Part shown: positions 1 to 64,000 of the stretch, piece after piece | Numbering within the stretch: the first letter of the stretch is position 1 | How the letters are laid out: each line of letters opens with the position of its first letter | DNA from: Pseudomonadota bacterium | GTDB lineage: Bacteria; Bdellovibrionota; Bdellovibrionia; Bdellovibrionales; JACTMU01 | NCBI GenBank assembly: GCA_014584465.1 | Contig: JACTMU010000015.1 | Coordinates: forward strand, 1-64,000 | Reading direction: 5' to 3' | DNA: 64,000 nt | Notes under the pieces: generated by a model | What the model saw: the letters and a program-made list of their open reading frames with translations, nothing else | What the model was told of the DNA's origin: nothing | The model's database searches: none | Position numbers and translations under genes: made by a program

Positions 1-1
1 A

Positions 2-2137
2 CCTAATCCTACCATACCTCCTCCTCAAACATCTTTTGAAAATCAGTGGATCCAGGTGGTAAAAAGAACGAAGGCGCAGAAAACGGCTGGACTTTCAGGG
101 GGTGAAGGATGGCAGATGATAGCAGGTATTACTTATGCTCCATCGAATCCAAGTATTGTATATATGGGTATCGATACAAATCAGGTATGGAAAAGTACCG
201 ATGGAGGTACAAGTTGGAAAAGAAAGGGTGGTGGTTATCCAGCGAACGGAGCGAACTCGTTGGTAGTTGACCCGAATAATGAAAATATTGTTTATGCCGC
301 TGGCTACGTAGGCGGATGGTGGGCGGATATGACGGGTGCTGTAGTAGGGATAATGAGGACGGTAGACGGTGGGGACACATGGACATTAGTTAAAAAAGCA
401 CAGTTTCACCACAATTACGGGAAAAGTGGTGTTAATTTTGCGTTTGCAGGGAATGCTATATATGCAGCGCCAAGTACTGGGGGGATTTTAAAATCTACAA
501 ATGGCACTGACTGGAATTTATTAAACAAAACAGGTGGTGGCTATATCCTGGAAACTAAAAATAAGCATAGCATAACGGCTCATCCAACTGATCGTACAAT
601 TTTATTTGTATCTACTACAGATGGTTTATATAAGATTGTAGATAGTGGCGTTTCCGCAACTGAAACTAAACTAGGGACACTTCCTGCTGGGAGTGCATAC
701 CAAGTTGTCATTGATCATGATGTCCCAAATACAATGTATGTTGCAATGGGGACCAATGGTGTTTGGAAATCAACAAATGGCGGGACAAGCTTTAGCCAAA
801 ATATGACATCTCCTGTGAATCATAACAAAACGCCTCCGATAGGAGGCTCAGCTCGTTTCATAGCCATGAGTCCAGTGAATGCAAACAAGCTGATAGTTAC
901 TTTTAGAGGATTGTTTGGCAAGTATGTGTATCATACCAGCAATGGAGGGGCAAGCTGGATACAAACCACCAATATGGATGAAGAAAACGCAGATGGGTGG
1001 GTAGCGGGTTCTGTATTTGGTTGGACTACTAATTTATCTGGGGTCGACAATAGTAGTGCTCCCATTGTTTTTCATCCAACAAATCAAGATATTGCTTTGG
1101 TGGCGGGATGGGGCAATCAAGTCAAAAAGACTACGGATGGAGGTGTTACGTGGAAATATTCCAATACAGGGTACACTGGGGCATCATCTGGAAAACGTAG
1201 TGGCCCTTCGGCCATTGGATGGGATCCAAACAATTCAAATCGTGCCAGTTTTTCCCACACTGATTTTGGAACATTGCTTACAACAAACAACGAAGATACG
1301 TTTACCAATATTACAGCCGGGGCTTCTTATAAGGGCAGAACAGCTGCACGTTCTATCGATATGCATGGAAACATTATAGTTGAGACAGTTGGACAAGGTG
1401 CAGGCGTTTCTGTTTTTATTTCCAGAAATTCAGGAGCAAGCTGGATAGATTCCGGAGCAACACATACAGAAGATATGGAATTTATTTCTTTTCATCCACA
1501 GAAGTCCAACATTGTGTATGCGGGAAAATATAGATTTGACAATATAGGAACAAGTGAGACCTATGAAACACTTACTAAACCTATAAACGGTATTTATAGG
1601 GGCAACGGGGATGTCGTCTATTCCCATAATGGGAATAGCACGATTTATAAGTCAGTCAATAAAGGAGCTACGTGGACAACTCCTTACCCATCATTAAATC
1701 TTCCTTCGGGTCATCATATTTACCAAATTGCGATAGATCCTACTAACGAAAACAGAATTTACGCTGTTGGAAGTAAAGGTCTTTATATAATCAATGACAC
1801 TGCTGTCAATGGCGGTACGGCGGTGTTGAAAAATGAAGTACATGGTATAGTAAAAGACCAATTTGGCAAACACCACCTTGTAGGACTTGCCATAGACCCT
1901 AACAATGCCAATATTGTTTATGTAAGTGGCTACGAGGGGCATATAGGGATGTCAAACGGAGTTTTTCGATCAACAGACAAAGGGCTTACATGGACTAATA
2001 TTAACGGAAATCTTGGTACATATTTAAATACTCATAATCTTATGGTTAATCCTCACAACAGTTATGTTTATTTAAACGGCCCCACAGGCACGTGGAAATT
2101 ACCGCCGCCGCCATCAGCCTCTGCAGCAAAGAGGTGA
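2..2137 (+). CDS. Secreted Asp-box (BNR) beta-propeller protein, 5' end outside window
   Basis: The reading frame is open from base 2, so the gene starts upstream of the window and the GTG at 56 is not its start; 711 codons are visible. The first residues form a proline-rich linker (PNPTIPPPQ), typical between domains of secreted proteins. About nine Asp-box motifs of the S-x-D/N-x-G-x-x-W type follow (STDGGTSW, TVDGGDTW, TSNGGASW, TTDGGVTW, SVNKGATW, STDKGLTW and others), each one propeller blade. The arrangement resembles sialidase-like or GH74 xyloglucanase-like propellers, but no catalytic residue can be assigned. The chain ends with PPPPSASAAKR and has no anchor. Codon usage is visibly more AT-rich than in neighbouring genes, which suggests transfer. 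A role in binding or cutting extracellular glycans is inference. Confidence 0.75.
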   Translation, partial: PNPTIPPPQTSFENQWIQVVKRTKAQKTAGLSGGEGWQMIAGITYAPSNPSIVYMGIDTNQVWKSTDGGTSWKRKGGGYPANGANSLVVDPNNENIVYAAGYVGGWWADMTGAVVGIMRTVDGGDTWTLVKKAQFHHNYGKSGVNFAFAGNAIYAAPSTGGILKSTNGTDWNLLNKTGGGYILETKNKHSITAHPTDRTILFVSTTDGLYKIVDSGVSATETKLGTLPAGSAYQVVIDHDVPNTMYVAMGTNGVWKSTNGGTSFSQNMTSPVNHNKTPPIGGSARFIAMSPVNANKLIVTFRGLFGKYVYHTSNGGASWIQTTNMDEENADGWVAGSVFGWTTNLSGVDNSSAPIVFHPTNQDIALVAGWGNQVKKTTDGGVTWKYSNTGYTGASSGKRSGPSAIGWDPNNSNRASFSHTDFGTLLTTNNEDTFTNITAGASYKGRTAARSIDMHGNIIVETVGQGAGVSVFISRNSGASWIDSGATHTEDMEFISFHPQKSNIVYAGKYRFDNIGTSETYETLTKPINGIYRGNGDVVYSHNGNSTIYKSVNKGATWTTPYPSLNLPSGHHIYQIAIDPTNENRIYAVGSKGLYIINDTAVNGGTAVLKNEVHGIVKDQFGKHHLVGLAIDPNNANIVYVSGYEGHIGMSNGVFRSTDKGLTWTNINGNLGTYLNTHNLMVNPHNSYVYLNGPTGTWKLPPPPSASAAKR

Positions 2138-2140
2138 GAC

Positions 2141-2283
2141 CCTGCAATTCGCCAGGACATTTTAGCGAATTCTGGACGTAATTTCGTCATGCTTCTGTGG
2201 GCATCAGATGAAACGTTGTGCATAAAGGGCTCAAAAACGTATTTTCGTCACCGTAAGACTAAAATGTTCTGGCGAGCAGCAGG
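2141..2283. repeat. Imperfect inverted repeat between BNR gene and fecR-like gene
   Basis: Arms at 2141-2165 and 2259-2283 are complementary at about 21 of 25 positions (CCTGCAATTCGCCAGGACAT against CCTGCTGCTCGCCAGAACAT). The loop holds two similar stretches, ACGTAATTTCGTCA and ACGTATTTTCGTCA. There is no T-tract, so it is not a simple terminator. The rest of 2284-2397 shows no recognisable gene. Confidence 0.5.
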
Positions 2284-2397
2284 GCAGATGCCCCCAATGG
2301 GATCCAGAATCTCCCCTCAAGAAGAAAAAGCACTGGAAGCATTCTTAAACGGATTCTAAATCATTTCGATCGCAAGGATACGTCTCATATGGGCTAT

Positions 2398-3306
2398 CTA
2401 AAATTCGTTTCGAAGATGACGAAACTGCTCTGGGATCTCCTCTTTGAGCGGAGTCCACTTTTCTGGTTCTCCCAAAACGGCTGTCGCCTCAGGTGTCAGA
2501 AACTCCTTATCATCCTTCGCGATCAAAGAGGCGTCCTGGATCTTTGCAATCACCTGAGGCTGAATGGATCGAATCTCCAGTGGTTTGACCTTAGCCTTAA
2601 CAGGAGCCGACGGTGACTCGCTGTCACTGAGCAGTGCAAGGTTTTCAACGGACACCTGCTTCCCCTTCTCTACAAGTACAACCTGGTCCGAGCCATTTTG
2701 TTTCACCTCCACAGCTCCAGATAGGGTCGCCTGATCCATGACGCCCGAATTGGGCTCGTATCCCACATAAAAATCGGTTCCACGAACTCCTACAACTGCT
2801 GAGGGAGTTTTGATTCGAAAACGCACTTGGTCGCCCTGTTGGGTTGAACCCTCAGGACTCTTATCCTTGGTTCCATCACGATCGGTTGACTCCTCCTCCT
2901 CTTTGGACTCCCCCTTCATCTTCTTTCGAGCCTTATCCCGAAAGAGCGCTCGCACTCTTCCATAGGTAAGATCCAAGAGCCCCGCTTCATCTCCCTTTTC
3001 ATAGCCTGCAAGGGCGATCCGAGAGTTGGAACCGAGAGAGAGGTGACCACCTCCTCGAACTTTGACTTTGGCTCGTGAGGCCTTGTAGGTCACCACGATG
3101 TCGCTGCACTGAAGTTTCATCATCTGTCTTGCAATGATGGCAATTCGAACCTCCTCCTCTTTTGAGTAGTTCTTTGAATCGATTCTTAAAACTTCAACCT
3201 GACCCTGAGCATTGGTCAATATTCCGCAAACCTCGGCTTGAACGACTGAGCCTAGCAGACCTACAAAGAGAAAACAGGAGAGTCCGAAAAGTCTAAACAC
3301 GGTCAT
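2398..3306 (-). CDS. Exported FecR-domain protein
   Basis: The 302-residue product has a signal peptide (hydrophobic FGLSCFLFVGLLGSVVQA, cleavage before EVCG). The FecR-like segment contains TPSAVVGVRGTDFYVGYE, the hallmark of FecR domains found outside classical sigma/anti-sigma pairs. A charged low-complexity linker (residues about 125-155, KKMKGESKEEEES) interrupts the domain. The ATG at 3306 is chosen because AAGGA lies 5 bases upstream (3312-3316); longer starts would intrude further into the preceding gene. It overlaps the end of manC by 14 bases, so the two are probably co-transcribed. No TonB receptor or sigma factor is adjacent, so iron signalling is not implied; a periplasmic or surface role is more likely. 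Confidence 0.75.
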   Translation of the reverse strand: MTVFRLFGLSCFLFVGLLGSVVQAEVCGILTNAQGQVEVLRIDSKNYSKEEEVRIAIIARQMMKLQCSDIVVTYKASRAKVKVRGGGHLSLGSNSRIALAGYEKGDEAGLLDLTYGRVRALFRDKARKKMKGESKEEEESTDRDGTKDKSPEGSTQQGDQVRFRIKTPSAVVGVRGTDFYVGYEPNSGVMDQATLSGAVEVKQNGSDQVVLVEKGKQVSVENLALLSDSESPSAPVKAKVKPLEIRSIQPQVIAKIQDASLIAKDDKEFLTPEATAVLGEPEKWTPLKEEIPEQFRHLRNEF

Positions 3307-4687
3307 AGTCATCCTTAAAACGTTGAATATCATCTTCACCAAAATAGGTCCCCACCTGAACTTCCACAAACTCAAGCTGGGTTGTTCCCGTATTGCAAAT
3401 TCGATGCTTCACCTCAAAAGGGATGAACACATGAGTGCCGCGCTTCACCGGCACAACTTGATCATCCAAAATCACCTCTCCCTCGCCTCGAACCACAATC
3501 CAATGTTCTGATCGCTTCTGATGACTCTGATAAGAGAGCCTCTCACCGGGATCCACGCTGATTCTTTTTACCTTGTAATCGTCGCTCTCAGAGAGAATCT
3601 CATAGCCTCCCCACGGACGGATGTCATGGGTGTGTTGGTTCGCTTTAGCAGGGTGCCTCTGCTGAACCACTTCGACCACCTTGCGCACCTCCTGGGATTC
3701 TCCCTTCTTAGAAATAAGAAGGGCATCAGGGGTATCGACCACAATCAAATCCCGAACGCCTAGAAATCCAAAAATCTTTTTGGGGTCATTTGAAAAGGTA
3801 AAATTGTCGCCACCACCGACTTCAACCATTTGATCTTTGCACCCAAAATCCTTGAATTTTGAGACCTCATCCCAAGAACCAACATCACTCCACCCAGGAT
3901 CGCAAGGAATGCAGACCTGATCCGTGAGATGTTCCATAATACCGTAATCAATGCTGATCGGGGAAATACGTCGATAAACCTCTTCAACCCCCTTCAAATC
4001 TGGAGGCAAAGCACTGATCGCACTCCATAAATCTGGCATGAGCTTACGGAAGCTTTCCACCATTGTCTGAACCTTAAAGACAAAGATTCCGGCGTTCCAA
4101 AAGAAATTTCCATTTTCTAAAAATTCCCTAGCCTGTTGAAGATTCGGTTTTTCACAGAAGCGACGAACTCTTTTTGCCTGAAGCTCCCCTTTTTCATTCA
4201 CCTTCTCTGGCATAACTTCGATGTATCCAAAACCTGTTGCAGGAGTGTGGGGTTTAATCCCTAGAGTCACAACATCCCCCTTTTGCGCACAGTCCACTGC
4301 AAGAGACACCGCCTCATAAAAGATCTCCTCATCGGAAATCAATCCATCTGCTGGGAAAATTCCTACGGTCTCCTGCCCCATATCTCGCATTGCAAAAACA
4401 TGGCACATCAATGCAACGGCGGGGGCGGTGTTGCGACCAAATGGTTCAAGGATCAACTGATCCTGGGGCAAGGAAAGCCCCTTCAAGCTCCTTCTCGAAA
4501 GAAGGGCAAGGTGAGAAACCGTCAACACCCATGGTGAGCCCATTTGAGCCAAACGACGAAGTGTCCGCTCCTGAAGAGTGGACTCCCCCAGGGGAGCAAA
4601 CTGTTTTGGGATTGAGTTGCGGGACAAAGGCCAAAGCCGCGTTCCGCTGCCTCCGGAAATGGCAACAGGAGTAAAATGTTTCAACAT
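3293..4687 (-). CDS. manC: Mannose-1-phosphate guanylyltransferase / mannose-6-phosphate isomerase
   Basis: Bifunctional type II enzyme that makes GDP-mannose for surface polysaccharide: the N-terminal half is the nucleotidyltransferase and the C-terminal cupin is the isomerase. Visible motifs are GGSGTRLWPLSR (pyrophosphorylase), FCEKP, WNAGIFVF, SIDYGIMEH and WSDVGSW. The C-terminal RPWGGYEIL, SYQSHQKRSEHWIV and the cupin block complete the protein. Its 464 residues match the AlgA/ManC family. The ATG at 4687 gives a normal N-terminus directly before PVAISGGSG; the longer frame would run into the divergent phosphatase gene. About 56 bases separate it from that gene, so the two likely share a divergent promoter region. 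Confidence 0.92.
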   Translation of the reverse strand: MLKHFTPVAISGGSGTRLWPLSRNSIPKQFAPLGESTLQERTLRRLAQMGSPWVLTVSHLALLSRRSLKGLSLPQDQLILEPFGRNTAPAVALMCHVFAMRDMGQETVGIFPADGLISDEEIFYEAVSLAVDCAQKGDVVTLGIKPHTPATGFGYIEVMPEKVNEKGELQAKRVRRFCEKPNLQQAREFLENGNFFWNAGIFVFKVQTMVESFRKLMPDLWSAISALPPDLKGVEEVYRRISPISIDYGIMEHLTDQVCIPCDPGWSDVGSWDEVSKFKDFGCKDQMVEVGGGDNFTFSNDPKKIFGFLGVRDLIVVDTPDALLISKKGESQEVRKVVEVVQQRHPAKANQHTHDIRPWGGYEILSESDDYKVKRISVDPGERLSYQSHQKRSEHWIVVRGEGEVILDDQVVPVKRGTHVFIPFEVKHRICNTGTTQLEFVEVQVGTYFGEDDIQRFKDDYDRV

Positions 4688-4743
4688 AGTGTCACCGATA
4701 ATAGTGGCTTGCTTCTTTGGGACGCAACTGAGAAATTGGAATA

Positions 4744-5397
4744 ATGGCACAGCGCGAAGTCTTGGGAATTTTACTCATTTTTCTTTTAGTGGGATGCCGT
4801 TGGAAGAAGAACTTCTACGAGGTTGACCCTGGAAAATTTTACCGCTCTGCCCAACTCACTGGAGAAGAGATTCGAGAAATTACGACTCAGTATGGTATCA
4901 AGACCATCCTCAATCTCCGAGGATCGGAGCTTGAGGAGGAGTGGTACCGCGAGGAGGTCCAGGCTGCCTCGGACTTGGGAGTTTCACTCATTACGATTCC
5001 AATGCGAGCCGACACAATCCCCCACAGAGATCACATTTTGGAGCTGTTGCAGGCCTTTGAGGAGAGTGAACGCCCCATTTTGGTACACTGCAAATCGGGA
5101 TCAGATCGTACCGGAGAAGCCACAGCCATCTACCAGATGGAGTATATGAATTTTCCAAAGGAAAAGGCTTTGGAAGAGTCCCTTCGTGTCCGATTTCTTC
5201 ACTTTCGACTCTTTACCCCAGCAAAGAGTTACTTCATTCAAAATTATGGAGGAAAGAAGTGGGTTCTGTGGGACTACTTTCCCTGTTTTCAAGAGTGGGA
5301 ACATTATGAAAGACCCACCTTTTGCCCGCAAGTTCAAATCCCCGCTCACAATCGCGATTTTTCATCTCGTTTCAACGTGAAGTTGCAACCTTTTTAA
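4744..5397 (+). CDS. Lipoprotein tyrosine/dual-specificity phosphatase
   Basis: 217 residues. The N-terminus is a lipoprotein signal (LGILLIFLLVGC, lipobox LVGC), so the enzyme is probably anchored on the periplasmic side of a membrane. The phosphatase signature HCKSGSDRTG (HCx5R) is intact, with the preceding strand and the TILNLRG element of the atypical dual-specificity/Siw14-like fold. It could dephosphorylate protein tyrosines, inositol phosphates or polysaccharide precursors; the sequence does not decide. It is divergent from manC. A fragment of the dispersed GTGCCTGGC repeat starts three bases after its stop. Confidence 0.78.
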   Translation: MAQREVLGILLIFLLVGCRWKKNFYEVDPGKFYRSAQLTGEEIREITTQYGIKTILNLRGSELEEEWYREEVQAASDLGVSLITIPMRADTIPHRDHILELLQAFEESERPILVHCKSGSDRTGEATAIYQMEYMNFPKEKALEESLRVRFLHFRLFTPAKSYFIQNYGGKKWVLWDYFPCFQEWEHYERPTFCPQVQIPAHNRDFSSRFNVKLQPF

Positions 5398-5399
5398 CG

Positions 5400-5417
5400 A
5401 GTGGCTGGCGCGAAACC
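5400..5417 (+). repeat. One-ended fragment of GTGCCTGGCGCGAAACC element
   Basis: AGTGGCTGGCGCGAAACC differs at one base from the terminal repeat of the full element at 41658-41823. It lies three bases after the phosphatase stop codon. No partner arm is seen before the next gene. Confidence 0.6.
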
Positions 5418-5503
5418 CAATTTCCAAGAATGGCGATGATTTTAGCCTTGCGTTGACGATCGATCTTTGACAAATTGAGACTTTCAAACTCGAGGTGGAC
5501 ACT

Positions 5504-6028
5504 ATGACCTTACTTCTAAAACAGTTCTTTGGTTTTATTAAGTTGCTCAATTCAGATACGGGTACAAATCAGATTGCCGCGGGAATTGCCTGTGGAGTGA
5601 TTTTGGGATTTACGCCAGTCTTGGCCCTTCAATCACTTCTCGTATTTCTCCTCGCCCTTGTTTTTCGCATTCAGTTGGGCGCTGCTTTTCTTGCTGCATT
5701 TTTCCTTAAGTTTGCGGCCTACCTTTTAGATCCCATGTTTCATCAAATAGGAGTTCTCGTTTTGGAGACCGCATCCCTTAAACCTCTCTTCACAACCTTG
5801 TATCATATGCCGATCGTTCCCTTTACCCGTTTCAATAACACAATTGTCATGGGATCGGGAGTCTTCACCATAGTTATGGCACCTTTCAGCTTTCTTTTGG
5901 CTCGCTTTCTAGTGAAAAACTATCGAATTCAAATCGTGGATCGGTTTCAAGCCACCAAGTTTTGGAAAATCGTAAAATCAACTGCCTTTTACAAGTGGTA
6001 TGCAAAGTATGACGAACTCTACGGATAA
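5504..6028 (+). CDS. TIGR03546/DUF2062-type inner-membrane protein
   Basis: 174 residues with several hydrophobic helices (about 26-60, 68-90, 120-140) and the DUF2062-like motif GIACGVILGFTPVLALQSLL. It is recognised as the TIGR03546 type, which usually sits directly before a TIGR03545 gene, as here. The ATG at 5504 follows GAGGTGG with 5-base spacing; the GTG at 5495 lies inside that ribosome-binding site. The 3' end overlaps the next gene, suggesting translational coupling. Function is not established; an envelope role with its partner is inferred from the conserved pairing. Confidence 0.8.
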   Translation: MTLLLKQFFGFIKLLNSDTGTNQIAAGIACGVILGFTPVLALQSLLVFLLALVFRIQLGAAFLAAFFLKFAAYLLDPMFHQIGVLVLETASLKPLFTTLYHMPIVPFTRFNNTIVMGSGVFTIVMAPFSFLLARFLVKNYRIQIVDRFQATKFWKIVKSTAFYKWYAKYDELYG

Positions 6029-8072
6029 ATCTCAAAAAAAGAAGACTCCTAAAAAAAAGGGCCCTATTCGATTTGAAGCAGTGACCCCCATTGCGGTGAT
6101 CATTGGCTTGATGATTGCCTACTTCGTCCTCTTTTTCGACTCCCATCTCAGGAGAGCGTTAGAGTACGGAATGACCCTCGCCAATGGTGCTGAGGTGAAC
6201 ATTGGAAATCTCACGACAAGTTTTAAAGGTGGCTCTCTCGATATTCGAAAAATTGAGGTCACTGATTCCCAAGAACCCATCAAAAACTTCGTAGAGATTG
6301 GGCAAATCTACTTTGAACTCTCTTGGGATGCGCTTTTGCGTGCAAAATTCGTCATCGATGAAGCCTCTCTCAACGGTCTTCAGATTCACACTCCACGCAA
6401 GCGACCAGGTCGAGTCATCCCCGAAGAGCCAGAGGATCCTTCAAAAGGCCCCTCGTTGGCGGATCAGGCTGCCAAGAAGATGTTTAAGATGGCTGAAGAT
6501 CAATTTCAATCTAATGCCCTCGGCGATCTAGCTGCCATGCTGCAAGGGCAAGATCCTACTGCTGTGTTGAAGAACATCGAGGGCGAGCTTAAGGCATCCC
6601 TTCGAGCCAAAGAGCTTGAACAGGAGTTCAAGAAGAAGGAGAAGGAGTGGAAAGAACGGCTTGCTTCCCTCCCCAATGCCAAAGAGTTTGAAGCCCTCGG
6701 TCAACGAGTGGGTAAGGTTCAGTTGGGTGGATGGAAAAGCCCTCAAGATTTTCAAAATTCACTTAAAGAGATTCAAACCATCATCGGAGAGGCCGATCAA
6801 AAGATCAAAAACATCCAATCAACCGCCGGCTCACTCCAAGGTGATGTGGGACAATTTGAAAAATCGATCAAAGAATTAGATCAGTTGGCCAAACAGGACT
6901 TTGAAGATCTGCAAAAGCGCATTAAGCTTCCGAGCCTTGACGTGAAGGATCTTGCCAAGAATCTTTTCGGTAAGATGATTCATGAAAAGACCTCCAACTA
7001 TCAAAAGTACATCGAAATGGGCCGAAAGTACATGCCCACAAAAAAGGCAGAAGGAGAAAAGCCACCTCCATTGACTCCACATGAAAGAGCCAATGGAAAG
7101 AATTATCGCTTTGGACGTCCTAACTCTTATCCACTTTTTTGGCTTAAGAGGGCTCAGCTTACATCCAAGGCGGAAAACTCTCCCTTTGGAGGAGAGATCG
7201 ATGGGGTACTCAAAGATGCCACGAGTGACCCTGTCTCTTTAGGTCGCCCCACTCAGATCACCTTTAAGGGCGATTTCCCGGGTCAAGGAATTCGTCAGGT
7301 CAACTCGCAGATCATCTTGGATCACACGAAGGAAGAGGCTCGTGATTGGTTTAAAGTGGGTGTGGGCAGTTTCCCAATTTCAGGTCGATCACTCGTAGAA
7401 AGCCCAGATGTGAAGTTTGGCTTTGCCAAAGCTGCAGGAGCCACCGAAGTTACTGGTGAGCTTAAGGGTGGCATTGTCAACTTGATGTCTGACACCAAGT
7501 TTGGCCAGATCAACTACCTTGTCGAATCTCCTAATAGAGATGTCGTTGACATTCTTAAAGGGGTGGCTCAGGACATTCCATTAGTAACGCTCACGGCTGG
7601 AGTGCAAGGTCCTTTCACCGATCTTAGGTGGGACATTCGCTCAAACCTTGCCGGAGCTCTCCAGAAGGCATTTGAAAAGCAAATTCAAGCAAAGATCGAA
7701 GAGGCCAAAAAGAAACTGGAGGCCTTTGTGAAAGGAGAAATTGAAAAATATCGCGGGCAACTTCAAGCTGAGTTTGATAAGGTGAAGGGCGAAATAGAGA
7801 GGGAGATCGCCAAAGTCAAAGGAGAGGCAGAGAAGGCAAAACAGATGGCTGAAGGTCGTGTTCAACAAGCCCGAGATACCGTAGGCCAAGAAGAGAAGCG
7901 AAAGGTTGAGGCCAAACTCGCAGAAGAGCGTAAGAAGGCGGAAGCTCAGACAGCTGAAGAGCGGAGAAAAGCAGAGGCAAAAGCAGCAGAAGAACGAAAG
8001 AAGGCCGAGAAGAAGGCTCAAGATGAGGGGCAAAAAGCGTTGGATGAACTCAAAAAGAAGATAAAGTTTTAA
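6009..8072 (+). CDS. TIGR03545-type AsmA-like membrane-anchored envelope protein
   Basis: 687 residues. After a Lys-rich cytoplasmic start (KKKTPKKKGPIRF), one transmembrane helix (PIAVIIGLMIAYFVLFF) anchors a large periplasmic part. The first periplasmic region (GAEVNIGNLTTSF, DIRKIEVTD) has the look of AsmA/DUF748-type proteins. A central coiled coil follows (residues about 190-310), then a beta-rich domain, then a highly charged Glu/Lys/Ala helix at the C-terminus with AEERKKAEA-type repeats. It is the TIGR03545 partner of the preceding gene. An alternative ATG lies at 6000. The next gene starts one base after its stop, so all three are likely one operon. Confidence 0.75.
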   Translation: MTNSTDKSQKKKTPKKKGPIRFEAVTPIAVIIGLMIAYFVLFFDSHLRRALEYGMTLANGAEVNIGNLTTSFKGGSLDIRKIEVTDSQEPIKNFVEIGQIYFELSWDALLRAKFVIDEASLNGLQIHTPRKRPGRVIPEEPEDPSKGPSLADQAAKKMFKMAEDQFQSNALGDLAAMLQGQDPTAVLKNIEGELKASLRAKELEQEFKKKEKEWKERLASLPNAKEFEALGQRVGKVQLGGWKSPQDFQNSLKEIQTIIGEADQKIKNIQSTAGSLQGDVGQFEKSIKELDQLAKQDFEDLQKRIKLPSLDVKDLAKNLFGKMIHEKTSNYQKYIEMGRKYMPTKKAEGEKPPPLTPHERANGKNYRFGRPNSYPLFWLKRAQLTSKAENSPFGGEIDGVLKDATSDPVSLGRPTQITFKGDFPGQGIRQVNSQIILDHTKEEARDWFKVGVGSFPISGRSLVESPDVKFGFAKAAGATEVTGELKGGIVNLMSDTKFGQINYLVESPNRDVVDILKGVAQDIPLVTLTAGVQGPFTDLRWDIRSNLAGALQKAFEKQIQAKIEEAKKKLEAFVKGEIEKYRGQLQAEFDKVKGEIEREIAKVKGEAEKAKQMAEGRVQQARDTVGQEEKRKVEAKLAEERKKAEAQTAEERRKAEAKAAEERKKAEKKAQDEGQKALDELKKKIKF

Positions 8073-8073
8073 T

Positions 8074-9180
8074 ATGATCTCCTTTTGTGACCTAAAACCT
8101 CAATGGAATGAACTTAAAGAGGAAATCCTATCGAATGTCGAACGTGTCTTTGAACATGGTCAGTTTATCATGGGCCCTGAGGTCGGCCAGTGTGAAAAGG
8201 CTTTGGCCGATTTTGCGGGTACCAACCATGCGATTTGTTGTTCCAATGGCACAGTGGCCTTGATGCTTGCGCTGATGGCCCATGATGTAGGCCATGGGGA
8301 TGAGGTTCTAGTTCCTGCATTCTCATTTTTTGCCTCAGCCGAAGCTGTGAGCCTTGTGGGCGCACGTCCTATTTTTGTGGATGTCGATCCAAAGACCTAC
8401 CTGATGGACCCTGTTCTCACCCGAGAGAAGATCACCTCACGAACAAAGGCGATCATGCCAGTCTCTCTTTTTGGTCAGGCAGCCCACATGGAGGAATTTA
8501 ACAGGATCGCTTGTGAAAAGGGTCTTAAAGTCATTGAGGACGGCGCACAGAGTTTTGGTGCCACTTATCATTCAAAAAAGAGTTGTGCTCTTTCGTCCAT
8601 TGGATGCACCAGTTTTTTCCCAGCAAAGCCACTCGGGTGTTATGGTGACGGTGGAGCTCTCTTTACCGATGATCAAAATCTTTATGAGAAGCTTCGAATT
8701 CTGCGCCATCATGGCGAGAGTTCTCGTTATCAACACCAATTGATTGGGATGAATGGTCGACTCGATACACTTCAGTGTGCCATCTTACTGGTGAAACTGA
8801 AGAGGTTCCCGTGGGAAATTGCCCAGAGAGAGAAGTTGGCTCAGAGGTATCTTAAAGAGTTGAGTCCATTGCAAGATCGAATTCAGCTCCCTTCTGTTCG
8901 AACAGGGAATACCAGCGTCTGGGCCCAGTTCACAGTTCACGTCGGAAATTCTCAAAAGAGAGGAGAGATTCAGGAGTTCTTACGGGTGAGGGGCATTCCC
9001 ACAGCCATTCACTATCCACTGCCCATACCAAAACAGAAAGCTTACGCAGAATACAACGAGGAGTCTTATCCTCACTCGGAATGGGCAAGCTCAGGAGTTC
9101 TGAGCCTGCCACTCTATGCCGATCTTTCCGAGGAGTCCCAAGCGACGATCATCCATACGTTCAAGAGTGCCCTTTCCTAA
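8074..9180 (+). CDS. DegT/DnrJ/EryC1/StrS-family sugar aminotransferase
   Basis: 368-residue PLP enzyme that transfers an amino group to a nucleotide keto-sugar for lipopolysaccharide or capsule amino sugars. Motifs are SNGTVALMLAL, PAFSFFASAEAV, DVDPKTY, VIEDGAQSFGA and SFFPAKPLGCYGDGGA, the last carrying the PLP lysine, plus LPLYADLSEE near the end. It resembles WbpE/VioA-type transaminases, but the exact sugar cannot be told. The start codon follows the previous stop by one base. The gene ends five bases from the convergent chemoreceptor gene. Confidence 0.88.
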   Translation: MISFCDLKPQWNELKEEILSNVERVFEHGQFIMGPEVGQCEKALADFAGTNHAICCSNGTVALMLALMAHDVGHGDEVLVPAFSFFASAEAVSLVGARPIFVDVDPKTYLMDPVLTREKITSRTKAIMPVSLFGQAAHMEEFNRIACEKGLKVIEDGAQSFGATYHSKKSCALSSIGCTSFFPAKPLGCYGDGGALFTDDQNLYEKLRILRHHGESSRYQHQLIGMNGRLDTLQCAILLVKLKRFPWEIAQREKLAQRYLKELSPLQDRIQLPSVRTGNTSVWAQFTVHVGNSQKRGEIQEFLRVRGIPTAIHYPLPIPKQKAYAEYNEESYPHSEWASSGVLSLPLYADLSEESQATIIHTFKSALS

Positions 9181-9185
9181 GAGAT

Positions 9186-11231
9186 TCAGCTTGCTTTTCG
9201 CTGATAAGTTCCAGGAGTCTTTCGCTTTTGCTTGTTATTGGGCCTTCTCAGTGGCTCAACTGTGTGAGAGCCATCCTGACTCCTTCCACTTACGATATGC
9301 ATCAATGTCCCAACGTTGCTGTTGAGCAAAGAGGCTTGATCGAGAAGAGTCTTTCCACTTCGTGCCCCCTCTTCGGAACTTTCTGAGGTTTCAAGTGAGA
9401 CCTGTTTAAGTTCATCCATTGCAGTGCTGATCTGAGTAAGGCCACTTGCCTGTTCCTTACTGGCGTCGGAGATCTCTTTGATCCTTCCCGCAACTGTAGT
9501 CACTTTGTTCACGATTCCTTGAAAGACCGTTCCACACTCATTGGCCACTTCAGTCCCGCGATCGACCTGTTTTTTACCACCCATGACGGCCCGCTCAACA
9601 TTGATCTTCGTCGTACCTACGATTTCTTCTACTTTAGCCAAACTGTCTTTAATGAGAATACCAATCTCTTTGGCTGACTCTCCACTCATACGAGCTAGAT
9701 TTCCAACCTCTTCCGCAACAACTGAGAAACCTTTACCATGTTCTCCGGCTCGAGCCGCCTCCACGGAGGCGTTAAAGGATAGAAGTTTTGTTTGAAATAC
9801 GATGTCATTGATCACATTGGTCTTGCTCTCGATCTCTGAGATCACATCAACAACTTCTGAGATCTTCTTGTTACTTGCAAGCACCTCTTCCATGATCGAG
9901 TTGCTACTGTCACCAATTGCTTGAATTGCTTGAATCATCTGATGAACGGTCTCTTGACCTCTCATCACCTCTTTTTGGGTATCTTGAACATTTTCTACGG
10001 ATTCCCCGGCGTTTTCTGCGTTCAAGTTTACCATCTGAGTGATTCGATCAACTGTTGCTCCTACTTCTTCAAGAAATGAAACCTGCCGCGTCACAGCCTC
10101 ACCAAGACGATTCGCATTCTCGTTTGTAGCTTTCGCCGTGTCGTTGACTTGTTCTGCTGAATCATTGAGATTTCGAATCACGCCATCAACAGGAATTGTA
10201 ATGTTGCGAATGACGGTCACTAGCGTAAGTCCGATGAAACAAAGTGCTATGATGATGAGTCCCGCAAAGAGTGCAACGGCATTTCGAGATTCACTCATGC
10301 TCGAAGAGACTTGAGTCGCCGCAAACTCGTACTGTGCTGAAATCAACTTATCAACGTCACTGGTGAGTGAATCAAAGTAGCCCCAATACTCCGGTGGCTC
10401 ATAGTCGTAGTCTCCCTCATTGGAGTTTCTCACAACGTCTTGATAGACCTCCTTCACCATGGCCCAATGGGGCAGATTGACAAAGTTCGCTCGACTTTCG
10501 GAAACCTCTTTGAGGAGCTCTAGATCATTCGAGTAGAGTTTGGAAGACATGTCAGAGTAGACATAAATAAGTTTCGCAAATTCGGCTTCATTAAGAAGCT
10601 GATTGTGAGAGAGAATGATCATAAGGCGATCACGAAGTCGACTGCTCGCATTTCTTGCATTTTCAAGTGTGGACCATGTCGAGATAAGAGTCCCACTTTG
10701 CCGATGATTGTTTGCATTTGCGAAATTGGATAAGTCATATTCAAATTTCAAAGATGCATTCACAATGCTGTCAAACCCCTCGATCACCTTTTCTATGTCG
10801 CCGTTGCTATCGACAAGAGATCTAAGTTCCGCAAATCGGTTGTACTCCGCATTGGCCTTTTCAACAATCTCGGAAGTAAAAGAGGCGTTTTTCAAATCTG
10901 CTCGCACCGATTTAAGCAGATCTTCTACCTTACTGCGAGCCTCCATGACGCGACCTTTGTCGGCATGCCCCTTCATAGAGTAGATGCTCCAACTACGCTC
11001 AGACTGAATCGCAAGATTCAGAGCAGAGATCGTCTTTGAATACCCAAAATGCCGCTCCAAGTGCTTTGCAGAATCATATTTCTGCCAGTTTTCCCAAACG
11101 GCCTTCCCCGCAAATCCCATAAAAAAGAGAAAAGGAAGTGCTGCAAGTAAAATCAACTTGGCTCTCAGACCTGCAAAGTAGCGTGTGACCAGTTCTAACA
11201 GATTTTCTTTTAAGTTTCTTACTTTTTTCAT
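9186..11231 (-). CDS. Methyl-accepting chemotaxis protein with NIT-type sensor
   Basis: 681 residues. The N-terminal helix (KLILLAALPFLFFMGFAG) and a second helix near residues 312-335 (AVALFAGLIIIALCFIGLTLV) enclose a helical periplasmic sensor of about 260 residues. LNLAIQSERSWSIYSMKG fits the nitrate/nitrite-sensing NIT domain. A weak HAMP segment is followed by the long signalling hairpin, whose tip SVVAEEVGNLARMSGESAKEI is nearly canonical. It would control CheA activity. The ATG is preceded by AAGGGATGAGAA. No che genes are nearby, so it is an orphan receptor. Confidence 0.9.
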   Translation of the reverse strand: MKKVRNLKENLLELVTRYFAGLRAKLILLAALPFLFFMGFAGKAVWENWQKYDSAKHLERHFGYSKTISALNLAIQSERSWSIYSMKGHADKGRVMEARSKVEDLLKSVRADLKNASFTSEIVEKANAEYNRFAELRSLVDSNGDIEKVIEGFDSIVNASLKFEYDLSNFANANNHRQSGTLISTWSTLENARNASSRLRDRLMIILSHNQLLNEAEFAKLIYVYSDMSSKLYSNDLELLKEVSESRANFVNLPHWAMVKEVYQDVVRNSNEGDYDYEPPEYWGYFDSLTSDVDKLISAQYEFAATQVSSSMSESRNAVALFAGLIIIALCFIGLTLVTVIRNITIPVDGVIRNLNDSAEQVNDTAKATNENANRLGEAVTRQVSFLEEVGATVDRITQMVNLNAENAGESVENVQDTQKEVMRGQETVHQMIQAIQAIGDSSNSIMEEVLASNKKISEVVDVISEIESKTNVINDIVFQTKLLSFNASVEAARAGEHGKGFSVVAEEVGNLARMSGESAKEIGILIKDSLAKVEEIVGTTKINVERAVMGGKKQVDRGTEVANECGTVFQGIVNKVTTVAGRIKEISDASKEQASGLTQISTAMDELKQVSLETSESSEEGARSGKTLLDQASLLNSNVGTLMHIVSGRSQDGSHTVEPLRRPNNKQKRKTPGTYQRKAS

Positions 11232-11638
11232 TTCTCATCCCTTTGTTGCTGATTCTTTATCATGAGCTCCTTTTGATAAAAACAAGAGCTCAGCAAAGAA
11301 GACCTCAAACTTCTCTCACAATCTCATCGGATGATATTTTGTTTTAATTAATCTTTTTTGACCTTCTCTAGGTTCTGAATCGTTCCAACTTCAACGAGTT
11401 ACTAGACCTAAGTCTACAATTTTCTCCTCTCTCTCAAAAAAGTCGGCATTCAAATGTTGCAAAGTGAGATTTGTTGGCGGTACCATGGTTTGAGTACATT
11501 GTGTGACTGTTCGCGGAGACCTTCCTTTAAGCGTGGCAATGATCTGCTCCATGGATCGGTTTTCAGAGCCATCACACAGTACATCAGTTACTAATGGCAC
11601 GTCATATGGCGTGGTCTTGTCTTCAAAGGAGGAAGTCT
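11232..11638. other. Gene-free stretch between divergent chemoreceptor and DUF3365 genes
   Basis: About 400 bases, expected to hold promoters for both divergent genes. An AT-rich stretch (TTTTGTTTTAATTAATCTTTTTT near 11338-11360) could belong to the chemoreceptor promoter. No convincing -35/-10 pair, riboswitch or small gene is apparent. Confidence 0.4.
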
Positions 11639-12346
11639 ATGAAAAGGAAGCTGGTTTTACTCTTGAGTTCAATGGTGATGATTGGATCACAAAGTGCATT
11701 TGCGGATAATGCTGCTACAGCCAAGAAACTTACAAGTCTTTTGGTTGCAGCACGATCGGTAGTTGCAGGTGAAAAGAAACTTATTGATTCTCCAAAGGGA
11801 GCTCTCGACTACGAAAAGTTCTACGACAAAATGGATAAGGCCTACAAAAAAGTGGCTGGCGACAAGTTGACCACGGATGATGGCCCTACGAAGAGCATGG
11901 TTGCGGCCATTAAAGAGGTCGTGGAAAAGGCTTACACTGGCGGTTACGCCACTGCATGGCCCGAAGGGGATTACAAGAACAAATTCCTACCTGCCAGATT
12001 CGCGGGGGAAGTCACCAAAGCCTTTAATGCAAAGGAAAAGAGCATGTTCATGCGGCTTACAACTCGAAAGGACTTCCTAATCAATGAAAAAGACAATAAA
12101 GCTGATGATTGGGAAAACAAGGTCATTGAAGAGCGCTTTGTAAAGGCTGGCGAAAAAAATCCAATTCAGGAAGTTGCCCAACGTGATGGCAAAGCTGCTT
12201 GGCGCTACATCCTTCCTGAGAGCTACAGTGGTGCGTGCATGGCTTGCCACGGTGGACCTGCTGGTCAAAAGAACCACAAACTCAGCGGCATTCCTGGAAA
12301 GGTCAATGAGTTTGGTGGCGCAATCAGTTTTGGAATCTACAACTGA
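11639..12346 (+). CDS. Periplasmic DUF3365 (Tll0287-like) c-type haem protein
   Basis: 235-residue exported protein: the signal peptide LVLLLSSMVMIGSQSAFA ends before DNAAT. One haem-binding motif, CMACH, lies near the C-terminus, followed by GGPAG. The layout fits the DUF3365/Tll0287-like family, often proposed as redox or gas sensors. The ATG at 11639 is chosen because AAGGAGG lies at 11626-11632 with good spacing; the upstream in-frame start would lengthen the signal unnaturally. The gene is followed directly by a strong terminator, so it is monocistronic. Proximity to the chemoreceptor may be functional, but this is not shown. Confidence 0.82.
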   Translation: MKRKLVLLLSSMVMIGSQSAFADNAATAKKLTSLLVAARSVVAGEKKLIDSPKGALDYEKFYDKMDKAYKKVAGDKLTTDDGPTKSMVAAIKEVVEKAYTGGYATAWPEGDYKNKFLPARFAGEVTKAFNAKEKSMFMRLTTRKDFLINEKDNKADDWENKVIEERFVKAGEKNPIQEVAQRDGKAAWRYILPESYSGACMACHGGPAGQKNHKLSGIPGKVNEFGGAISFGIYN

Positions 12347-12372
12347 TCCACTTTCAATGAGGATACTCAAAA

Positions 12373-12399
12373 GGGCTCAAATGTTGAGCCCTTTTTTTT
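12373..12399 (+). terminator. Rho-independent terminator after DUF3365 gene
   Basis: GGGCTCAA pairs with TTGAGCCC across a three-base ATG loop and is followed by eight T residues. Confidence 0.95.
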
Positions 12400-12430
12400 G
12401 CCATAAACTTTGATCAAACCGAAATCTTAG

Positions 12431-12477
12431 AACCCAGATCTGAAATTAGAACCCGACCCGAAATTAGAAATGGGCTA
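12431..12477 (-). repeat. Tandem copy of AACCCGGATCTGAAATTAG repeat family
   Basis: AACCCAGATCTGAAATTAG is followed at once by a second partial unit ending AAATTAGAAATGGGCTA. The family recurs at 32341-32476 and as a fragment at 17706-17724. The final CTA is, on the minus strand, the TAG stop of the beta-barrel gene. Confidence 0.65.
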
Positions 12478-13083
12478 AAAATTCATCTCTCCCTTGAGCA
12501 TATAATCATCCACGAGAGTTCCTGCACTCTTGTTGTCCAACACAATCAGTCTCATATTTTCAAATCCCACAGAATAGACCTCCGTCAATCTCACTGTAAC
12601 CCCAACGGCAACAGTGGGTGTCACCAACAGCCCCATCTTCGATTTTACAGACTGCGAAGTGATCTCGCCATTGGCAATGCCCAAGCCCGGTGAGATGTAG
12701 AAATCAAAATCATTTTGTTGAAAGTGAGCACGAAAAAATCCTCCAAGCGTCAAGAGGCTCATTCCGTAGTCCTGACCTCCTATTTGATCTGTCGTATTGT
12801 AGAGGCGAACAGATCCGCCGTAACCCAGACCCTTTCGGCTCCTCAGCTCGTAATCCGCACCAAGTGCGATGAATCCCGAAGCGGGAGATCCCCAAACCGC
12901 ACGACCCTCACTTTCTGTAACGAAGGCTTCACCCACCGGAAATCCCACAAGCACACTCAAATTTCTTGATGCCGGTTGAAGATCAATTTGAACCTCTTGA
13001 CTGTCCGCCTTTGCCTTAAGCAAAAAACCACCGACTCCGACGATCGCCAACAAACTCCAAAACATTCTTCTCTTTTTCACCAT
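12475..13083 (-). CDS. Predicted outer-membrane beta-barrel protein
   Basis: 202 residues with a signal peptide (FWSLLAIVGVGGFLLKAKA, then DSQEV). The mature part alternates polar and hydrophobic residues with Gly/Tyr-rich strands (LGYGGSVRLYNT, YGMSLLTLGGFFRA, FDFYISPGLGI) and ends in phenylalanine (MNF), the usual C-terminal signature of BAM substrates. GTG codons at 13080 and 13086 are alternative starts; AAGGAG spacing slightly favours 13080. It lies downstream of the ROK kinase gene on the same strand, so it may be the last gene of the sugar operon. A transport role is not shown. Confidence 0.65.
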   Translation of the reverse strand: MVKKRRMFWSLLAIVGVGGFLLKAKADSQEVQIDLQPASRNLSVLVGFPVGEAFVTESEGRAVWGSPASGFIALGADYELRSRKGLGYGGSVRLYNTTDQIGGQDYGMSLLTLGGFFRAHFQQNDFDFYISPGLGIANGEITSQSVKSKMGLLVTPTVAVGVTVRLTEVYSVGFENMRLIVLDNKSAGTLVDDYMLKGEMNF

Positions 13084-13109
13084 CACTCCTTTCAGATCGG
13101 CAAACGATC

Positions 13110-14066
13110 CTACACTAAATGGAGCAGCGCTGCCCCTCGAGCCCCTGCCGAGTCCCCCAATGTATGCTGGTAAAGGACTGGCTGAATATTTTTGAGAAAG
13201 AGCTGTTCACGAATCATCTCTTCCATACCAATGTAGATGTCACCCTGATTGCTCATCCCACCACCAAAAACGAAATAGTCGGGATCAAAAGCGTTGATCA
13301 GATTTGCAATGAATTTCGCAAGGAACCTCTTGTAGTGATGGACCACGGCCATCGCCACCGGATCCTGTTTCTTGGCAAGTGCAAAGACCTCTTGAGAGGT
13401 TAGCGGAGTCTTAATTTGGGAGTAAGAGCGCGTCGCCATCATGGCCTCAAGCGCAGGACCTGAAAGATACTGCTCAGCACAACCCTCCCGCTTGCAGTAG
13501 CAAGGGTGCCCACCAGCAACAAGTTCCATGTGGCCTACTTCCCCAGCACCGCCATGGCATCCTTGCCAAAGTCTTCCTCGTACCACAATCCCACCACCGA
13601 CTCCAGTACCAAGAATGATGCCCATCGAGCAGTGTTCAGTGACTGGCTTAGAACTCCGCTTTGCATAGACAAGACCAACACCAGACAAAGCCTCCGCAAG
13701 TGCAAAACAATTGGCATCATTTTCCATCAACACTGGGCCAGTAAATCCGATCTGGTCCACGAGATCTTTCCCCAGATTTTTTCCCTTAAGAATCGACGTA
13801 TTGCCTTCAATCATGATGGAGGTCTGAGGATCGACGGAGCCAGGTAAGCCAATCCCGATTCCATGAATGCGATCCAACGAGGAGTTCACCTTAGCTGAAA
13901 TTTCACGAATGAGCTTTTCTAGGGTCTCCAAAATATGCGGGTAGCCCTTAGTGCGATCCGTTGGAGATCTCAATGATCCTAGAGTTGTAAGTTCAAATCC
14001 TGACTCTCGACGAAAAAGAGTCACTTCGATCTTCGTTCCACCAATGTCGATCCCAAGCAGATTCAT
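13110..14066 (-). CDS. ROK-family sugar kinase
   Basis: 318 residues. The N-terminal phosphate loop is DIGGTKIEVTLF; MENDANCFALAEA and GIILGTGVGGGIV are ROK core motifs. The zinc motif HPCYCKREGCAEQYLSG matches the ROK CxCGxxGCxE pattern, and EVGHM supplies the conserved His. There is no N-terminal helix-turn-helix, so this is the kinase form (glucokinase, N-acetylglucosamine kinase or fructokinase like) rather than a repressor. It lies 22 bases after the sugar permease gene and would phosphorylate the imported sugar. Confidence 0.88.
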   Translation of the reverse strand: MNLLGIDIGGTKIEVTLFRRESGFELTTLGSLRSPTDRTKGYPHILETLEKLIREISAKVNSSLDRIHGIGIGLPGSVDPQTSIMIEGNTSILKGKNLGKDLVDQIGFTGPVLMENDANCFALAEALSGVGLVYAKRSSKPVTEHCSMGIILGTGVGGGIVVRGRLWQGCHGGAGEVGHMELVAGGHPCYCKREGCAEQYLSGPALEAMMATRSYSQIKTPLTSQEVFALAKKQDPVAMAVVHHYKRFLAKFIANLINAFDPDYFVFGGGMSNQGDIYIGMEEMIREQLFLKNIQPVLYQHTLGDSAGARGAALLHLV

Positions 14067-14088
14067 CGTCTTTCCCCTTTGGGCTTGA

Positions 14089-15171
14089 CTAGAGCGTTTG
14101 ACGTTGTCCTTTATCCAAGCCTACCGCTGCAATGATGATCACCCCCTTAAGCACCATCTGATAAAAGCTTGGAACACCCATCAAATCCATGCCATTGTTG
14201 AGAGTTGCAATCAAGAGAGCACCCACAAAACTTCCTGTGATAGTTCCTACACCACCTTTAAGGCTCGTTCCACCAATGACGACCGCCGCAATGGCGTCCA
14301 ACTCAAAAAGCTGTCCTGCGTTAGGATCAGCCCCATTCAGACGAGCGGTCAGTAGAAGGCCTGAGAGTCCTGCCAGAAGGCCCGTCAGCGCATAGACCCA
14401 CCAACGCACCTTGCGTACCGCAACACCAGCCCAAAAGGAGGCTCGATCATTACTTCCTATCGCGTAGACCGATCGCCCAAAAGGAGTGTACTTAAGCAAA
14501 AACCCGATGGTGGCCAAACTCACTATCAAGAAGATCGCCAAAAGCGGGAACCCTCGATAGGACAAAAATGCCACACTCAAAAAGATCATCGTCAAGAAGG
14601 GAAATAGGGATTCACTCCAATTTCGTCGATAAGTCCACCCAAGAAGAGAAAAGAGCAGAATGAGCAGCGCCAAAGTAACCCCAAAGGAGAGATAACCACC
14701 CGAGAGGTAGACCAAAGAGTCTCCCATAGGTGAAATGCTTCCTCCCTGTGAGAGGATCATTGCAAGACCGCGATTGATCACCATCATTCCTAGCGTGATC
14801 ACAAATGGGGCAATTCCTAAAAGTGCGACCAACCCACCCGTCACAAATCCCAGAAGACCACCACACCCCAATGTCACCAAGATAGTACCCGCGGCCCCTA
14901 TGGCACCCATCTGGGCCCATCCCCAATGAACCTGACTGATTCCTGCAACGATGCCTGCCAACGCCACCGTGCTCCCTACTGAAAGATCAATCCCTCCTGT
15001 GAGAATGACCATGGTCATTCCTGACGCCAAGATTCCATTGATGGTGGTCTGTTTCACAAGATTGGTAAGGTTTCGAGAAGATGCAAACTGCCCATCGGTC
15101 AAAACAGTCATGATCAGTGCCAGAAGAAAAAAACCAATCCACGCTCCGTTTCTCTTCAGAAATGATTTCAC
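14089..15171 (-). CDS. xylH: Sugar ABC transporter permease (XylH/RbsC family)
   Basis: 360 residues, about ten hydrophobic helices. Family motifs include GGIDLSVGS, PFVITLGMM and DAIAAVVIGGTSLKGGVGTI. Its length fits XylH, longer than RbsC. The GTG at 15171 is preceded by AGAGGAG; the TTG at 15207 would overlap the ATPase gene by 14 bases and is the alternative. It works with the ATPase and binding protein encoded upstream. The sugar is probably a pentose or aldose, judged from the XylF-like binding protein. Confidence 0.87.
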   Translation of the reverse strand: MKSFLKRNGAWIGFFLLALIMTVLTDGQFASSRNLTNLVKQTTINGILASGMTMVILTGGIDLSVGSTVALAGIVAGISQVHWGWAQMGAIGAAGTILVTLGCGGLLGFVTGGLVALLGIAPFVITLGMMVINRGLAMILSQGGSISPMGDSLVYLSGGYLSFGVTLALLILLFSLLGWTYRRNWSESLFPFLTMIFLSVAFLSYRGFPLLAIFLIVSLATIGFLLKYTPFGRSVYAIGSNDRASFWAGVAVRKVRWWVYALTGLLAGLSGLLLTARLNGADPNAGQLFELDAIAAVVIGGTSLKGGVGTITGSFVGALLIATLNNGMDLMGVPSFYQMVLKGVIIIAAVGLDKGQRQTL

Positions 15172-15193
15172 CTTGATCGACTCCTCTCTCCTC

Positions 15194-16711
15194 TTATCCG
15201 ACTGCAAATTTCATAATCTGAGTCTCTGAAAATTCTTCTCGGGGGACCTCACCCTTTTGATGTCCATCTGCAAGAACAACGATTCGGTCACACAGAGCCA
15301 GAAGCTCCGGCAAATCCGAACTGATCATCACAATCCCCATCCCCTTTTTGGTCAACTCAAAGAGAATCTCATAGATCTCATACTTTGCTCCCACGTCCAC
15401 ACCACGTGTGGGCTCATCCAAAATAAGGACTTTGGGATCAGTTTGAAGTGCCCTTCCAATGATCACCTTTTGCTGATTTCCTCCACTGAGATTCTGTATC
15501 TCCTGCTCGGGACCTGTACATTTCGTGCTCAACAGATTCAACGTTTCATTGGCCAACCTCTCCTCATCTGTAAGGTTCAATATGGAGAAAACGGGACGCT
15601 GAGACAATCTTGCTAAAGACACATTCTCTTCAAGACTCCTCTCAGCCAAATTGCTCTCACCTTTTCGATCTTCAGAAAGGTAAATAAGACGATTTCTCAA
15701 ACCACCTCGAGGATTGGTGATCACCACCGCACGTTCGTCGATCTCCACAGACCCAGAAACCACAAACGAGGGATCGCCTAGAAGTGCCTTCATTGATTCA
15801 GTTCGCCCAGACCCAAGAAGTCCCGCAAAACCCACGATCTCCCCTTCGCAAACAGAGAAGTTCAGTGGGCCAAAAATCCTGCGCCCAACTCCATCAGTTC
15901 CACTGAACTCCTTGACTCGAATGAGAGTCTTTCCCAATTTTTTTGGGGGCACCTCCGGAAAGAGACGATCAAGATTCCGTCCGACCATGTGACGGATCAA
16001 GTCCTCTCTGGTGATCTCCTTGCTCATGGCCGAATGCACTGTCTTTCCATCACGAAGAATGTAAATGCGGTCACTCAATTCAAAGATCTCCTCCATCTTG
16101 TGACTGATGTAGATCAACCCTTTACCTTGAACCTTGAGCTCCCGAAGGAGATTAAAGAGCCTCTCGACTTCAGAGGGCGTCAACGCCGAAGTCGGCTCAT
16201 CCAGAATCAGCACCTCACTCTTTCGACTGAGCGCCTTGGCAATCTCAACAAGTTGTTGAATGCCCACACTCAAGTTCCCCATAATCTCTTGCGGAGCACA
16301 TTTAACACCCACAACATCAAGCCATTTCTGCGCCTTCTGATTCATCTCATTCCATTGCACTTTTCCCCACCAAGTGCGTGGCCAATGACCTACAAAGAGG
16401 TTCTCGGCCACACTCAGGTGGTTGAACTGCGAGAGTTCTTGGTGAATGATGGCGATTCCTCTCTGCTCGGCATCAGGCGGTGATTCAAACTCAACTCTCG
16501 CCCCTTTCCAAAAGATCTCCCCCTCAAAATCCCCAGCAGGATAAACCCCGCTTAGAACTTTCATCAGAGTCGACTTGCCAGCACCATTTTCCCCCACCAA
16601 GGCGACAATCTCTCCGCCATGAAGTGCCAACGAAACCTCCGAGAGGGCTAAAACTCCCGGAAATTTTTTTGTAATTTGCTCCAGTCGAATGAGCTCACTA
16701 CTGCTTTTCAG
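15194..16711 (-). CDS. xylG: Sugar ABC transporter duplicated ATPase (XylG/RbsA family)
   Basis: About 505 residues with two nucleotide-binding domains. The first has GENGAGKST, LSVGIQQLVEIAKAL and LILDEPTSAL. The second has the degenerate P-loop GLLGSGRTE, LSGGNQQKVIIGRAL and LILDEPTRGVDVG, as usual in this family. The start is uncertain: no ATG, GTG or TTG occurs near the expected N-terminus. The nearest ordinary codons (TTG 16798, ATG 16864) lie far inside the binding-protein gene. CTG at 16711 or ATT at 16714, just after AGAGGCGG, gives a family-normal N-terminus overlapping the upstream gene by 14 bases. Confidence 0.87.
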   Translation of the reverse strand: MKSSSELIRLEQITKKFPGVLALSEVSLALHGGEIVALVGENGAGKSTLMKVLSGVYPAGDFEGEIFWKGARVEFESPPDAEQRGIAIIHQELSQFNHLSVAENLFVGHWPRTWWGKVQWNEMNQKAQKWLDVVGVKCAPQEIMGNLSVGIQQLVEIAKALSRKSEVLILDEPTSALTPSEVERLFNLLRELKVQGKGLIYISHKMEEIFELSDRIYILRDGKTVHSAMSKEITREDLIRHMVGRNLDRLFPEVPPKKLGKTLIRVKEFSGTDGVGRRIFGPLNFSVCEGEIVGFAGLLGSGRTESMKALLGDPSFVVSGSVEIDERAVVITNPRGGLRNRLIYLSEDRKGESNLAERSLEENVSLARLSQRPVFSILNLTDEERLANETLNLLSTKCTGPEQEIQNLSGGNQQKVIIGRALQTDPKVLILDEPTRGVDVGAKYEIYEILFELTKKGMGIVMISSDLPELLALCDRIVVLADGHQKGEVPREEFSETQIMKFAVG

Positions 16712-17693
16712 AATAGACCGCCTCTTTGGAATGAAATCCAGTACTAAAGATCTTCTCCTCCAGATTCTCCTTAGTGATTGAATAGACCGGAGTTGCAATG
16801 GATGGGATCTTATAATTCCCACTTGCAACAGTTTGATCTCCCAATTCTTTCTTGCCGGTGGCAAGTGAATAGGCGATTCTCGCGGAAGTTTGGGCCAATG
16901 GCTTAATGTCCTTTAGAATCTCCAACTGCTGCCTTCCTTTAACGAGATCCTTGATCGAAGCCAAATCGGCATCAGCCCCTGCCACGAAGACCTTTCCTGT
17001 GAGTCCTTGCTCATGCAAAGCTTGAACTGCACCGTGTGCCATTCCTGAATTGTTTGCCAAGACGGCATCTATCTTATTCTTGTACTGAGTTAATGCATTT
17101 TCAACGGTCGCCATTGCAAGCGATGAACTCCAAGAGTCGTGATTCCTCTGTACAACGACCTTAATCTCAGGATACTTCCCAAGAACCGACATAACTCCAC
17201 GAGTGATCTCATTTGCAACTGAGTGACCCGCCTGCCCCATAAGGATCACGTAGTTCCCTTTTCCATGAGTCGCTTGGACCGCAGCTTCAGCCTGAAGGAC
17301 TCCCACCTTGAAAGAATCCTGCGTGACGTAAAAGTCCACAGGGGCCTCTTCAATCAAACGGTCATAAGCAACCACGGGAATCTTGTCCATGTGAGCCATC
17401 TTCACCAAATTGGCGGCGGCCTTTGAGTTTACAGGTTGAATCACAAGCGCACTGACTCCCTGAGCGATCAAATTTTCAACTTTAGCTGTCTGTGTCTGAG
17501 CGTTGTTCTCAGCAGAGACCATTACGGGAATAAATCCAAGCCTCTCCGCCTCCTCTTTAAAGAAGGCCTGATCCTTCTGGTAGCGCTCTTCTTGAAGTGT
17601 CGAAAGCACAAAACCAATCTTAACCTCCTTTGAATATGCATCAAAAATCACAAAGATAGAAAACGCAGCAACGAAAAGATTTCTCAACACCAT
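16698..17693 (-). CDS. xylF: Periplasmic sugar-binding protein (XylF-like)
   Basis: 331-residue periplasmic-binding protein with a signal peptide (FVAAFSIFVIFDAYS, then KEVKIG). The fold signature includes KIGFVLSTLQEERYQKD, IPVVAYDRLI and VDFYVTQDSFKVG; the AYDR segment is characteristic of XylF among sugar-binding proteins. It delivers sugar to the XylG/XylH channel. AGAAGGAGGACACT gives a strong ribosome-binding site before the ATG. It is first in the operon xylF-xylG-xylH-ROK kinase. A copy of the AACCCAGATCTG repeat lies in the leader at 17706-17724. Confidence 0.87.
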   Translation of the reverse strand: MVLRNLFVAAFSIFVIFDAYSKEVKIGFVLSTLQEERYQKDQAFFKEEAERLGFIPVMVSAENNAQTQTAKVENLIAQGVSALVIQPVNSKAAANLVKMAHMDKIPVVAYDRLIEEAPVDFYVTQDSFKVGVLQAEAAVQATHGKGNYVILMGQAGHSVANEITRGVMSVLGKYPEIKVVVQRNHDSWSSSLAMATVENALTQYKNKIDAVLANNSGMAHGAVQALHEQGLTGKVFVAGADADLASIKDLVKGRQQLEILKDIKPLAQTSARIAYSLATGKKELGDQTVASGNYKIPSIATPVYSITKENLEEKIFSTGFHSKEAVYSEKQ

Positions 17694-17705
17694 AGTGTCC
17701 TCCTT

Positions 17706-17724
17706 CTAATATCAGATCTGGGTT
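17706..17724 (-). repeat. AACCCAGATCTGATATTAG fragment in xylF leader
   Basis: On the minus strand the 19 bases differ at one position from the unit at 12431-12449. It lies just upstream of the xylF ribosome-binding site and could be a repeat remnant or an operator. Confidence 0.45.
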
Positions 17725-17971
17725 TCAAGACCCCATAACTTCTATTCGTGCCAACACCTTGGGTCAAGAGTCCATTATGCCTGAGATTGCTGTGTCGCGT
17801 TGTTATTCAAAACTTCAATACCTGTTGGAATTTAGGGACACCCTCCTGAACCCTCTAAAATCAAACTAAAGTGAAGGCCTCTTTGAACCGAAGAGTTCTC
17901 GAGAACGTGTTGCATGCTCAAACTCAGATCTGGATTGTTCGACGTTTGCATTCACCACTTGCGAGGAGCTT

Positions 17972-19636
17972 ATGTCGTTTGACTATGACAAAATCCAATC
18001 AAAAGATGATGGGGCCAACTGGTCTTCTTATAGCGATCTCTTCATGATGCTCTCCCTCGTCTTTATACTTCTTTACGTTGTCGCAAACCTTCGCAGTGGT
18101 ACTTTCAGTGTTCAAAAGAACGCTGAGTACCAAAGTCTCACAAAGCAAGTTGAAGATCTCAAGCAACAGCTTGAAGTCTACAACACACTCAAACAGGACT
18201 ATCTCAACCGCGGCGCAACCCAACAAGAAAAGGAGCTCTACTCAGAACTGATGGGAAAACTGGATCTCCTCAAAGAGGAGGCCAAGGATGAGAAGGATGC
18301 TCTCAGAAAGCAAGCAGAGGAAAATGAAAAGAAAGAGAATGCACTGAACAAATACCAACAGATGATTCGAAACCTCATCAATTCCAACATGATCGCCCAA
18401 AACCGCATCAAGCGAAGAGAAGAGATCATTCAAAAGAAGGAAGACATCATCACTCAAAAATATAAAGAGGTTGAAAATCTAGAACGCGTCGTTGCGGAGA
18501 AAAAGAGAGAGGTCACGAAGGGCGAAAAGGAAATTGCACGTGTGACAGAAAAACTTGATGAGAAGATCAATCAACTCAATAATGCCTTCAAGCAGCAAAA
18601 GATCTCCAAGAAGAAACTGGAGGAGAAGATACAGGCCATTAAATTTCAAAGCCAAGAGGAGATCGATCGCCTCAAAGAATCCAACACTCAAATCACCACA
18701 GAGCTCTCATCCGCCAATCAACAGCTTGTGAGATCCAAAAGCGAACTTAATGAGGTCAACACCAAGCTCTCAGAAAAAGAGGAAAAGCTAGGTGAATTGG
18801 TTGCCAAACTTGAAGGCAGTGCTCAGGCTCACCGAGAAGCGCTCGAGAAAGAAAAGGCGAGGTTTCGCGCTCAAGCTGATCAGGAAAGAAAGGCGTTTGA
18901 TGAGGCCCTCAATAAGGAGCGTCTTTCGGGCGCACAACGCGCTCAAAGGGAAGCCGAGTTCCAAGCACAGGCTAAGGAGCGTTCAAAGGCGCTCGAAGGA
19001 AAGATTGCAGATTTAGAGAACCAAGTTCGAACCTCCGACGGCGAACTTGCTAAAGCTCGATCGCAAATGAATGCTCGAAAAGAAATTGCAAAACGCATCG
19101 GAAGAAACTTTAAAGCTGCTGGAATTGATGCCGAGGTCGATCCAAACACTGGAGAAGTGACTCTATCATTTGGTCAATACTACTTCGATACGGACCGGCA
19201 TGATCTCAAACCAGAAATGAAAGAGAAGATCAATCAACTTGTGCCCATTTACGCTCGAAGTCTCTTTGAAGACAAAAAAGTCGAAAAATTGATCTCTTCA
19301 ATCGAAATCATTGGATTTGCTTCCCCCACCTACCAGGGAAAGATCGTCGATCCTCAAAGCTTGGAATCGACGGACCGTTCCGCTGTGAATTACAATCTCG
19401 ATCTCAGTTATCGAAGAGGCAAAGCCGTTTTTAACCATATTTTTGACCCCAGTGTTCTAAAGTTTCGGTATCAAAAAGAGCTATGGCCTCTCGTTAAAGT
19501 GACCGGAAGAAGCTTTCTTGCCGAAGCAAAAAAAGAGAGGACCGTCTCTTCCTCAATGACTCAAAGGGAATTCTGCCAAAAGTATGACTGCTATAAAGCA
19601 CAAAAAGTTCTCATCAAGTTCAATCTTAAGGATTAA
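17972..19636 (+). CDS. MotB/OmpA-type stator protein with long coiled coil
   Basis: 554 residues. One transmembrane helix (about 23-41) is preceded by NWSSYSDLF, matching the MotB pattern in which Asp22 would carry the proton. Residues about 45-385 are continuous charged coiled coil (QQLEVYNTLKQD, EKLGELVAKLEG). Residues about 400-554 form an OmpA/MotB-like peptidoglycan-binding domain (VTLSFGQYYFDTDRHDLK, IEIIGFASP, LDLSYRRGKAV). Flagellar MotB and TolR/ExbD lack so long a coil. GAGGAG precedes the ATG. It is first of three tightly spaced genes; the next encodes a proton-channel partner. The proposed role, transmitting channel-generated torque or force to the cell wall, is inference. Confidence 0.8.
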   Translation: MSFDYDKIQSKDDGANWSSYSDLFMMLSLVFILLYVVANLRSGTFSVQKNAEYQSLTKQVEDLKQQLEVYNTLKQDYLNRGATQQEKELYSELMGKLDLLKEEAKDEKDALRKQAEENEKKENALNKYQQMIRNLINSNMIAQNRIKRREEIIQKKEDIITQKYKEVENLERVVAEKKREVTKGEKEIARVTEKLDEKINQLNNAFKQQKISKKKLEEKIQAIKFQSQEEIDRLKESNTQITTELSSANQQLVRSKSELNEVNTKLSEKEEKLGELVAKLEGSAQAHREALEKEKARFRAQADQERKAFDEALNKERLSGAQRAQREAEFQAQAKERSKALEGKIADLENQVRTSDGELAKARSQMNARKEIAKRIGRNFKAAGIDAEVDPNTGEVTLSFGQYYFDTDRHDLKPEMKEKINQLVPIYARSLFEDKKVEKLISSIEIIGFASPTYQGKIVDPQSLESTDRSAVNYNLDLSYRRGKAVFNHIFDPSVLKFRYQKELWPLVKVTGRSFLAEAKKERTVSSSMTQREFCQKYDCYKAQKVLIKFNLKD

Positions 19637-19648
19637 GGAGAAGGTGCA

Positions 19649-20605
19649 ATGTTTTCTCAGGATTTTATCAGCGCGTTAGTAAGAGGCCTCGTCCACTATG
19701 GATCTGAGGTGCTTTTCCCAATCATGATTGCCTCCTTCTTTATGGGGGTGGTCATGCGTTCCTTGATCTACTACACCATTTGGCGAGAGATGTTCTTTGC
19801 CAAAGAATTTGATAAGAGAGTGAACACCTTTCTTGAAACGGTAACACGCGATATGAGACTCTCCTTTTATCTCATTTCCAAGAAGCTCTTGGAAAAGACC
19901 TTTTATGAACTCTTCGTGGTCAGGGCCATCATGAAAAGGCGCAATCCTGATGTCATCATGACCATGAGTGATCGTATATTCCTGACCAAACAGGGAGCTG
20001 CGTGGATTGTTCATGATCTTCTCAAACAGATCAGACATCTGAAACATGATCGAGAGTCCAAGATGCTTCAGATCACAAAGTCCACGCTTCAAAACAATCC
20101 TTGTTTCAATAGAGTTTTTGGAGTCATTCCTGCATCCATGTTTAATGATTTGGTCAACATTCTTCCAGGTATACTCATTGTTGGCGGCATCTTTGGAACC
20201 TTTCTTGGAATTATGTCTGCACTCCCAGAGCTCGGCCAAATGGACCTATCCAACATCGAAGAGACCAAAATGGTCATGGATCGCTTTCTTGAAAACACCT
20301 CTTTTGCCATGTCTACCTCTCTTGTTGGGATCCTGCTTTCGGTCACTTTAAGCATCTTCAATTCAATGTTCTCACCAGAAAAACTTTTTGTTCGAATTGT
20401 GGACCGTCTTGAAAGTGCCCTTGAAAAAATCTGGAGCCGTAGTGATCACAACGACCTTCCTCGAAATCTCTCGGAGTTTGATGAACATCGAGATCCACTT
20501 GAGGCTCTAGCAGAAGAGGCCCTCCATCAAGAGCTTGGCACTCACTCCCCTTCCACAAACAAGAGAAAGGATGGGCCACCTGAACAATCACGAGATGCTT
20601 CGTAA
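19649..20605 (+). CDS. MotA/TolQ/ExbB-family proton channel subunit
   Basis: 318 residues. Three hydrophobic segments are visible: about 20-45 (VLFPIMIASFFMGVVM), 165-190 (ILPGILIVGGIFGTFLGIM) and 218-240 (STSLVGILLSVTLSIF). A loop of about 120 residues lies between the first two, so the topology is TolQ/ExbB-like rather than four-helix MotA. The GIFGTFLGI block is the family's channel signature. A charged tail of about 75 residues follows. AAGGAG precedes the ATG, 12 bases after the preceding stop. It would form a pentameric channel around two copies of the MotB-like protein. ZorA is a possible relative, but the other Zorya proteins are absent. Confidence 0.8.
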   Translation: MFSQDFISALVRGLVHYGSEVLFPIMIASFFMGVVMRSLIYYTIWREMFFAKEFDKRVNTFLETVTRDMRLSFYLISKKLLEKTFYELFVVRAIMKRRNPDVIMTMSDRIFLTKQGAAWIVHDLLKQIRHLKHDRESKMLQITKSTLQNNPCFNRVFGVIPASMFNDLVNILPGILIVGGIFGTFLGIMSALPELGQMDLSNIEETKMVMDRFLENTSFAMSTSLVGILLSVTLSIFNSMFSPEKLFVRIVDRLESALEKIWSRSDHNDLPRNLSEFDEHRDPLEALAEEALHQELGTHSPSTNKRKDGPPEQSRDAS

Positions 20606-20614
20606 AAGGGGTCT

Positions 20615-23416
20615 ATGGGCGCATCACGTAACGTACTCTTTCGAGTTGAGGTTTCAAATGAGAAGGAAACTCACGTTCATTTCATTGAAAAAGACTCCTT
20701 TACCATAGGACGGGGCCGAAACATCGATCTGTCCATCGACTGGAAAGGGATCAGTAGAGAGCATCTCGTTGTCACCTCCAATGTAAGAGACATTTTCATA
20801 CGCGATCTCAACTCAGCCTTCGGAACATTTGTCAGTGAACAAAAGATCTCTCATGGAGACCAACACTACCCCATGGGCCACCCTATCAAGTTAGGAAGCT
20901 GCCCTGACGTCATTCGAATCTATCTCTTTAAACAGGCCCTCTCAAGAGAAGATGAGGCCAATGAGATCATTCAGAATGCGGCCAAACAGGCTGACGAGAT
21001 CAAGAGAAACTCTCTTAAGGAGGCTCAAACCCTTCGTGAAGAGACTTTAAGAAATGTCCAGATCGCTGCATCGGATCTAAAAAGGAAGGCTGAAAATGAG
21101 GCTCGCCATGTTCTTGAGGTCTCTCGAGATCGTGCCCAGGAGATCATTTCTGGTGCCGACCAACGTGGGCATGAACTTCTACAGGAGGCAGAAAGAAAGA
21201 ATGTTCTCGCCCGTGAACAAACGGAGAAACAGTGCACTCATCTCCTTGAAGAGGCAAGAAAGAGTGTTCTTGCTCTGAGAAACAGTGGTGAAAAAGAGGT
21301 TGCCGCACTCATCAGCCAAACTCATCAGCAACAGTTTGAGACAAAGAAACGCATTGAATCTGCTGCACAAAAGGCATTTGATCAAGTCTTAGAAAAATCC
21401 AAATTGCTCTTTGAACAGCGCCAAAACGAAGCCTCTAAGATTGTCAAAGAAGCCCATGAAGCAGCTGTTCACATCAAGGCTCAAGGACAGAAGGATGCGC
21501 AGTCGCTTCTTCTAGAAGCAAGCAATTCTGTTGCCGAGATTAAGAAAAAGGCTGATTCAGAGGCTCTCTCAATCATCGACCAAGCCCACGTCAAAGGTGC
21601 CGAGATTCTTAAGCAGCGAGAAATCGAAGCTCAGCTGCTCCTTTCAAAGGCACAACAAAGCTGCGAAGATCTAATTCGAAAGACGGAGATCCATCGGACC
21701 GAGATGCTCGACAAAGAGCGAGAAAATCTTGAAGCTCTTCGTAGAGAAGAAGAGAAGAGGATCGCTTCGATCACGAACGCAGCTGGTGCCAAGGCCCATG
21801 AGATCGTCTCCAACGCCCAAAAGTCTGCTTCAGATGTACGCGATTCCGTAAGAGTCGAGGTTGAGGAAATATTGAGAAAAGCGGATCAAAAGGGACTTGC
21901 CGTCGTTGCGAAAGCTCAAGAAAAGGCTAAAGGGATCGTTCAAGACTCCTACCGAGACGCCGAACAGGTTCGAATCGAAAACCTCAAAGAGTGTGAGAAA
22001 GAGCGTGAAAAGATTTTTCAATTCGAGAAGGAATGTCAAAATCGCATAGACATTGCCAATCAAGAAAGATCCTTGATTGAAGAGGAGATCGAATCTCTCA
22101 AGAAAGAGAGGGATCAACAACAGAGCTACATAGGTAAGATCAACAATGAGATTGACGATTGGAAACGAAAAAGAGATGAGGTTCAAGTCCTCTATGAAAA
22201 GAGTCAGATTGAATACAATGAGAGACAAGAGGATCTTGATATTGAAATTCAAAGCCAAAGTCTAAGACTTAAAGAGATTGAATCAACACATCAAACTCTG
22301 GTCGAACAGGCCGAGGTAGCTCGAAGAGATATCTCTGAGGCTGCAATGAAAAGAACCGTTGTGGAGGAAAAACTGCGAGAGGCTCAAGACTATGCAGAAA
22401 AGATCATGGATCGAGCCAATGAAAGAAAATCTTTGACGGAAAGAGACGTAGATCTCATTCTTGAAAAGAAAAAGCAACTTGAAGTCCAACTGGAAAATCT
22501 CGCCAAAGAGATTGAATCCACAGCTCAGAAGGCCAAGAATGAACTTGAATCTGAACTTGCCACTCGGCGCTATCAAGCCATGGCTGAAATCGAGGATCAA
22601 GAACTTGCAGTCAGCAATGAAGTCAAGCGTCAACTTGAAGACGGTATCGAAGAGATTTCAAGACATTTGACCTCTGCAGTGAAGGCCCACATAGAAGATA
22701 TGCTGAGTGACCCGAATCATCTGAAATCCATGGATTCCATTGCAAAAAGGATTGATGTTATTGTGAAAAAAGTTCTCACTAAAGAGTATGTCCCTGGTGA
22801 GGATGAGGTCAAAACTCTTATGGGTTACGATCGGGAACGAACCAAGCGCATCCGAAAGAAGTGGAAGCGAGCCGCTTCTTATGCCGCCGTACCGTTGCTT
22901 CTGGTTGCTCTGCATTGGATCTTTCCTGGATTCTACTCGATGCTGTTTCGATCTTCTGATTCTGAGAAGAGTGCACGATCGATTTATATGGATGACATCA
23001 AGAAATCTCATGAAAAAGTATTCTTTGTGCCAAAGAAAGATGAATCCTACAGAGACAACTACACAGAAAATATTCTCTATACAAATCATTTTGTTGAAAC
23101 CTGGGAAAACAAAGACCAATGGATTCCAAAACTCAACGAGTTCTTTGTTGAAGAACTTAAGATTGGTGAGAATGTAATCGTAAAGTTCATTGCCGGAGAA
23201 AACGAACTCGTCCAATCTCTTCTAACCATGAGCAAAGAGGTCACAGTCAAAAATCAGGTTCGTGACATTGCCAAAATGCAAGAATTTGAGAATGAATCCT
23301 TATCCTCACTGGAAAATCTTGTTGGAGGACCAGAAAATTTTCAAAAGTACCTCGAGTTCAAAAAGAGATACTATCTTGATTCCAAAGAAGAATTTCGAAG
23401 CCCCGCTCAACAGTGA
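20615..23416 (+). CDS. Giant FHA-domain / coiled-coil / transmembrane protein
   Basis: 933 residues. An N-terminal FHA domain (about 25-95) keeps the phosphothreonine-reading residues: Gly32-Arg33, Ser47-Arg48-x-His50 and Asn66 with Gly70-Thr71. Residues about 105-735 are almost unbroken charged coiled coil with Ala-rich repeats (ATP-synthase-b/DivIVA-like look: IVKEAHEAAVHIKAQG, AEIKKKADSEA). One transmembrane helix lies at about 752-772 (YAAVPLLLVALHWIFPGFY), leaving about 160 C-terminal residues, probably periplasmic. It begins ten bases after the channel gene, with AAAGGGG as ribosome-binding site, so it is the third component of that operon. It may link phospho-signalling to the channel. 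No whole-length relative is recognised. Confidence 0.75.
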   Translation: MGASRNVLFRVEVSNEKETHVHFIEKDSFTIGRGRNIDLSIDWKGISREHLVVTSNVRDIFIRDLNSAFGTFVSEQKISHGDQHYPMGHPIKLGSCPDVIRIYLFKQALSREDEANEIIQNAAKQADEIKRNSLKEAQTLREETLRNVQIAASDLKRKAENEARHVLEVSRDRAQEIISGADQRGHELLQEAERKNVLAREQTEKQCTHLLEEARKSVLALRNSGEKEVAALISQTHQQQFETKKRIESAAQKAFDQVLEKSKLLFEQRQNEASKIVKEAHEAAVHIKAQGQKDAQSLLLEASNSVAEIKKKADSEALSIIDQAHVKGAEILKQREIEAQLLLSKAQQSCEDLIRKTEIHRTEMLDKERENLEALRREEEKRIASITNAAGAKAHEIVSNAQKSASDVRDSVRVEVEEILRKADQKGLAVVAKAQEKAKGIVQDSYRDAEQVRIENLKECEKEREKIFQFEKECQNRIDIANQERSLIEEEIESLKKERDQQQSYIGKINNEIDDWKRKRDEVQVLYEKSQIEYNERQEDLDIEIQSQSLRLKEIESTHQTLVEQAEVARRDISEAAMKRTVVEEKLREAQDYAEKIMDRANERKSLTERDVDLILEKKKQLEVQLENLAKEIESTAQKAKNELESELATRRYQAMAEIEDQELAVSNEVKRQLEDGIEEISRHLTSAVKAHIEDMLSDPNHLKSMDSIAKRIDVIVKKVLTKEYVPGEDEVKTLMGYDRERTKRIRKKWKRAASYAAVPLLLVALHWIFPGFYSMLFRSSDSEKSARSIYMDDIKKSHEKVFFVPKKDESYRDNYTENILYTNHFVETWENKDQWIPKLNEFFVEELKIGENVIVKFIAGENELVQSLLTMSKEVTVKNQVRDIAKMQEFENESLSSLENLVGGPENFQKYLEFKKRYYLDSKEEFRSPAQQ

Positions 23417-23425
23417 CGGAGTGAC

Positions 23426-23478
23426 GGTGCCAGGCGTATATTTCGGATGCAAAGCATCCGAAATATACGCCTGGCACC
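23426..23478. repeat. Perfect 25-bp palindromic element, copy 1
   Basis: Arms 23426-23450 and 23454-23478 (GGTGCCAGGCGTATATTTCG...) are perfectly complementary around an AAA loop. It starts ten bases after the FHA gene stop. There is no T-tract, so intrinsic termination is doubtful although the hairpin would be very stable. Its GGTGCCAGGC ends match the dispersed element family. Confidence 0.92.
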
Positions 23479-23483
23479 TAATT

Positions 23484-23927
23484 CTAATTCATCGGTGAAG
23501 CAAAAATGATGATGTCTTTGAGCTTATAACCCCTGACTTCAATGCTCTGAGATGCTGTGAACTTATCTGAATCAAGTAAAATACGATAAGATCCATCGGA
23601 CAAATGGCCAAAAAAACTGTAATTTCCGTCAAGATCCGACGTTGTCTCGGCAACAACCTTGTCATCTTTTAAGAGTTTCAATCGTTGATGTTTCAAAGAA
23701 ACAGACTCCAGGCCCTCTCCAAGGACCAATCTCCCGGAGACCATGGTCACAACCTCTTTTCTCTTTAATAGACTTACAGGCCCAACAGTTGCCGTTGAAT
23801 CGTAGTGTTCGCCACTCAAGTAGTTTGCAGGACTCTTTTTCTCGGTCTTAGGGCCATAGGCTACTGGAACACATGCGGAAACCGCGAGTAACAAAAACAT
23901 CTCTATTCTTTTCAACTTGTTGAACAC
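23484..23927 (-). CDS. Small lipoprotein with carboxypeptidase-regulatory-like domain
   Basis: 147 residues. The signal MFLLLAVSAC carries the lipobox AVSAC. The C-terminal part (VSGRLVLGEGLESVSL, TTSDLDGNYSFFGHLSDGSY) is a single beta-sandwich repeat like CarboxypepD_reg/SdrD-B modules, usually a structural or binding domain. A GTG start at 23927 is supported by GGAGGG four bases upstream. The gene lies alone between two copies of the same 53-base palindrome in opposite orientation, which makes it look like a bounded cassette. Function unknown. Confidence 0.68.
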   Translation of the reverse strand: MFNKLKRIEMFLLLAVSACVPVAYGPKTEKKSPANYLSGEHYDSTATVGPVSLLKRKEVVTMVSGRLVLGEGLESVSLKHQRLKLLKDDKVVAETTSDLDGNYSFFGHLSDGSYRILLDSDKFTASQSIEVRGYKLKDIIIFASPMN

Positions 23928-23949
23928 TTCTCCCTCCTAAGCAAGTAAC

Positions 23950-24002
23950 GGTGCCAGGCGTATATTTCGGATGCTTTGCATCCGAAATATACGCCTGGCA
24001 CC
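23950..24002. repeat. Perfect 25-bp palindromic element, copy 2
   Basis: Same arms as the copy at 23426-23478 but with a TTT loop, that is, the reverse complement. Its last base directly abuts the stop codon of the GHMP kinase gene (24003-24005). Confidence 0.92.
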
Positions 24003-24956
24003 TCAAATTGGATGAGTGGCTGTACCAGATTCAAAGATATGGCTATGCTCTGGTGAGGCCCCAAACTGCACCTCGAGCCTCAATCCTTCTGAAAGAAGGG
24101 TGTCTCCTCCACAAAAACGCAGTCCATTTGCTTGTGCCCACTCCGCGACCGAACTCTTTGTTTCGGGGGTGGTTAAAATCAAAAGCACATCTGCACCCAA
24201 AGCACCACAGCCCTTGGCCCCTAAAACCCCGTTCACCCTCTTCACTTTCTCAATCATCTCTCGTGAGAAGGGGTCTACAAGTTGGTGTTTTGCCAAAAGA
24301 GATCCATAGGCTTCAACCCAAAAAACAAACTTCTTGGCATCCTTCTCGACCACGGCTCTCTCCACACTGTCTAGAATCTCTTTAAGTTCGTCTCCGGGGA
24401 ACTCTTTTAAGGTTTCAAGATGCTTGTGAGTCACCACTTTGCGATTCGTATGAACCAGCACAAAACCAAGATCAGAAAATGGCCAATGGGTCCAGACTCT
24501 TTGCGGCTCTCCAGTCCCCGTAAGGGTCAAGTAGCCATTGAACTGACTGACCAGATCACTTCCACTGGGAGTCCAACCCTGTCCGTCCCAACTCACCGAC
24601 AGAAATTCTTTGACCATTTCCGCGCAACCGGAGTTGGATCGACCAAAGCCCCCTTCTAAGAGAGATTTCAGAGCATACACAAGCACAAACTGCGCGCTCG
24701 AAGCCCCAAAGCCCCCGGCCCCATGCCACGGATCATAAAACTCAATACGCCAATGGGAAAAGAGATCACTGCGAGAACGCAAAAGTTTCCCGCCTGGACT
24801 CCATGAATGAATGCCCTCACAAGATCCTTCTCGATCGGAACTTACCTTTAAGACAAATCTCGGTTCGGTAGAAGCTAGGAGAGCTTTTCCTCCCAGAAGG
24901 GCTAGGTACTCGCCTACAATAAAGGTTTTACTGGGTACCGAGAGTTGAATCTCCAT
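24003..24956 (-). CDS. GHMP kinase, probably of the mevalonate pathway
   Basis: 317 residues. Motif 1 is PSKTFIVGEYLALLGG, motif 2 the ATP loop GGFGASSAQFVLVYAL, motif 3 LGAKGCGALGADVLLI. All three fit the GHMP fold. The GEY in motif 1 leans toward phosphomevalonate kinase and the short length toward mevalonate kinase; sequence alone does not settle it. The neighbouring HMG-CoA reductase gene, 27 bases upstream in the same direction, supports a role in isoprenoid synthesis. No other mevalonate kinase or the diphosphomevalonate decarboxylase lies in the window. Confidence 0.78.
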   Translation of the reverse strand: MEIQLSVPSKTFIVGEYLALLGGKALLASTEPRFVLKVSSDREGSCEGIHSWSPGGKLLRSRSDLFSHWRIEFYDPWHGAGGFGASSAQFVLVYALKSLLEGGFGRSNSGCAEMVKEFLSVSWDGQGWTPSGSDLVSQFNGYLTLTGTGEPQRVWTHWPFSDLGFVLVHTNRKVVTHKHLETLKEFPGDELKEILDSVERAVVEKDAKKFVFWVEAYGSLLAKHQLVDPFSREMIEKVKRVNGVLGAKGCGALGADVLLILTTPETKSSVAEWAQANGLRFCGGDTLLSEGLRLEVQFGASPEHSHIFESGTATHPI

Positions 24957-24983
24957 AACTCGCCTTTCCTTCTCACCTTGAGT

Positions 24984-26318
24984 TTAGGTCCTCAATGGTT
25001 CTCTAAGCGCCTCTTGCCGATTCATTCGAAGATCTTTGAGAACTTCAATCGCATTGGTCAAAGAGATTCTCTTGGTCATCTGCAAGATCTCCTCAAGCTT
25101 CCTCTGCATGATGGGAAGTTCTTGCTCATTGGCCCCTGCCCCCAACATCAAATTCTTAATGTGAAGCTTCATATGACCTTCAATGATCCCGACCGAAGTA
25201 AGGGCGCGCAAAGCACCCAAGTTTTGAACCAGTCCCATAGAAGCAACGATTCTTGACAGCTGTTCTGCCGAGGAGATCTTCATCATTCGAAGAGACATCT
25301 TGGCAGCCGGATGAAGATTGGTCACTCCTCCCACTATCCCCACAATGATCGGAGCTTCCATTTCACCAACAAGTGTTCCGTCTGAATGTTTCCATCGGGT
25401 GATCGATCTGTACTGTCCCGAACGACATGCGTGAGCATGAACTCCAGCCTCAACGGCACGCCAATCATTCCCCGTTGCGATGAGTATGGGATCCATTCCA
25501 TTTAAGACCCCTTTGTTGTTCGTCGCTGCTCGATAAGGATCGAAGTAGGCAAACTCCGAAGCCTCTTGAATCTTCTCACCCACTTCGGCATCCACATCAA
25601 ATATCTCAACTTTTGCTCGAGTCAACCTTGAGTCTACCCAGTTGGACAGAATGCACATTGTAACTCGTTCACCCGTCAATTCTTCGATTTTCGGTTTCAA
25701 GAATTCACAAGTCTGATTGACAACGTTTGCCCCCATGGCATCACACGTGTCCACAAAGATATGAATCACCATCATATCACTGCCCCGACTCGTGGGTACT
25801 CTGCGCACCTGAAGATCCCGAACTCCACCACCTCGTTGAACCAATCCTGCTGCAGGATGCGAATTCGCCCAACCGATTAGAGAACTCTTCTCCTCCAAGA
25901 GAACTTTTTCAGAAGTGTCAAAGTTGCCAGCCTTCGCGATCTGAATCTGACCGATGACGGTGCTACCAACCATCTCCGTCGCGATTCGGCCACACTGGCG
26001 AATCCATTTGGCCGTCTTACTGGCAGCAGCAATGATGGAGGTCTCTTCGACCGCCATCGGAATCGTATAGTCACAACCATCGACCCGCATGTTGGTCACA
26101 ACACCCATGGGCATTTGGAAGTAGCCAATCACATTTTCAATAAAGTGCTCGGCAAGTGCAAAGTTCTTAACGCCACCACCTGACAAAAACTCTACATCAT
26201 CAGGTTTTAGAGCTCCAATTTCAACGAGCTTTGCAAGACGCTCCTCGCGGGTGAGCTTAGAAAAACCCGCAAGTGCCTCATTTGTAAGATTTTTCCCCAT
26301 TTTTTGAGCCGCCCCCAT
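24984..26318 (-). CDS. mvaA: Hydroxymethylglutaryl-CoA reductase (class II-like)
   Basis: About 444 residues. The enzyme reduces HMG-CoA to mevalonate. Family motifs: VEETSIIAAAS (catalytic Glu), DAMGANVVN, ATNNKGVLNG (Lys), GNDWRAVEAG (Asp), GVTNLHPAA and IIEGHMKLH (His). There are no membrane helices, as in bacterial class II enzymes. The ATG at 26318 lacks a clear ribosome-binding site; ATG 26297 is an alternative. It is followed by the GHMP kinase and preceded within 20 bases by rplT, so transcription may continue from the ribosomal genes. Confidence 0.93.
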   Translation of the reverse strand: MGAAQKMGKNLTNEALAGFSKLTREERLAKLVEIGALKPDDVEFLSGGGVKNFALAEHFIENVIGYFQMPMGVVTNMRVDGCDYTIPMAVEETSIIAAASKTAKWIRQCGRIATEMVGSTVIGQIQIAKAGNFDTSEKVLLEEKSSLIGWANSHPAAGLVQRGGGVRDLQVRRVPTSRGSDMMVIHIFVDTCDAMGANVVNQTCEFLKPKIEELTGERVTMCILSNWVDSRLTRAKVEIFDVDAEVGEKIQEASEFAYFDPYRAATNNKGVLNGMDPILIATGNDWRAVEAGVHAHACRSGQYRSITRWKHSDGTLVGEMEAPIIVGIVGGVTNLHPAAKMSLRMMKISSAEQLSRIVASMGLVQNLGALRALTSVGIIEGHMKLHIKNLMLGAGANEQELPIMQRKLEEILQMTKRISLTNAIEVLKDLRMNRQEALREPLRT

Positions 26319-26337
26319 CAAACGGAAGTTGGCAAAA

Positions 26338-26688
26338 TCAAGTGCTCATCGCCTCTTTTACAAGGTTTGAAAAGCCATTGGCATCAAAGATCGCCAAATC
26401 AGCCAAACTCTTGCGATCGAGTTCAATGCCCTTGTTCTTTAAGGCCCCTATCAAACGAGAATAGGTCGTTCCATTAAGACGCGCAGCAGCATTAATTCTC
26501 TGTGTCCAAAGGGCTCGAAAGGACCTCTTTCTTGTCTTTCGATCACGAAACGCATAGGCAAGGGCCCTATCATTCAACTCTTTGGCAACACTGAAAAGTC
26601 GGCTGCGCGAGCTGTAATAGCCGCTTGCCCTTTTCAACACTTTCTTTCGACGACGCCTTGCTTTAAAGCCTCTCTTAACTCTCGCCAT
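26338..26688 (-). CDS. rplT: 50S ribosomal protein L20
   Basis: 116 residues, the normal length, starting MARVKRGFKARRRRKKVL with the typical KRASGYYSSRSRLF and ALWTQRINAAARLNGTTYS blocks. It binds 23S rRNA early in assembly and is often an autoregulator of its operon. It lies 19 bases after rpmI. Confidence 0.97.
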   Translation of the reverse strand: MARVKRGFKARRRRKKVLKRASGYYSSRSRLFSVAKELNDRALAYAFRDRKTRKRSFRALWTQRINAAARLNGTTYSRLIGALKNKGIELDRKSLADLAIFDANGFSNLVKEAMST

Positions 26689-26707
26689 AACTCCCCCTTC
26701 TCAATCC

Positions 26708-26899
26708 CTAAAAGTTCAACAGGGAGTGAACGTGATAGTAATTTGCAGAATGAACATAGGCTCCCTTACCTAAATTTCGCTTCCCCTTCGAGCTGTGCTT
26801 CGAAAGTAAGTGACGCATCCCGCATTGCTTCCTTTTGACCTTTCCACTGGAGAGTTGGCGCAGTCGCTTTTTAGCGCCACTGTGGGTCTTTTGCTTCAT
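26708..26899 (-). CDS. rpmI: 50S ribosomal protein L35
   Basis: 63 residues beginning MKQKTHSGAKKRLR with HLLSKHSSKGKRNLGK; the length fits the family. The ATG at 26899 is preceded by GAGAGGAGATCT, so the longer frame from 26920 is rejected. infC, the usual upstream partner, is absent; the gene is preceded by about 120 bases of leader and then a terminator of the next gene, so rpmI probably heads the transcript. Confidence 0.95.
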   Translation of the reverse strand: MKQKTHSGAKKRLRQLSSGKVKRKQCGMRHLLSKHSSKGKRNLGKGAYVHSANYYHVHSLLNF

Positions 26900-27019
26900 A
26901 GATCTCCTCTCAACCAACAAGGTGGTTCCATCTCGAATTCAAGAGGAATCTCTTAACAACCTTTATTGGCGGGTTTATTGGGTCTGTACTTTAAGCTACG
27001 AAGACCTTCGGTGGCAAGC

Positions 27020-27046
27020 AAAAAATCCGGCCCAGTTGGGCCGGAT
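27020..27046 (-). terminator. Rho-independent terminator of the coiled-coil protein gene
   Basis: Read on the minus strand, ATCCGGCCCA pairs with TGGGCCGGAT across a two-base loop and is followed by a T run. It separates the coiled-coil gene from rpmI-rplT. Confidence 0.93.
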
Positions 27047-27119
27047 TCCTACAGATCAAATTAGGGGTTAGGGGCACTTTTGTACATCGATAGGGTTCGC
27101 CCCTTGCTAAGAACACTCC

Positions 27120-28700
27120 TTAGTCGTTGTCGTTTCCGCCCAAATCTCTAACCTTCTTTTTGAGCTTGTTGATTCTCTTCTCTTTCTGATCGATCTTATC
27201 ATTGAGGTCCGCAATGTCACTCTTACTCTTAGCAATTGCTGCATTCAATGTTGCAATTTGCGCATCTTTTGCTGTGATTTGAGTTTGGAGGTTTCGGATC
27301 GTTGCAGCACTATTTCCTCCACCCTCTCTTCGGAGAGCGTCAATTTCAGCCTGAAGGCGAGTGATGTCGGCCCGCTTGGTTGTAAGATCACTTCTTAGTG
27401 ATGTGAGCTCTCGATCCTTAGTTGAAAGTTGTGTTCGAATCGAAGCCAGCTCATTGTTCTTGGAGGTGATTTCGTTGGCCTTAGCCACAACATCATTTCG
27501 AAGCGAACGAAGTTCTCGTCGTGTCTCTTCGGTCATCTGATTTGCTTCAAGCTCTCGAACTCGCTCTTTGAGATCCTGAACTTTGGCTTGGAGTCGATCC
27601 ACTTCGGCCTCTAGAGATCGAATTCTCTCTCGTTTTTCATGAAGCTTAGCTTTAACTCTCTTAAATGAAAGGAAGAGGTTAATTTGAGCATTGTGCAAAT
27701 CTACGTTTGCAGCTCGAAGCCTCTGGTTGGAATCACGGAGTGCTCCGTTTCGAATTCGTAAGCCAAATGCCTCTTGTGCCAAACTGTCATTTTCGTCTCT
27801 AAGATCTGCGACTTGTGAGCAGAGATTTTCAACCTTCTTGGCTAGCTTGAGCTTTCCAAGAACCATGTTGAGTCGTTCAAAAAGTTCTTCAACATCCTCG
27901 TTGCGTGCATCAAGAAATTGCTCCTTCAATAAACTGGAAATGGCTGCAATTCGGTTCTCAATGAGATCTCGAAGATCTGATCGACCAAATAGATTGATGG
28001 AAACGCCAACATAAATGCCAAGACCCGAGATTCTGGTTTCAATCTCAGATTCGAAAGCTCCAACCACCAACGCATCTGAACTGATCACGCTTTGAATTTG
28101 AGCTTGTGCCTTTTGCAATTTACCCAACTGTCCCTGCTGAACAGAAAGCTGTCTTCGCTGCTGCCAAGATTGAGATTGTGATGCGCCCAAGAGATCCGAT
28201 TGCTGCCTCTCAAGCGAAGCAACGAATGTGGACTGGTCTTGAATGTTCTGTTGAATTCGTGATTGAAATTGACGATAGTCATTGTAATCATCTTCATCAT
28301 TTTCCATAGGAGCTGAGACATCGTTTTGAAATCGTGACTGAGTCGTAAGAAGGTCTTGACGATTGTCTCGAGCAGATTGAATCATCTCGACAAATGCACT
28401 CTTTTGCACATCAAATTGAACACCGATACGAGAACCTACGAAGTTCGTTTCATTTAAAATCAAGAGAGCATCCCTTAACCACTCTCGCTCACGATAGAGC
28501 GCCATGAATTTTCGAGCCTTTGCCGGCCTCATATTCGTGATCTTTCTTAGAATGTGAGCCTTTCGGGCAGTCAGCGAATCCACGGTGTCGCCATCGGCCT
28601 CGGTACAGACATTGAGATAGAACTCTCGATGGTCTGCAAAACTTCTTTGCCCTGTCGACAGCATCGACAGAACTGCAAGCATCAACACAACTTTTTTCAT
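27120..28700 (-). CDS. Periplasmic coiled-coil protein of unknown function
   Basis: 526 residues with a signal peptide (VVLMLAVLSMLSTGQRSFA, then DHREF). A helical N-terminal third and a Gln-rich stretch (about 130-200) are followed by a short segment with a possible beta character (ISGLGIYVGVSINLFG). From about 280 to the end the chain is coiled coil (RIRSLEAEVDRLQ, DLNDKIDQKEKRINKLKK). The ATG at 28700 follows AAAGGAGAAAATCGT. It has its own terminator and is probably monocistronic. No domain of known function is recognised; a filament or envelope spacer role is possible. Confidence 0.7.
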   Translation of the reverse strand: MKKVVLMLAVLSMLSTGQRSFADHREFYLNVCTEADGDTVDSLTARKAHILRKITNMRPAKARKFMALYREREWLRDALLILNETNFVGSRIGVQFDVQKSAFVEMIQSARDNRQDLLTTQSRFQNDVSAPMENDEDDYNDYRQFQSRIQQNIQDQSTFVASLERQQSDLLGASQSQSWQQRRQLSVQQGQLGKLQKAQAQIQSVISSDALVVGAFESEIETRISGLGIYVGVSINLFGRSDLRDLIENRIAAISSLLKEQFLDARNEDVEELFERLNMVLGKLKLAKKVENLCSQVADLRDENDSLAQEAFGLRIRNGALRDSNQRLRAANVDLHNAQINLFLSFKRVKAKLHEKRERIRSLEAEVDRLQAKVQDLKERVRELEANQMTEETRRELRSLRNDVVAKANEITSKNNELASIRTQLSTKDRELTSLRSDLTTKRADITRLQAEIDALRREGGGNSAATIRNLQTQITAKDAQIATLNAAIAKSKSDIADLNDKIDQKEKRINKLKKKVRDLGGNDND

Positions 28701-29020
28701 ACGATTTTCTCCTTTGTTTTTATATGTTTTGATCATTTGCTCTTTGTTTATCTGCACCCATATTGCTCAACCTGTGATTGCATCTTCGAAGATCCGATCC
28801 TCCAACACAACGGCACTGGGTCATGCACATATTTCTGCTTTCAACCTTCACCAAATTCAAATTTAGGGCCAACCCCCGCACGTTTTTGATCGTAATCTAA
28901 CCCATTGATATTATTAACTTTTCCATGGTCCGAGAAGCCGGACTGCAGATTTCTGCATGTGTTGATGTCTTTAAAAAGGGCTCAATTTGGGCAAGGGCCA
29001 AGAGAGGGACAAGGGGACAA
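28701..29020. other. Gene-free stretch upstream of palindromic element
   Basis: This should contain the promoter of the coiled-coil gene and perhaps of the acetyltransferase gene. No open frame with a ribosome-binding site, RNA gene or terminator is visible. The element at 29021-29114 follows. Confidence 0.35.
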
Positions 29021-29114
29021 GTGCCAGGTTCCGTTTGCTGGCCACTCCAGGTCAAATTCAAAATGGTTCCTTTTGTAATTTGTCTGCGTGCGTCCAGCAA
29101 ATGGAACCTGGCAC
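29021..29114. repeat. Two-level inverted repeat with GTGCCAGG ends
   Basis: Outer arms 29021-29041 and 29094-29114 match at 20 of 21 positions (GTGCCAGGTTCC at the tip). An inner pair, CAAATTCAAAA and TTTTGTAATTTG, lies between them. It belongs with the GTGCCAGG-ended elements but has different inner sequence. It ends ten bases before the AAGGAGGT upstream of the acetyltransferase. Confidence 0.8.
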
Positions 29115-29144
29115 ATTTTGAACGAAGGAGGTAGACCATCCACC

Positions 29145-29834
29145 ATGCGACAGTTAGATCCCAGCTCCTTCAATTTGAGATTTGCTCGAGAGTCCGACCT
29201 GGAGCGAATTCTTGAGATCTACGCACCCTTCGTTGAACAGACCGCCATATCCTTTGAAATTGATGTGCCCTCATTTGACGATTTTCGTAAACGCTTTTGG
29301 GAGATTTCACAGAAATATCCATGGCTTGTTTTTGAGATTGAAAACCAGGTTGTTGGATATGCCTATGGATCTCCACACCGACCACGGAGCGCCTATCGAT
29401 GGTCGGCCGATGTGTCAATTTATTTGGACCCAAATCATCATCGAAAACAGGTGGGTCGCTCACTCTACTTGACCTTGCTCTTACTGCTTCGAGCCCAGGG
29501 ATATTTTAATGCATATGCTGGAATCACTCTACCCAATGAGGCGAGCGTTGCGCTCCATCGATCGCTTGGCTTTCAAGAGGTCGGCGTTTGCCGGAGTGTG
29601 GGATTTAAGTTGGGCCAATGGCACGATGTGGTTTGGTATCAACGCGAACTTCAAAGATCTTCGAATCCCCAACCCCCTCTGCTGAGTTCTGAACTTATCG
29701 AACAGTTGCATCTCCAACGAGATTCGATTGTCGAAGGCAACAGGATGGATCTGTTGAACCTTGACCTAAGAAATGCACTCGTGTTGAATCCACCAAACCT
29801 TAGGAGTGATCATGAACCCTTCAATCATCTTTGA
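29145..29834 (+). CDS. GNAT N-acetyltransferase, phosphinothricin acetyltransferase-like
   Basis: 229 residues. The acetyl-CoA loop is HHRKQVGRSLYLTLL and the C-terminal core GFQEVGVCRSVGFKLGQWHDVVWYQ follows the PAT/Bar/YwnH pattern. Such enzymes acetylate small amines, including methionine sulfoximine or phosphinothricin, but the substrate cannot be read from sequence. About 45 extra residues follow the usual end. AAGGAGGT lies 12 bases before the ATG at 29145; spacing is long but no better codon exists. It overlaps the HAD gene by 23 bases. Confidence 0.82.
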   Translation: MRQLDPSSFNLRFARESDLERILEIYAPFVEQTAISFEIDVPSFDDFRKRFWEISQKYPWLVFEIENQVVGYAYGSPHRPRSAYRWSADVSIYLDPNHHRKQVGRSLYLTLLLLLRAQGYFNAYAGITLPNEASVALHRSLGFQEVGVCRSVGFKLGQWHDVVWYQRELQRSSNPQPPLLSSELIEQLHLQRDSIVEGNRMDLLNLDLRNALVLNPPNLRSDHEPFNHL

Positions 29835-30468
29835 TATTGATGGAACCTTGACCGACACCCATGAATTTGATGGGGAAATCTTTGCGGAAACTCTATGTGA
29901 TCATCTTGACTTGAAAGAGATTGATACAGATTGGAACCATTATCCTCATGTCACAGATACAGGGATCGTACAGAAGATCTACCTGGACCACAAGGGGCGG
30001 CTCCCAGATCAAGAGGAACTTCTCGCAATTGAGTCTGATTTTACCTCGCGATTAAAGAAACGAGTTCAACAGGGCTTCACGATCGACCCCATTCGAGGCG
30101 CCAAGGAATTTCTCTCCATATTGGAGAGCAAAGAGGTCGATGTCGGTATCGCAACCGGAGCATGGCGCTCCTCTGCGAAATTCAAGCTTCAGCAAGTGGG
30201 GCTGGAACGGTTTGTGGACCGTGCCGTCACGTCGTCCGAAGAACTTTCACGTCAAAGTATTCTTAGTCGAGCCATAGAGAGACTTGGCACCACAGTTGAT
30301 CAGTGCTGGTATTTTGGTGACGGCAGGTGGGATCTTATGTGCACGAAGGAGCTCAAGGTCCGATTCATCGCTGTAGGTCCTAAGCTGAAGGATCTCGGTC
30401 TACCCTATTGGATTGCAGATTATTCTGATCAACGAGAAATTCTTTCCATCTTGAAGATCACGAAGTGA
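29812..30468 (+). CDS. HAD-superfamily phosphatase
   Basis: 218 residues. Motif I is FDIDGTLTDTH, motif II GIATGAWRSS, and motifs III/IV lie near the C-terminus in FGDGRWDLMC. The inserted helical cap after motif I is C1 type, like phosphoglycolate phosphatase and related enzymes. The ATG at 29812 follows TTAGGAG; an in-frame GTG six bases earlier is less likely. Translation is probably coupled to the acetyltransferase gene it overlaps. Substrate unknown. Confidence 0.82.
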   Translation: MNPSIIFDIDGTLTDTHEFDGEIFAETLCDHLDLKEIDTDWNHYPHVTDTGIVQKIYLDHKGRLPDQEELLAIESDFTSRLKKRVQQGFTIDPIRGAKEFLSILESKEVDVGIATGAWRSSAKFKLQQVGLERFVDRAVTSSEELSRQSILSRAIERLGTTVDQCWYFGDGRWDLMCTKELKVRFIAVGPKLKDLGLPYWIADYSDQREILSILKITK

Positions 30469-30480
30469 GGAGTTTTGATC

Positions 30481-31104
30481 ATGGACCATCCTCACAAGAC
30501 CGCATTTTTTGAGATCCAAAGTTCCAATGACGTTCTGATAGAAATCTTGAACCGTTCTGAGAGGCTCGGACTAAAGAGTTGGGCCGTGGGGGCGGGGTTT
30601 TTACAACAGTCCGTCTGGAACTCCTTTCACAAGCGTCCACTCCTTGAAAATATCAAAGACGTGGATTGGGTCTACTTTGACGACGCTGATCTTTCCGAAG
30701 ATGCCGAGGCAAATGTGGCCTGGCAAGTTCAGGCTTTGATGAGTGACGTTCCTCTTCGATTTGATGTAAAAAATCAAGCAAGAGTTCACCTTTGGTATGA
30801 GCGAAAGTTTGGCTCTAAGATTGAGAAATACCGTGATCTCACCCATGCGCTCTCGACCTGGCCAACGACTTCCACCGCGATCGGAGTGAGTCAAGTCGAG
30901 GGCGTCATCAACACGATTGCTCCCTTTGGATTTTCAGACTTGATGAACATGTATGTTCGTCCGAACAAAGTTCAAGTTACTCAGACCATCTATGAACAGA
31001 AGGTCGCTCGATGGAAAAGGTGCTGGCCCATGATCCATGTTGAGTCGTGGGATGAGACTCAAAGCGCCCCCTTTGAATCTCATCCCACGATCAATGAACT
31101 ATAA
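30481..31104 (+). CDS. DUF925-type nucleotidyltransferase-like protein
   Basis: 207 residues. The patterns AVGAGFLQQSVWN, DVDWVYFDDADLSEDAE and DVKNQARVHLWYERKFG match the NTP_transf_6/DUF925 family. The Asp pair in the second motif would be the metal-binding site. It starts 12 bases after the HAD gene with GAGGAG upstream, so three small enzyme genes form one operon. The biochemical role of the family is not established. A dispersed element begins 26 bases after the stop. Confidence 0.8.
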   Translation: MDHPHKTAFFEIQSSNDVLIEILNRSERLGLKSWAVGAGFLQQSVWNSFHKRPLLENIKDVDWVYFDDADLSEDAEANVAWQVQALMSDVPLRFDVKNQARVHLWYERKFGSKIEKYRDLTHALSTWPTTSTAIGVSQVEGVINTIAPFGFSDLMNMYVRPNKVQVTQTIYEQKVARWKRCWPMIHVESWDETQSAPFESHPTINEL

Positions 31105-31130
31105 AATCGACCATCCGACAATTGCATTGG

Positions 31131-31271
31131 TAGTGTCTGGCGCGAAACCTGCTTTCGAGCGAATTGCCATACGTTTTTCTTATACCGAGGCGGGCCGACG
31201 AAGGGCTAGCCAGAGGCGCTAACTCGAGGAGGCTCAACGAAGGTATAAGGAAAACTTATGGTGAATTCGCC
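31131..31271. mobile_element. GTGCCTGGC-family element lacking one end
   Basis: It begins TAGTGTCTGGCGCGAAACCTG and carries the shared core (GTTTTTCTTATACC ... GGTATAAGGAAAAC arms around CTAGCCAGAGGCGCTAACTC). Compared with the full copy at 41658-41823 it stops after GGTGAATTCGCC, so the right terminal repeat is missing. Its edge forms the last codons and stop of the truncated peptidase on the minus strand. Confidence 0.8.
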
Positions 31272-32311
31272 AGATCGCTGCGGAGTTCGAATTGGACTTC
31301 ATAGCGTGTGCATCTTCTGGCAAATTCTCGAGCTTGCCTCTCAGAGACTCTAGGGTCATTGGGACCATGAAACATCAAGATGGGGATCTTGATCTTGTGA
31401 ACCTCTCGCATAGGGTTCCTTGCGCTTAAGATGGAGTTCACCGAATCAAGGCGACCAAAGTAGAATGAATAGGGAAGTTGATCCCATGATTCCATCCGTG
31501 CGGCGGCAAACTCCTCGAGATCATACACTGCCCCAATCAACACGAGCCCCCGAAAGAGGTCACGATATTCCTGCACAGTCCTCAGCGCAACAAAACCTCC
31601 GAAGCTCGATCCAAGGAGAAACAGTTGATCCTGATGAACAAAATCAAGTTTTCTGGCGCTCTCGGCGAATCTCACAAGATCTGCAACATCGGAAACGCCA
31701 CACGATCCTGTTACTCCGTAGAGATTTTCAGCACCACTCCCCATCTTTCCTCGAATGCAGGGTTTCAACAAGACGATCTCGTTAAAATGGAAACCTAGCT
31801 CCAGGCCACTCCATTGAGCAGAAGGCGGCTCGTGGGCATTGCCAATCTGAACAACCAAGGGGTATTCTTTGTGATCCTTAAATCCAATCGGCTTATAAAG
31901 AAGCGCTTCAATCCCACCCAGGCTGATGACTTCGGGCGGGAAGAACATCTCAGAAACGGGGTAGCTCGTGATGCGATCAACTCGATGCTTAACAATGTCG
32001 TACCGATAAACATTTCCCCTCTCATGGATGTTTGAAAATTGATACTCAAGATTCAAACTCGTCTCAGAAAACCGAAAGGAGCTGTACCCACCCTGTCGTG
32101 GATCGACGACCCTTATGGTTTCATCGGTACAATCGAAGAGACAAAGCTCCTCAATTCCACACTTGGTTCTTGAAAAAGCGACCCATCTTCCACAGTCGGA
32201 AATCCTGTTTTCAAAATGGTCACAATGATCCCGAATGACTCCAGAGGAGTGACCTTCTCGGCCTCTCTTTGAAATCCACTTAACATTGATGTACTTCCCG
32301 TTCCTCTCCAA
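31256..32311 (-). pseudogene. S9 (prolyl-oligopeptidase-type) peptidase, truncated at both ends
   Basis: About 351 codons. The alpha/beta-hydrolase part is clear: GSSFGGFVALRT carries the nucleophile Ser and HGPNDPRVSE the Asp. The chain then ends FELRSDLANSP, where the last five residues and the stop are read from the adjoining repeat element. The catalytic His segment that should follow is lost. At the other end only about 100 residues of beta-propeller remain; the frame begins with a weak TTG and opens in sequence next to the second repeat family. Probably inactive. Confidence 0.7.
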
Positions 32312-32340
32312 GATCGTGGCCGTCTGACATCGATCGTTGG

Positions 32341-32476
32341 AACCCGAATCTGAAATTAGAAATGGAGATAAAAATCATCAAAGGTGCTGCCAGAGCAGAA
32401 AGCGCAGAGAAAATAGGCCGAGGCGTATCCCCAGTGATACGGTGAGTTAGCCCATTTCTAATTTCAGATCCGGGTT
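32341..32476. mobile_element. AACCCGGATCTGAAATTAG-family element with inverted ends
   Basis: Arms 32341-32365 (AACCCGAATCTGAAATTAG...) and 32452-32476 (its near-complement) enclose about 86 bases without a gene. No transposase is encoded, so this would be a non-autonomous element. Flanking 32477-32608 shows nothing recognisable. Confidence 0.68.
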
Positions 32477-32608
32477 GCATGGATGGGGCCAATGCAGTTG
32501 TGAGTGATCTCAGACGGAAAATCTGGATCACTGTATTTGCAGTTGAAATCCCCTTCCGTGGGTTTTGGAGTCCCCAAACACTCAATGAGCCCCATTTTTT
32601 GCTCCCCT

Positions 32609-35131
32609 CTAGTTCAGAGATGGATAGGGGCTAACCTCTTCCCTCTTCCTCCCTACGAGGGCGCCGGAAGGGTCCGACTTCACCACGGGCGGCGCAGTGA
32701 CAAGCTCTCGATAGTTTTGCTTAAACTTAGGCAGAGATCCGCGAACAGCGAGATCCATCGGAGGATTCTGCTTACCTCGGTTGAGAAGCCGCAATATACC
32801 TCGTTCGATGTAGGGATTCTTCTCTGGATTGAAAGTTTCTCCCGCCTCTTTCACCAACTTCTCGTCATCGATTCCATACAAAAAAGCATCGCGCTTCTGT
32901 TTGTGATAGAGAAGGGCTGAGTAAGGAGCTGCATACTTTTGATTTTTTCGCGCCACTTCATAAGCCCACTCAAGAAGCTTAGACTCAGAATCATGAACCC
33001 CATTGGACAAACCAATTTGATGTGCGCGTGAGGCTGTCATGCCCTGCATGAAGATCTCATCAATCAACGAGTCCCCAAACCCTAAACGACGGAGCTCCTG
33101 AACCGCTCCAAAACCTCCAAGAATTGCATACTCGATCTCAGGCTGATTGTAATTCTTCTTTTCACAGTAGACGCTCTTCTTATCGATAGGGTCATATTCA
33201 ACCCCAAAATGTTTTAAATCAAAACGCTGATTAAGGAAATAGGTAAACTCGGCTCCTCCACCCCATTTTTCACCGAATGCTCCGACGGTCCAAATCGGTG
33301 ACTCCTGCAGGTATCGAAAAAGAGCCATCCCCGAGCGAGTCATTGAAGCAGCTTCCTCCTCACCCAAAAACTGATAACCCTTCTTGGCATCAAACCACCC
33401 CCGGTTGAACTGTCTCGCATCGGCACCCAGCAACCTCATGTTCGTACCCGTAGAGGTAAAGAGCAGTGCACCCAGAAGCCCTCTCTCATAGAGATCCGTG
33501 GCAAGACCAAGAACGTGGTCCAATTGATCCAAGAGAGCTTTGTTCCAAACGTTCCCCTTAAGGGGGTTGTCAAAAATGATTGTCCCCACACGATCCTTTT
33601 CGTTTGGAGGGACAAATTTCAAATCGTTCAAATAGCTCTTCCACTCTCCGGTTGAGAACTCACGATAACTTACAGGAGTGTGATAGATTCTTCCGTAACC
33701 CAGAAGGGAGGTCCAACCCTTCTCCTTCATCTCAAATAGAAGGTGAGGTCTTTGATCCCTATAGGCTCCTTCAAGATCAAACAGCTCAGTTCGATCTGGA
33801 TTTTCTCGCCCACACCTTCGCACAAAGGCCATGAAGGAGTCGATTCCAAAGTGGGCGATAAACCCATCAATGATTTCACAAAGACCAAATTTGAACCTCA
33901 ATCCAACCTTCGTGGAGGCGTTGATCTGATCGGCTGAGGCATACTCATCCTGAATCAAGTCAAGTGCGTAAAGCATCAGAGGCATCACGTATCTACGAAA
34001 GCATCGACCCGCCCGATCCTCGGCCTGAGCCACGCGCAGAAGTCCCTGAATGCTCTGTATAGTGTCGCTCTGATGATCTTCCATCTTGGATTCTTGAATT
34101 GACCAATACTCCTTCCAATTGGGCTCCTCACGGCGAATGTAACCACCTGTGGAGGGATCATAGACTGCGACAGCCCGTCTTCCTTCCCATTTGAAAAATC
34201 CCTCTTTCTCCTTTGAAGAGACTCCAATTCGTCCCGACTTCTCAAGATCTTCAATCCACTTTGGATAAAATCGACCTTCCTGTTGATAAAGGCTTCGCAA
34301 CCGATCCTGTTGAGGAAGTGCTTGTCCCATGTGGATTGCGCTCTTTGTAAATGGCATGTGACCTGTTTGATCCAAAACTTCAAATGGATTTGCCGTCAAT
34401 AACTGAAAAACCAGGGGGAGCTCAACCAGATCCTCACCTCGTTTCACATCCCAGCTCACGATGGCCCCCATGGCCTGAAAGATGGGATCGGTGATGTATC
34501 CATGATGATCTTTTCGAAGGGCGATGGTCTTTTTTTCTAAAATCTGCTCTGAAAAGGCCACTCCCATCTGAAAGACCTCTTCTGTGGCAAACTGACCCTT
34601 CATCACATCAAAAAGACGATTTGCATGAAACGGAAAATAGCCGTGCCCTGTTAGGAATCTCTCTCTGAGCCAGTTTTCATTAAATAAAATAGCAAGTTCG
34701 GAGGTCGTATGAGATGACGTATTGGAAAAGACGAAGAGCAGACGATCACTTTGAGCACTCTTCTCGATGAGCTCAAAGATCACCCTCTTGATGCCAACAT
34801 CTTCGGTAGCGACCTCCCATATGATCTGGGCCTCTTTGAGCACCCCATAATCTTTAGTAAAATGCAGACGCGAAAAAAGTGAATCAAAGTGGTCGGCCCA
34901 AATGCGACCCTGTTTGATCTCACTCTTAAGGTAACTCTCAATTTCATTTTGCGCCCTCATGAGGGCTTGATCGGAAACATCGATCAAATCAATTTGACAT
35001 CGTGTCTTGTTGAGCAAATCAATGGCTATGCCGATCCCCATGGTTCCGGCACCAATGAGTGAAATGTGAGAAAGCGTATTGAGCTTCTCACAGCTCTGAT
35101 TCTTCTGACCATAGTGAAAATAGGTTCCCAT
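32609..35131 (-). CDS. Fused 3-hydroxyacyl-CoA dehydrogenase / enoyl-CoA hydratase (FadN-like)
   Basis: 840 residues. The N-terminal NAD-binding fold has ISLIGAGTMGIGIA, and GHGYFPFHANRLFDVMKG is close to the HCDH core. The C-terminal third is crotonase-like (GALLFTSTGTNMRLLGADARQF, FGEKWGGGAEF supplying the oxyanion-hole glycines). The order, dehydrogenase first and hydratase last, matches Bacillus FadN rather than FadB. GGAGG precedes the ATG. It is the last gene of the long catabolic cluster and would carry out hydration and oxidation steps of a beta-oxidation-like route. Many residues differ from canonical enzymes, so the substrate may be unusual. Confidence 0.82.
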   Translation of the reverse strand: MGTYFHYGQKNQSCEKLNTLSHISLIGAGTMGIGIAIDLLNKTRCQIDLIDVSDQALMRAQNEIESYLKSEIKQGRIWADHFDSLFSRLHFTKDYGVLKEAQIIWEVATEDVGIKRVIFELIEKSAQSDRLLFVFSNTSSHTTSELAILFNENWLRERFLTGHGYFPFHANRLFDVMKGQFATEEVFQMGVAFSEQILEKKTIALRKDHHGYITDPIFQAMGAIVSWDVKRGEDLVELPLVFQLLTANPFEVLDQTGHMPFTKSAIHMGQALPQQDRLRSLYQQEGRFYPKWIEDLEKSGRIGVSSKEKEGFFKWEGRRAVAVYDPSTGGYIRREEPNWKEYWSIQESKMEDHQSDTIQSIQGLLRVAQAEDRAGRCFRRYVMPLMLYALDLIQDEYASADQINASTKVGLRFKFGLCEIIDGFIAHFGIDSFMAFVRRCGRENPDRTELFDLEGAYRDQRPHLLFEMKEKGWTSLLGYGRIYHTPVSYREFSTGEWKSYLNDLKFVPPNEKDRVGTIIFDNPLKGNVWNKALLDQLDHVLGLATDLYERGLLGALLFTSTGTNMRLLGADARQFNRGWFDAKKGYQFLGEEEAASMTRSGMALFRYLQESPIWTVGAFGEKWGGGAEFTYFLNQRFDLKHFGVEYDPIDKKSVYCEKKNYNQPEIEYAILGGFGAVQELRRLGFGDSLIDEIFMQGMTASRAHQIGLSNGVHDSESKLLEWAYEVARKNQKYAAPYSALLYHKQKRDAFLYGIDDEKLVKEAGETFNPEKNPYIERGILRLLNRGKQNPPMDLAVRGSLPKFKQNYRELVTAPPVVKSDPSGALVGRKREEVSPYPSLN

Positions 35132-35164
35132 CTTTGACCTCCAAGGTAAGTCGTTGACAATGGT

Positions 35165-36346
35165 TTAGGGGATAATACCCCTCTCTTGAAAAGAGTGTAT
35201 CTCGTCGCGTTCATATCCAAGTTCATTCAAGATCTCAGAGGTATCTTGATTGTATTTTGGTGCAAAAGTATAATCTCTCTTTGCACCGTCGAAATCCACT
35301 GCCATGGGAGGCAAGTGGATCACCTTCCCATTTGGTAACTTCGTTGTGGTCAAACGAGATTGGATCGCCTCCATGTCCCGCACCTCTTTGACTGTTTGAA
35401 TGGGTGCATGAGGAATCTTATGCAGATCAAACAGCTCCCGCAACTTCGAAGTCCTAAGTCGTTTGCATGCTTGAGACATCTCACAATGGATCGCCTCTCT
35501 TTCTAGGTGGCGACCTTCATTGGTCATACGTACCCCGTTGGCCAGCTGGGCAAACGGCTCAAGCGAAACAAGGCGCTGCCATTGAATGTCGTTTCCAATG
35601 GCCACAAAAATATATCCATCCTCGGTCGGGTAGACATTGACGGGAATGAATTTTCTATGTTCATTTCCACAACGGGTCACCTCAGATGGATCACAGCCAA
35701 AATCCAAAAGAGGAAGTGTCGTCGTCAACCACGAAGCTGCCGCCTGCAACATGGAGACATGAATAACCTCCCCCTTCTTGCTCTTCTCCCTCTGCCACAG
35801 AGCTCTGAGAACATGAGCATAGACCTCGTCACCAGCTTTCAAATCAATCAGCGGAATCCCCGAAAGAGTTGGCTCAGCATGACCCGTCAACTCCATATAG
35901 CCCACCATGGCTTGAAGGGCCGGATCATATCCAGGGGTCTCTGGATATTGAGGTCCCATCGCCGAGATCGACGCCCAGATCAGATCGGGCTTGACCGCCA
36001 TGAGCGTCTCATAATCAACTCCCAGATCTCTGTATCGGCTTGGGAGTGTATTGCAACAAAAGACATCGACATTAAGCTCTTGAATGATTCTTTTTAAGAG
36101 ATCTCGCCCCGTCCTCTCTTTAAGATTGATGGCGATGGCCTCCTTTCCAACATTGGGTGCAATGAAATAGCTTCTTCGATCCTCATCGACAACCTTCGAG
36201 CCAATGTAGCGGTTGGGATCACCCTGAAGTCCCTTTCCTCCAAAAGACTCCACACGGATCACTCGCCATCCCATCTGTACAAAACGATGAGTGGCATAGG
36301 TAAGAGACAAGGCCTGCTCCATCGACAAGACGGTCAGCTTTTCCAT
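35165..36346 (-). CDS. Class III CoA-transferase (CaiB/BaiF family)
   Basis: 393 residues. VIRVESFGG near the N-terminus, [17 protein letters not shown] and the catalytic Asp in [14 protein letters not shown] place it in family III. Such enzymes move CoA between carboxylic acids, often to activate a substrate with succinyl-CoA; racemases of the same fold cannot be excluded. GGAGG lies before the ATG, and the start overlaps the Mo-subunit gene by 13 bases. In this cluster it likely activates the pathway substrate or recycles CoA from a product. Confidence 0.85.
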
Positions 36347-38694
36347 TTGGAATCCTCCAATCCCTTCAACACGTTTTCTGGGGTCAGTGGCAATTCGTAA
36401 AACCGAACTCCTGTTGCATTGTATAGGGCATTGGCAATGGCTGCTGCAGTCGGAATGGCCGGAGCCTCTCCGATGCCTTTAGCTCCATAGGGCCCCTCAG
36501 GATCTGAGGTCTCAATGAACTCCATCTCGATCTCTGGAATCTCCGTTGCTGTAAAAAGTTTGTAATCTCTAAAGCTGGGGTTTTTGACCACCCCTTCGCG
36601 GACCATCAGGTTCTCGGAGAGAGCATATCCACATCCCATCACAACACCACCCTCAACTTGACCCTCGATCAACAGCTCATTGATCACGCGCCCCACATCA
36701 TGGCACGAAGTGACCTTGTCCACCCGTAAGACTCCTGTTTCGGTGTCTACAGAGATCTCAGCAACTTGAGTCGCAAACGCATAACTGGCTGAGACATCAC
36801 CTTTGAACTCGCGATCTTGAGAGACACTGGGTGGCTCGTAGTATTCCGTCGTCATGATGATCTCATTCTTCTCGGCAAAGTGCATCTGCCGTAAAAACTT
36901 CCCAATGCTCGTAATTGGAACTCCATCACGGCGGTTCACAATATGACCTTTTCTAAGATCCAGCTCTTCATAGGGAATCTTGAAGGAACCAGAAACAGCT
37001 CCAAGAAGTTTCTCTCTGGCCTTCAACGCTGCCCTTCGTGCTGAGTTTCCTGCAATGAAAGTTGTTCGACTGGCGTGGACCCCCACATCCCATGGTTTTA
37101 CATCAGAATCATTATTGATCACAGTGACATCGGAGACTTCTAGGCCCAACTCTTCGGCCACAATTTGAGATAAAACCGTCTCTGACCCTTGACCAATCTC
37201 CGAAGAGCCCGTGAGGAGAGTGACGTGGCCATAATCATCCAACTTCAAAATCGTCCCACACCCATCGGTGCGATAGATTTTAGCTCCTCCACCCACATGA
37301 ACCATTGAAGCCATTCCAATTCCACGTCTTACCTCTGAAGGCGCTAGAGATGACTCTTGCGACCCCTCAGGAGCAATCTTTGAAATCCCCTTTCCCTCGC
37401 GATAGAGTTTATGTTTCTCCAAAAAGTGACTCCTCTGTGCCGCCTTAAGAAGGGACTCCTTCATTCCACAACTTCGAAAGACCATCCCTTGAGGTGTGGT
37501 CTCACCCGGCTCCTGACTGTTCTGGAGTCGAAAGGTGAGTGGATCCATGTCGACAATTTCAGCAAGCTTATCCATGTGAGTTTCAATTGCAAAGGTTGCC
37601 TGCAGATTGCCAAATCCACGAAACGAACCACTGTAGGGGTTGTTTGTGTAGACGACCTTCGTTTGATACTTGCAGTGTGGGACACGGTACAGTGAGGAGA
37701 TGGTCTGCATAATCACAAAGGGCGTTGTGGCTCCCCATGAAGTGTACCCACCATTGTCATGTAGGGTCGTGCACTCTCGAAACGTCAAAGTACCATCCTT
37801 CTTAACGCCACTTCGAAGTTTCAACTCTACGGGTTGACGAGTGGGAGATGAGATGAACTCCTCCTTCCTTGAAAAAAGAAGCTTCACGGGCCGTTGGACC
37901 GCTTTGGATAAAAGAATTGCAATTGGCTCAAAAGGATAAATATCCAATTTGCTGCCAAATCCACCACCAAGAACAGGCTGAATCACACGAATCTTTTCTG
38001 GAGCTATCCCCACAACGGGAGAGATGTCCTTCTTATAAAGAAAAGGAACCTGGGTCTGCGAATAGACGGTCAAATCCCCTTGAGAATTGCAGTCGGCAAT
38101 GACCCCACTCACACCCATACAGCAGTGGGTTACAAAGTGAAGTTTAAAGGTGTCTTCAATGATATGATCAGACTCTCTTTCACCCTCCAGCACATCACCA
38201 TTGGAGTAGTCCCACACAAAGGGAACATTGTTTGAGACCTTCTCATGGATGATGGGAGCTCCATCTTTCAATGAGTCCTGAGGGGAAAAGAGCCCTGGCA
38301 AATCCTCATACTCCACCTCGATCAACTTAAGGGCCTCTTCGGCGATCTCTTCACTTTCGGCTGCCACTGCAGCAACCTCATCCCAATAGCAACGAACCTT
38401 ATCAAACTTCAACGGATAGTTGTCACGACCATGTCCAAAGGGCACCTTGGGTGTCCTATCTCCAGTCAAAACGACATGAACGCCCGGTAGCGCTTCGGCC
38501 CTTCTCGTATCAATCTTCTTTATGAGTGCGTGGACACGCTCAGAACGCAAAATCTTTCCATAGAGCATCCCAGGGAGTTTGAGGTCATTGATGTACTTCA
38601 CTTCACCCGCAACCTTGAGAGGAGCATCTTTCTTAGGAATGCGCTTTCCTATCAAACTCTCTTTTTTGATGGGTGACAGAGTTTCTTGATTCAT
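36334..38694 (-). CDS. Molybdopterin subunit of xanthine-dehydrogenase-family hydroxylase
   Basis: 786 residues. [24 protein letters not shown] and [16 protein letters not shown] are molybdopterin-binding motifs, and [16 protein letters not shown] carries the catalytic Glu. It resembles HcrA, CoxL-like and nicotinate-dehydrogenase large subunits. With the FAD and [2Fe-2S] subunits encoded just upstream it forms a three-subunit enzyme that hydroxylates (or dehydroxylates) using water-derived oxygen. The start overlaps the [2Fe-2S] gene by four bases. It is not CO dehydrogenase, because the CoxL active-site AYRCSFR loop is absent. Confidence 0.86.
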
Positions 38695-39170
38695 CCTTGA
38701 GCCTCCTGAGAATCGTGACTTACCCTTTCAATGGCTTCCACAATCTTCTTGTAACCCGTACAACGACAGAGGTTTCCTTCGATCCCACGTTTAATCTCAT
38801 CTTCGGTCAAACTCTTCTTGTGGCTCAAAAGATAGGTCCCTTGCATCACCATTCCAGGAGTGCAAAAGCCACACTGAGCAGCTCCGCATGCGACCATCTC
38901 CTCTTTAAGCCTCTTCATGAGCGGATCTACTCCCTCAACTGTGGTCAACGATCGTCCATCACACTCGACGGCCAACATGAGGCATGAGTTGACCGATTTG
39001 CCATCCACCAGAATCGTACAGGCACCGCACTCACCCTCTCCGCACCCATGCTTGGTCCCGGTCAATTCAAGCCGCTCCCGCAACAGACCCAATGCTGTCA
39101 TCGTAACGGGAACCTTAACCTTTCTCAAAACACCGTTGAGTTTAAACTCAATCTCTCTTTCTGACGACAT
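38691..39170 (-). CDS. [2Fe-2S] subunit of the molybdenum hydroxylase
   Basis: 159 residues. The plant-ferredoxin-type cluster ligands are in TKHGCGEGECGACTILVDG with a later Cys (VNSCLML), and the second cluster uses CGFCTPGMVMQ and NLCRCTGYKKI. It passes electrons from the molybdenum site to FAD. ATG 39170 follows AGAGGG; an upstream in-frame codon at 39176 is less likely. It overlaps both neighbours, consistent with tight coupling in the order FAD subunit, [2Fe-2S] subunit, Mo subunit. Confidence 0.92.
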   Translation of the reverse strand: MSSEREIEFKLNGVLRKVKVPVTMTALGLLRERLELTGTKHGCGEGECGACTILVDGKSVNSCLMLAVECDGRSLTTVEGVDPLMKRLKEEMVACGAAQCGFCTPGMVMQGTYLLSHKKSLTEDEIKRGIEGNLCRCTGYKKIVEAIERVSHDSQEAQG

Positions 39171-40026
39171 CCGCAAAGACCCTCTTCAAAAGTTTATACA
39201 AAAGTTCACCTCGATACCAGGCTGAGGCCCGGACATCGGAAATGGGACGCACCTCACGTCCTAAGATCTCTCTTACAAACGGAAGCTTCTCATCCAAATT
39301 TTTTATTTTACAATTTTCAAGCAAGCCTTCCAGTGATCTCTGTCGAATCGGAGTGGGGGCAACTGCGCCCAAAGCAACTCGAACATCAGACAATTGATCG
39401 CCGTTCAAATTTGCCGAAAATCCCACGGAGACCACCGAGATGTCCATCGACTCACGTGTCCCAAATTTTTCAAAGTAGATCACCTGTTGATCCTTAGGCA
39501 CGGAAAAGATCACCCTTGTTACAATCTCATCCTCATCTTTTGCAACTTTGCGAGGCCCCAAAAAAAACTGACTTAAAGGAATTTGGCGTCTCTCAACCCC
39601 CTCGCCCCATCGGGCCAACTCAATCTGAGCATCGAGCAACAAAAGAGGAATTGCCATATCTGCCGCTGGAGATGCGTTACAAAGATTCCCACCCAAAGTG
39701 GCTGCATTTCGAATCTGCTCTCCAGCAAAACATTGCGCAGTTTCACAAAGCACCTTGACTTTAGACTTAAGCAAAGAGCTCTCTAAAATCTCCGTAATGG
39801 TTGTGCGCGCCCCAATCTCGATCTCGCCTTCGCGTTGCTCAATCTTACCAAGTTCGCACAAATGACGAAGTGATAAGATGGCCCCACCTAAAACACTTTC
39901 CCCAGCGTTTAAACGTGCAATCAGATCGGTCCCTCCGGCAAGAGGTGTGACCTTCATCCGATGGGCAATCTTCAGCGCCTCGGGCAAGCTCTTCGGTACA
40001 AAATAGTTGGGCGTCAAAACGGACAT
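39148..40026 (-). CDS. FAD subunit of the molybdenum hydroxylase
   Basis: 292 residues. FAD-binding motifs are TPLAGGTDLIARL and NAATLGGNLCNASPAADMAI. Unlike 4-hydroxybenzoyl-CoA reductase HcrB, no Cys-rich [4Fe-4S] insertion follows this point: the chain passes straight from ADMAIPLL to the next strand. The enzyme is therefore more likely an oxidising hydroxylase than a low-potential reductase; that step is inference. GTAAGGAGAG precedes the ATG. It overlaps the mutase gene by 13 bases. Confidence 0.88.
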   Translation of the reverse strand: MSVLTPNYFVPKSLPEALKIAHRMKVTPLAGGTDLIARLNAGESVLGGAILSLRHLCELGKIEQREGEIEIGARTTITEILESSLLKSKVKVLCETAQCFAGEQIRNAATLGGNLCNASPAADMAIPLLLLDAQIELARWGEGVERRQIPLSQFFLGPRKVAKDEDEIVTRVIFSVPKDQQVIYFEKFGTRESMDISVVSVGFSANLNGDQLSDVRVALGAVAPTPIRQRSLEGLLENCKIKNLDEKLPFVREILGREVRPISDVRASAWYRGELLYKLLKRVFADVVRKRD

Positions 40027-41630
40027 GAAATTCTCTCCTTACTAGACTCATCAAAAAGAGTGGGCTCCTGATAACGACCCAAAATCCTCTCAAGACTCTG
40101 AGTCATCTCTCCAACCGTTGCATACTCTTTCACCGCTTTCATCAATGCCGGCATGACGTTCTCTCCTGATGCCGCCACACGAGAGATCTCCTGAAGAGCT
40201 CTCTCCACCGCACGATGGTCTCGTTCCTCTTTGATCTCTCTCAATTGAGAAACCTGCTCCTCAAAGGCCTTTTCATTAAAGGGGTGGAACTCAACAGACG
40301 CCTCTTCTTCATCGACTTGATAACAATTCACGCCGACCTTCCGTGCCTCCCCACTGTGCAATCGCTTCAAGTTTTCATAGGCCTGTCGAGAAACAAAATC
40401 CTGAATCTTTCCTTCTGAAACGGCCTTTACGATGCCGCCCATTTGATCGATCTCTTGCATAAACTCGACCATCTTCTCTTCCATTTGGTTGGTCAGTGTT
40501 TCCACATAATAGGATCCCCCTAAAGGATCCACAGTGTCACAAAGGCCCATCTCCTCAATCAGGATCTGCATCGTACGTAAAGAGATCCGAGCGGCCTTCT
40601 CCGATGGAATGGTGTAGGCCTCGTCGTAACTGCAAAGTGCCATAGTCTGAGTTCCTGAAAGTGCACTGATCAGAGCATAATAGGCACCTCGGACAATGTT
40701 GTTCTCAGGTTGCTCAATCGTCAGCCCACCGCCGCCACCACCTGCGATCATTCGCATCCACATGGAACGAGGATCTTTGGCTCCATAACTCTCTTTTACA
40801 ATTTTTGCCCAAAGCCTTCGACCTGCACGAAATTTGGAAACCTGCTCAAAGAGATTTCCGAAAATATCAAAATTAAACGAGAGACGAGAGGCAAACTCAT
40901 CGATCCCGAGACCCCTTCTCAAAGCCTCATCAACGTAAGCCTTGGCAATGGCAAAACCACAAGCCATCTCTTGAATGGGGTTGGCCCCAGATTCTCGAAT
41001 GTGATAACCACACACACTCACGGGACTGTAAAGGGGCGCCTCTTTAGAGCAATATTCGATGGTGTCTCCCACAAGGCGAATCGACTCTTGGACTGGAAAG
41101 ATCCAGGTCCCTCGCCCAATGAACTCCTTGAGTATGTCATTTTGAGCTGTTCCACGAAGTTTCTTAAGATCGTAGCCTCGCTTTTCAGCCATCGCAAAGT
41201 ACATCGCAATCAAAATCGCTGCACTCCCATTGATCGTAAGTGACACCGTGATCTTTTCAAGATCGATCCCCTCAAATGCCACTTCGAAGTCACGAAGTGT
41301 GTCCACCGCCATTCCAACACGACCAACCTCACCAAAGGCCATCTCGTGATCAGAATCAAGTCCCACTTGAGTGGGAAGATCAAAGGCCACGTTCAACCCC
41401 GTCTGACCATTCTTGATGAGATAGTGAAATCTCTCGTTGGTCTCTTTCGGTTGACCAAACCCAGCATACTGCCTCATGGTCCAAGGACGTTCACGATACA
41501 TTAGGGAATGAATGCCTCTGGTAAAGGGGTATTCGCCAGGCTCACCAATTGGGTTCTTAGAATCGCAAACATCTTCGGGTCGATAGAGGGGTTTGATCTC
41601 GATTCCAGATTCATTCACAACCTTTTTCAC
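40014..41630 (-). CDS. Methylmalonyl-CoA mutase large chain (substrate domain)
   Basis: 538 residues, the catalytic barrel without a B12 domain. MYRERPWTMRQYAGFG, VAFDLPTQVGLDSD, SLTINGSAAILIAMY and GYHIRESGA are family motifs. Tyr55 in RQY, Arg185 in ESIRLVGD and His210 in GYH match the methylmalonyl-CoA mutase residues for the substrate carboxylate and radical chemistry; isobutyryl- and 2-hydroxyisobutyryl-CoA mutases differ at the first two. This is recalled family knowledge. A GTG start follows AAAGGAG. Its small chain is encoded upstream, separated by a repeat element. In this cluster it may act on a substituted succinyl-CoA. Confidence 0.9.
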   Translation of the reverse strand: MKKVVNESGIEIKPLYRPEDVCDSKNPIGEPGEYPFTRGIHSLMYRERPWTMRQYAGFGQPKETNERFHYLIKNGQTGLNVAFDLPTQVGLDSDHEMAFGEVGRVGMAVDTLRDFEVAFEGIDLEKITVSLTINGSAAILIAMYFAMAEKRGYDLKKLRGTAQNDILKEFIGRGTWIFPVQESIRLVGDTIEYCSKEAPLYSPVSVCGYHIRESGANPIQEMACGFAIAKAYVDEALRRGLGIDEFASRLSFNFDIFGNLFEQVSKFRAGRRLWAKIVKESYGAKDPRSMWMRMIAGGGGGGLTIEQPENNIVRGAYYALISALSGTQTMALCSYDEAYTIPSEKAARISLRTMQILIEEMGLCDTVDPLGGSYYVETLTNQMEEKMVEFMQEIDQMGGIVKAVSEGKIQDFVSRQAYENLKRLHSGEARKVGVNCYQVDEEEASVEFHPFNEKAFEEQVSQLREIKEERDHRAVERALQEISRVAASGENVMPALMKAVKEYATVGEMTQSLERILGRYQEPTLFDESSKERISCPF

Positions 41631-41657
41631 AACACTCTCTCCTTTACGCCTTATAAG

Positions 41658-41823
41658 TAGTGCCTGGCGCGAAACCTCATTTCGGCGAATTCACCATAAG
41701 TTTTCCTTATACCTTCGTTGAACCTCCTCGAGTTAGCGCCTCTGGCTAGCCCTTCGTCGGCCCGCCTCGGTCTAAGAAAAACTTATGGAAATTCGCTCGA
41801 AAGTAGGTTTCGCGCCAGGCACT
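41658..41823. mobile_element. Complete GTGCCTGGCGCGAAACC-ended palindromic element between mutase genes
   Basis: Perfect 19-base ends (AGTGCCTGGCGCGAAACCT at 41659-41677 and its complement at 41805-41823) continue inward as imperfect arms of about 50 bases (CGAATTCACCATAAGTTTTC against GAATTTCCATAAGTTTTTC). The loop contains two diverged direct repeats (CTTCGTTGAACCTCCTCG and CTTCGTCGGCCCGCCTCG). TAAGTAG occurs on both sides (41654-41660 and 41823-41829), a possible target duplication. No protein is encoded. Confidence 0.85.
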
Positions 41824-42215
41824 AAGTAGTATCTTCGATTGATGAAATCGATCATCTCTTGAGGTGAGCTTCCTACAGAAAATACAGCATGCACCCCATA
41901 TCCCTTGAGCACCTCATGATCCTTTGATGGAATGTTACCTCCCATGATCCAAATGAGCTGACGAAGATCCTCCTTTTTGAGAAGTTCCTGTGTCTTCTTG
42001 GCAATCGGAAGATGGGATCCGGAAAGAATCGACATCCCCAAAACGTCAATCTTCTTCTCCTTAACCATCTCAATGATCTCCTGAGGAGATTTTCGCAATC
42101 CCGAATAGAAGACCTCAAAACCAGCATCCTTGAGGGCCCTCACCATCACTTTGCCACCGACATCATGACCATCCAGACCGGGCTTTGCAAAAAGGATTCG
42201 AACTTGATTTTTCAT
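41772..42215 (-). CDS. Methylmalonyl-CoA mutase small chain (B12-binding domain)
   Basis: 147 residues. The cobalamin motif DxHxxG is in KPGLDGHDVGG, with MSILSGSHL and IMGGNIP supplying the other two B12-binding loops. Typical stand-alone B12 chains end soon after the last helix (MIDFINRR). Here about 16 more residues (LVPGAKPTFERISISFS) are read from the repeat element at 41658-41823, which also supplies the stop. The ATG overlaps the thiolase stop (TAATG). It pairs with the downstream large chain. Confidence 0.9.
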   Translation of the reverse strand: MKNQVRILFAKPGLDGHDVGGKVMVRALKDAGFEVFYSGLRKSPQEIIEMVKEKKIDVLGMSILSGSHLPIAKKTQELLKKEDLRQLIWIMGGNIPSKDHEVLKGYGVHAVFSVGSSPQEMIDFINRRYYLVPGAKPTFERISISFS

Positions 42216-43420
42216 TAGAGATTTGCCTCCATTCCAAGAATTAAAACTGAAGCAATCGCTCCAGGTCCACCGATGTTGTGTGTTAATCCCGTCTTCGCTC
42301 CTGAGATCTGTCGCGGACCTGCCTGCCCCCTGAGATGCTCCACAATTTCACACACCATTCGCACCCCTGTGGCCCCAACCGGGTGGCCACAAGAGAGAAG
42401 CCCACCGCTGACATTCACTGGGATCTCACCATCACGAGTTGTCGCTCCCGATTTAAGAAAATTTCGGGCCTCACCTTGAGCACAAAACCCAAGATCCTCA
42501 TAAGTCAGGAGTTCCACAATCGAAAAACAGTCGTGAACCTCAGCCAAATCGATCTCCCTTATGGGATCTTGAATGTCCGCCTCTTGGTAGGCTCTCTGGG
42601 CTGCCACCTGTGTTGCTCGAAACGAGAGAAAATTGCAACGATCATCAAAAAAGGGAAGGTCCCACCCCGTGGAGACGCTCATCCCCATGCCTTTAAAGAA
42701 GATGGGTGTGCCCTTGTACCGATGTGCATCTTCAGCGCGAACCAGAATCAGCACGGCAGCGCCATCTGTGGTCGGACAAGAATCCATCACCGAAAGTGGG
42801 TCCGCCACCATGGGTGAACTTAAGACCTGCTCCACGGTAATCTCCTTACGATGGTGGGCCTTTGGATTCATGGAACCATGCAAGTGGTTCTTGACAGAGA
42901 CCATGGCAAGATCTTCACGGGTCAATGAAAACTCCTTCATGTGACGACGAGCATAGGTTGCAAAAGTTCCAGCTGCAGTAAACCCCTTTTGATAATAGGG
43001 GTGCCCTGTCTCAACCATCATCTTCACAATGCTCTCTTGAGGAGCCCGATCCCGCAATTTCTCCACACCTGCGACCAAGACTGCGTTGCTCTCTCCTGAG
43101 AGAAGCGAGTTGATCCCTCCACGAATGGCTTCGGCCCCCGTCGCACAATAGTTGGAGAGCCGAGTGATGGGCACATCAAAAAGTGCCAATGATTCCGCAA
43201 GATCCATACCCGATCGACCACGATAAACACCCGCATCAGGAAAGGCTGTACCTAACCACGCAGCACTGATCTCTTCACGACCAATTCCCGCATCGGCCAT
43301 CGCATCAGCTGCCGCCAATTTCAAAAGGTCTGTGTAGTCCCACTGAAAATGCTCTCCAAATGGAGTCCACCCCATCCCCACAATGGCAACGCGATCTTTA
43401 AGCCATTTTGAAGTTCCCAT
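42215..43420 (-). CDS. SCP2/SCPx-type thiolase-like enzyme
   Basis: 401 residues. LSNYCATGAEAIRGG holds the nucleophilic Cys position, VHDCFSIVELL and LLSCGHPVGATG the other active-site blocks. This is the lipid-transfer (SCP2) thiolase subgroup, which often works with a DUF35 partner either as a true thiolase or as a retro-aldolase (Ltp2 type). The start is ATG 43420, overlapping the previous stop (TGATG). The adjacent fusion protein supplies a DUF35 domain, so a complex is likely. Confidence 0.85.
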   Translation of the reverse strand: MGTSKWLKDRVAIVGMGWTPFGEHFQWDYTDLLKLAAADAMADAGIGREEISAAWLGTAFPDAGVYRGRSGMDLAESLALFDVPITRLSNYCATGAEAIRGGINSLLSGESNAVLVAGVEKLRDRAPQESIVKMMVETGHPYYQKGFTAAGTFATYARRHMKEFSLTREDLAMVSVKNHLHGSMNPKAHHRKEITVEQVLSSPMVADPLSVMDSCPTTDGAAVLILVRAEDAHRYKGTPIFFKGMGMSVSTGWDLPFFDDRCNFLSFRATQVAAQRAYQEADIQDPIREIDLAEVHDCFSIVELLTYEDLGFCAQGEARNFLKSGATTRDGEIPVNVSGGLLSCGHPVGATGVRMVCEIVEHLRGQAGPRQISGAKTGLTHNIGGPGAIASVLILGMEANL

Positions 43421-44832
43421 CACTTTGAATCCCCTTGTTGAGAGATCTGATGATCTAGAATCTTTCGACATTTCCAAAAGTAACCAGGCCGACCACCAAG
43501 GTTGTGAATGCGACGTAGGACCAACTCGACACGATCACCCACATCCATTCTTTGAGAATCTGATGACTCAATTGAGTCTGCAACCTGCAACGTCAGCTGC
43601 CCACCACCATCAAGACGAATCACAGCCATGCCCTGAGGGCTCTCCTGAGATGGATAGTAGTGTTCCCACGTGATCGAAAAGCACTCACCTGTGAGCGCCA
43701 AAGGAAACTCCTTCCACTTCGAATCCCCACAACGGGGACAACCGGGCAGAGGTAGAGTCAGAATGGCCTCACAGTTGAGACACTGCTTTCCGATTCGTCC
43801 TTGCCAAAGATTTCGATTGCGATGTTCCATGATCTCCGAAGTAAATCCCGAAGCACTCTCTTTGGCCTTCAAAAGATTTTGGCTCAATTTAGAAAAATGA
43901 TCATTTGTAAGAGAAATTGAAGGCTCCTCTAGAAATCCCTGCCTCTTCACTCTTTGAACCTTCCACAGAGAGGCGTCGGCACCCTCACCATAATTGAGCA
44001 CGAGAAGGCGAGTCCCAACTTGGGCATTTTCAAGTTCAGCGACCATCATCAACGAAGTGTGGGCCGCTCCCGTCAATCCCCATCTTGATGAGATAAAATC
44101 GGAATGGTGCCGTTTCAGATCAAAACCATGGCGTTTGAGAAATGCACCACCTGTTTTCTTGTCTGGGCTGTAAACCACACAGCGATCCACATCTTTAGCT
44201 TCCCAACCAAGATCCGACATAACTCCCTTTAGAGCAAGGCTTACAGAATCTTCATAGCCGAGGGTGCGCGCAAAACGATGATCCCCATGGTGATGTTCTA
44301 CGAAACCCTCATGCCGACTCTCCACTTGCCACTCATCAAGGAGTGCACTTTGCACGATGGATCGACTTACAAGTGTCGCAAGAAATTGATCTTCACTCTC
44401 ACCCACACCCACGAGAAACGCGACTGCACCATAACCAAATCCGTCGTCCTCGCATCGAGATGCCCTTGTTCCACCATCAGAGATGATCACCAAGGAGTCC
44501 TCTCCGGACTGAGACATCCTCATGCCCGCAAGGAGTGCCTGCATCCCAGATCGCCGAGACCCCTGAAGGTCGTAGCACTCAACCTCACAACCCAAATTCA
44601 AATAGGGACAAAGTTGGGTTGCCAATGAACGATCCACAAATGGAGAACCATTGGTGGCAAAAAAAACGCGTTGGACCGTTTCGAACCCTCGATCCATCTT
44701 CAATGCTGCGCCAACGCCAAGCGTAAAGAGATCCTCGTCCGGTCCCAACATCGAAGTCGAAGAGGAGCCCTGATGGACTCTCAAAATTCTTCTGGGAAGG
44801 TTCACACTGTAGCTCTTGATTCCAACGACCAT
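43420..44832 (-). CDS. HMG-CoA-synthase-like protein fused to DUF35 OB-fold/zinc ribbon
   Basis: 470 residues. Residues about 1-320 have the thiolase/HMG-CoA-synthase fold (GIKSYSVNLPRRILR, GADASLWK region). Residues about 325-470 form a DUF35 unit: a rubredoxin-like zinc ribbon (CLNCEAILTLPLPGCPRCG) plus OB-fold (GMAVIRLDGGGQLTLQVAD). Where HMG-CoA synthases have the catalytic Cys, this chain reads YDLQGSRRSGMQ, so the fold looks non-catalytic. ATG 44832 follows GAGAGGGG; ATG 44853 is an alternative. First gene of the catabolic cluster. It likely scaffolds the thiolase and shares CoA intermediates. Confidence 0.75.
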   Translation of the reverse strand: MVVGIKSYSVNLPRRILRVHQGSSSTSMLGPDEDLFTLGVGAALKMDRGFETVQRVFFATNGSPFVDRSLATQLCPYLNLGCEVECYDLQGSRRSGMQALLAGMRMSQSGEDSLVIISDGGTRASRCEDDGFGYGAVAFLVGVGESEDQFLATLVSRSIVQSALLDEWQVESRHEGFVEHHHGDHRFARTLGYEDSVSLALKGVMSDLGWEAKDVDRCVVYSPDKKTGGAFLKRHGFDLKRHHSDFISSRWGLTGAAHTSLMMVAELENAQVGTRLLVLNYGEGADASLWKVQRVKRQGFLEEPSISLTNDHFSKLSQNLLKAKESASGFTSEIMEHRNRNLWQGRIGKQCLNCEAILTLPLPGCPRCGDSKWKEFPLALTGECFSITWEHYYPSQESPQGMAVIRLDGGGQLTLQVADSIESSDSQRMDVGDRVELVLRRIHNLGGRPGYFWKCRKILDHQISQQGDSK

Positions 44833-44851
44833 CTCCACCCCTCTCGTCACC

Positions 44852-44865
44852 ATTGCCCGGTCAAT
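44852..44865. promoter_or_regulatory. Possible operator ahead of the catabolic cluster
   Basis: ATTGCCCGGTCAAT is palindromic except for one mismatched pair and lies just upstream of the chosen start of the first cluster gene. Such sites suit TetR- or GntR-type repressors, but no regulator gene is adjacent. Confidence 0.3.
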
Positions 44866-45015
44866 TAAGCTAGCAGAGGCCTAATCCTGAGACACCAGAA
44901 ATCTCGATTGCCTGCACATATTTTGGCAGCGTGACAATGGGAAGTCCTCTCAATGGAGTTGAGTTCACTCTCCCCCACAGTGGGTGCCTCTTTTATGTGG
45001 ATTCCCGACCGACTT

Positions 45016-45663
45016 TCACAAGGGGTCTCTCAGTACACTTTGACTTGGTCCTATGCCTTTTCTCTCTAGGCTCTTTTGAAAGACAAAATTATAACAAGGA
45101 ACTCCCAATCGTAAAAACTTGATCTCGAAATGGGTGCGCCCTTTCGCGTCCATTGGGATCTGACCCGACTCCAGTGGGATCAATCCCCACACATCTCTAA
45201 ATGCATGATAGGCATCTTCAAAATATTCCAATTCATTGGTCGCAAATGTCAAAGTCCCAAGGGGCCTTAGGGTGTTGATCAACTCTCTGGTGAAAGGCAT
45301 TTGGTGCCACTGCCTGTTCTTATGCTTCCAATTGGGGTTGGGGTAGAGGATGTAGTAGGCGCCGACACTTTCCGGAGGAACATTGTGAACAATCCAATGG
45401 ACCGCATTGGCATGAACCGGAAAGAGGTTGCCTTGATGCTTATTTCGAGAAACTCGTCGCTCAAACTTTTCAAAACGGGTCTCTGTCTGCTCAATGGCAA
45501 TCATGAGATGATGCGGGTTTTGCTCTGCATACGTAAGAGGGTGAAATCCAACTCCGCACCCAATCTCAATCACAATGGGTCTACGGAGAGCTAATAAATC
45601 CCCAAAGAGAAAGTGATCCATCTTCCGAGGTCGTGGCACCTGGTTCTTGCAAATGAGTCTCAC
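45016..45663 (-). CDS. trmB: tRNA (guanine-N7)-methyltransferase
   Basis: 215 residues. Makes m7G46 in tRNA. VIEIGCGVGFHPL is the SAM motif, YYILYPNPNWKHKNRQWHQ is the TrmB PDPW..K-type block and GRTHFEIKF the C-terminal signature. The substrate-pocket sequence is somewhat divergent from standard TrmB. It overlaps thymidine kinase by four bases (ATGA), so translation is coupled. About 150 bases of non-coding sequence separate it from the catabolic cluster. Confidence 0.82.
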   Translation of the reverse strand: MRLICKNQVPRPRKMDHFLFGDLLALRRPIVIEIGCGVGFHPLTYAEQNPHHLMIAIEQTETRFEKFERRVSRNKHQGNLFPVHANAVHWIVHNVPPESVGAYYILYPNPNWKHKNRQWHQMPFTRELINTLRPLGTLTFATNELEYFEDAYHAFRDVWGLIPLESGQIPMDAKGRTHFEIKFLRLGVPCYNFVFQKSLERKGIGPSQSVLRDPL

Positions 45664-46274
45664 TGAAGGAGCTCTCGCCTCTCATGAATCTGCTCGAACT
45701 CCTCTTGCGCATGGTGCGTCTTCTCATGATAACACCTGGCACATGTTGGAAGATACTTCTCCTCCCCTCCCAACTCAATCTGAGGCCCAGCAACCATGGC
45801 CTTTCCTTCAACCATCTTCAAATTAAAGATGGCTTTCTTCTCACAAAAGCTGCAGATCGTCTTAACCTCTTCAATGGAATCGGCAACCTCCATCAACCTC
45901 TTCGCACCTTCAAAGAGGTGACTTCGAAAGTCTGTGCGAAGACCGTAGCAAATCACAGGAATGTCGAGAGTGAGCGTCAAATCTCGGAGTTGATCCACCA
46001 AAGAACGACTCAAAAATTGAGCCTCGTCCACAAGAACGCAAGAGACCCCTTCAAATCGATCTGTGTCCAAAACCGTTTCCGAATGGACCAGAAGATCAGC
46101 TGGCTTTTGGAGCCCCGCCCTGGATCTGATGTGGAGGCGATCAAAGCGATCATCCACCTCAGGTTTAATCAGCAAAACCCGCATCTGCTTTTGTTGATAG
46201 TTGTGAGCCACTGCCAAGAGATTCAAAGTCTTAGCGCTTCCCATCGTTCCATATCGAAAATAGAGCTTTGCCAT
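45660..46274 (-). CDS. tdk: Thymidine kinase (type II)
   Basis: 204 residues. P-loop GTMGSAKTLNLL, Walker B LVDEAQFLS, the lasso region and the structural zinc pairs CSFC and CARC are all present. It phosphorylates thymidine in the salvage pathway; cytidine deaminase is also encoded in this window. It is upstream partner of trmB. Confidence 0.95.
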   Translation of the reverse strand: MAKLYFRYGTMGSAKTLNLLAVAHNYQQKQMRVLLIKPEVDDRFDRLHIRSRAGLQKPADLLVHSETVLDTDRFEGVSCVLVDEAQFLSRSLVDQLRDLTLTLDIPVICYGLRTDFRSHLFEGAKRLMEVADSIEEVKTICSFCEKKAIFNLKMVEGKAMVAGPQIELGGEEKYLPTCARCYHEKTHHAQEEFEQIHERRELLQ

Positions 46275-46319
46275 GCCAACTCCTCAATGACACTTTACTG
46301 TCAGACCCCTCTTAGAATG

Positions 46320-47456
46320 TCAAACTAAGGAGAGCTCTTTAGCAAATGTAACAAATGGCAGTACACGCCCGCTCTTTGGGGATCCAAAATCTCGACGCCC
46401 CATATGCACCTGGTAAAACTCTGGGATGTTCGTTCGTTCAGAAAAATAGTTAATATGAGGGCTCAAATTTCTCTCACCAGTTTTGCATTCGACCGCAAAC
46501 AATGGGGATCTGTTCTTCAATACAACGAAGTCGATCTCTCGCCGATCGGTATCCCGCAGATACCGTAGCTCCATTTGAAACCCCTGTGTGTCCTCAATGA
46601 AGTGGCAATACTTCAATAGGTGGCTCGCAACTAAATTCTCAAAGCGAAATGCGGGGTCTTCGACTTGTGACCAGTCCCAAAGATAAATCTTTTTAAGTTT
46701 CTTAACAGCCCGAATTTTCGGAGCGCCAAAAGGACTGACACTGAAACAATAATAGAGGTTAGAGAGATGATGGATCCAACGATCAATGGTGGGTTGGGAA
46801 ACCTGAAGATCTTCTTGTAGACTTTTAAGGGATAAGGGTGAACCTACTCGTGTTGGCAGAATCTCAGCAAGTAATAGTAAGAGGGAGATCTCTTTAACAT
46901 TCTCCAGATCTCGCAGATCTTCCATGATCACCTTCTGCATCCGTTCTCTTTGCCAAAGACGATGCTCATTCTCATTTTGCGCAAAGAGCGGTTCGGGAAA
47001 GCCTCCAAATTTCAAAAGAGTTTGTAAATCTATGCGACTTGCCACAAGATCCAACTCTGAAACACTCAAGGGGTGCAATCGAAAGTATCGGTATCGTCCT
47101 AAAAGCGAGTCCCCACCCTTTCGAAAATGATCCAAACGAGCAGAACCCGTGACGATCAACCTGTGATCTTCGTGATATTTATCGAAGAGCCCTTTCACCA
47201 GACCTCTCCAGTTTCTGTACTTGTGAATTTCATCGAAGACGAGTGTCTTGTTCTGAAGGGGAATCGCATCCCGGAGTATGATGGTCTTATCAGACGCCCG
47301 GTCCCAATTGAGATAGCCAGAACTCTTTACCGATGGTGGCGAAAGAAACTCAAGTGAAAGCGTGGTTTTTCCAACTTGTCTTGGGCCGCCAATGAACATC
47401 ATCTTTCGCTGGAGGACCTCCGAAACTACTTTTTTGAGGTATCTTTGTACTTTCAT
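46320..47456 (-). CDS. AAA_14/DUF4143-family ATPase
   Basis: 378 residues. Walker A is GGPRQVGKTTLSL, Walker B LVFDEIHKY, followed by IVTGSARLD. The C-terminal DUF4143 domain has the nuclease-like core EIDFVVLKNRSPLFAVECK, with the D...ExK arrangement of restriction-like folds. These proteins are widespread, patchily distributed and poorly understood. The ATG at 47456 has no visible Shine-Dalgarno; the preceding bases are a perfect 26-base palindrome, so expression is probably controlled there. It stands alone. Confidence 0.82.
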   Translation of the reverse strand: MKVQRYLKKVVSEVLQRKMMFIGGPRQVGKTTLSLEFLSPPSVKSSGYLNWDRASDKTIILRDAIPLQNKTLVFDEIHKYRNWRGLVKGLFDKYHEDHRLIVTGSARLDHFRKGGDSLLGRYRYFRLHPLSVSELDLVASRIDLQTLLKFGGFPEPLFAQNENEHRLWQRERMQKVIMEDLRDLENVKEISLLLLLAEILPTRVGSPLSLKSLQEDLQVSQPTIDRWIHHLSNLYYCFSVSPFGAPKIRAVKKLKKIYLWDWSQVEDPAFRFENLVASHLLKYCHFIEDTQGFQMELRYLRDTDRREIDFVVLKNRSPLFAVECKTGERNLSPHINYFSERTNIPEFYQVHMGRRDFGSPKSGRVLPFVTFAKELSLV

Positions 47457-47462
47457 ATATAT

Positions 47463-47501
47463 ATTAAACTACTCATGAGTAGTTTAATGTCAACATTAAA
47501 C
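47463..47501. promoter_or_regulatory. Tandem palindromes before the DUF4143 ATPase gene
   Basis: ATTAAACTACTC-AT-GAGTAGTTTAAT (47463-47488) is a perfect 26-base palindrome ending six bases before the ATG. A second palindrome, GTTTAATG-TCAA-CATTAAAC (47482-47501), overlaps it and shares GTTTAAT. They could be operators or translation-controlling hairpins. Confidence 0.7.
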
Positions 47502-47652
47502 TTTTCAGTTTTCAGAGAATCGCCCAAAACCTCATTGAGAAGTAATCTTTCTGCCCTAGGAGGGCCAAAGCCCCCTTTCCACTCGACGAGATCTCTGGTA
47601 CTTTAATGCCTAGGGTTTTACCGAGATCTGGGTTTTAAAAGGGGGTGAGGGG

Positions 47653-49314
47653 ATGAGAGGTTCGATCGTTTTAATGATGGTGCTTTTCTATTCGATTGTG
47701 GCTCCGGCAGAACTGTTCTTTTTTGCAAAATATCGAGAAGATGGCCAGGGGCATCGATATTTGGTGGATGAAGGCGAGACTCACCGACGTTCATTTGAAA
47801 CGCCCTACCTCGAAGAGCTCTATCCCGCGGAGCTGGTTGAGCATGAGCCGATTCGATCTTCTCAAGTTGTTGAAATCTTGAGTCGGGATCAAAATCTCAT
47901 CCATGAGATTCTTCACAGTCGTGGCGTGGTGACTCTCTCAAGGCCTCAGAGCTTCGATGAGATCGATGAAGTGGTCACGTTGATTGAGAGTGGACCTAGC
48001 GAAAACAGGATCGACCTCGTCCTTATGGGCGATGGCTACACCCTTGCTGAACGCACCAAGTTTATGGAAGATATGCAGAGAATTGTGGACCATCTTTTCC
48101 GTGAAAAGACCTTTCGCTCTTACCTACCACTTTTCAACGTCCATTTGGTCTTTCGAGCTTCAAAGGAGAGTGGAATCGGGAAGAATGGTGTTGCAAAGAA
48201 CACAGCCTACCGGTTGGCTCGAGATGGGGAGACTCTAAGGGCCATCTTCCCGAACAACCCAAGAGCCATTCGAGAATCTTGCTCTAAAGCTCCGGCATGT
48301 GATTTCCCCATCGTCATCGCCAATGACCCCTACTATGGCGGTCTCGGTGGTGAATTTGCCATTTCAACAAGCTCGCTGACCAGTGGTGCGATTGTGCTTC
48401 GACATGAACTGGGTCACAACTTTGGTCGTGTGGGTGAAGAGTATGATGGGGGCGGATATTCTGGTGCAAATTTCTCACCCTCGGAATCACCTCAATGGGC
48501 CCATTGGATTGAGGGTGGAAAGAGCCGGCCAGAACCCGCTCACGCTCTCCATTTGGCCTGGCCGTGGCGACGCCTTCGTGAAGGTTCCTACAAGGCCACT
48601 TGGAATAGCAGCTCCTCTTCAACTCGCTATCAGATCACCTTTTCTGCGTCGGGCATGGTTCACCTTGAGGACCTTGTGGTGATGCTGGATGGCCAACGAC
48701 TGCCCATCGACCCACCGAACACTCCTGATCGAACTTTCTTTACGATTGAGAGCCCCTCGGGCTTCGGTGCTGGCGCTCATGAGCTGACCTTTGCAAAGGG
48801 ATCAACTGATGGAGACCCCTGGCTCTCCTCAATTGCAATTTATGAGTTTGGACCCTCCTTTCATCATGATCAGGGTTTTATTGGGACCTTTCCTCTTTTT
48901 CATCAACTCGGTTTTGAAGAGGGCTTTCGACCCACCTATGAAACCTGTCTTATGAGAAACATGCTCTCTGAAAGATTTTGTCCGATATGTCAGGAGAACA
49001 TTTGGATCAAATTTCTCTCAAAGATGGAACTCATCGATGGACTCTCTGTAGATCGATCTTCAGAGCTTGTTTCTGTTAATCTGTCTGTCATTTCAATTGG
49101 TCAATTTCGATCTGGCGGAGCTCTTGAGGGCGAGCATTTGGACATCCGCTGGTACCAAAACGAGAATGAGAGAGAGGACCTTCAAGGACGTCTTCAGTGG
49201 AGCTTACCTACAAAGGATTTTCAGGGGAATTGGAAGGTCCGCGTGGTTTACAACACACTCGAAGTGCGACGAGACGACGAATTTCGTTTGCATTCCGAGC
49301 GATCATTTCGTTAA
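47653..49314 (+). CDS. Secreted M64-family (IgA-type) metallopeptidase
   Basis: 553 residues with a signal peptide (IVLMMVLFYSIVAPA). The zinc site is HELGHNFGRVGEEYDG (HExxH plus the downstream Glu). VLMGDGYTLAERTKFMEDM and YYGGLGGEFAISTSS are M64 family blocks. The second half has beta-sandwich segments and a Cys pair (CPICQ). GTGAGGGG lies just before the ATG. Convergent with the following gene, four bases apart. Likely digests host, prey or environmental protein outside the cell. Confidence 0.85.
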   Translation: MRGSIVLMMVLFYSIVAPAELFFFAKYREDGQGHRYLVDEGETHRRSFETPYLEELYPAELVEHEPIRSSQVVEILSRDQNLIHEILHSRGVVTLSRPQSFDEIDEVVTLIESGPSENRIDLVLMGDGYTLAERTKFMEDMQRIVDHLFREKTFRSYLPLFNVHLVFRASKESGIGKNGVAKNTAYRLARDGETLRAIFPNNPRAIRESCSKAPACDFPIVIANDPYYGGLGGEFAISTSSLTSGAIVLRHELGHNFGRVGEEYDGGGYSGANFSPSESPQWAHWIEGGKSRPEPAHALHLAWPWRRLREGSYKATWNSSSSSTRYQITFSASGMVHLEDLVVMLDGQRLPIDPPNTPDRTFFTIESPSGFGAGAHELTFAKGSTDGDPWLSSIAIYEFGPSFHHDQGFIGTFPLFHQLGFEEGFRPTYETCLMRNMLSERFCPICQENIWIKFLSKMELIDGLSVDRSSELVSVNLSVISIGQFRSGGALEGEHLDIRWYQNENEREDLQGRLQWSLPTKDFQGNWKVRVVYNTLEVRRDDEFRLHSERSFR

Positions 49315-49318
49315 GCGG

Positions 49319-49987
49319 TCACTCCACATCAACTGGAGGAGACCCCTCTTCTCCAGTTGAGTCCTCCTTAGTTTTTCCTCCCAGCCAAAAGACAAGGCCA
49401 ATCTCTGCAAAGAGCATACTTCCTGGATTGCCAGCCATTTTGCAATCTCCACGAATATGAATAAATTCACTGATCGGAGTCACCATAGCAAGTCCCACAT
49501 GACCCCCGAGCACACTGTTATAATCATATTCAATGAGATCCACCTGCTGAGTCAAATCTGGAGTCCATACGATGGTGGGACTTCGCTTGTACAAATTCAA
49601 ATCAACACCTACGTAAACCAAGAACGTTGCAAGTTCATTGAGTTTTAGATCGTAACGAATCGAAAGTGATCCTTGAAAGAAAGTTACACCTTCTGCATTG
49701 GCGGCAATCATTGAGTACTCCGTGTGCCAGATCTGCAGCGGGTGAACGTATCGCAATCCCCAGTTGGGATACTCCTGTCGGACCCCAGGTATCCCAAATG
49801 GAAGAAGGCTCCCCGCAAAGATGGAAATTTCGTGGTGAGGGGGCACATCGAGGGAATCAAGTTTCCATTCACCTCCCTCCTGCCCATGGACAAGGAGTGA
49901 CCAATGAACAAGCGCAAGAACATGCATGCCAAGAACAAGAAGCTGAAGTGGCTTAAAAAAGAGACACCGCCTATTGGTCTTTTTCAT
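49319..49987 (-). CDS. Predicted outer-membrane beta-barrel protein
   Basis: 222 residues. Signal segment LQLLVLGMHVLALVHWSLLVHG, then a Tyr/Gly/Trp-rich alternating pattern (YPNWGLRYVHPLQIWHTEYS, FQGSLSIRYDLKL, ATFLVYVGVDLNLY), consistent with a barrel of about 8-10 strands. The C-terminus is a charged tail after FAEIGLVFWLGG. ATG 49987 overlaps the preceding lipoprotein gene by 17 bases. A 10-base inverted repeat (49329-49338/49351-49360) lies in its last codons and may act as a terminator for the convergent genes. Function unknown. Confidence 0.6.
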   Translation of the reverse strand: MKKTNRRCLFFKPLQLLVLGMHVLALVHWSLLVHGQEGGEWKLDSLDVPPHHEISIFAGSLLPFGIPGVRQEYPNWGLRYVHPLQIWHTEYSMIAANAEGVTFFQGSLSIRYDLKLNELATFLVYVGVDLNLYKRSPTIVWTPDLTQQVDLIEYDYNSVLGGHVGLAMVTPISEFIHIRGDCKMAGNPGSMLFAEIGLVFWLGGKTKEDSTGEEGSPPVDVE

Positions 49988-50789
49988 TTCCTGACGATGG
50001 TCCAAGCGGAATTCCTGGAGTGTTTGGAATTTGATTAAAATCTTCCAGTCCAGATGGCTGTGGTGTCGCAGAAGGATCGGATCGTTTCATCCTTTGGGCC
50101 TTCTGCTCCATCTGTTTTTTCAACCTCAGAGCGTTCTCACTCTCATAGTATCTTTTTGAATAATCCTTAAGCTCCTGATTGAAGGTGCTTGTTCGTTCAC
50201 GAAAATAACTCTCTTGATCATTTCGTTTGATCCGTGTCTCAGATTCAAATTCGCGCCTTCGATCTTGAAGATCAGAGAAAAAGAGCCTCTTTTCTTCATC
50301 ATGATTTCTGAAAAACTCAGCGCGCTCCTCTTTGGATCGCTTTTCGTTCAGAAACTTTTCTTGCTCCTTCTTTTTCGTAGCTAAAAATTCATCTCGTTTC
50401 TTTCGCTCCGACCGATCAAACTGGGAACGATCTCTCCTTTGTTGGTCTTCAAACTTCTTTCTAGACCTACGAAGAATGTGCTGAAATCGATTGTTAATTT
50501 CACTAGGAGGATTCTTTGTTCCTGACATCAGGTTCAGAATGGTCGCAAGCTCGTCATTTTCACTTCGAACGTCTTCCGGAACTTCCTTACGAAGATCGTC
50601 AAGATAGGATCTGTCTGATTTGATGGTGATCTCGCTCTCATTTTTCTCACCCTCACTCGACTCACTCGACTTCATCTGATCGCGCTTTTGGATTCCTGAA
50701 CAGCCCAAAAGCCAGAGAAGGACCAAAGGTCCCGTCATCCTAAAGACGAGAAGTTTCCTGTGGGTACGAGTCCTAAGATTGGAGTTCAT
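49971..50789 (-). CDS. Coiled-coil lipoprotein
   Basis: 272 residues. Lipoprotein signal MTGPLVLLWLLGC (lipobox LLGC) after a basic start. Residues about 100-240 are very charged helix rich in Arg/Lys/Glu/Phe (KKFEDQQRRDRSQFDRSER, EKRLFFSDLQDRRREFE), and the end is Pro-rich. It overlaps the barrel gene downstream, so the two may form one envelope unit. No known domain. Confidence 0.6.
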   Translation of the reverse strand: MNSNLRTRTHRKLLVFRMTGPLVLLWLLGCSGIQKRDQMKSSESSEGEKNESEITIKSDRSYLDDLRKEVPEDVRSENDELATILNLMSGTKNPPSEINNRFQHILRRSRKKFEDQQRRDRSQFDRSERKKRDEFLATKKKEQEKFLNEKRSKEERAEFFRNHDEEKRLFFSDLQDRRREFESETRIKRNDQESYFRERTSTFNQELKDYSKRYYESENALRLKKQMEQKAQRMKRSDPSATPQPSGLEDFNQIPNTPGIPLGPSSGNEKDQ

Positions 50790-50844
50790 TGGGACATCAT
50801 AGAAGAACTTTTAATGAAAGACAATAACCTATATAATTTCAATC

Positions 50845-51486
50845 ATGTGGATCAAGCGAGTCAGTCAGTCTCACAGTCGATGGTCTCCCCAGCGTAAAAG
50901 ATCATCGTCAATATTGACCGAATTTCAGTGGAAGTACACGACTCTTCTTGTGGGTTCCGCGATCACTGCAACCACTTTGGCACTTGGACCAACTTACTAC
51001 TTCATTCGTCAGAACTACTCGATCTTTACGGAAGCGAGCTTTGACCATGCCCCTCAACTTTTGGAACACCTCCAAAGGGAGCAGGTATGGTTGAGCTGTC
51101 TCTTCATTGCAATGTTTTTGGCAGTGATCTCGTTTTGTCTCTTCTTCGGAGTTCGGATCACTGGACGAATAGCCTACCCACTGATGGCCCTTGAAGCTCA
51201 TCTCAAATCCCTGAGTCGAGGATATTGGTCTGTTCCTGAACTTAAAACAAGAGAGAGCGATGAATTTCAGAGTCTTATCTCGACTTACAACTATCTTTAT
51301 CGATTTCTTAAGGTGAAGACAAAGGAAGAGATAAAATATCTAAAGTCGATCCAAAAAGAGACATCCTCTGCAGAAACGATTCAAAAGATTGAAAAGCTCA
51401 TTAATCAGAAAAAGAGCATCCTGGTTATCCCTATCGACTCTTCCGAATCTGACGTTCAATCTCGCGACGAGCGTCTTGCTTCTTGA
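50845..51486 (+). CDS. Two-helix membrane protein with HAMP-like domain
   Basis: 213 residues. Helices at about 32-54 (YTTLLVGSAITATTLALGPTY) and 79-102 (LSCLFIAMFLAVISFCLFFG) are followed by a HAMP-like segment (RIAYPLMALEAHLKSLSRGYW, LKTRESDEFQSLISTYN). No output domain is attached, so it may signal through a partner or serve a structural role. The short periplasmic loop is only about 25 residues. Its 3' end overlaps convergent smpB by 56 bases. Confidence 0.65.
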   Translation: MWIKRVSQSHSRWSPQRKRSSSILTEFQWKYTTLLVGSAITATTLALGPTYYFIRQNYSIFTEASFDHAPQLLEHLQREQVWLSCLFIAMFLAVISFCLFFGVRITGRIAYPLMALEAHLKSLSRGYWSVPELKTRESDEFQSLISTYNYLYRFLKVKTKEEIKYLKSIQKETSSAETIQKIEKLINQKKSILVIPIDSSESDVQSRDERLAS

Positions 51487-51883
51487 GAGACTCTCGTTTG
51501 TCATGAAATTTCTTCCCGCGAGCGATTGCACATTCCACTTTTGCTTTACCTTCTTTAAAATAGATTTTTAAAGGAACACAGGTCAGTCCCTTTTCGTGAA
51601 TCTGCACTCGCAGTTTGTTGAGCTGATTGCGATGAAGAAGAATTTTTCGCAGCCTTTCGGGCTCATGATTATTGTAGCTACTGGCTTTGTAAACACTGAT
51701 GTGTGCGTTCTGCAAAAAGGCCTCATCCCCAATAAAAACAATGTAAGAATCTTTCAATTGGCATTGATGGTTGCGAAGAGACTTAACTTCACTCCCCATC
51801 AAGACAAGACCCGCCTCAAAGGTTTCGAGGATTTCATAATCGTGACGCGCTTTTCGATTTTCAGAAACGACTAAGATTCCCAT
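51431..51883 (-). CDS. smpB: SsrA-binding protein SmpB
   Basis: 150 residues. The tmRNA-binding fold begins SENRKARHDYEILETFEAG and continues LMGSEVKSLR, LKDSYIVF and the C-terminal basic helix (KKFHDKRESLKKQDARR) that enters the empty decoding site. ATG 51883 follows GAGG; the longer frame overlaps rsmA and is rejected. It overlaps the end of rsmA by 13 bases. The tmRNA gene is not in the window. Confidence 0.95.
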   Translation of the reverse strand: MGILVVSENRKARHDYEILETFEAGLVLMGSEVKSLRNHQCQLKDSYIVFIGDEAFLQNAHISVYKASSYNNHEPERLRKILLHRNQLNKLRVQIHEKGLTCVPLKIYFKEGKAKVECAIARGKKFHDKRESLKKQDARREIERQIRKSR

Positions 51884-52692
51884 AGAGACCTCAACAAATC
51901 GCGAAATTGCCTTGGTGTCAACTCTTCTGCACGAATCGACTCTGAAAACCCGAGGTTTAAAAAGATCTCTTTGAGATTGGTGTTTCGTCCCTTTGACTTT
52001 AACCATGCATTCAGATTTGTGATCAATTTTTTTCTTCTTTGCGCAAAACAACCCTTCAAAAGAGCCAGAAAAAGTTCTGGGTCATCAATCTCAGACTCGA
52101 TCCTTTTGAAGAGAAGGACCCGGCTGGCCACTTGAGGTGGCGGAAAGAACGACCCTGGGTTAACATCACACAGCTTTTCGATCCTCCAAAAGAGTTGAGA
52201 TACTACGGACAAGAGCCCATAATCTTTATGGCAAGGCTTCGCCAAAATTCTTTGAGCGACCTCCTTTTGAAACATAAGTGCCATGGCCTCAAAGCGATTT
52301 CGATCCATGGAGCGATCAATGACCAAAGAAGATGAGATCTGATAGGGAAGATTGCTGACGAGAACACTTTGATCGGAAAGCTGAAGCTCCTTCCAATCGA
52401 TCTTGAGAGCATCACCCTCGATCACCTCCAATCCCTGCTCACGCCAGTGCTCTGCAAACTTGGAATCAAGTTCAATCAATTTGAGAACGAGGCCCATCTC
52501 TTGCAACTCGTCGGTCAGGGCCCCAGCTCCAGGACCAACTTCAACCAACATCGACGGTGACCATGCACGAACCGACGAGAGGATCTTTTCAACCACCTCT
52601 GAATTGATGAGAAAATTTTGTCCCAACGATCTTTTAGGTGAGATTTGTAGGGACTCCAGTCGCTGGATGAGAGAACTCTTCATAGAACTCAT
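51871..52692 (-). CDS. rsmA: 16S rRNA dimethyladenosine transferase
   Basis: About 273 residues. SLGQNFLI, VEVGPGAGALTDEL (SAM site) and VSNLPYQISSSL (NLPY catalytic motif) identify KsgA/RsmA, which dimethylates two adjacent adenines near the 3' end of 16S rRNA. The start at 52692 overlaps the tsaD stop (ATGA); ATG 52683 is an alternative. Confidence 0.95.
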   Translation of the reverse strand: MSSMKSSLIQRLESLQISPKRSLGQNFLINSEVVEKILSSVRAWSPSMLVEVGPGAGALTDELQEMGLVLKLIELDSKFAEHWREQGLEVIEGDALKIDWKELQLSDQSVLVSNLPYQISSSLVIDRSMDRNRFEAMALMFQKEVAQRILAKPCHKDYGLLSVVSQLFWRIEKLCDVNPGSFFPPPQVASRVLLFKRIESEIDDPELFLALLKGCFAQRRKKLITNLNAWLKSKGRNTNLKEIFLNLGFSESIRAEELTPRQFRDLLRSLWES

Positions 52693-53744
52693 GACAACGG
52701 CATATTGAAATCGGTGGCAAGAGAGCGAGACGAAACTGCAAGCTCCTGAGTGGATCGCTCCCCCATGTTCATACGTGAGAGACCCGCAAAACCGATCATT
52801 GCAGCATTGTCCGTGCAGTATCGAAGCGGGGGTATCACAAGCTGGACACCACTTTTTTTGGCCCACTCGCCTCCTAAAAATCGCACCCGAGAGTTCGCAC
52901 TCACTCCGCCAACTATGGAGGCTCGCAGAATTCCACAATCTCGACAGGCCCGATCAAGTTTGGCTATAAGAACCTCGACAATGGCTTCCTGGTAGCTTGC
53001 ACAAAGATTTTCCTTTTCCAAAGACAACTGCTCAGGTGACATCGACTCAACTTGCCTTAACCCCGCCGTCTTCACTCCTGAAAAGCTAAAATCAAGAGAT
53101 CGCTCACGCATCAAAGAACGTGGAAAGTCGTAGGCTTTGGGATTTCCTCTCTGAGAAAGACGATCAACTTGAACTCCGCCAGGGAAGCCAAGATCCAACA
53201 TCTTGGCAAATTTATCAAAAGCTTCTCCCGCGGCATCATCAAGTGTCTGACCCAACAATTCATATTGGCCAATGCCCTTCACCAGAAAGAGCGACGAGTG
53301 TCCTCCGCTGACCACCAGTCCAACATAAGGAAAATCAAAGTCCGCAGGGGGAGCCGCCTCACGATCCTTTAAAAAAGGAGATAAAAGATGCCCCTCCAGA
53401 TGGTTGACCCCTAAGAAGGGTTTACCAAGCCCAAGAGCAAGTGTCTTGGCTGTGATGACGCCAACAAGAAGGGAGCCTATCAAACCGGGCCTTGAAGTCA
53501 CAACAATGCCATCCAGAAGCTCCCAGGAGTGGGCCGACCGTTCAAAGACCGTTTCAATCAGCGGGAGAAGAGTCAAAGTGTGGTTGCGACTGGCAATCTC
53601 AGGCACAATTCCTCCAAAAGGAGAGTGCACTAAATCCTGATTCGCAGAAGCAACATCCAACACAAAGCCAGAGTGCTCTACAATGGCCACAGAGGTGTCG
53701 TCGCAGCTTGTTTCAATCGCTAAAACTTTTTCAATTTGTTCCAC
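52689..53744 (-). CDS. tsaD: tRNA N6-adenosine threonylcarbamoyltransferase
   Basis: 351 residues. Iron-binding NHLEGHLLSPF, LAIETSCDDTSVAI at the start and GGVSANSRVRFL near the end are TsaD signatures. It completes t6A37 synthesis on ANN-decoding tRNAs. It forms the run tsaD-rsmA-smpB, each overlapping the next, downstream of the cpoB-like gene. Confidence 0.96.
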   Translation of the reverse strand: MEQIEKVLAIETSCDDTSVAIVEHSGFVLDVASANQDLVHSPFGGIVPEIASRNHTLTLLPLIETVFERSAHSWELLDGIVVTSRPGLIGSLLVGVITAKTLALGLGKPFLGVNHLEGHLLSPFLKDREAAPPADFDFPYVGLVVSGGHSSLFLVKGIGQYELLGQTLDDAAGEAFDKFAKMLDLGFPGGVQVDRLSQRGNPKAYDFPRSLMRERSLDFSFSGVKTAGLRQVESMSPEQLSLEKENLCASYQEAIVEVLIAKLDRACRDCGILRASIVGGVSANSRVRFLGGEWAKKSGVQLVIPPLRYCTDNAAMIGFAGLSRMNMGERSTQELAVSSRSLATDFNMPLS

Positions 53745-53745
53745 T

Positions 53746-54423
53746 CTATCGAGACGCCTTCAGACTCTTTAGGCGCGTTTGAGCGCTTCGCGCGCGAGGT
53801 GATTCGGGATATTTGGTTGTGATCTCCTCAAAGAAAACCTTCGCATCGGTTGGTGATCCAAGTTCCTGAAAACAGACCCCAATCTTATAAGTCGCTTCCG
53901 GGACAAACTTTCCCTTCGGCCAACGCTCCAAATAGTGTTGGTAGTTCAGTATGGCCTTCTTCCAATCCTTCTTTGCAAAGGCCTCTTCCGCGGTGGTGTA
54001 GGGTCCCTTATCAGCCTCACTCTTTTTTTCAGCAGCACTGGCACTCTTAGCCTGCTGGAGTTTTTCCAGATTCTTATCGAGAACTCCCATGGCCTGTTCT
54101 AAGGCGGCCAGTTTGTCCGAAATCGCCTTGAGCTCCTGTTTTTCCTGCTCGCGACTGAACTCATACTCTTTGCGTAGAAGCTCAACCTTATGTTCGCTTG
54201 CCTCAATTCGTCCATCAAATTCCCGAAGATCCGACAAGAGAGTTTGATAACGATTTTCGTTGGAAGCTCGCTCTTTTTGCAACATTGCAACTTGATCCTT
54301 TGCCACATTTCGCTCTTCCGCCTCTTTGATTTCAGATCGAGTCTGAAGACATCCGCTGAGCCAAAGTACGCTGCCAGCAAGAACTACCTTCCATAGGCGT
54401 CTCTTGAATACTTCTTTCGACAT
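53746..54423 (-). CDS. CpoB/YbgF-like Tol-Pal accessory lipoprotein
   Basis: 225 residues. Signal with lipobox LSGC. A coiled coil (about 35-125) is followed by tetratricopeptide repeats (YTTAEEAFAKKDWKKAILNYQHYLERWPKG, YKIGVCFQELGSPTDAKVFFEEI). This layout matches CpoB/YbgF, except that a lipobox replaces the usual cleavable signal. The ATG at 54423 overlaps the previous stop (TGATG). Two bases separate its end from tsaD. It probably couples cell-wall synthesis and outer-membrane constriction with Pal. Confidence 0.8.
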   Translation of the reverse strand: MSKEVFKRRLWKVVLAGSVLWLSGCLQTRSEIKEAEERNVAKDQVAMLQKERASNENRYQTLLSDLREFDGRIEASEHKVELLRKEYEFSREQEKQELKAISDKLAALEQAMGVLDKNLEKLQQAKSASAAEKKSEADKGPYTTAEEAFAKKDWKKAILNYQHYLERWPKGKFVPEATYKIGVCFQELGSPTDAKVFFEEITTKYPESPRARSAQTRLKSLKASR

Positions 54424-54770
54424 CACTCCCCCTCTCCAGAGTACCACCGACGAAAACGGGCCTGATTTTCAGCCTTTTCAGCCAAGATCCTCGTTCGGAC
54501 CATAAGTTCTCGGGCCGCATCAAATCGACTCTCTTTGTAGGCCTGCTCGCCAAGCATGTAGTTCTCCTCAGCCTGACTCCAATATCCAGGCGCAAATCGT
54601 GGCGCCTGAGCTCGGCGAGCCGCCTTAAGTGCAGCTCGAGCAATGCTGTATTCACGAATGGGTTTTGGTGAAGCACAACCAAACAAAAAGACGAAAAGCA
54701 GCAGGAAAGTAGAAAGAACCCTGCTGCTTCGAGATAATCTCTTCTCTATGAAATAGCCTGGACGAGGCAT
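54423..54770 (-). CDS. DUF4398-like lipoprotein
   Basis: 115 residues. Signal LSTFLLLFVFLFGC (lipobox LFGC), then a short helical domain (REYSIARAALKAARRA, YMLGEQAYKESRFDAARELMVR) typical of DUF4398 proteins found near OmpA/Pal genes. ATG 54770 is chosen as the first after pal, though the ribosome-binding site is weak. Lies between pal and the cpoB-like gene, so it is probably part of the same envelope complex. Confidence 0.7.
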   Translation of the reverse strand: MPRPGYFIEKRLSRSSRVLSTFLLLFVFLFGCASPKPIREYSIARAALKAARRAQAPRFAPGYWSQAEENYMLGEQAYKESRFDAARELMVRTRILAEKAENQARFRRWYSGEGE

Positions 54771-54786
54771 CCCTCGAATGAAAAAC

Positions 54787-55290
54787 CTACTGAGGCAATG
54801 GAACAAAGTTGGCCCGTCGATTTGCGGCGTAAGCTTCCTCTGTATCACCATTGTTCAACGGCTTCTCTTTTCCATAACTGATGATACTTAATCGAGAACC
54901 ATCCAGTCCTAAGCCTACAAGATAATCCTTAACAGCCTTTGCGCGCCTCTGACCAAGAGAGAGGTTGTACTCAATCGAACCTCTTTCATCACAATGCCCC
55001 TCAATTTGAAGAGAAACAGCACCATGCCCTCGAATCCACTCTGCATTTTCTCCCAAAATGCGCCGAGCCTCCGAAGTCAAATTGGCTTTATCATAATCAA
55101 AGTGGATGGTTGTAAGACCAGCAATATTTCCGCTGTCACTTCCAGAAGGATCAAAACTCATCTCAGAAGAAGAGATGGCTCCCTCAGAAGTTGGAGCAGT
55201 CCCGCTCGAATCCTCCTCCTTCTTTTCCGTACTTGTACAAGCCCCAATCAAAGAGCCTACCAAAGCTGCCAATACCAGATTTCGAATCAT
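54787..55290 (-). CDS. pal: Peptidoglycan-associated lipoprotein
   Basis: 167 residues. Signal LVLAALVGSLIGAC with lipobox IGAC, a Ser/Glu-rich linker, then the OmpA-like domain: TTIHFDYDKANLTSEARR, LQIEGHCDERGSIEYNLSLGQRRA. Binds peptidoglycan from the outer membrane. ATG 55290 has GGGAG at 8-base spacing; ATG 55296 is too close to it. tolQ, tolR, tolA and tolB are not adjacent. Confidence 0.93.
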   Translation of the reverse strand: MIRNLVLAALVGSLIGACTSTEKKEEDSSGTAPTSEGAISSSEMSFDPSGSDSGNIAGLTTIHFDYDKANLTSEARRILGENAEWIRGHGAVSLQIEGHCDERGSIEYNLSLGQRRAKAVKDYLVGLGLDGSRLSIISYGKEKPLNNGDTEEAYAANRRANFVPLPQ

Positions 55291-55406
55291 AATCATCACT
55301 CCCTGTTTTAAAAAATAACTCATTGTAAGAGTTCTTTTTGCAATGTCAAATGCTTCGAGTTCTCTATTTTGTTGCCTCTCCAATTCTGAGATGCTCCAAT
55401 ACGGAC

Positions 55407-58259
55407 ATGCAAAGATTCAGTAAGATTCTCGATCGCTTGAAATATCAGCTCTTCGCCCTCCTTCTTATTGCCCCGTTCAAAAGCTTCGGCGCGGTCGATC
55501 CTGAAATTCAATGGAACGTGAAGAGAACAGACCACTTCGATGTCATCTATGACTCAAGGCAAGAAAATCTCGCCAATACCTATGCCAAGGCTGCAGAGCG
55601 AAGTTATTCACTCCTTATTCCTATCTTCAAGGAGGCTCCAAACCGTACGATCCTCATTCTCAGTGACTCATCTGACGCAGCCAATGGCTACGCATCCATC
55701 TTCCCCTATCCCTTGATTCAACTCTTTCCGGTGCTTCCCTCTCAAATGGACTCCATCTCCCACTATGGTTTTTGGCCCGAAGAGCTCATCCTTCATGAGT
55801 ACACCCACATTCTGAATATGGAGCCGGCCTCGGGCTTTTACACTCCCCTTAAGTACATCTTCGGATCTCTGATTCACCCTAATGCGCTGCTTCCTCGCTG
55901 GTATTCGGAGGGGCTTGCTGTTGTAACTGAGACCTGGTTCAGTCGCCATGGTCGTCTAAGGTCTCCCTATCAATTTGGGGTCTTAAGAGCCATGGTGGCC
56001 GATGACACTCTGAAGGTAGAGTCGATCGATCGCATCAATGAATCCTCAATCCCTAGCTGGCCACTTGGACAACGCCCCTACCTCTTCGGCGCAATGGTGA
56101 TGGACGAGCTCATTTCTAGAGGTGGCCTCGAGCTTTTGGGAGCCCTCAACGAGAATTACAGTACGCGCGTCCCCTATTTTCTCAATGGACCCGTAGAAGA
56201 TCGCCTTGAGCTCACCTACAGCGATCTCTATGATTCCAGTCGGAAACGCTATGAGGGGCTGCTTCATGAACAGATCCAAAAGATCAGAGAGGACGGCGAG
56301 ACCCCCTTTGAATCCATCGTGCAAAAGGGTCACCTAAACCATTCACCCGCCTTGAGCCCCTCGGGAACGCTTCTCGCCTTCATTGAAAATCCCGAAGATG
56401 GTGACTCTCAAATTCGATTGCTGAAGCGAGATAATCTTGACCAATCTTTTGACGGCGCTTCGATCTTCGTCCACGAAGCAAGATTGATCTCCAAAGTCAG
56501 CTGGGCCCCCTCTTCAAAGAGTTTGGTCTTTGATGCCACCAACAACTACAAGGGTTTCTATCAATACTCCGATCTCTATCGATTCGATTTGGAAGAGAAG
56601 AGAGCGACTCGCCTCACCTTTGGGATGCGGGCTCACGAACCCTCATTCTCTCCAGACAGTCAATCCATTGCATTTGTCCAAAAGCAGGGTGGCGACACAA
56701 GCCTTGCCGTGATCGACCAGGACGGAAAAAACCTTCAAGTTCTCTACACTCAAGCAGGAGCACGAATCTCCCGACCCGAATTTATTTCGAATGAGAAGAT
56801 CGCCTTTTCCGAACGTCTCAATGGCCAAGAGGAGCTCCTTCTTTTGGATCTTGAAACCAAGAGCGCAAGGCCCGTCCTTCGATCTTACAACCCCATTCAA
56901 TTTCCAAAGATGACTTCGCAGGGGCTCCTCTTTGTCTCAGAGCAATCCGGAGTCCCCAATCTCTATCTCTCCAATACGAACATGGACCAAGCAACACCGA
57001 TCACAAACACGGTGACTTTGGCAATGGCTGGAGAGATCGATCCCCATCGCAATGAACTCTATTATGGCCAAATGCAAAGTGATGGTGTCAAAATTGTAAA
57101 ATCAGAGATCCCCAAAACTCCGCCTTCTCATTTGCCCGAGTTGAAAGAGGTCTCTTCAAGTTTGTGGAGCTCGCCTCCATCTTGGGCTGAGCCCTCTGTG
57201 GAATTTCATGAAGAGACCTTTGAGTACAGCCCCTGGCGCCACTTAATTCCACGTTATTGGTTTCCCTTTATCTACTTTGTCCCTGGTGGGGCAGGGTTTG
57301 AGTTTTCAACCGGAGCCAGTGACCCTCTTGCAATTCACAAGTATGGCCTCAGTGGTGGCGTGGACTCTCTCACGGAAAAGTTCTCCGGAGCACTCAGCTA
57401 CACTTACAGTTATGGTAGAACCAAGACACTCCTATTACTGAGCGACAACCATGTCTATTACTATGGACTTGACCTCTCCCTGCAATCCACCTCTGCAACT
57501 CTTGGCTTCCTGACACCTGTCGGAAAAGATGACACCAATTGGTCGATGGGCTTCTCCGTTCAATATCGACAAACCGATGCGATCACCACCTACATTACCC
57601 GAGTAGGGCCAGGTCTCTCCTTTCTCTATTCCGACATCAAGGCACCACGCGGTAGCCAGATAAGTCCTGTTAAGGGAAAGAGCCTTGAGGCCACCTACAC
57701 AAACTATCTTCCTGAATGGGGGAACCGGAGAACCACCGTAACAGCCACCCACTACTTTTCATCTCTCTTCCCAAAGAATCACGTTCTCTTTAGCCGTGCC
57801 CATTATGTTTATGCTCCGAAGAATCCCTCCCAATTCATCGGGGTCGACTACAGTGTGGGAGAGATCTCAAATCGAACATCCTCGGACACATTTCTCATGC
57901 GGGGATATCTCACTGGGCAGTTTCACGGACACGAAATTGCAAATTTGAACCTCGAATATCGTTTTCCTCTATTCAGTCTCTATCGAGGCTTTGGAACGAA
58001 GCCCTTTTTCTTTCACAAAGCTCATCTTGCCGTCATCGCCGATGGAGTGACACTCAATGGAGAGTCCTTCTCTAAGGAGAATGGATACACGACCACTCAA
58101 CTAGGAAGGATCTTTACAGGCGTGGGAACTGAATTTAAGGCAGACGTCACCTTGGGATACCATTTGCCCGTTCAATTCAGTCTCGGCCTCTATTATGGCC
58201 TTGATCGTGAGGCTATGGGAGAACCTTTGTCCTATCTTGGAATATTGATTGAGCAGTGA
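55407..58259 (+). CDS. Metalloprotease / TolB-like propeller / outer-membrane barrel fusion
   Basis: About 950 residues. Signal YQLFALLLIAPFKSFG. Residues about 30-270 form a gluzincin-like peptidase: ELILHEYTHILNM carries HExxH (HEYTH) and RWYSEGLAVVTE a likely third ligand Glu. About 290-600 are PD40/TolB-type propeller repeats (HLNHSPALSPSGTLLAFI, EPSFSPDSQSIAFVQ). The last 300 residues are beta-barrel-like (FEFSTGASDP, LNLEYRFPLFSLYRGFGTKP) and resemble the C-terminal part of Omp85/BamA-type barrels. It would sit in the outer membrane with protease and propeller in the periplasm or outside. Divergent from pal. ATG 55407 has a weak ribosome-binding site. Confidence 0.75.
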   Translation: MQRFSKILDRLKYQLFALLLIAPFKSFGAVDPEIQWNVKRTDHFDVIYDSRQENLANTYAKAAERSYSLLIPIFKEAPNRTILILSDSSDAANGYASIFPYPLIQLFPVLPSQMDSISHYGFWPEELILHEYTHILNMEPASGFYTPLKYIFGSLIHPNALLPRWYSEGLAVVTETWFSRHGRLRSPYQFGVLRAMVADDTLKVESIDRINESSIPSWPLGQRPYLFGAMVMDELISRGGLELLGALNENYSTRVPYFLNGPVEDRLELTYSDLYDSSRKRYEGLLHEQIQKIREDGETPFESIVQKGHLNHSPALSPSGTLLAFIENPEDGDSQIRLLKRDNLDQSFDGASIFVHEARLISKVSWAPSSKSLVFDATNNYKGFYQYSDLYRFDLEEKRATRLTFGMRAHEPSFSPDSQSIAFVQKQGGDTSLAVIDQDGKNLQVLYTQAGARISRPEFISNEKIAFSERLNGQEELLLLDLETKSARPVLRSYNPIQFPKMTSQGLLFVSEQSGVPNLYLSNTNMDQATPITNTVTLAMAGEIDPHRNELYYGQMQSDGVKIVKSEIPKTPPSHLPELKEVSSSLWSSPPSWAEPSVEFHEETFEYSPWRHLIPRYWFPFIYFVPGGAGFEFSTGASDPLAIHKYGLSGGVDSLTEKFSGALSYTYSYGRTKTLLLLSDNHVYYYGLDLSLQSTSATLGFLTPVGKDDTNWSMGFSVQYRQTDAITTYITRVGPGLSFLYSDIKAPRGSQISPVKGKSLEATYTNYLPEWGNRRTTVTATHYFSSLFPKNHVLFSRAHYVYAPKNPSQFIGVDYSVGEISNRTSSDTFLMRGYLTGQFHGHEIANLNLEYRFPLFSLYRGFGTKPFFFHKAHLAVIADGVTLNGESFSKENGYTTTQLGRIFTGVGTEFKADVTLGYHLPVQFSLGLYYGLDREAMGEPLSYLGILIEQ

Positions 58260-58368
58260 AGTTGGAACCAAGATCCGGGCTGAAGCTATATTGGGTACAG
58301 ATTCGTGGCGCCCCCTCTTGACTTACGCTGCTCGTCGCGAAAAAATAGAAGATAAGAGTGAGGTATCT

Positions 58369-58875
58369 ATGGATAAAATGAGTTGGATCAAAGACCTGGT
58401 TCACGCAGAAATCGAGATGGAGGAGTCAGGCATTGTCGATTTTTCGGACTCTTTTGACCCTGAAGAAACGCTCTACCGTGAGACCATCCATTACCTTATT
58501 GAACTCAAAGCCTCCTTTGTAGAGGCCTCTTCGGCTTTCAATCAGCTTAAAGGTTCAACGGTCGGACGGATTAAAATTTACGGCATTTCAAATCGTGAAG
58601 CCGATTTTATGCTCTTTCGCAATGGGTTTAAACTTATCTTTTCCATGGTTGCACCAGGGCAGATCTCAATTCGATTCATTCACATGGGTGGGACCTACGT
58701 GCCAGATCCTCTTACGGATGAAAAAACAGGAGCCCCCCAACCCAATGAAGATCTTCTGCAGGCCTTTTGGGGAGCATTCGGAGATCTCATTTGGCGCTAC
58801 CATGACAAAGAGATTAAGTTAGACTACCTTGTCCGCTTTTATCTCAGTCGCTTCATTCGAGAGAGCGCAAAATAG
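58369..58875 (+). CDS. Conserved-looking cytosolic protein of unknown function
   Basis: 168 residues, acidic N-terminus (ESGIVDFSDSFDPEETLY), no signal or membrane helix. ATG 58369 follows GTGAGG with good spacing; a longer frame overlaps the barrel gene and is rejected. Notable segments are GRIKIYGISNREADFMLFRNG and the aromatic GAFGDLIWRYHDKEIKLDYL. No family is recognised. Its stop TAG is the first three bases of a dispersed repeat. Confidence 0.65.
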   Translation: MDKMSWIKDLVHAEIEMEESGIVDFSDSFDPEETLYRETIHYLIELKASFVEASSAFNQLKGSTVGRIKIYGISNREADFMLFRNGFKLIFSMVAPGQISIRFIHMGGTYVPDPLTDEKTGAPQPNEDLLQAFWGAFGDLIWRYHDKEIKLDYLVRFYLSRFIRESAK

Positions 58876-58908
58876 TGTCTGGCACTAACTAGTGACAGCC
58901 CCTAACTA
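58873..58908. repeat. Short GTGCCTGGC-family relic between convergent genes
   Basis: TAGTGTCTGGCACTAACTAG is followed by GACAGCCCCTAACTA; both halves match pieces of the larger element at 62673-62817, joined by a deletion. It supplies the stop of the gene on each side. Confidence 0.65.
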
Positions 58909-59471
58909 CGAAAAGTTTGATAAATGATTTTGAGGACTCCCCAATAGTCATCCCCCAGAAGAGTCCATGGTGCAAGGACGATGAGGACTCCAAAGTAGAA
59001 TGGGAGCATCAAGAACTTATACAAAAGTCTATGCCACCAATACTTAGCAAGAAACAAAACCCACTCTTGAAAGATGATTAGAAAAATCAGGGCTCCAAGT
59101 TCCACATAAATCAAATGCCCCCAACGTGGATGATTCAATAATCGTGTCATTTTTTCAAGAAATTCATAATTCAACATCAAAATGTTGATCTTTGCCACAA
59201 ATGGATTGTTGATCAAAGATTTCATAAAGTCCTGAAGATCGTAAGGTGTCACGACCCTCTTGTTCTGCTCTTCATTTTGATTTGATTCAACTGGTGGTGC
59301 TCCAGGCATATTGCCCGTCTGCATACCCTTTTGAAGTCGTTCAAGTAACGTCGTCCGTTTCTGACCACGTTGAACAGCACCCTCCTGCTGTCCGAGAGCA
59401 GGAGGATGTACCCCAAGAAGACCGCTTGTGATCACGATAAGAACAAACCAAAAAAACAATCTTAATTTCAT
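58902..59471 (-). CDS. Membrane protein of unknown function
   Basis: 189 residues. N-terminal signal (LFFWFVLIVITSGLLGVHPPALG), a soluble part of about 80 residues with a Gln/Asn/Pro-rich linker, then two hydrophobic segments (IYVELGALIFLIIFQEWVLFL and FLMLPFYFGVLIVLAPWTLL). No domain is recognised. GTG 59480 is an alternative start; neither start has a clear ribosome-binding site. The stop TAG lies inside the repeat relic. Confidence 0.6.
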   Translation of the reverse strand: MKLRLFFWFVLIVITSGLLGVHPPALGQQEGAVQRGQKRTTLLERLQKGMQTGNMPGAPPVESNQNEEQNKRVVTPYDLQDFMKSLINNPFVAKINILMLNYEFLEKMTRLLNHPRWGHLIYVELGALIFLIIFQEWVLFLAKYWWHRLLYKFLMLPFYFGVLIVLAPWTLLGDDYWGVLKIIYQTFRS

Positions 59472-59516
59472 CTTGGCCACACGAAAATGGTTTCATTCCC
59501 CATTTTTCTTCTAGCT

Positions 59517-59765
59517 CTATGCTGCATGCCAAACTTCTTTAACCCAATGAGACTCGGTATTGCCAACCCAATCCTTTGCTCTCAATTTGCCATGAACAAA
59601 CTTCTCAAGGTCCTGGGGATTTTCTACGTCCACCCATAGAGTCATATCCCATTCACCGGTGGTCGACCATGCCCACCTTACCTCTTTCCAATCCTTTAGC
59701 CATGACCAATCTGCTGGAACCTCTTTGGACCACTTGACGTTGACTTGTGCAGACCAATTCTTCAT
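59517..59765 (-). CDS. Small stand-alone AsnC/Lrp-type ligand-binding-like protein
   Basis: 82 residues, no helix-turn-helix. The pattern VRWAWSTTGEWDMTLWVDV followed by FVHGKLRAKDWVGNTESHWV resembles the RAM (Lrp effector) ferredoxin-like fold. Such stand-alone domains bind small ligands or form oligomers, but the role here is unknown. AAAGGAG precedes ATG 59765. Unusually rich in tryptophan. Confidence 0.6.
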   Translation of the reverse strand: MKNWSAQVNVKWSKEVPADWSWLKDWKEVRWAWSTTGEWDMTLWVDVENPQDLEKFVHGKLRAKDWVGNTESHWVKEVWHAA

Positions 59766-59872
59766 CTTTTCTCCTTTCACATGAAAATATTGTCTTTGAT
59801 TCCTCTATTTTCGTTTTTGTGGTGGAAAATGTGAAGCACCAACTCAATGCCATGGCCCATCGTCGAGGTGTA

Positions 59873-59926
59873 GAAGGTGCCTGGCGCGATACAGCGCCTA
59901 GACGATATAGCGCAAAAACCCCACCT
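59873..59926. repeat. Degenerate GTGCCTGGCGCG element
   Basis: AAGGTGCCTGGCGCGATACAGCGCC begins like the full element ends, and CACCTT closes it at 59921-59926. Between them GCGCGATA and TATAGCGC are near-complementary. Confidence 0.5.
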
Positions 59927-59960
59927 TAGGCTTGCATGAACAATCCATCAGCCTCTTTGT

Positions 59961-61043
59961 TCAAACCCCATCAAGGTCGCCATCCAGGGGGACCTCTTCG
60001 CCATCCCCCTCTGACCCCATACCACGAAGTTCGCCACCATCCTTGATTTTCTTAGGACCCCTGTTACCTCTCTTTGAAGACTTCTTGGTCTTAGGTAGAT
60101 CACCATAAAACTTGATCAAGAGCTCACTGTCCCCATCCCGCCTGTTGACGGAAGACTCAGCACCAAGAAGCAAAAGTGGATTTCTGCTCCCATCACTTCC
60201 CAGTTTCAAAATGTTCTTCCCAGAAAGATCGAGGTGGTTTGAAAACAGTTGCAAGGTTCGCCTCTCTTTCGGCTCAACATTTTGGATCACAATCTCCGAA
60301 TCCACAAGATAAAGAGTGTCGGCGAAGATCTCAATATCACGAACTTCCTCAAAGATTTCAGAAAGAACCTTCAATACTTCGAGCTCCTTTTCATCATCCA
60401 GTTTGCTGTCGAGACCTCCACACAATACAACTGCCGATGCAATGAGCTTTACGCTCTTCTGATCATCGTGCTCCATCTGACCCGGGTGGTTCAGTTTTAC
60501 ATTCTTAAGTGTGAGAACTTCAGAACCCGAAGCTTTGCCGTCGTCCTTTCCATCCGCCCTCGGTTCACCGACTTCATCTTCTTTTGATCCTGTCCCTTCT
60601 TGAGATCTCTCGATCAATCTCTTCTGTTCCAAATCTAAGAGTATACCTCTTAATCCCGATTCAAATTCTTTGTTGCCACAAATAGGACTTACCCAAACAG
60701 TCCCACTGTTGACCGCCTCCTCGAGAAGCTGAATCCTTTCTTCATCAATCTTACCGTTTCGGTTCACAAACTTTTTGGCAAATTTTTCTTGATCTACATC
60801 AGAGCTGCCGCTTTCGATCTTAACGAGACCCAAAATCTGGTGCGCGTTCTTTAATTTGGATCCAAAAAGATGGGCCACCTTCTCAGAATCCGTCGCCTTA
60901 ATGCCCTTCAAGTGAGGTGATTCTTTCTTCTCCGCAGGAGATATTCTGACTTTGTGCTTGTCATTGTCCTTGCCACATCCCAACATCGCAACCTGCGGAA
61001 GGACCACTCCTATAACGAAGGTAAGAACTCTACGTACAATCAC
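59961..61043 (-). CDS. Lipoprotein of unknown function
   Basis: About 360 residues. Signal VLTFVIGVVLPQVAMLGC (lipobox MLGC). Very hydrophilic, with acidic/basic linkers (KEDEVGEPRADGKDDGKAS) and a region of beta-strand character (IEIFADTLYLVDSEIVIQN, NHLDLSGKNILKLG) that looks like a short beta-helix or adhesin module. The tail is Gly/Asp-rich. GTG 61043 follows GGAGG at 5 bases. No domain recognised. Confidence 0.62.
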   Translation of the reverse strand: MIVRRVLTFVIGVVLPQVAMLGCGKDNDKHKVRISPAEKKESPHLKGIKATDSEKVAHLFGSKLKNAHQILGLVKIESGSSDVDQEKFAKKFVNRNGKIDEERIQLLEEAVNSGTVWVSPICGNKEFESGLRGILLDLEQKRLIERSQEGTGSKEDEVGEPRADGKDDGKASGSEVLTLKNVKLNHPGQMEHDDQKSVKLIASAVVLCGGLDSKLDDEKELEVLKVLSEIFEEVRDIEIFADTLYLVDSEIVIQNVEPKERRTLQLFSNHLDLSGKNILKLGSDGSRNPLLLLGAESSVNRRDGDSELLIKFYGDLPKTKKSSKRGNRGPKKIKDGGELRGMGSEGDGEEVPLDGDLDGV

Positions 61044-61293
61044 AAACGCCTCCAATACCGAATTTCAAGCCTCTTGTGTGCTATTTCCACAAGAAACCTA
61101 TCTCCATTCAGCAACTTCCATGCCATCAAATGCTCAGCGACACGGCCAGCTCAGTGTCCAAAGCCTGGAGAAGGGACAAAAAAAGTCCATTTATCTCCCC
61201 TTCCATATTGTGTACAACTTAGAGACCTCGTGCATCCACGATCAAAGATTTTCAATGTAAAAAAGACGAAATTGGCTTAAGCTCCGACTCATT

Positions 61294-62046
61294 ATGAGCT
61301 ATCTAGAAATAAAGGGTCTCTATAAGAGGCTCGGCCACCAAGAAATTTTATCCAATGTCAATCTGAGCCTAGCAAAGTCGGAGATGTTGGCTCTCGTTGG
61401 ACCTTCCGGTGCTGGCAAATCGACCCTATTGAGGATTCTCAATACTCTTGAGTCTTTTGAGCGAGGACATTTACGGGTCGGGGAGGCGGAGCTTCCTGCA
61501 GAACAGAGTCAAGACCTGACCTTGAAATCTCGTCTTCGCTCTAAGACAGGCACCCTCTTTCAGTCCTACAATCTTTTCCCACATTGGACCATTCTCGAAA
61601 ACATCACAAAGGCTCCCATGATCGTTAAAAAGATGGGCTTGCAAGAGATTTCACAGGTGGCTCACGATCTCTTGGCTAAGGTTGGATTGAAAGGGCTTGA
61701 GGAGCGTTACCCACACCAAGTTTCAGGGGGACAAGCTCAGAGAGCCGCCATTGCACGAGCACTCGCGATGACCCCAGAGGTGATGCTTTATGATGAACCC
61801 ACTTCTGCTTTGGATCCTGGTGTTGCTCAGGAAGTCTTGAAAGTTATGAAAAAGATCAAGCAAGATGGAATCACCCAGATTGTTGTAACTCATGATCTGC
61901 GTTTTACCCGCGAAGTGGCCGATCGAGTGGCCTTTATGGATCGAGGCGGGATTGTGGAGTGTGATAGATTCGAGCACATCTTTCATAACCCCAAAGAACC
62001 TAAGACAGAACAGTTCTTTAAAAACTACTTTGAGGTCACAATATGA
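61294..62046 (+). CDS. Polar amino-acid ABC transporter ATP-binding protein (GlnQ-like)
   Basis: 250 residues. Walker A GPSGAGKST, Q-loop FQSYNLFPHWT, signature VSGGQAQRAAIARAL and Walker B VMLYDEPTSALDP, with the PAAT-specific length and order. It should energise uptake of a polar amino acid, but the downstream permease is reduced to a fragment and no binding protein is adjacent. The stop overlaps the next ATG (ATGA). Confidence 0.9.
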   Translation: MSYLEIKGLYKRLGHQEILSNVNLSLAKSEMLALVGPSGAGKSTLLRILNTLESFERGHLRVGEAELPAEQSQDLTLKSRLRSKTGTLFQSYNLFPHWTILENITKAPMIVKKMGLQEISQVAHDLLAKVGLKGLEERYPHQVSGGQAQRAAIARALAMTPEVMLYDEPTSALDPGVAQEVLKVMKKIKQDGITQIVVTHDLRFTREVADRVAFMDRGGIVECDRFEHIFHNPKEPKTEQFFKNYFEVTI

Positions 62047-62267
62047 AAGTGCGTGAACTGCTTGCTTCAACGTACTTTGACTACTTGGGAATCGGCCTTC
62101 TTACGGCCTTTGTTTACCTTCTCATTGACTTTCCCTTTGTAAGGCTCTCTCGATGGATGGAGAAGAAAATGGCGAGATCTGGTGCAACGATTCAAAATGA
62201 AGCTCCCTCGTTTTGGCGACGTCGGCGCAATCACACACTGATGAAGGAGGGCGCCCTTGAAACATAA
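62043..62267 (+). pseudogene. C-terminal remnant of an amino-acid ABC permease
   Basis: 74 residues. ELLASTYFDYLGIGLLTAF, then VYLLIDFPFVRLSRWMEKKM, is the last transmembrane helix and end of a HisM/GlnP-type permease. The EAA loop and the earlier helices are missing. The ATG overlaps the ATPase stop as in intact ATPase-permease pairs, so an internal deletion probably removed most of the gene. It may still be translated. Confidence 0.65.
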
Positions 62268-62664
62268 GGAGAAAAGTGCCCTTTTGGATCAAGCGTTTCA
62301 TTCTGCCGTAGAGGTCATGAAAAACTCTTCTTATGCTCCTTACTCTAGATTTCGCGTTGGAGCAGCACTCATTACGAGAGATCAAACTATTTTTGTTGGC
62401 TGCAATGTAGAAAATGGCTCCTACGGACTCACCGTCTGCGCGGAGCGAGTGGCCATCTTTTCTGCTGTGGCTGCCAGACAGAGAAAGTTTACTGATCTTG
62501 TGGTCGTAACACGCTCAAATCCGCCAGCCCCACCTTGTGGAGCCTGTCTTCAAGTTATGTCTGAGTTCTTCCATAAGAAAACGATGATCTGGCTTGGAAC
62601 TCCTCAAAAGATCGTTCACAGTTACCGATTTGAGGAACTCTTGCCCATCCGATTTGAGTTATAA
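62257..62664 (+). CDS. cdd: Cytidine deaminase
   Basis: 135 residues. SSYAPYSRFRVGAAL, NVENGSYGLTVCAERVAIF (Cys zinc ligand and catalytic Glu) and PPCGACLQVMSEF (two Cys ligands) make it a typical tetrameric Cdd. TTG start at 62257 follows GAAGGAGGG. It overlaps the permease remnant. Deaminates cytidine and deoxycytidine; complements thymidine kinase in salvage. Confidence 0.95.
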   Translation: MKHKEKSALLDQAFHSAVEVMKNSSYAPYSRFRVGAALITRDQTIFVGCNVENGSYGLTVCAERVAIFSAVAARQRKFTDLVVVTRSNPPAPPCGACLQVMSEFFHKKTMIWLGTPQKIVHSYRFEELLPIRFEL

Positions 62665-62817
62665 CCCGGATCCGAAAGCAGGTTTCGCGCCAAGCACTAA
62701 CTAGGGGCTGTCCGGTAATTCCATTTTTGCCGATTTCTATAAGTTTTCCTTATACCTTCGTTGAGCCTCCTCGAGTTAGCGCCTCTGGCTAGCTTACCGG
62801 ACAGCCCCTAACTAAGG
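62663..62817. mobile_element. Mosaic palindromic element after cdd
   Basis: AACCCGGATCC (second family) is followed by CGAAAGCAGGTTTCGCGCCAAGCACT (terminal repeat of the GTGCC family). Then comes a third inverted pair, 62698-62718 and 62794-62814 (TAGTTAGGGGCTGTCCGGTAA, 19 of 21 matching). Inside lies the shared core ATAAGTTTTCCTTATACC ... GCGCCTCTGGCTAGC found at 31131 and 41658. The first bases overlap the cdd stop codon. Confidence 0.75.
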
Positions 62818-63460
62818 TCTACTTGATTGTAGCAGTGGCATGGTCATCTTCATTTTGGTACTTATCGAGCAAAGGACTTTTGCGAGGCATCCACAAAAAA
62901 GAAAATATTAGGGATAGTTTGGATCACGAATTCTCTCCTGTTTTCGCATAAACTATCACACATATCCTACATTCCGAAGCCCAACGCGGTAAATTTTCCA
63001 ATATTGAGACCACATATAGAGGTGAGGGAAAGAAAGAGGGGGTACGTGACTGAATGGAAGCTGAGAATCTCCTCCTAGATTCGAAGCATACGATGCCTGT
63101 AAAAATGCCGGGTTACAAAGTTTAGGGTGGTTGGAGAAAACTGTTTCTGACCGTTTTCTCAAAGTTCAACAAGTTAGACAAAAAAAGTGTCTGTGGTACA
63201 AGAATTCAGAGCCGCTATCAGTACGACACTCCCGCATCCCTTCTGGAATTAAATAATCTCTCCTACGATGATCCAATGTTTCACAACATGAAAGAGAGGG
63301 AGGACTCCTTTGGATGGCGTTTGAACTATTTCGAAAATGCATAGGGCACGGGAACTGCATCGAGATATTGGTCTCCTCTACGAAAAGAATACTCTTCGAC
63401 TAGATTAAGTCTCAAAGAGGTCTAGCCAAGAGGACTTCTTTGTAGTAGCTTTTAGTGAAG
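62818..63460. other. Long gene-poor stretch, possible decayed gene
   Basis: No intact gene is visible in about 640 bases. On the plus strand around 63160-63345 an open run encodes RIQSRYQYDTPASLLELNNL followed by protein-like sequence (FGWRLNYFENA), then a TAG, then further plausible sequence. It has no start or ribosome-binding site, so a decayed gene is possible. The promoter of the following gene should lie near its end. Confidence 0.35.
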
Positions 63461-64000
63461 ATGGAACGACTTCGAGTAGCTGCACTGCAATATTATATTC
63501 GACCCGTACGCTCATTTGAGGATTTTACCTTCCAATCAGAAGCCCTTGTGGAGACGGCCAAGGACTACAAGGTGCGACTTCTCGTTTTTCCGGAGTATTT
63601 TACCACTCAACTTCTCACGTTAGGGGATGTTCGACGACCCATCTCCGAACAGGTCCGTGATTTAGCTTCACAGGAGGGGCGATTTGTCGAATTTTTTTCT
63701 CGATTGGCGAAACGAAGCTCAATGATCATCGTGGGCGGCACCATTCCGGCCTTCAATGAAGACTCCTCGAAAATCCTCAATAAGTCCTATGTCTTCTCTA
63801 CAGATGGAAGCTACAACCTTCAGGCAAAACTCCATATGACTCGCTTTGAAAATGAGGAGTGGATGATCAGCCCTGGATCGAGGCTCCGTCTCTTTGAGGC
63901 CCCCTTTGGAAAATTTGCAATTGCCATCTGTTATGATGTCGAGTTTCCTGAGATTGCCCGCGTGGCGGCACGCCTTGGCGCCCATTTTCTGGTTGTTCCC
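63461..64000 (+). CDS. Carbon-nitrogen hydrolase (nitrilase superfamily), cut by window end
   Basis: 180 codons visible, open to the edge. The catalytic triad is present: Glu in LLVFPEYFTTQ, Lys in LQAKLHMTRFE and Cys in AIAICYDVEFPE. GDV-type spacing and the Glu-Lys-Cys distances fit amidases of the superfamily. Substrate unknown. ATG 63461 is likely; an in-frame GTG six bases earlier is possible, and a stop lies just before it. Confidence 0.88.
   Translation, partial: MERLRVAALQYYIRPVRSFEDFTFQSEALVETAKDYKVRLLVFPEYFTTQLLTLGDVRRPISEQVRDLASQEGRFVEFFSRLAKRSSMIIVGGTIPAFNEDSSKILNKSYVFSTDGSYNLQAKLHMTRFENEEWMISPGSRLRLFEAPFGKFAIAICYDVEFPEIARVAARLGAHFLVVP

What the first reader, a model, noticed from the sequence alone, without database searches (positions are those of the whole stretch)
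17972..23416. Three-gene stator operon: MotB/OmpA coiled-coil protein, TolQ-like channel and giant FHA coiled-coil membrane protein
Three genes with gaps of 12 and 9 bases combine a peptidoglycan-binding stator arm, a proton-channel subunit and a phosphothreonine-reading FHA protein with about 630 residues of coiled coil. The proton-site Asp22, the channel glycine block and the FHA Arg/Ser/His residues are all intact. Flagellar, Tol, Exb, Agl/Glt and Zorya sets each share one or two parts but not this trio as I know them. Coils on both the MotB-like and FHA proteins could form a long lever. A phospho-controlled, proton-driven motor at the envelope (motility, division or defence) is inference.
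Basis: partly seen in the sequence, partly recalled or inferred. Interest (0 to 1): 0.8.

Follow-up and report, generated by a model that had tools for sequence, protein, structure and literature searches.

The report
Bdellovibrio-group membrane motor with FHA subunit
Three neighbouring genes, kept together across most of the phylum of Bdellovibrio-type (often predatory) bacteria, appear to encode an undescribed ion-driven motor that grips the cell wall and carries a long cytoplasmic arm reading phosphorylation signals; what it does for the cell is not yet known.

Summary
P1 (17972-19636), P2 (19649-20605) and P3 (20615-23416) are real, tightly spaced genes. P1/P2 are a ZorB/ZorA-like ion-driven pair: channel Asp22 (P1) and Thr184/Ser224 (P2) are invariant in 28 homologues. 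P3 is FHA, a ~630-residue coil, one transmembrane helix and a conserved all-helical ~140-residue periplasmic domain with no Pfam or PDB match. P2 and P3 are co-present or co-absent in 137 of 144 class genomes. It is not the flagellar stator: near-complete genomes without FlhA keep it. It is not Zorya: no ZorC/D/E neighbour and no ZorA tail. Two corrections: the coils lie on opposite sides of the inner membrane, so they cannot form one lever; and the FHA NG-motif Asn is Phe here, while Halobacteriovorax-type relatives lost the FHA Arg/Ser/His. In a sister clade a cyclic-nucleotide-binding protein takes P3's place, suggesting interchangeable input modules. Shown: architecture, synteny, conservation. 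Inferred: ion flow, 5:2 assembly, phospho-gating. The cellular role is open. No paper on it was found in the library searched.

The parts
17972..19636 (+). P1, 554 aa: ZorB/MotB-like arm protein
   Evidence: PADLOC ZorB1 PDLC00609 E 8.5e-30, all 28 homologues match it; no Pfam domain over cut-off
18029..18103 (+). P1 transmembrane helix (residues 20-44) with ion-site Asp22 (codon 18035-18037)
   Evidence: hydropathy 22-40; D22 and W17 invariant in 28 homologues; D22 aligns with ZorB D26 of 8qyd
18104..19117 (+). P1 periplasmic coil (45-382), with a confident turn at 208-212 (18593-18607) suggesting a helical hairpin
   Evidence: AF2 helices 84-207, 213-315, 320-382, pLDDT about 90 around the turn; YscO hairpin match prob 0.99, TM(target) 0.73, but E 0.52
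19130..19627 (+). P1 OmpA/ZorB-like peptidoglycan-binding-type domain (387-552)
   Evidence: AF2 alpha/beta domain; PADLOC ZorB; Pfam OmpA in 10 of 28 homologues at E<=0.01; N475, L478, S479, R482 invariant
19649..20605 (+). P2, 318 aa: ZorA/ExbB/MotA-superfamily channel subunit without the ZorA cytoplasmic tail
   Evidence: Pfam MotA_ExbB 16.5 bits, below cut-off 22.9
20123..20359 (+). P2 TM2 and TM3 region with Thr184 (20198-20200) and Ser224 (20318-20320)
   Evidence: both invariant in 28 homologues; align with ZorA T147 and S184 of 8qyh
20615..23416 (+). P3, 933 aa: FHA - long coil - TM - periplasmic domain
   Evidence: same architecture in nearly all homologues
20684..20899 (+). P3 FHA domain (residues about 24-95), cytoplasmic
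   Evidence: PF00498 8.3e-12, 45.8 bits against cut-off 20.7; G32 R33 S47 H50 present, NG-motif Asn replaced by F69
20951..22024 (+). P3 proximal stalk (113-470), 11-residue (hendecad) coil
   Evidence: spectral peak 3.67-3.68, power 3.0 and 2.35 against shuffle 95% of 1.2; 62 of 78 homologues, 0 shuffles
22025..22834 (+). P3 distal stalk (471-740), heptad-like coil
   Evidence: spectral peak 3.52, power 1.74 against shuffle 95% of 1.19
22871..22945 (+). P3 single transmembrane helix (about 753-777), N-side positively charged, so N-terminus in
   Evidence: hydropathy; TM 152-202 residues from the C-terminus in nearly all homologues, with net positive charge before it in most; AF2 helix
22973..23395 (+). 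P3 periplasmic all-helical domain (787-927), no known family
   Evidence: AF2 pLDDT about 98 over most of it; no PDB fold match E<=0.001; no consistent Pfam family

Best explanation
The trio encodes one inner-membrane machine. P2 (probably five copies) forms the ion channel around the N-terminal helices of P1 (probably two copies), as in ZorAB and MotAB; ion flow past P1 Asp22 and the P2 Thr184/Ser224 ring turns or shifts P2 relative to P1, which is anchored to peptidoglycan by its C-terminal domain at the end of a long, partly folded-back periplasmic coil. P3 is the third working subunit: its periplasmic helical domain and TM dock on this complex, and its 630-residue cytoplasmic stalk with an FHA head does the job that the ZorA tail does in Zorya, linking the motor to cytoplasmic partners, in most lineages by reading a phosphothreonine mark. 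It is thus a signal-gated, cell-wall-anchored, ion-driven motor of the ZorAB branch, specific to Bdellovibrionota as far as found. SHOWN: sequence relationship, topology by hydropathy, invariant ion-path residues, three-gene synteny, P2/P3 co-occurrence, FHA match, hendecad stalk, structured periplasmic domain (by model). INFERRED: ion flow, stoichiometry, rotation, docking of P3 on P1/P2, phosphothreonine binding, direction of signalling (input v output), and the cellular process served.
For: ZorB profile hits on all 28 P1 (best 5e-34); ZorA profile hits on 24 of 28 P2 by one model; profile match to solved ZorA 8vvn/8qyh and ZorB 8vvi/8qyd; D22, T184, S224 invariant. Synteny in class and phylum with nothing else conserved nearby. 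In 144 class genomes P2 and P3 both present 80, both absent 57, discordant 7 (Fisher 1.5e-31, not corrected for ancestry); P1 in 84. P3 architecture uniform, with the TM 152-202 residues from the end in nearly all. Where P3 is detached from P1-P2 (G023, G100) it is still retained. Third-slot replacement by a cNMP-binding protein in all five loci read of a sister clade supports a signalling-input slot.
Against: No complex was modelled and no experiment was found. The five genus-g31 genomes keep diverged P1-P2 without P3, so P3 is not indispensable everywhere. FHA pThr residues are degenerate in Halobacteriovorax-type P3 (L114, L136, L144), and the window's own FHA lacks the NG Asn. P2 is below the Pfam cut-off in the window. 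The OmpA 'TD' Asp of the peptidoglycan-binding motif (family knowledge) is replaced by an invariant Ser451, so peptidoglycan binding is plausible but not certain.
Confidence: 0.55

Rival explanations
1. It is a Zorya-like defence or envelope-damage sensor: the P1 arm senses peptidoglycan disturbance (for example phage injection), the channel opens and P3 relays the alarm to effectors encoded elsewhere.
For: Closest named families of P1 and P2 are ZorB and ZorA; ZorAB needs peptidoglycan binding, ion flow and a cytoplasmic tail (PMC11890865), and P3 could stand in for the tail.
Against: No ZorC/ZorD/ZorE or any other conserved neighbour; one copy per genome and broadly conserved through a class and beyond, not patchy island-like; no P2 hit in 72,556 plasmids. 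The own-genome search for EH_Signature (ZorC) found nothing but was uninformative because no control rang.
Confidence: 0.2
2. It powers or controls surface motility or predatory cell-envelope movements, as a counterpart of the Agl-Glt gliding motor, whose gene set also combines a MotA/ExbB-type motor with a bitopic FHA protein.
For: The Myxococcus gliding cluster includes PglI, a bitopic protein with a cytosolic FHA and a periplasmic domain, and AglR contacts the inner-membrane GltG (PMC3169522).
Against: No AglQ/AglS-type ExbD subunit or outer-membrane partner is conserved beside it; it is also absent from B. reynosensis LBG001 (by length 3,582,323). JSS and qaytius belong to one lineage, so their absence is one weak observation.
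Confidence: 0.2
3. P1-P2-P3 form a static or slowly gated tether linking peptidoglycan, inner membrane and cytoplasm (size scaffold or localisation mark), the channel being vestigial.
For: Very long helical proteins on both membrane faces; coil lengths vary widely between species, more like a spacer than a precise gear.
Against: The ion-path residues D22, T184 and S224 are invariant over 36-56% identity, unexpected for a vestigial channel.
Confidence: 0.1

Closest known systems
ZorAB core of Zorya anti-phage systems (PDB 8vvn, 8vvi, 8qyd, 8qyh)
   Same: Closest sequence relatives of P1 and P2; same Asp in the B helix and Thr/Ser in the A ring; OmpA-like C-terminal domain
   Different: P2 ends soon after TM3 (about 300-370 aa, no tail; solved ZorA chains up to 729); P1 carries a ~340-residue coil absent from ZorB (solved chains 246-282 aa); no ZorC/D/E; FHA-coil P3 instead
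MotAB / PomAB flagellar stators
   Same: Same superfamily, single-TM B subunit with Asp and C-terminal OmpA-like domain
   Different: P2 has three hydrophobic segments, not the four of MotA; trio present in flagellum-less (FlhA-negative) genomes and absent from flagellated ones
Agl-Glt gliding machinery of Myxococcus and Bdellovibrio
   Same: MotA/ExbB-type motor plus a bitopic protein with a cytosolic FHA domain
   Different: AglRQS uses ExbD-like AglQ/AglS and many Glt partners; none is conserved beside the trio
TolQR / ExbBD
   Same: Superfamily of P2 (hhalign 1.4e-4, probability 53%, against own-genome TolQ/ExbB-type proteins)
   Different: P1 is far longer than TolR/ExbD and ends in an OmpA/ZorB-like domain; no TolA/TonB-like partner

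Membership tests
Zorya | ZorA-type channel subunit | tested here: met
   ZorA profiles E 1.4e-8, 24 of 28 homologues, solved ZorA 4.8e-8; all below NCBIfam curated cut-offs
Zorya | ZorA cytoplasmic tail | tested here: not met
   P2 is 318 aa and stops about 80 residues after TM3; homologues in A1 about 300-330 aa
Zorya | ZorB-type subunit with TM Asp and OmpA-like domain | tested here: met
   but with a ~340-residue coil that ZorB lacks
Zorya | ZorC/ZorD or ZorE effector genes | tested here: not met
   no conserved neighbour besides P1-P3 in the loci examined; whole-genome absence not established (inconclusive)
MotA/TolQ/ExbB (PF01618) | Score over Pfam cut-off | tested here: not met
   16.5 v 22.9 bits in the window; 8 of 28 homologues at E<=0.01, best 1.1e-5
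Flagellar stator | Occurs with a flagellum | tested here: not met
   G120 and G122 (97% and 99% complete) have the trio but no FlhA; G012 and G045 have FlhA but no trio
FHA domain (PF00498) | Score over Pfam cut-off | tested here: met
   45.8 v 20.7 bits
FHA domain (PF00498) | Full conserved phosphopeptide-site set (Gly-Arg, Ser, His, Asn-Gly) | tested here: not met
   G32, R33, S47, H50 present, Asn replaced by F69 in the window; 70 of 83 P3 match a simple GR..[SA]RxH plus [NFIY]G[TS]-type pattern
Agl-Glt | ExbD-type AglQ/AglS and Glt partners encoded alongside | tested here: not met
   no such genes conserved around the trio
5:2 ion-driven motors | Five channel to two arm subunits, ion-driven movement | not testable with these tools

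The most novel reading that the evidence does not exclude
A phylum-specific class of cell-wall-anchored ion-driven motors whose activity is set by an interchangeable third subunit: phosphopeptide-reading FHA with a giant stalk in most lineages, a cyclic-nucleotide-binding protein in a sister clade, and a response-regulator receiver in one genome. It would be a motor gated by intracellular signalling rather than by assembly into a larger machine.
Probability: 0.35. Interest if true: 0.85.

Novelty: new variant of a known kind. Interest (0 to 1): 0.64.

Why it matters
Ion-driven motors of this superfamily power flagella, gliding, Ton/Tol functions and Zorya defence; each new branch has shown a new use. 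This one is kept through much of Bdellovibrionota, including the genetically tractable predator B. bacteriovorus, yet no study of it was found in the library searched. It supplies a defined three-gene target whose ion-site mutant, FHA mutant and deletions are straightforward, and its third-slot swap offers a natural test of how intracellular signals gate a membrane motor.

Tried and rejected
Flagellar stator: rejected by flagellum-less carriers. Zorya membership: rejected on missing tail and effector genes, though P1/P2 are kin of ZorAB. Mobile or defence-island gene: rejected, broadly conserved single copy and no plasmid P2. Both coils forming one lever: rejected on topology. Spread outside the phylum: 'Deltaproteobacteria' L186 appears to be the same genome as G282, which is in the window's phylum (matching contig number and coordinates); 'Thioalkalivibrio' L148 and 'Actinomycetota' L204 look like binning errors (they match Bdellovibrionota loci of the same studies). 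HD100 gene names: placed only near Bd1160-Bd1165 by counting back from a YkuD-type gene taken to be Bd1176; Bd1167 'crescentin-like', down-regulated on predation (PMC2797640), is probably a different gene, and papers naming Bd1159-Bd1165 gave nothing on Bdellovibrio. Foldseek of P1 returned mainly coiled coils. PF15611 search in the own genome uninformative.

Full report
WHAT IS THERE. Three same-strand genes with gaps of 12 and 9 bases, each with a purine-rich Shine-Dalgarno-like sequence. They stand alone: upstream is a divergent sugar-binding protein/ABC transporter set, downstream a convergent small gene. P1 has one TM (22-40) with Asp22, a helical coil without proline and a C-terminal alpha/beta domain; P2 has three hydrophobic segments; P3 has an FHA domain (45.8 bits, cut-off 20.7), a long coil, one TM and a C-terminal domain.

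KINSHIP. General families barely see P1 and P2: MotA_ExbB scores 16.5 bits against a cut-off of 22.9 and MotB_plug is at E 0.12. Zorya models see both: ZorB PDLC00609 8.5e-30 for P1, ZorA 1.4e-8 for P2, ZorA subfamily NF033915 4.2e-9. Over 28 homologues each, all P1 hit ZorB and 24 of 28 P2 hit one ZorA model. Profile searches of the PDB give ZorA 8vvn 4.8e-8 and 8qyh 7.4e-7, ZorB 8vvi 3.8e-7 and 8qyd 2.7e-6. In those alignments P2 Thr184 and Ser224 fall on ZorA T147 and S184, and P1 Asp22 on ZorB D26; all three are invariant across the 28 sequences. The published ZorAB structures place exactly such an Asp against a Ser/Thr ring, in a 5:2 complex (PMC11890865). The P1 C-terminal domain keeps the N..LS..R signature of OmpA-type domains (N475, L478, S479, R482 invariant), but has Ser451 where OmpA domains usually have an Asp (family knowledge).

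SYNTENY AND CO-OCCURRENCE. P2 relatives occur in 85 of 144 genomes of the class, nearly always one copy. In 40 regions around them P1 is adjacent in almost all and P3 in most; no other gene family is conserved there. The missing P3 cases are mainly contig ends or moved P3: in G023 it lies about 0.9 Mb away, in G100 on another contig. Across the phylum the same order holds, as in the named loci, which include Bdellovibrio, Bacteriovorax, Halobacteriovorax and Oligoflexia. P3's C-terminal domain is in 82 and P1's in 84 of the 144. P2 and P3: both 80, P2 only 5 (all genus g31), P3 only 2, neither 57 (Fisher 1.5e-31, which ignores shared ancestry). A genome of exactly 3,782,950 bases, the chromosome length of B. 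bacteriovorus HD100 (3.783 Mb in the table of PMC11656739; exact figure from my own knowledge), carries the trio at 1107724-1112616. Genomes of 2,657,893, 3,348,710 and 3,582,323 bases, which fit P. exovorus JSS, Ca. B. qaytius and B. reynosensis LBG001 in that table, lack it. The first two are the epibiotic predators of that study, but they are one lineage and LBG001 is not among them, so this is only a lead.

NOT A FLAGELLAR PART. Five trio carriers have no FlhA hit, two of them 97% and 99% complete (G120, G122); many genomes with FlhA lack the trio.

P3. Of 83 distinct P3 sequences, 70 fit a simple FHA core pattern, and in nearly all the TM lies 152-202 residues from the C-terminus, with positive charge on its N-terminal side in most. 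FHA and coil should therefore be cytoplasmic and the C-terminal domain periplasmic (positive-inside rule). The coil is not uniform: residues 113-470 have an 11-residue repeat (peaks at 3.67-3.68, power 3.0 and 2.35 against a shuffle 95% of 1.2) and 471-740 a heptad-like one. Hendecad stretches are a family feature (62 of 78, none of the shuffles); such coils are known from rotary-ATPase stalks (own knowledge; NCBIfam AhaH at E 0.002). AF2 on 51 sequences gives a confident all-helical periplasmic domain (mean pLDDT 88, about 98 over the core) with no PDB fold match at E<=0.001 and no consistent Pfam family. The window's FHA keeps G32, R33, S47 and H50, but the NG motif reads FG (F69). P3 of L114, L136 and L144 has lost R/S/H, so phosphothreonine reading is probably common but not universal.

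P1 SHAPE. AF2 (mean pLDDT 72, a modest model) gives helices 20-81, 84-207, 213-315, 320-382 and the C-terminal domain, with the turn at 208-212 predicted at about 90. Foldseek finds the YscO hairpin with probability 0.99 and target TM-score 0.73, but at E 0.52. So part of the arm probably folds back; P1's coil is periplasmic and P3's cytoplasmic, and they cannot be one lever.

THIRD-SLOT SWAP. Diverged P1/P2 pairs (P2 E about 1e-42 to 1e-44 to the profile) in L124, L125, L126, L128 and L216 are followed, after 0-9 bases, by a ~150-residue protein; the two tested score 2e-18 and 2e-21 for cNMP_binding, and the other three are recognisably the same by sequence. On the P2 tree these form a clade with 100/100 support on a long branch. 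In L213 the third gene is a response-regulator receiver by its sequence. In the genus g31 genomes nothing comparable follows.

MECHANISM. The best reading is an ion-driven, wall-anchored motor of the ZorAB branch with P3 as third subunit. The sequence, synteny and residue evidence is solid; ion flow, stoichiometry, docking of P3, phospho-gating and the direction of the signal are inferred. Zorya-like defence and a role in motility or predation remain open rivals.

NOVELTY. Full-text searches found no description of this trio; the recent MotAB evolution study treats ZorAB as a remote homologue left out of its trees and, in the passages read, mentions Bdellovibrio only for AglRS (PMC12505986). 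The library lacks most subscription journals, and supplementary tables could not be read. I call it a new variant of a known kind.

Noticed in passing
L124:8863-9327, L125:9079-9519, L126:9774-10256, L128:8397-8855, L216:10197-10658: Sister clade of P1/P2 pairs is followed within 0-9 bases by a ~150-aa cyclic-nucleotide-binding protein instead of P3; P1 there is 653-1036 aa.
   Followed up: partly
L213:3463-4002: A P1-P2 pair followed by a receiver-domain (response regulator) gene in the third slot, one genome only.
   Followed up: no
L240:6900-8528, L241:4403-6037, L242:6725-8170, L243:5886-7475, L245:7914-11402: FHA proteins with the P3-type C-terminal domain lie beside a heptosyltransferase-like gene (and a PAP2-like gene close by), away from any P1/P2; in G116 and G119 they are short second copies, in G117 and G118 (no P2 found) and G100 the only P3.
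   Followed up: partly
L122:5486-7573: In G204 the gene divergent from P1 encodes a 695-aa protein with ankyrin repeats and an N-terminus that looks FHA-like by eye (no FHA hit).
   Followed up: no
window 24003-26321 (-): HMG-CoA reductase (PF00368, 6e-93) next to an ORF without a Pfam hit that carries a GHMP-kinase-like glycine motif by eye: perhaps a mevalonate-pathway pair.
   Followed up: no
L110 (G177) in the P2 tree: P2 of a genome from another family (f18) groups with Bdellovibrio P2 at 100/96, suggesting transfer within the phylum.
   Followed up: no
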